A DNA stretch of 6,033 nt from positions 1 to 6,033 of the forward strand of contig NZER01000174.1 of NCBI GenBank assembly GCA_002690445.1, in the 5' to 3' direction. This document shows, piece after piece, positions 1-6,033 of this stretch. The stretch is from Candidatus Pacearchaeota archaeon. GTDB lineage: Archaea > Nanoarchaeota > Nanoarchaeia > Pacearchaeales > GW2011-AR1. The first letter of the stretch is position 1; each line of letters begins with the position of its first letter. The translations under genes were made by a program, and so were the position numbers. The notes under the pieces were generated by a model. That model was not told where the DNA came from. It did no database searches and worked only from the letters and a program-made list of their open reading frames with translations.

Positions 1-174
1 AGTGGCGATACCAACCTGCTTTAGGTTGTTCACACAGGGGATACGCTGTGGCTTGGCTTTCGTTTTGGCCAGTGCGGGCAGGAGCATGCCTGCCAGAATG
101 GCAATGATTGCTATAACGACCAGCAGCTCGATGAGCGTGAAGGCCCCGACTTTGTTTTTGTAAAAATACTTCAT
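1..174 (-). CDS. Type IV pilin/pseudopilin-like protein, N-terminal part (runs off left edge)
   Basis: The reverse complement encodes 58 codons from an ATG at 174-172. It starts with a short basic leader ([10 protein letters not shown]) followed by the prepilin-type cleavage/methylation motif [10 protein letters not shown] and a hydrophobic helix to about residue 35 ([16 protein letters not shown]). [12 protein letters not shown] follows, typical of the DUF1559/type II secretion G-like pseudopilins abundant in Verrucomicrobiota, Lentisphaerota and Planctomycetota. The residue before FTLIE is Ala11, with Gly one position earlier; Ala at this site is frequent in those phyla. Such proteins are cleaved by prepilin peptidase at the inner membrane and assemble into pili or secretion pseudopili. 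By my count these 174 bases are about 51% G+C, visibly richer than everything to the right. The gene is divergent from all the others. The C-terminal part is outside the window, so the subtype is unknown. Confidence 0.88.
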
Positions 175-194
175 GATTTAAAGTAAAATACACC

Positions 195-223
195 ATAAAA
201 CAGCATATAGGAAGCCACTACAA
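195..223 (-). promoter_or_regulatory. Possible promoter for the divergent prepilin gene
   Basis: On the minus strand a TTGTAG box (218-223) and a TTTTAT box (195-200) are separated by 17 bases. They match the sigma-70 consensus at 3/6 and 4/6 and would give a leader of roughly 15-20 bases before the ATG at 174. No Shine-Dalgarno sequence is visible. This is a weak match in A+T-rich DNA. Confidence 0.25.
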
Positions 224-268
224 TTGGGTTAAAAAAAGATTCAATTTAGAGCGCAAAACAGGCGTGTA

Positions 269-306
269 GAGTGCGAAATTCACTCGATTTGCGTGAGCCT
301 TACGCA
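269..306. repeat. Two adjacent small inverted repeats in the divergent intergenic region
   Basis: GAGTG (269-273) and CACTC (281-285) form a 5-bp stem with a 7-base loop. Directly after it, TGCGTGA (290-296) pairs with TTACGCA (300-306), including one G-T pair, around the 3-base loop GCC. No T-run follows either stem, so they do not look like intrinsic terminators. The second hairpin overlaps the -35/spacer region of the weak promoter proposed for the rightward genes, so it could be an operator. The stems are short enough to be chance. Confidence 0.35.
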
Positions 307-318
307 GTAAAGTGTAAT
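289..318 (+). promoter_or_regulatory. Possible promoter for the rightward small-gene operon
   Basis: TTGCGT (289-294) and TGTAAT (313-318) are separated by 18 bases and match the sigma-70 consensus at 3/6 and 5/6. Transcription would start about 5 bases before the ATG at 329, giving an almost leaderless mRNA. That agrees with the absence of a Shine-Dalgarno sequence there. It is the best candidate in the gap, but weak. Confidence 0.28.
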
Positions 319-328
319 CAAATATGTT

Positions 329-727
329 ATGGAGGACTCTAAATTAAACGACGATACAAGTTTGGGCATTAATCTCAAATGGCTGATACAAATTGTAGTA
401 GTGGCCGCTATGGCGGTATGGGGTTATTTTGGAATTCATTCCAAGATTGGTCAATTAGAAATAGATGTATTAAGAATGAAAGACGCTGTAGAAATGAATT
501 CGGAATTTCGTGTCAAGTGGCCTTTAGGTCAACTAGGGGCGCTTCCGGATGACGCAGAGCAGAATATGCGTCTACGGTTTATTGAAAAGGACATGGATGT
601 AATGGAAGCGCATGTAGATACACTTAGAATTAAAGCCGTACAACAACAAGAGCTTCACAATCCACCTCATCCTTTCCTTCCCGCCGTAGAGTATCCAAAG
701 AAAACAGAGACAGGTGGAATAAGATGA
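329..727 (+). CDS. Single-pass membrane protein with coiled-coil domain, unknown function
   Basis: The 132-aa protein has a short acidic/polar N-terminus, one transmembrane segment at about residues 17-37 (from KWLIQ to GYFGIH), and a soluble, mostly helical remainder. Heptad-like stretches lie at about 38-57 and 77-108, separated by a conserved-looking linker (FRVKWPLGQLGALPDDAEQN, 60-79). The tail is Pro/His-rich (111-124). With few positive charges before the helix, orientation cannot be called. It begins the rightward operon; its stop overlaps the next start as ATGA. The architecture (short N-tail, one membrane anchor, coiled coil) would fit a phage lysis-accessory or membrane-docking protein, but I do not recognise the family. 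The ATG at 329 is the first start in frame after the gap, with no Shine-Dalgarno sequence ahead of it. Confidence 0.8.
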   Translation: MEDSKLNDDTSLGINLKWLIQIVVVAAMAVWGYFGIHSKIGQLEIDVLRMKDAVEMNSEFRVKWPLGQLGALPDDAEQNMRLRFIEKDMDVMEAHVDTLRIKAVQQQELHNPPHPFLPAVEYPKKTETGGIR

Positions 728-849
728 AATATCCAGTAGGAGAAAAAGTTTTTATGGTTGTGGGCTGGATAGCTATTTCGCCTTTCGTGCTTCGGGAATG
801 TATAATACGGGGGTTTAAATGGGTGGTAAGAAAACTAAAAAAAAAGTAA
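724..849 (+). CDS. 41-aa membrane micropeptide
   Basis: This ORF is below the usual size cut-off: MKYPVGEKVF, then a hydrophobic stretch at about residues 9-22 (VFMVVGWIAISPFV), ending in a strongly basic tail (VVRKLKKK). Its ATG overlaps the previous stop as ATGA, and AGGTGG sits six bases ahead, one of the better Shine-Dalgarno matches here. A one-pass or hairpin-like helix with a basic C-terminal tail suggests a small inner-membrane protein, N-terminus out by the positive-inside rule. No family is recognised. Support comes from the overlap, the ribosome binding site and membership of a run of similar genes. Confidence 0.62.
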   Translation: MKYPVGEKVFMVVGWIAISPFVLRECIIRGFKWVVRKLKKK

Positions 850-947
850 ATATTAAAGGTTTTCCCGGTTACGACTTTCACCTTACGGTGATTATTATAA
901 TTGGCGTGATAGCGTTGGGCATCTTAAAGGCATGTAACGATGGCTAA
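819..947 (+). CDS. 42-aa membrane micropeptide
   Basis: The peptide has a very basic N-terminus (GGKKTKKKV), a short polar section (GFPGYDF), and a hydrophobic helix at about residues 21-37 (HLTVIIIIGVIALGILK) with a short tail containing Cys39. The positive-inside rule predicts N-in/C-out. The ATG lies 31 bases inside the previous gene in another frame, and GGGGG ends five bases upstream as a possible ribosome binding site. Its stop region overlaps the next start by eight bases. The shape is that of small phage holin/antiholin-like or regulatory membrane peptides, but nothing specific is recognised. Confidence 0.6.
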   Translation: MGGKKTKKKVNIKGFPGYDFHLTVIIIIGVIALGILKACNDG

Positions 948-1119
948 ATCAATTGGAAAAACAACATGGAGAAACCTTTACCACTATTTAAAACACGAAA
1001 TCAGGAAAACATGGAAAGGGTACGCAATAATAGCAGGAGGAGCTTTTTTGGGGGTGTTGGTCTTTCTCTTTTGGATCCTTTACCTTCATCATGAGTTTAA
1101 CATGAAATATGGCAAATGA
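940..1119 (+). CDS. 59-aa single-pass membrane protein
   Basis: The protein carries a basic, aromatic N-terminal segment (residues 1-27, with TTWRNLYHYLKHE and KTWKGY) that could be an amphipathic helix. A strong transmembrane helix follows at about 28-49 (from YAIIAGG to LFWILYL), with a short tail HHEFNMKYGK. The predicted topology is N-in. AAAGG lies about 12 bases before the ATG, a weak and distant Shine-Dalgarno. The start is inside the end of the preceding gene and the stop overlaps the next start as ATGA, so these genes are almost certainly translated from one message. Function is unknown. Confidence 0.66.
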   Translation: MAKSIGKTTWRNLYHYLKHEIRKTWKGYAIIAGGAFLGVLVFLFWILYLHHEFNMKYGK

Positions 1120-1331
1120 ATATTATAGGACCCATAAGCCAAGAATCGATAACACAAAATGCCCAAGCTGTAGCAGTGCATAAAGAAATAGAATCTTCAC
1201 GATTGATGGAGACTAAAGAGCTAGAGGACGTAGATCGAGTAAAACAAATAGATGACGTGGAGGAATTCAACGCGTTAATGAATGCCGGAGTAATGATAAA
1301 TCAAGGGGGTTTCTTTGACTTGTATGTATAA
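1116..1331 (+). CDS. 71-aa soluble small protein, unknown function
   Basis: The start overlaps the preceding stop as ATGA. The protein lacks membrane segments. A Gln/Ala-rich beginning leads into a charged, probably helical middle (about residues 20-52: HKEIESSRLM, then KELEDVDRVKQ and DDVEEFNALM), ending in a hydrophobic segment (GVMINQGGFFDLYV). It is acidic overall and closes the five-gene overlapping group. It has no recognisable motif. The stop TAA is embedded in the TATAAATA sequence at 1327-1334. Confidence 0.65.
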   Translation: MNIIGPISQESITQNAQAVAVHKEIESSRLMETKELEDVDRVKQIDDVEEFNALMNAGVMINQGGFFDLYV

Positions 1332-1334
1332 ATA
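1327..1334 (+). promoter_or_regulatory. TATAAATA, resembling a T4-type late promoter box
   Basis: The octamer TATAAATA equals the core late promoter sequence of T4-like phages, which is also reported as the late motif in marine T4-like cyanophages. It lies 66 bases before the ATG at 1400, in the first real gap since 328. The octamer alone is low-information in A+T-rich DNA. The adjoining AAATAAATAC (1330-1339) also differs by one base from part of the repeat found at 4957-5930, so its identity is uncertain. Confidence 0.3.
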
Positions 1335-1339
1335 AATAC

Positions 1340-1368
1340 TTGACAAGCGATTATTTTTTTTCTAAAAG
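1340..1368 (+). promoter_or_regulatory. Sigma-70-type promoter candidate ahead of the 1400 gene
   Basis: A perfect TTGACA (1340-1345) is followed after 17 bases by TAAAAG (1363-1368, 4/6 of the -10 consensus). Transcription would start near 1375, about 25 bases before the ATG at 1400. This is the best sigma-70-like promoter in the window and sits in one of the few intergenic gaps. Confidence 0.45.
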
Positions 1369-1399
1369 AAGTTTCGTGAAGTGTAAAATTAAAAACAAC

Positions 1400-1546
1400 A
1401 TGTCTACGAAGGAACAATTAGAGGACATGGTAGAAGCTCTCGCTACTTTGGATATACGTCACCTAGGTGAAGAAGGTAGGGATGAGGCCGAATACCTTGT
1501 CAATGATATTATAATTTCTCTAGAGGAATTAATGGACTTTTTTTGA
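1400..1546 (+). CDS. 48-aa acidic helical protein, unknown function
   Basis: From the ATG at 1400 the protein is STKEQLEDMVEALATLDIR, then a very acidic helical stretch ending ISLEELMDFF. It has no membrane segment, cysteine or known motif. The same frame is open back to a TTG at 1340, giving a 68-aa version. I prefer 1400 because it is the first ATG, the candidate promoter at 1340-1368 would overlap the longer form, and the extra residues look like translated promoter (Phe/Lys-rich). Small acidic helical proteins like this are common in phage accessory regions as inhibitors or DNA mimics, but nothing supports that specifically here. Confidence 0.6.
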   Translation: MSTKEQLEDMVEALATLDIRHLGEEGRDEAEYLVNDIIISLEELMDFF

Positions 1547-1567
1547 TTTTTAGCGCAAAATACTCAT

Positions 1568-1924
1568 ATGTACGAGTACAGCGCAGAAGTTTTAAGAGTT
1601 GTCGATGGAGACACGGTGGATATGTTGATCGATTGTGGATTCTCTACTTTTCGTAAGGAAAGAGTAAGGCTTCACGGTATCAATGCTCCCGAAAGTCGCA
1701 CCCGAGACAAAGAGGAGAAGAAGAAAGGCTTAGCCGCCAAAGCTCGACTTCAAGAATTAATTAAAAACACTTCTCAAAAAATAATTATCAAGACTGAATT
1801 AGACAAAAAAGGCAAATATGGAAGAATTTTGGGTGTCCTTTGGGACGAAAAGAAAAAGAAAAATTTTAATAAAATGCTAATTACAGAAGGTCACGCGGTA
1901 GAATATTTTGGGGGAAGTAGGTAA
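1568..1924 (+). CDS. Thermonuclease (Staphylococcal nuclease-like, SNc domain)
   Basis: The 118-aa protein carries the SNase OB-fold hallmarks in order: VVDGDTVD (11-18, with Asp13 and Asp15 at metal-site positions), RVRLHGINAPE (32-42, Arg34 and Glu42 matching catalytic Arg35 and Glu43 of S. aureus nuclease), and KGKYGRILG (81-89, Arg86 matching Arg87). The metal ligand Asp40 of the S. aureus enzyme corresponds to Asn39, a change I associate with GINAPE-type homologues. The family cleaves DNA and RNA in a calcium-dependent way to 3'-phosphates. No signal peptide is present, so it should act in the cytoplasm, perhaps in nucleotide salvage or host DNA breakdown. It ends right after the GHAVEYFGG segment and lacks much of the usual C-terminal helix, so it is a short form. 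The ATG at 1568 has no Shine-Dalgarno sequence; a GCGCAAAATACTCAT leader abuts it. Confidence 0.88.
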   Translation: MYEYSAEVLRVVDGDTVDMLIDCGFSTFRKERVRLHGINAPESRTRDKEEKKKGLAAKARLQELIKNTSQKIIIKTELDKKGKYGRILGVLWDEKKKKNFNKMLITEGHAVEYFGGSR

Positions 1925-2753
1925 ATATAATTTTATTGCTTTGGAGAATTTTGGCGACTTTTCCCCAAAGTTGTTAAAGTTCCTGAAAGATAATTACCAC
2001 AGAGACCACCTTAGGAAAAACTATCCAGAGGTAGTATTTACTATGGAGTACCTCGAGTGGTTCTTTTTGTTTGGGGGTTTTCTTGGCGTTCTGCTTTACG
2101 ATGACGAGTGGATAGGAATAGTGGTTTGCGCTAGAAAAAAAATGGTATTCGATCGTGAGTCCGAAGAAGTTTTTATCACTGGCCCTGTTTGTATAAAGAC
2201 TGAATTTAGATCCTTTAAGAATATAAAACTTTTAATTCAAGCGTTTGGAGAAACGATAAATACCAAATACGGTTTGATAGGGACGGCGGCGGGGGTAACA
2301 AACATGCCCTTCCGTAAACCTCCTATGTATACCGTATACAGGAATTTTAAGATTGGAATCTGTGCTAATATCAAACCCCCCAAGGAAAAAATATTTTCCA
2401 ATAGTAATTTTCATTTATCAGATACTAATGATTCTTTTTTAGACAGGCACGAGGAGGACGATGGGTGGGTTTTGTGTCATCCTCAAAAAGTCAACTTTAA
2501 GGGAAAAACGTGGAACAGGGGAGTAATCGTGTCTTATTTTTCCGCTGGGAGCTGGAATGATTTGATATACAAGGCTATAAAAAAAACTTTTTTAAAAAAG
2601 TACGACGAGGTAATGCTTTTTGAGAATTATGAAAGGACTTTTGGTAGCATGGAGGAGATGGGCTTTTCCCAACATTATCTTTATTCTTTTTATATTTACA
2701 GCGCTGTTCCCGTAAGCGATCATTATTTATATTATAATACATTTGCTTTTTGA
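1908..2753 (+). CDS. N-myristoyltransferase-like double-GNAT acyltransferase (tentative)
   Basis: The 281-aa protein shows a pattern I align by eye with glycylpeptide N-tetradecanoyltransferases (NMT). LLKFLKDNYHRD (22-33) resembles the NMT L..LL..NYVED block. YLEWFF (48-53) matches the EFL.WAL block. EWIGIVVCARKKMVF (67-81) matches the KLVGFI...P strand. VCIKTEFRSFKNIKLLI (94-110) matches the CVHKKLRSKR...LI acyl-CoA loop. GTAAGVTNMPFRKPPMY (125-141) matches the TAGV..P.P region. In the C-terminal half, YDEVMLFENYERTF then GFSQHYLYSFYIYS (232-265) mirrors FDVFNALD..EN..F and L.YYLYNW. The strict NMT signatures EINFLCVHK and KFGxGDG are not kept, and the protein is shorter than eukaryotic NMTs. 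A generic tandem GNAT is the alternative. Translation seems to start at TTG 1908, inside the nuclease gene; TTG 1941 is another option. Confidence 0.45.
   Translation: MGEVGKYNFIALENFGDFSPKLLKFLKDNYHRDHLRKNYPEVVFTMEYLEWFFLFGGFLGVLLYDDEWIGIVVCARKKMVFDRESEEVFITGPVCIKTEFRSFKNIKLLIQAFGETINTKYGLIGTAAGVTNMPFRKPPMYTVYRNFKIGICANIKPPKEKIFSNSNFHLSDTNDSFLDRHEEDDGWVLCHPQKVNFKGKTWNRGVIVSYFSAGSWNDLIYKAIKKTFLKKYDEVMLFENYERTFGSMEEMGFSQHYLYSFYIYSAVPVSDHYLYYNTFAF
2733..2738 (+). promoter_or_regulatory. Possible -10 box upstream of the lipoprotein gene
   Basis: A perfect TATAAT lies 30 bases before the ATG at 2768, inside the end of the upstream gene. No convincing -35 box is found at the proper distance. The region is very A+T-rich, so this is a weak call. 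Confidence 0.25.
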
Positions 2754-2767
2754 TGTAATATAAGAAA

Positions 2768-2965
2768 ATGAATGACTGTCAAAAGATAGTGAATCGAATT
2801 TTTATATGTCTGGTTATTATCGTACTGGCTATTTTTCTCACCGGATGTCACACTTTTCGGTACGAATGGTTACCACAAAAGAAAGAAACAAGAGTGACGC
2901 CCCCTTTTACAAAAAGTGAAGAGGAACCTTCCTCAACGGTCGACGTCTTAAAAATTAGTTTTTAA
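2768..2965 (+). CDS. Small lipoprotein (lipobox LTGC)
   Basis: The 65-aa product has a lipoprotein signal peptide: basic n-region (to Arg10), hydrophobic core IFICLVIIVLAIF (11-23), and lipobox LTGC with acylated Cys27. Signal peptidase II would leave a 39-residue mature peptide starting CHTFRYEW, rich in Pro, Ser, Thr and charges and likely extended. With His at +2 rather than Asp, outer-membrane sorting is expected by the E. coli rule. Tiny proline-containing lipoproteins in phages often act as o-spanins (Rz1-like) or superinfection-exclusion factors, but no i-spanin partner gene is evident nearby. It has a 14-base gap from the previous gene and shares one base with the next (TAATG). The lipobox implies a diderm or at least bacterial setting. 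Confidence 0.78.
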   Translation: MNDCQKIVNRIFICLVIIVLAIFLTGCHTFRYEWLPQKKETRVTPPFTKSEEEPSSTVDVLKISF

Positions 2966-3129
2966 TGGAGCCGGACTGGAAGCTTTTGTTAATGAGAATC
3001 CTCACTTGTTGGGGGCATATTCATGATGATTGGTATGAAGAGTATTGGCACAAGTTCGGCGTTTCGAAAGAGGAAGGGCGCAGGCTAGTTGAAGAGTACG
3101 AAAAATATAAAAATCCCGGACAACGTTGA
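2965..3129 (+). CDS. 54-aa Trp-rich small protein, unknown function
   Basis: The ATG shares its A with the lipoprotein stop (TAATG), a classic coupling arrangement. The product begins MEPDWKLLLMRILTCWGHIH, is rich in Trp, Tyr, His and acidic residues (HDDWYEEYWHKFG), and ends with a charged helix (SKEEGRRLVEEYEKYKN). It has no signal peptide or clear membrane span. Its 3' end overlaps the start of the GT9 gene by 41 bases in another frame. No family is recognised; the coupling at its start and the protein-like composition support it as real. Confidence 0.6.
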   Translation: MEPDWKLLLMRILTCWGHIHDDWYEEYWHKFGVSKEEGRRLVEEYEKYKNPGQR

Positions 3130-4141
3130 AAAAATATTGTGGGTTCGACCAGATTCCGTGGGGGACGCCGTTTTGGCGGCTTCAATGTTCTCTTCCCTCA
3201 AAAAAAGATTTAAAGAAGCGGAAATTCATGTAGTTTGCCAAGCTCATCTTTATGATTTTTACGCTGCTTGCCCTCATGTAACACAAACAATTGGTTTTGA
3301 TCAACAAAAACTTCTAGATTCCCCCCATTATCGAGAAGAATTGGCGACTTTATTAGGGGTACAAAATTACGACCTTTCACTAAATTCCGTCTACTCTCCC
3401 ACTTTTATTACTGATTTTCTCCATTCTAACAACGGGGCCCAAATTAAAATAGACTATAAAACAGTCGTAAAGAGCTCTCCTGTCAATCAATTAGAAATAA
3501 AACATCATGGAGATTTTATAAAGTCGTTAGGTTGTCGAGTTACCGAAGAGTTAAGTCCCCTTGTGTGGATTCCTCACCATGTCGAGATGTTTGCGGAAGA
3601 ATTTTTTAGAAAGAATAACCTAAAAACCTCAACTACCATAGTTTTGGCGGCTGGCGTACAGTTTAGTCCGAGGCTTTATGATCGTTATTGTGAAGCTTTA
3701 GAATCTTTATGTAAAGAGGAAGACTTAACGGTAATCTTAGTTGGTGTAGAAAGGGATCGTCCCGTAATAAACAATAATCTACGTAACTTTACGGGAAAAG
3801 TCGTAGATCTCGTGGGGAAAACTTCCATTCTAGAAATGGCCGCTATTATTAAAAAGTCACGCATGTTAGTAGGAGCTGATTCTGCAGCAGCTCATATCGC
3901 TTGCGCCGTAGGAACGCCTAACGCTATTGTTTTGGGCGGCGGTCACTATCGACGTTTTTTTCCTTACTCTTCCTTAACCTATAGCGCCGTTCTTCATTTA
4001 GATTGTTTTGGATGCGACTGGGTTTGTAAGTTCGACAGACCTTACTGTATTCAGGGAGTTGCACCGCGAACCTTGGAGGAAGCTGCTAGGGGCGCTTTTG
4101 AGCTGAGCAATAAGAGAATTTACTTTCAAGAATCCTTATGA
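3089..4141 (+). CDS. Glycosyltransferase family 9 (ADP-heptose:LPS heptosyltransferase-like)
   Basis: The 350-aa protein has the GT-B two-domain layout of GT9. ILWVRPDSVGDAVLAASMF (16-34) contains the N-terminal DSxGD loop (Asp22, Gly25, Asp26), followed by AEIHVVC. The C-terminal donor domain has TTIVLAAG (182-189), LTVILVG (213-219) and MLVGADSAAAHIACAVGTP (259-277), where Asp264, Ser265 and His269 match the donor-binding GxDSGxxH motif with Ala replacing its Gly. A cysteine cluster, Cys306, Cys309, Cys313 and Cys320, matches the CxGCxxxC...PxC ending seen in many GT9 members. GT9 enzymes move heptose or related sugars from ADP-sugars to LPS core in the cytoplasm; acceptor and sugar cannot be told here. 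No ATG exists; TTG 3089 is taken because starting at TTG 3137 would delete the first beta-strand. Its stop overlaps the GT2 start (ATGA). Confidence 0.85.
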   Translation: MKSTKNIKIPDNVEKILWVRPDSVGDAVLAASMFSSLKKRFKEAEIHVVCQAHLYDFYAACPHVTQTIGFDQQKLLDSPHYREELATLLGVQNYDLSLNSVYSPTFITDFLHSNNGAQIKIDYKTVVKSSPVNQLEIKHHGDFIKSLGCRVTEELSPLVWIPHHVEMFAEEFFRKNNLKTSTTIVLAAGVQFSPRLYDRYCEALESLCKEEDLTVILVGVERDRPVINNNLRNFTGKVVDLVGKTSILEMAAIIKKSRMLVGADSAAAHIACAVGTPNAIVLGGGHYRRFFPYSSLTYSAVLHLDCFGCDWVCKFDRPYCIQGVAPRTLEEAARGAFELSNKRIYFQESL

Positions 4142-4941
4142 AAAACTTACTAATCAGTTCCATCACATCGATTTACAAATCAAAAAAGTTTTTAGAGAAT
4201 TTTGTACAACAGCTACGCTCGCAAACCTTTTTCAAAAATACGGAAATAATATTGGCGGATTGCAATGAGGACGATGATGATTTTAATGTTATAGAGGAGT
4301 TTTGCAAGGAACCCAATGTTAAATACTTTAAACTAAATCCTGATCCCGGGATTTATGCGGCTTGGAACCGGGCAATCGATCAAACCACCACCAAATATAT
4401 TTCTAATAGTAATACAGATGACGTTAAGGCACCTTGGTATTTTGAAACCATGTACAATTATATGGAGCAACATCCCGCAGCTGATGTTGTTTACGGGCCA
4501 GTTGGGAAGAGCAGCAGGGAAGCGACTCCATTTTATGAAGATTTCTGCAAGGAATTATGGCAAACCTTGGAATGCAATTTGAGTACCATGCTCGTGGATA
4601 ATTCTCCTCATTGCATGCCAACATGGAAAAGGAAACTTCACCAAGAGGTTGGTTATTTTAATGAAAGATATGCTACTAAATCTGATTTCGAGTTTTGGAT
4701 AAAATGTTTGAGAAAAGGAAAAAAAATTAATAAAATAAATTTAATAATGGGCAATTACTTCTTCAATCAAGAGAGTTTAAGCGTTCATCCCGATAAAATA
4801 AAACGGAGAGACGAGGAACATTCGGAAATAATTGAAAAATACTACAAAGATCTTCCGCCGTCGGTTTTTGATTTTTGTAATTCTATTTTACAAAGGGACG
4901 CTGCCCCTCTTCCCTACGGTAAAATAATAATTAAAAGATGA
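4138..4941 (+). CDS. Glycosyltransferase family 2 (GT-A fold)
   Basis: The 267-aa protein begins with a GT2 first strand (LLISSITSIYKSKKFLENFV, 4-23), where S/T replaces the usual PVYN. Helix FVQQLRSQTF leads to TEIILADCNEDDDD (35-48) with the nucleotide-binding acidic residues. DPGIYAAWNRAI (69-80) is the hallmark of GT2 enzymes of the PGIYDAMNKGI type. YISNSNTDD (87-95) supplies the DxD-equivalent metal site, with Asp94-Asp95. VGYFNERYATKSDFEFWIK (171-189) matches the acceptor-side G.F......D.EF.LR block. Such enzymes add sugars to O-antigen, capsule or protein glycans using NDP-sugar donors. There are no membrane helices, so it is soluble or peripheral. It is coupled to GT9 by ATGA at its start and to the Cys4 gene by ATGA at its end, so the two transferases probably act together. 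Confidence 0.86.
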   Translation: MKNLLISSITSIYKSKKFLENFVQQLRSQTFFKNTEIILADCNEDDDDFNVIEEFCKEPNVKYFKLNPDPGIYAAWNRAIDQTTTKYISNSNTDDVKAPWYFETMYNYMEQHPAADVVYGPVGKSSREATPFYEDFCKELWQTLECNLSTMLVDNSPHCMPTWKRKLHQEVGYFNERYATKSDFEFWIKCLRKGKKINKINLIMGNYFFNQESLSVHPDKIKRRDEEHSEIIEKYYKDLPPSVFDFCNSILQRDAAPLPYGKIIIKR

Positions 4942-5117
4942 TCGTGAAACAAAAAACGCCAAATAAACACGATAAATGCGTTACTTGCGGTGAAGTAACC
5001 GAATACGCAGAGATGGATCATGTTCTTGCCCGCAATTTTTATGTGGAGGGGGCTGGTCAGTTATGCCAAGCCTGTTACGACAAGTTTTATCTTTGCGAAC
5101 GAAAAGACGCCAAATAA
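4938..5117 (+). CDS. 59-aa Cys4 zinc-binding protein, HNH-like or zinc ribbon
   Basis: The product has two CxxC knuckles, Cys14-Cys17 and Cys43-Cys46, which should bind one zinc. Between them is EMDHVLAR with Asp27-His28, and Lys49 follows the second knuckle (CYDK). This recalls the CxxC...DH...CxxCH..K pattern of HNH nucleases, but the usual His after the last Cys is Tyr47 and the Asn region is missing, so a nuclease is doubtful; a small zinc ribbon is safer. Residues 7-11 (TPNKH) are encoded by repeat copy 1, and the last codons plus the TAA stop come from repeat copy 2. The ATG overlaps the GT2 stop (ATGA). No Shine-Dalgarno sequence is visible. Confidence 0.68.
   Translation: MIVKQKTPNKHDKCVTCGEVTEYAEMDHVLARNFYVEGAGQLCQACYDKFYLCERKDAK
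4957..4970 (+). repeat. Start-associated direct repeat, copy 1 (exact consensus)
   Basis: CGCCAAATAAACAC, preceded by six A. It lies at +20 to +33 of the ATG at 4938 and is translated as part of KTPNKH. The same peptide frame recurs in copy 5. Confidence 0.9.
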
Positions 5118-5121
5118 ACAC
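5108..5121 (+). repeat. Start-associated direct repeat, copy 2 (exact consensus)
   Basis: An exact copy at -17 to -4 of the ATG at 5125, preceded by AAAAGA. Its AAATAA contributes the last sense codon and the TAA stop of the upstream Cys4 gene; the rest is leader for the next gene. The start of copy 1 lies 151 bases upstream. Confidence 0.9.
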
Positions 5122-5124
5122 ATT

Positions 5125-5361
5125 ATGACAATGAACCCCGAAGACGTCGAAGACAAAAGAAGCGTGGTATGGATGGGAGAGATTCCTCCGGGGAAAGAGA
5201 ACGAAATGAGATATCCCACATCAGAAGAGGTTGAGGTATCTTTATATGTAATGGAAAACTTATCAGAAGAAGAGTACGATAAGATGACAGAAGAAGAGTA
5301 CGAAGAGTTCGAAAAAGAGGCGCAAAAAATCGTGAGAGAAAGATTAAAAGACGAACTATGA
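5125..5361 (+). CDS. 78-aa highly acidic protein, unknown function
   Basis: The protein reads MTMNPEDVEDKRSVVWMGEI, then PPGKENEMRYPTSEEVEV and a Glu/Tyr-rich helical C-terminus with two similar units (LSEEEYDKM and MTEEEYEEFEKEA, about residues 46-66) before KIVRERLKDEL. It is strongly acidic with no membrane segment or cysteine. I chose ATG 5125 over ATG 5020 in the same frame, because the longer form would overlap the Cys4 gene by almost 100 bases and would translate its antiphase sequence. ATG 5131 (MNPED) is equally possible. Repeat copy 2 is its leader. Its stop overlaps the cupin start as ATGA. Acidic small proteins of this kind can mimic DNA, but that is only a possibility. Confidence 0.68.
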   Translation: MTMNPEDVEDKRSVVWMGEIPPGKENEMRYPTSEEVEVSLYVMENLSEEEYDKMTEEEYEEFEKEAQKIVRERLKDEL

Positions 5362-5705
5362 AAGCTAAAAAAGTAAATAAAAAGTGGGGATATGAAATTT
5401 GGATGGCGAATAATAAAAAAGAAAATTATTGTGGAAAAATTCTTTATATAAAGAAGGGTCATTCCACTTCCATGCATTTTCACGCCAACAAACACGAAAC
5501 CTTTTATATGCTAGAAGGAAAACTCGAAATAGATATCCTTGACACTCAAAATATCAAAAAACATACCAAAATACTCCAAGAAGGAGATGTGTTCGTTTTG
5601 GACAGACTTGTTCCTCATATGCTAAAAGCCTCTAAAAGCGATGTCAAATTCGTGGAGATCAGTACTTACCATGAGGAGGAGGATAGCTATAGGGTATACA
5701 GGTAG
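5358..5705 (+). CDS. Single-domain cupin, sugar isomerase/phosphomannose isomerase type II-like
   Basis: The 115-aa protein contains a complete cupin motif 1: Gly34, His40, His42, Glu47 and Gly54 in the spacing Gx5HxHx4Ex6G (SMHFHANKHETFYMLEGKL). Motif 2 is GDVFVLDRLVPHMLKA (76-91) with the fourth metal ligand His87. The beginning (KKWGYEIWMANNKKENYCGK) and end (STYHEEEDSYRVYR) match a family of small stand-alone cupins related to the phosphomannose isomerase cupin domain and found next to sugar-nucleotide genes and in phages. It should bind one metal and act on a sugar or sugar phosphate; the exact reaction is not readable. It is coupled to the preceding gene by ATGA and is the only gene after 4938 without its own repeat copy. 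Proximity to GT9 and GT2 suggests a role in sugar precursor supply. Confidence 0.8.
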   Translation: MKAKKVNKKWGYEIWMANNKKENYCGKILYIKKGHSTSMHFHANKHETFYMLEGKLEIDILDTQNIKKHTKILQEGDVFVLDRLVPHMLKASKSDVKFVEISTYHEEEDSYRVYR

Positions 5706-5730
5706 GGGATAAAAAATAGGAAGGAAAAAA

Positions 5731-5744
5731 CGCCAAATAAACAC
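5731..5744 (+). repeat. Start-associated direct repeat, copy 3 (exact consensus)
   Basis: An exact copy at -15 to -2 of the ATG at 5746, one base from the start codon. AGGAAGG (5718-5724) lies just before it, too far from the ATG (21 bases) to work as a normal Shine-Dalgarno sequence. Confidence 0.9.
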
Positions 5745-5745
5745 A

Positions 5746-5907
5746 ATGAAAAAAGACGTTAAAATGTTGACAGAGGTTTTGGATACAGTTTCTAAAAAAA
5801 GAAAACAACTTAATTTTGATAGCAATGCGGCCAGAAACCAAATAGCTATCGAAGTAATTCATGAATTACGAAAGAGAAAGTGCCAAATAAACAAAATTGA
5901 ATTGTGA
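5746..5907 (+). CDS. 53-aa basic protein, unknown function
   Basis: The product is MKKDVKMLTEVLDTVSKKRK, then QLNFDSNAARNQIAIEVIHE and the basic tail LRKRKCQINKIEL. It is predicted helical, basic and soluble, possibly nucleic-acid binding on charge alone. Repeat copy 3 ends one base before its ATG, and repeat copy 4 encodes CQINK near its C-terminus. Its stop overlaps the following GTG start as GTGA. No family is recognised. Confidence 0.62.
   Translation: MKKDVKMLTEVLDTVSKKRKQLNFDSNAARNQIAIEVIHELRKRKCQINKIEL
5881..5894 (+). repeat. Start-associated direct repeat, copy 4 (two mismatches)
   Basis: TGCCAAATAAACAA keeps the 12-base core GCCAAATAAACA and differs only at the first and last base. 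It lies at -23 to -10 of the GTG at 5904 and inside the 3' end of the 5746 gene, 150 bases after copy 3. Confidence 0.85.
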
Positions 5908-6033
5908 GCGACAAAGCGCCAAATAAACACAATAATTGTCGTTTTTGTGACTTGAGCCTTCATGCGATTCTGGAAACCGATGAATATGCAGTGTCTTTCC
6001 TTGATGCCTATCCTATCGCAGAATTTCACTCTC
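5904..6033 (+). CDS. HIT-family (histidine triad) protein, N-terminal part (runs off right edge)
   Basis: Forty-three codons are visible from the GTG at 5904: MSDKAPNKHNNCRFC, a helix (DLSLHAILETDE) and YAVSFLDAYPIAEFHS. The N-terminal CxxC (Cys12, Cys15) followed by a short helix and the strand YAVSFLDAYP is typical of HIT hydrolases of the Hint/HinT-like group, which cleave nucleoside phosphoramidates or dinucleotide polyphosphates. The catalytic HxHxHxx triad would lie beyond the edge, so activity cannot be judged. His42 fills the place of the conserved GH in the EGH turn, with Phe replacing Gly. Residues 5-9 (APNKH) come from repeat copy 5, forming an N-terminal addition before the CxxC. 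The start overlaps the previous stop (GTGA), and repeat copies flank the start codon on both sides. Confidence 0.72.
   Translation, partial: MSDKAPNKHNNCRFCDLSLHAILETDEYAVSFLDAYPIAEFHS
5917..5930 (+). repeat. Start-associated direct repeat, copy 5 (exact consensus)
   Basis: An exact copy at +14 to +27 of the GTG at 5904, translated as APNKH directly before the CxxC of the HIT protein. Its start is 36 bases after that of copy 4. Confidence 0.9.

Follow-up and report, generated by a model that had tools for sequence, protein, structure and literature searches.

Start-associated sequences (SAS/ESAS) of Cluster K mycobacteriophages are short asymmetric repeats, almost always in one orientation, which stand at the starts of many small genes and whose function is left unexplained in the available part of their description (PMC3203893). 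According to the same part, the SAS is 13 bp long (GGGATAGGAGCCC), lies 3-7 bp before the start codon and contains a Shine-Dalgarno core, members of certain gene families carry it in one phage but not in another, and the upstream stop codon can fall inside it (PMC3203893). Short conserved boundary sequences have also been proposed for phage mosaicism (PMC3029335, in its available part).

The element described here is 28 nt long and common to many large uncultured tailed phages, and no description of it was found in the literature (openly licensed PMC text). Going by the available part of the Cluster K account, its nearest described kind is the SAS, which by analogy would work alike, the sequence itself not being common to the two. 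As far as that text describes the SAS, both are asymmetric repeats in one orientation near gene starts, both have gene families with and without a copy, and in both an upstream stop codon can sit inside. The element differs in its length of 28 nt, in spanning the start codon and the first codons and in having no Shine-Dalgarno core; moreover, no exchange breakpoints are reported at the SAS in that part of the source (PMC3203893). As in the boundary-sequence model, to judge from the available part of the proposal, it is a conserved sequence at module borders and usable for homologous recombination, but it is one single sequence at many borders of one cluster, with start and stop codons included.

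The PeSL promoter/stem-loop cassettes of T4-type phages, reportedly described by Arbiol in 2010, are said to lie between small genes and to be tied to cassette shuffling; such a cassette is defined by an early promoter with a stem-loop. The element likewise recurs between small genes and is associated with the shuffling of cassettes, but it lacks a conserved promoter flank, overlaps coding sequence and does not keep a stem in more than half of its copies, and the T4 capsid family was found in 0 of 14 virus records carrying it. The translational operators of T4 RegA are sites around the start codons of several genes, and the position of the element around the starts of several genes is similar. 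The RegA-like system suggested by the original prediction was not supported, however, as the RegA family PF01818 was found in 0 of the 14 virus records, several of which are fragments, its sole match among 15 records lying in a MAG bin; furthermore, about half of the element copies have no start codon at the corresponding position.

The starting point was the window, i.e. the whole stretch of 6,033 nucleotides analysed, for which four exact copies and one altered copy of a 14-mer in a single orientation had been claimed. The sequence confirmed this: CGCCAAATAAACAC occurs exactly at 4957, 5108, 5731 and 5917, and with two end changes at 5881, always on the + strand, and the five offsets to start codons given for these copies agree with the sequence. 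Only one other window site has three or fewer mismatches to CGCCAAATAAACAC (- strand, 2075-2088, 3 mismatches), and six or more sites of this type were obtained in 0/200 dinucleotide shuffles of the window (shuffle mean 0.75); the five copies are beyond chance.

The unit of 14 nt had to be abandoned, the 14-mer being the 3' part of a repeat of 28 nt whose 5' extension has fixed spacing when the copies are aligned. In 96 copies whose flanks are unrelated, the conserved span covers positions -6 to +21 relative to a start-codon slot, and both edges are sharp; outside the 28 nt the mean is 0.039 bit, and three scattered positions reach 0.15-0.17 bit. The consensus is A[AT][TA]T-R[TC]G-AAC-GAA-AAA-AYG-CCA-AAT-AAA. 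An A/G-rich upstream flank, as noted earlier, is indeed present, and it is the element's own 5' part, not a flank. The slot is ATG, GTG or TTG in 59/114 copies and is without a start codon in the other 55, GCG, GCT, ACG and AGG being further common forms; these and all other counts over 114 copies include orthologues and are not independent. The 28-nt coordinates in the window, obtained by trimming 30-mers to the span conserved over the 96 copies, are listed below together with the genes around them.

4938..5117, + strand: four-cysteine protein of 59 aa, from copy 1 to copy 2; no Pfam family reaches the cut-off
4940..4967, + strand: element copy 1; its slot, 4944-4946, reads GTG in the frame of ORF 4938-5117
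5091..5118, + strand: element copy 2, slot GCG; the TAA at 5115-5117 ends ORF 4938-5117 (..ERKDAK)
5125..5361, + strand: small acidic protein after copy 2, function unassigned
5358..5705, + strand: cupin-domain protein (PF00190, PF07883)
5714..5741, + strand: element copy 3, slot AGG; ATG at 5746 starts the next gene
5746..5907, + strand: 53-aa protein, between copies 3 and 4; 5720-5891 matches the relative L059
5864..5891, + strand: element copy 4, slot ACG, within the 3' end of ORF 5746-5907 in the third frame
5900..5927, + strand: element copy 5, slot GTG at 5904, which opens an ORF running off the window end
5904..6033, + strand: ORF fragment opened by copy 5, no Pfam/PHROG match

Among the five, a start codon occupies the slot in copies 1 and 5 alone. 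Copy 2 carries the stop codon of the preceding gene, and its slot frame runs on into the next gene (ATG 5125). The N-terminus of the fragment 5904..6033 resembles the HIT type, as judged by eye only. The region 1568-4941 of the window is phage-like, with a nuclease (PF00565, PHROG endonuclease) and glycosyltransferases (PF01075, PF00535); a window glycosyltransferase used as query found no relative in IMG/VR. Positions 1-174 hold, on the - strand, the beginning of a type IV pilin-like gene (PF07963), and the G+C content is 0.45 in bases 1-300 and 0.34-0.42 elsewhere; this edge of the window is possibly a cellular piece or a chimera.

Relatives of the window were sought in IMG/VR by patterns built on the 14-mer, which gave some contigs with several copies and many with one copy, the latter probably by chance; the carriers in IMG/VR are at least those among the matches listed. 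The database patterns required CCAAATAAACA or GCCAAATAAR and a set of 112 copies required AAT, so that the invariance of the searched bases is partly built in, and the profile used later derives from the same set. In 20 IMG/VR records of up to 170 kb, selected for holding the motif and three of them with one match only, 75/76 matches lie on the majority strand of their own record, and a reversed control pattern gave 2 matches. Within a record the matches are grouped in a single cluster no longer than about 3.3 kb, with two outliers (G004 104,888; G021 73,101, the reverse match). The single orientation noted in the window is supported as one strand per record. The copies favour one strand and gene starts and are not scattered at random in strand and position, and an assembly duplication is ruled out by the independent contigs that carry the element.

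The cluster lies just upstream of a rIIA-like ORF in L007, L057, L059, L061, L064, L073 and L185, this ORF having been recognised in L007 by search and in the other six by the same sequence start. The rIIA-like gene of L007 shows 27.8-38.8% identity among the matches listed, the best being in Ruegeria and Rhodobacter phages. It suggested T4-like carriers, but PF07068 was found in 0/14 virus records and the idea was given up. Near rIIA in Ruegeria phage vB_RpoS-V10, a gene (L186 5550-6197) bears the annotation of a putative tyrosine recombinase. L185 is a contig in a Flavobacteriales MAG bin with both the element cluster and the rIIA-like ORF; viral contigs in this bin are likely because T4 capsid-type and RegA genes occur on its other contigs. 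No cultured carrier was found in INPHARED with the window as query, a 7.5-kb relative gave tRNA-Asn matches only, and element-bearing queries gave nothing convincing (E 2-6); a further such query matched Xanthomonas/Pantoea phages at E 0.007, but the 30 nt aligned there do not belong to its element.

A second group of carriers has arrays of the element before the gene of a small GAGKGD protein, with tRNA-Ser nearby and tmRNA in four loci. The putative phage tmRNAs (L058 5770-6157, L067 1886-2273, L125 4043-4462, L127 6489-6876) have an unusually long tag of 24 residues and lie near a tRNA-Ser with anticodon ACT; Rfam, applied to that of L127 out of the four, confirms it. At gathering scores, in 5 sources, Rfam gave tRNA and tmRNA only. 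Tandem arrays with a spacing of 31-39 nt and little between the copies were seen at L127 847-913, L067 4316-4390 and L065 1978-2087, and are perhaps scars of lost genes. In L116 (6433-6803) elements lie within a TSG-repeat-rich ORF, two of them 21 nt apart.

Two secondary structures were considered. A hairpin of TATTTG and CAAATA is perfect in most copies with a GCG or GCT slot, yet the stem is lost in more than half of the copies. Among the 112 copies, 58% have A at position -5, facing A, and 51% have A at position -2, facing C, in a test that is weak in that the right arm is partly fixed by the required AAT and a compensating change could go unnoticed. A second stem, pairing an RTG slot with the CAC downstream of the core, seemed by eye to suit a few copies but was abandoned.

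The association with gene starts was borne out. ORFs of 30 codons or more begin at the slot in 45/114 copies, against 57/3675 random nearby control positions. In the second frame, the TAA of CCAAATAA ends an upstream ORF in 14/114 copies against 11/3675 controls, and both roles coincide in 7/114 copies against 0/3675, the neighbouring genes then overlapping by 23 nt. Among the copies whose slot opens no ORF, 37 are followed by a start no more than about 30 nt away, a number counted without control, and 30/114 fit none of these start or stop positions. Twenty-eight gene families, partly fused through the shared peptide, have the element at the start of a gene, and 13 of them also have members without it. 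In homologues of the four-cysteine protein, as read from protein alignment A1 with two related groups, the C-terminus is element-coded in 11/13 members with an element-coded N-terminus and in 0/11 others.

The proposal that the constraint acts at the DNA or RNA level was likewise supported. In the 46 in-frame starts, CCA, AAT and AAA are each used 46/46 times, an invariance that the searches favoured by their dependence on this DNA, whereas long ORFs of the same loci use CCA in 41%, AAT in 74% and AAA in 71% of cases; by the nearer yardstick of PN[KNI] outside the elements (CCA 23/29, AAT 27/29) the excess is smaller.

When the elements were masked, 128 of 562 pairwise homology breakpoints among 29 loci abutted an element in both partners, compared with a mean of 0.31 and a maximum of 5 in 1000 sets of shifted controls; the loci were hand-picked for several copies, related phages are among them, and the pairs are not independent. 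These junctions involve 45/129 distinct elements and have homology downstream in 104 cases, upstream in 24 and on both sides in none. Breakpoints per site amount to 1.72 per element and 0.78 per other gene start, about a twofold difference, and 270/688 breakpoints lie at gene borders without the element, in a count that left the elements unmasked and is weaker than the masked set. A masked search found no cassette with elements at both ends in both loci. Junctions were also read directly from the alignment of L057 with L061, which are 90.8% identical before and 95.4% identical after a differing stretch of 222 nt in L057 and 152 nt in L061, of unrelated content and between the same two elements. 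Identity extends across the first element to the break and is restored within the second, which shows five differences in its left part and has its right part in common. In the window, 5720-5891 is 72.7% identical to L059 over 172 nt, from element to element; outside it no similarity to L059 was found on either side, where the genes are different. In related phages homology changes at the element, as is expected of a boundary sequence.

We incline, if only slightly, to the reading that the element is a start-associated boundary sequence which serves as a portable gene joint and as short homology for cassette exchange. It lies at the junction of consecutive small genes, one frame providing the start slot (ATG/GTG) and A-rich first codons (MNEKTPNK) and a second frame the stop of the preceding gene (..RKNAK, stop). 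Recurrence of one joint at many borders of a single gene cluster would give phages short homology at which to exchange cassettes, and the start and stop contained in the repeat would keep both neighbouring genes intact in such swaps. The exchange may be carried out by a phage RecA-like protein, by annealing or by template switching; a RecA-like gene was above cut-off in 6/14 virus records, several of the others being fragments. The recombinase families PF00589 (tyrosine) and PF00239 (serine) were found in 0/15 records, which may be incomplete, and the element is in this respect unlike a site-specific recombination site with its cognate recombinase. General recombination at short repeats is the simplest account, with homologous recombination at the element as the putative mechanism. 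Against the joint stand the breakpoints at other gene starts and at borders without the element, the one-sidedness of the junctions, the lack of cassettes with elements at both ends and the 30 copies outside all start or stop positions. Nor would a passive repeat obviously hold one consensus across divergent phages, and a role in translation initiation may be what keeps the sequence uniform.

That role could also be the primary one. The element would then act on translation around the start codon, recognised by the ribosome or by a hypothetical phage RNA-binding factor, and would travel as the 5' end of genes, with breakpoints as a by-product; this is a possible reading that we rate below an even chance. 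It is plausible because Shine-Dalgarno-like sites are rare in these phages (5/46 element starts, 23/212 other starts), so that an A-rich start context could matter; the start codons in 59 slots point the same way, as do the 104 breakpoints upstream of the element, where element and gene move together. On the other hand, the 55 slots without a start codon and the copies in arrays or after a tRNA gene are not explained by it, and the confinement to one cluster in most records is unlike a genome-wide regulon.

Self-insertion of a mobile micro-element, 28 nt at a time, would account for the sharp edges with unrelated flanks, for families with and without the element and for tandem copies 31-39 nt apart. 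The spreading micro-insertion was the nearest of the earlier ideas, but what differs between phages are gene cassettes bordered by the element, and no clean 28-nt insertion was seen among the junctions inspected; with all matches but one on the majority strand and no tyrosine or serine recombinase family in the 15 records, we regard self-insertion as improbable. A promoter or transcription signal agrees with the gene-strand orientation near gene starts, but the element falls inside the gene where the slot is the start codon, and the flanks of the 96 copies are unconserved save for the three weak positions, which also speaks against the promoter or processing signal at fixed distance proposed earlier; we hold this reading very improbable. 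Selection for an N-terminal tag is scarcely credible, since the MNEKTPNK-like beginning of many ORFs is written in fixed codons, with an excess narrowed by the PN[KNI] control, and the remaining copies either use a different frame or go untranslated.

The portable joint has a bearing on an old question, namely whether phage mosaicism stems from short conserved boundary sequences or from illegitimate recombination. Here one conspicuous boundary sequence stands at many borders beside borders without it, and both models can be compared within one genome. The element also suggests a testable role for the start-associated sequences of mycobacteriophages. One may go further, though we think it rather unlikely, and regard the element as a natural standard joint, with a start in one frame and a stop in another, kept uniform throughout a phage group so that recombination within it could link small genes in any combination; if this were true, the phages would draw on a common combinatorial pool of small cluster genes.
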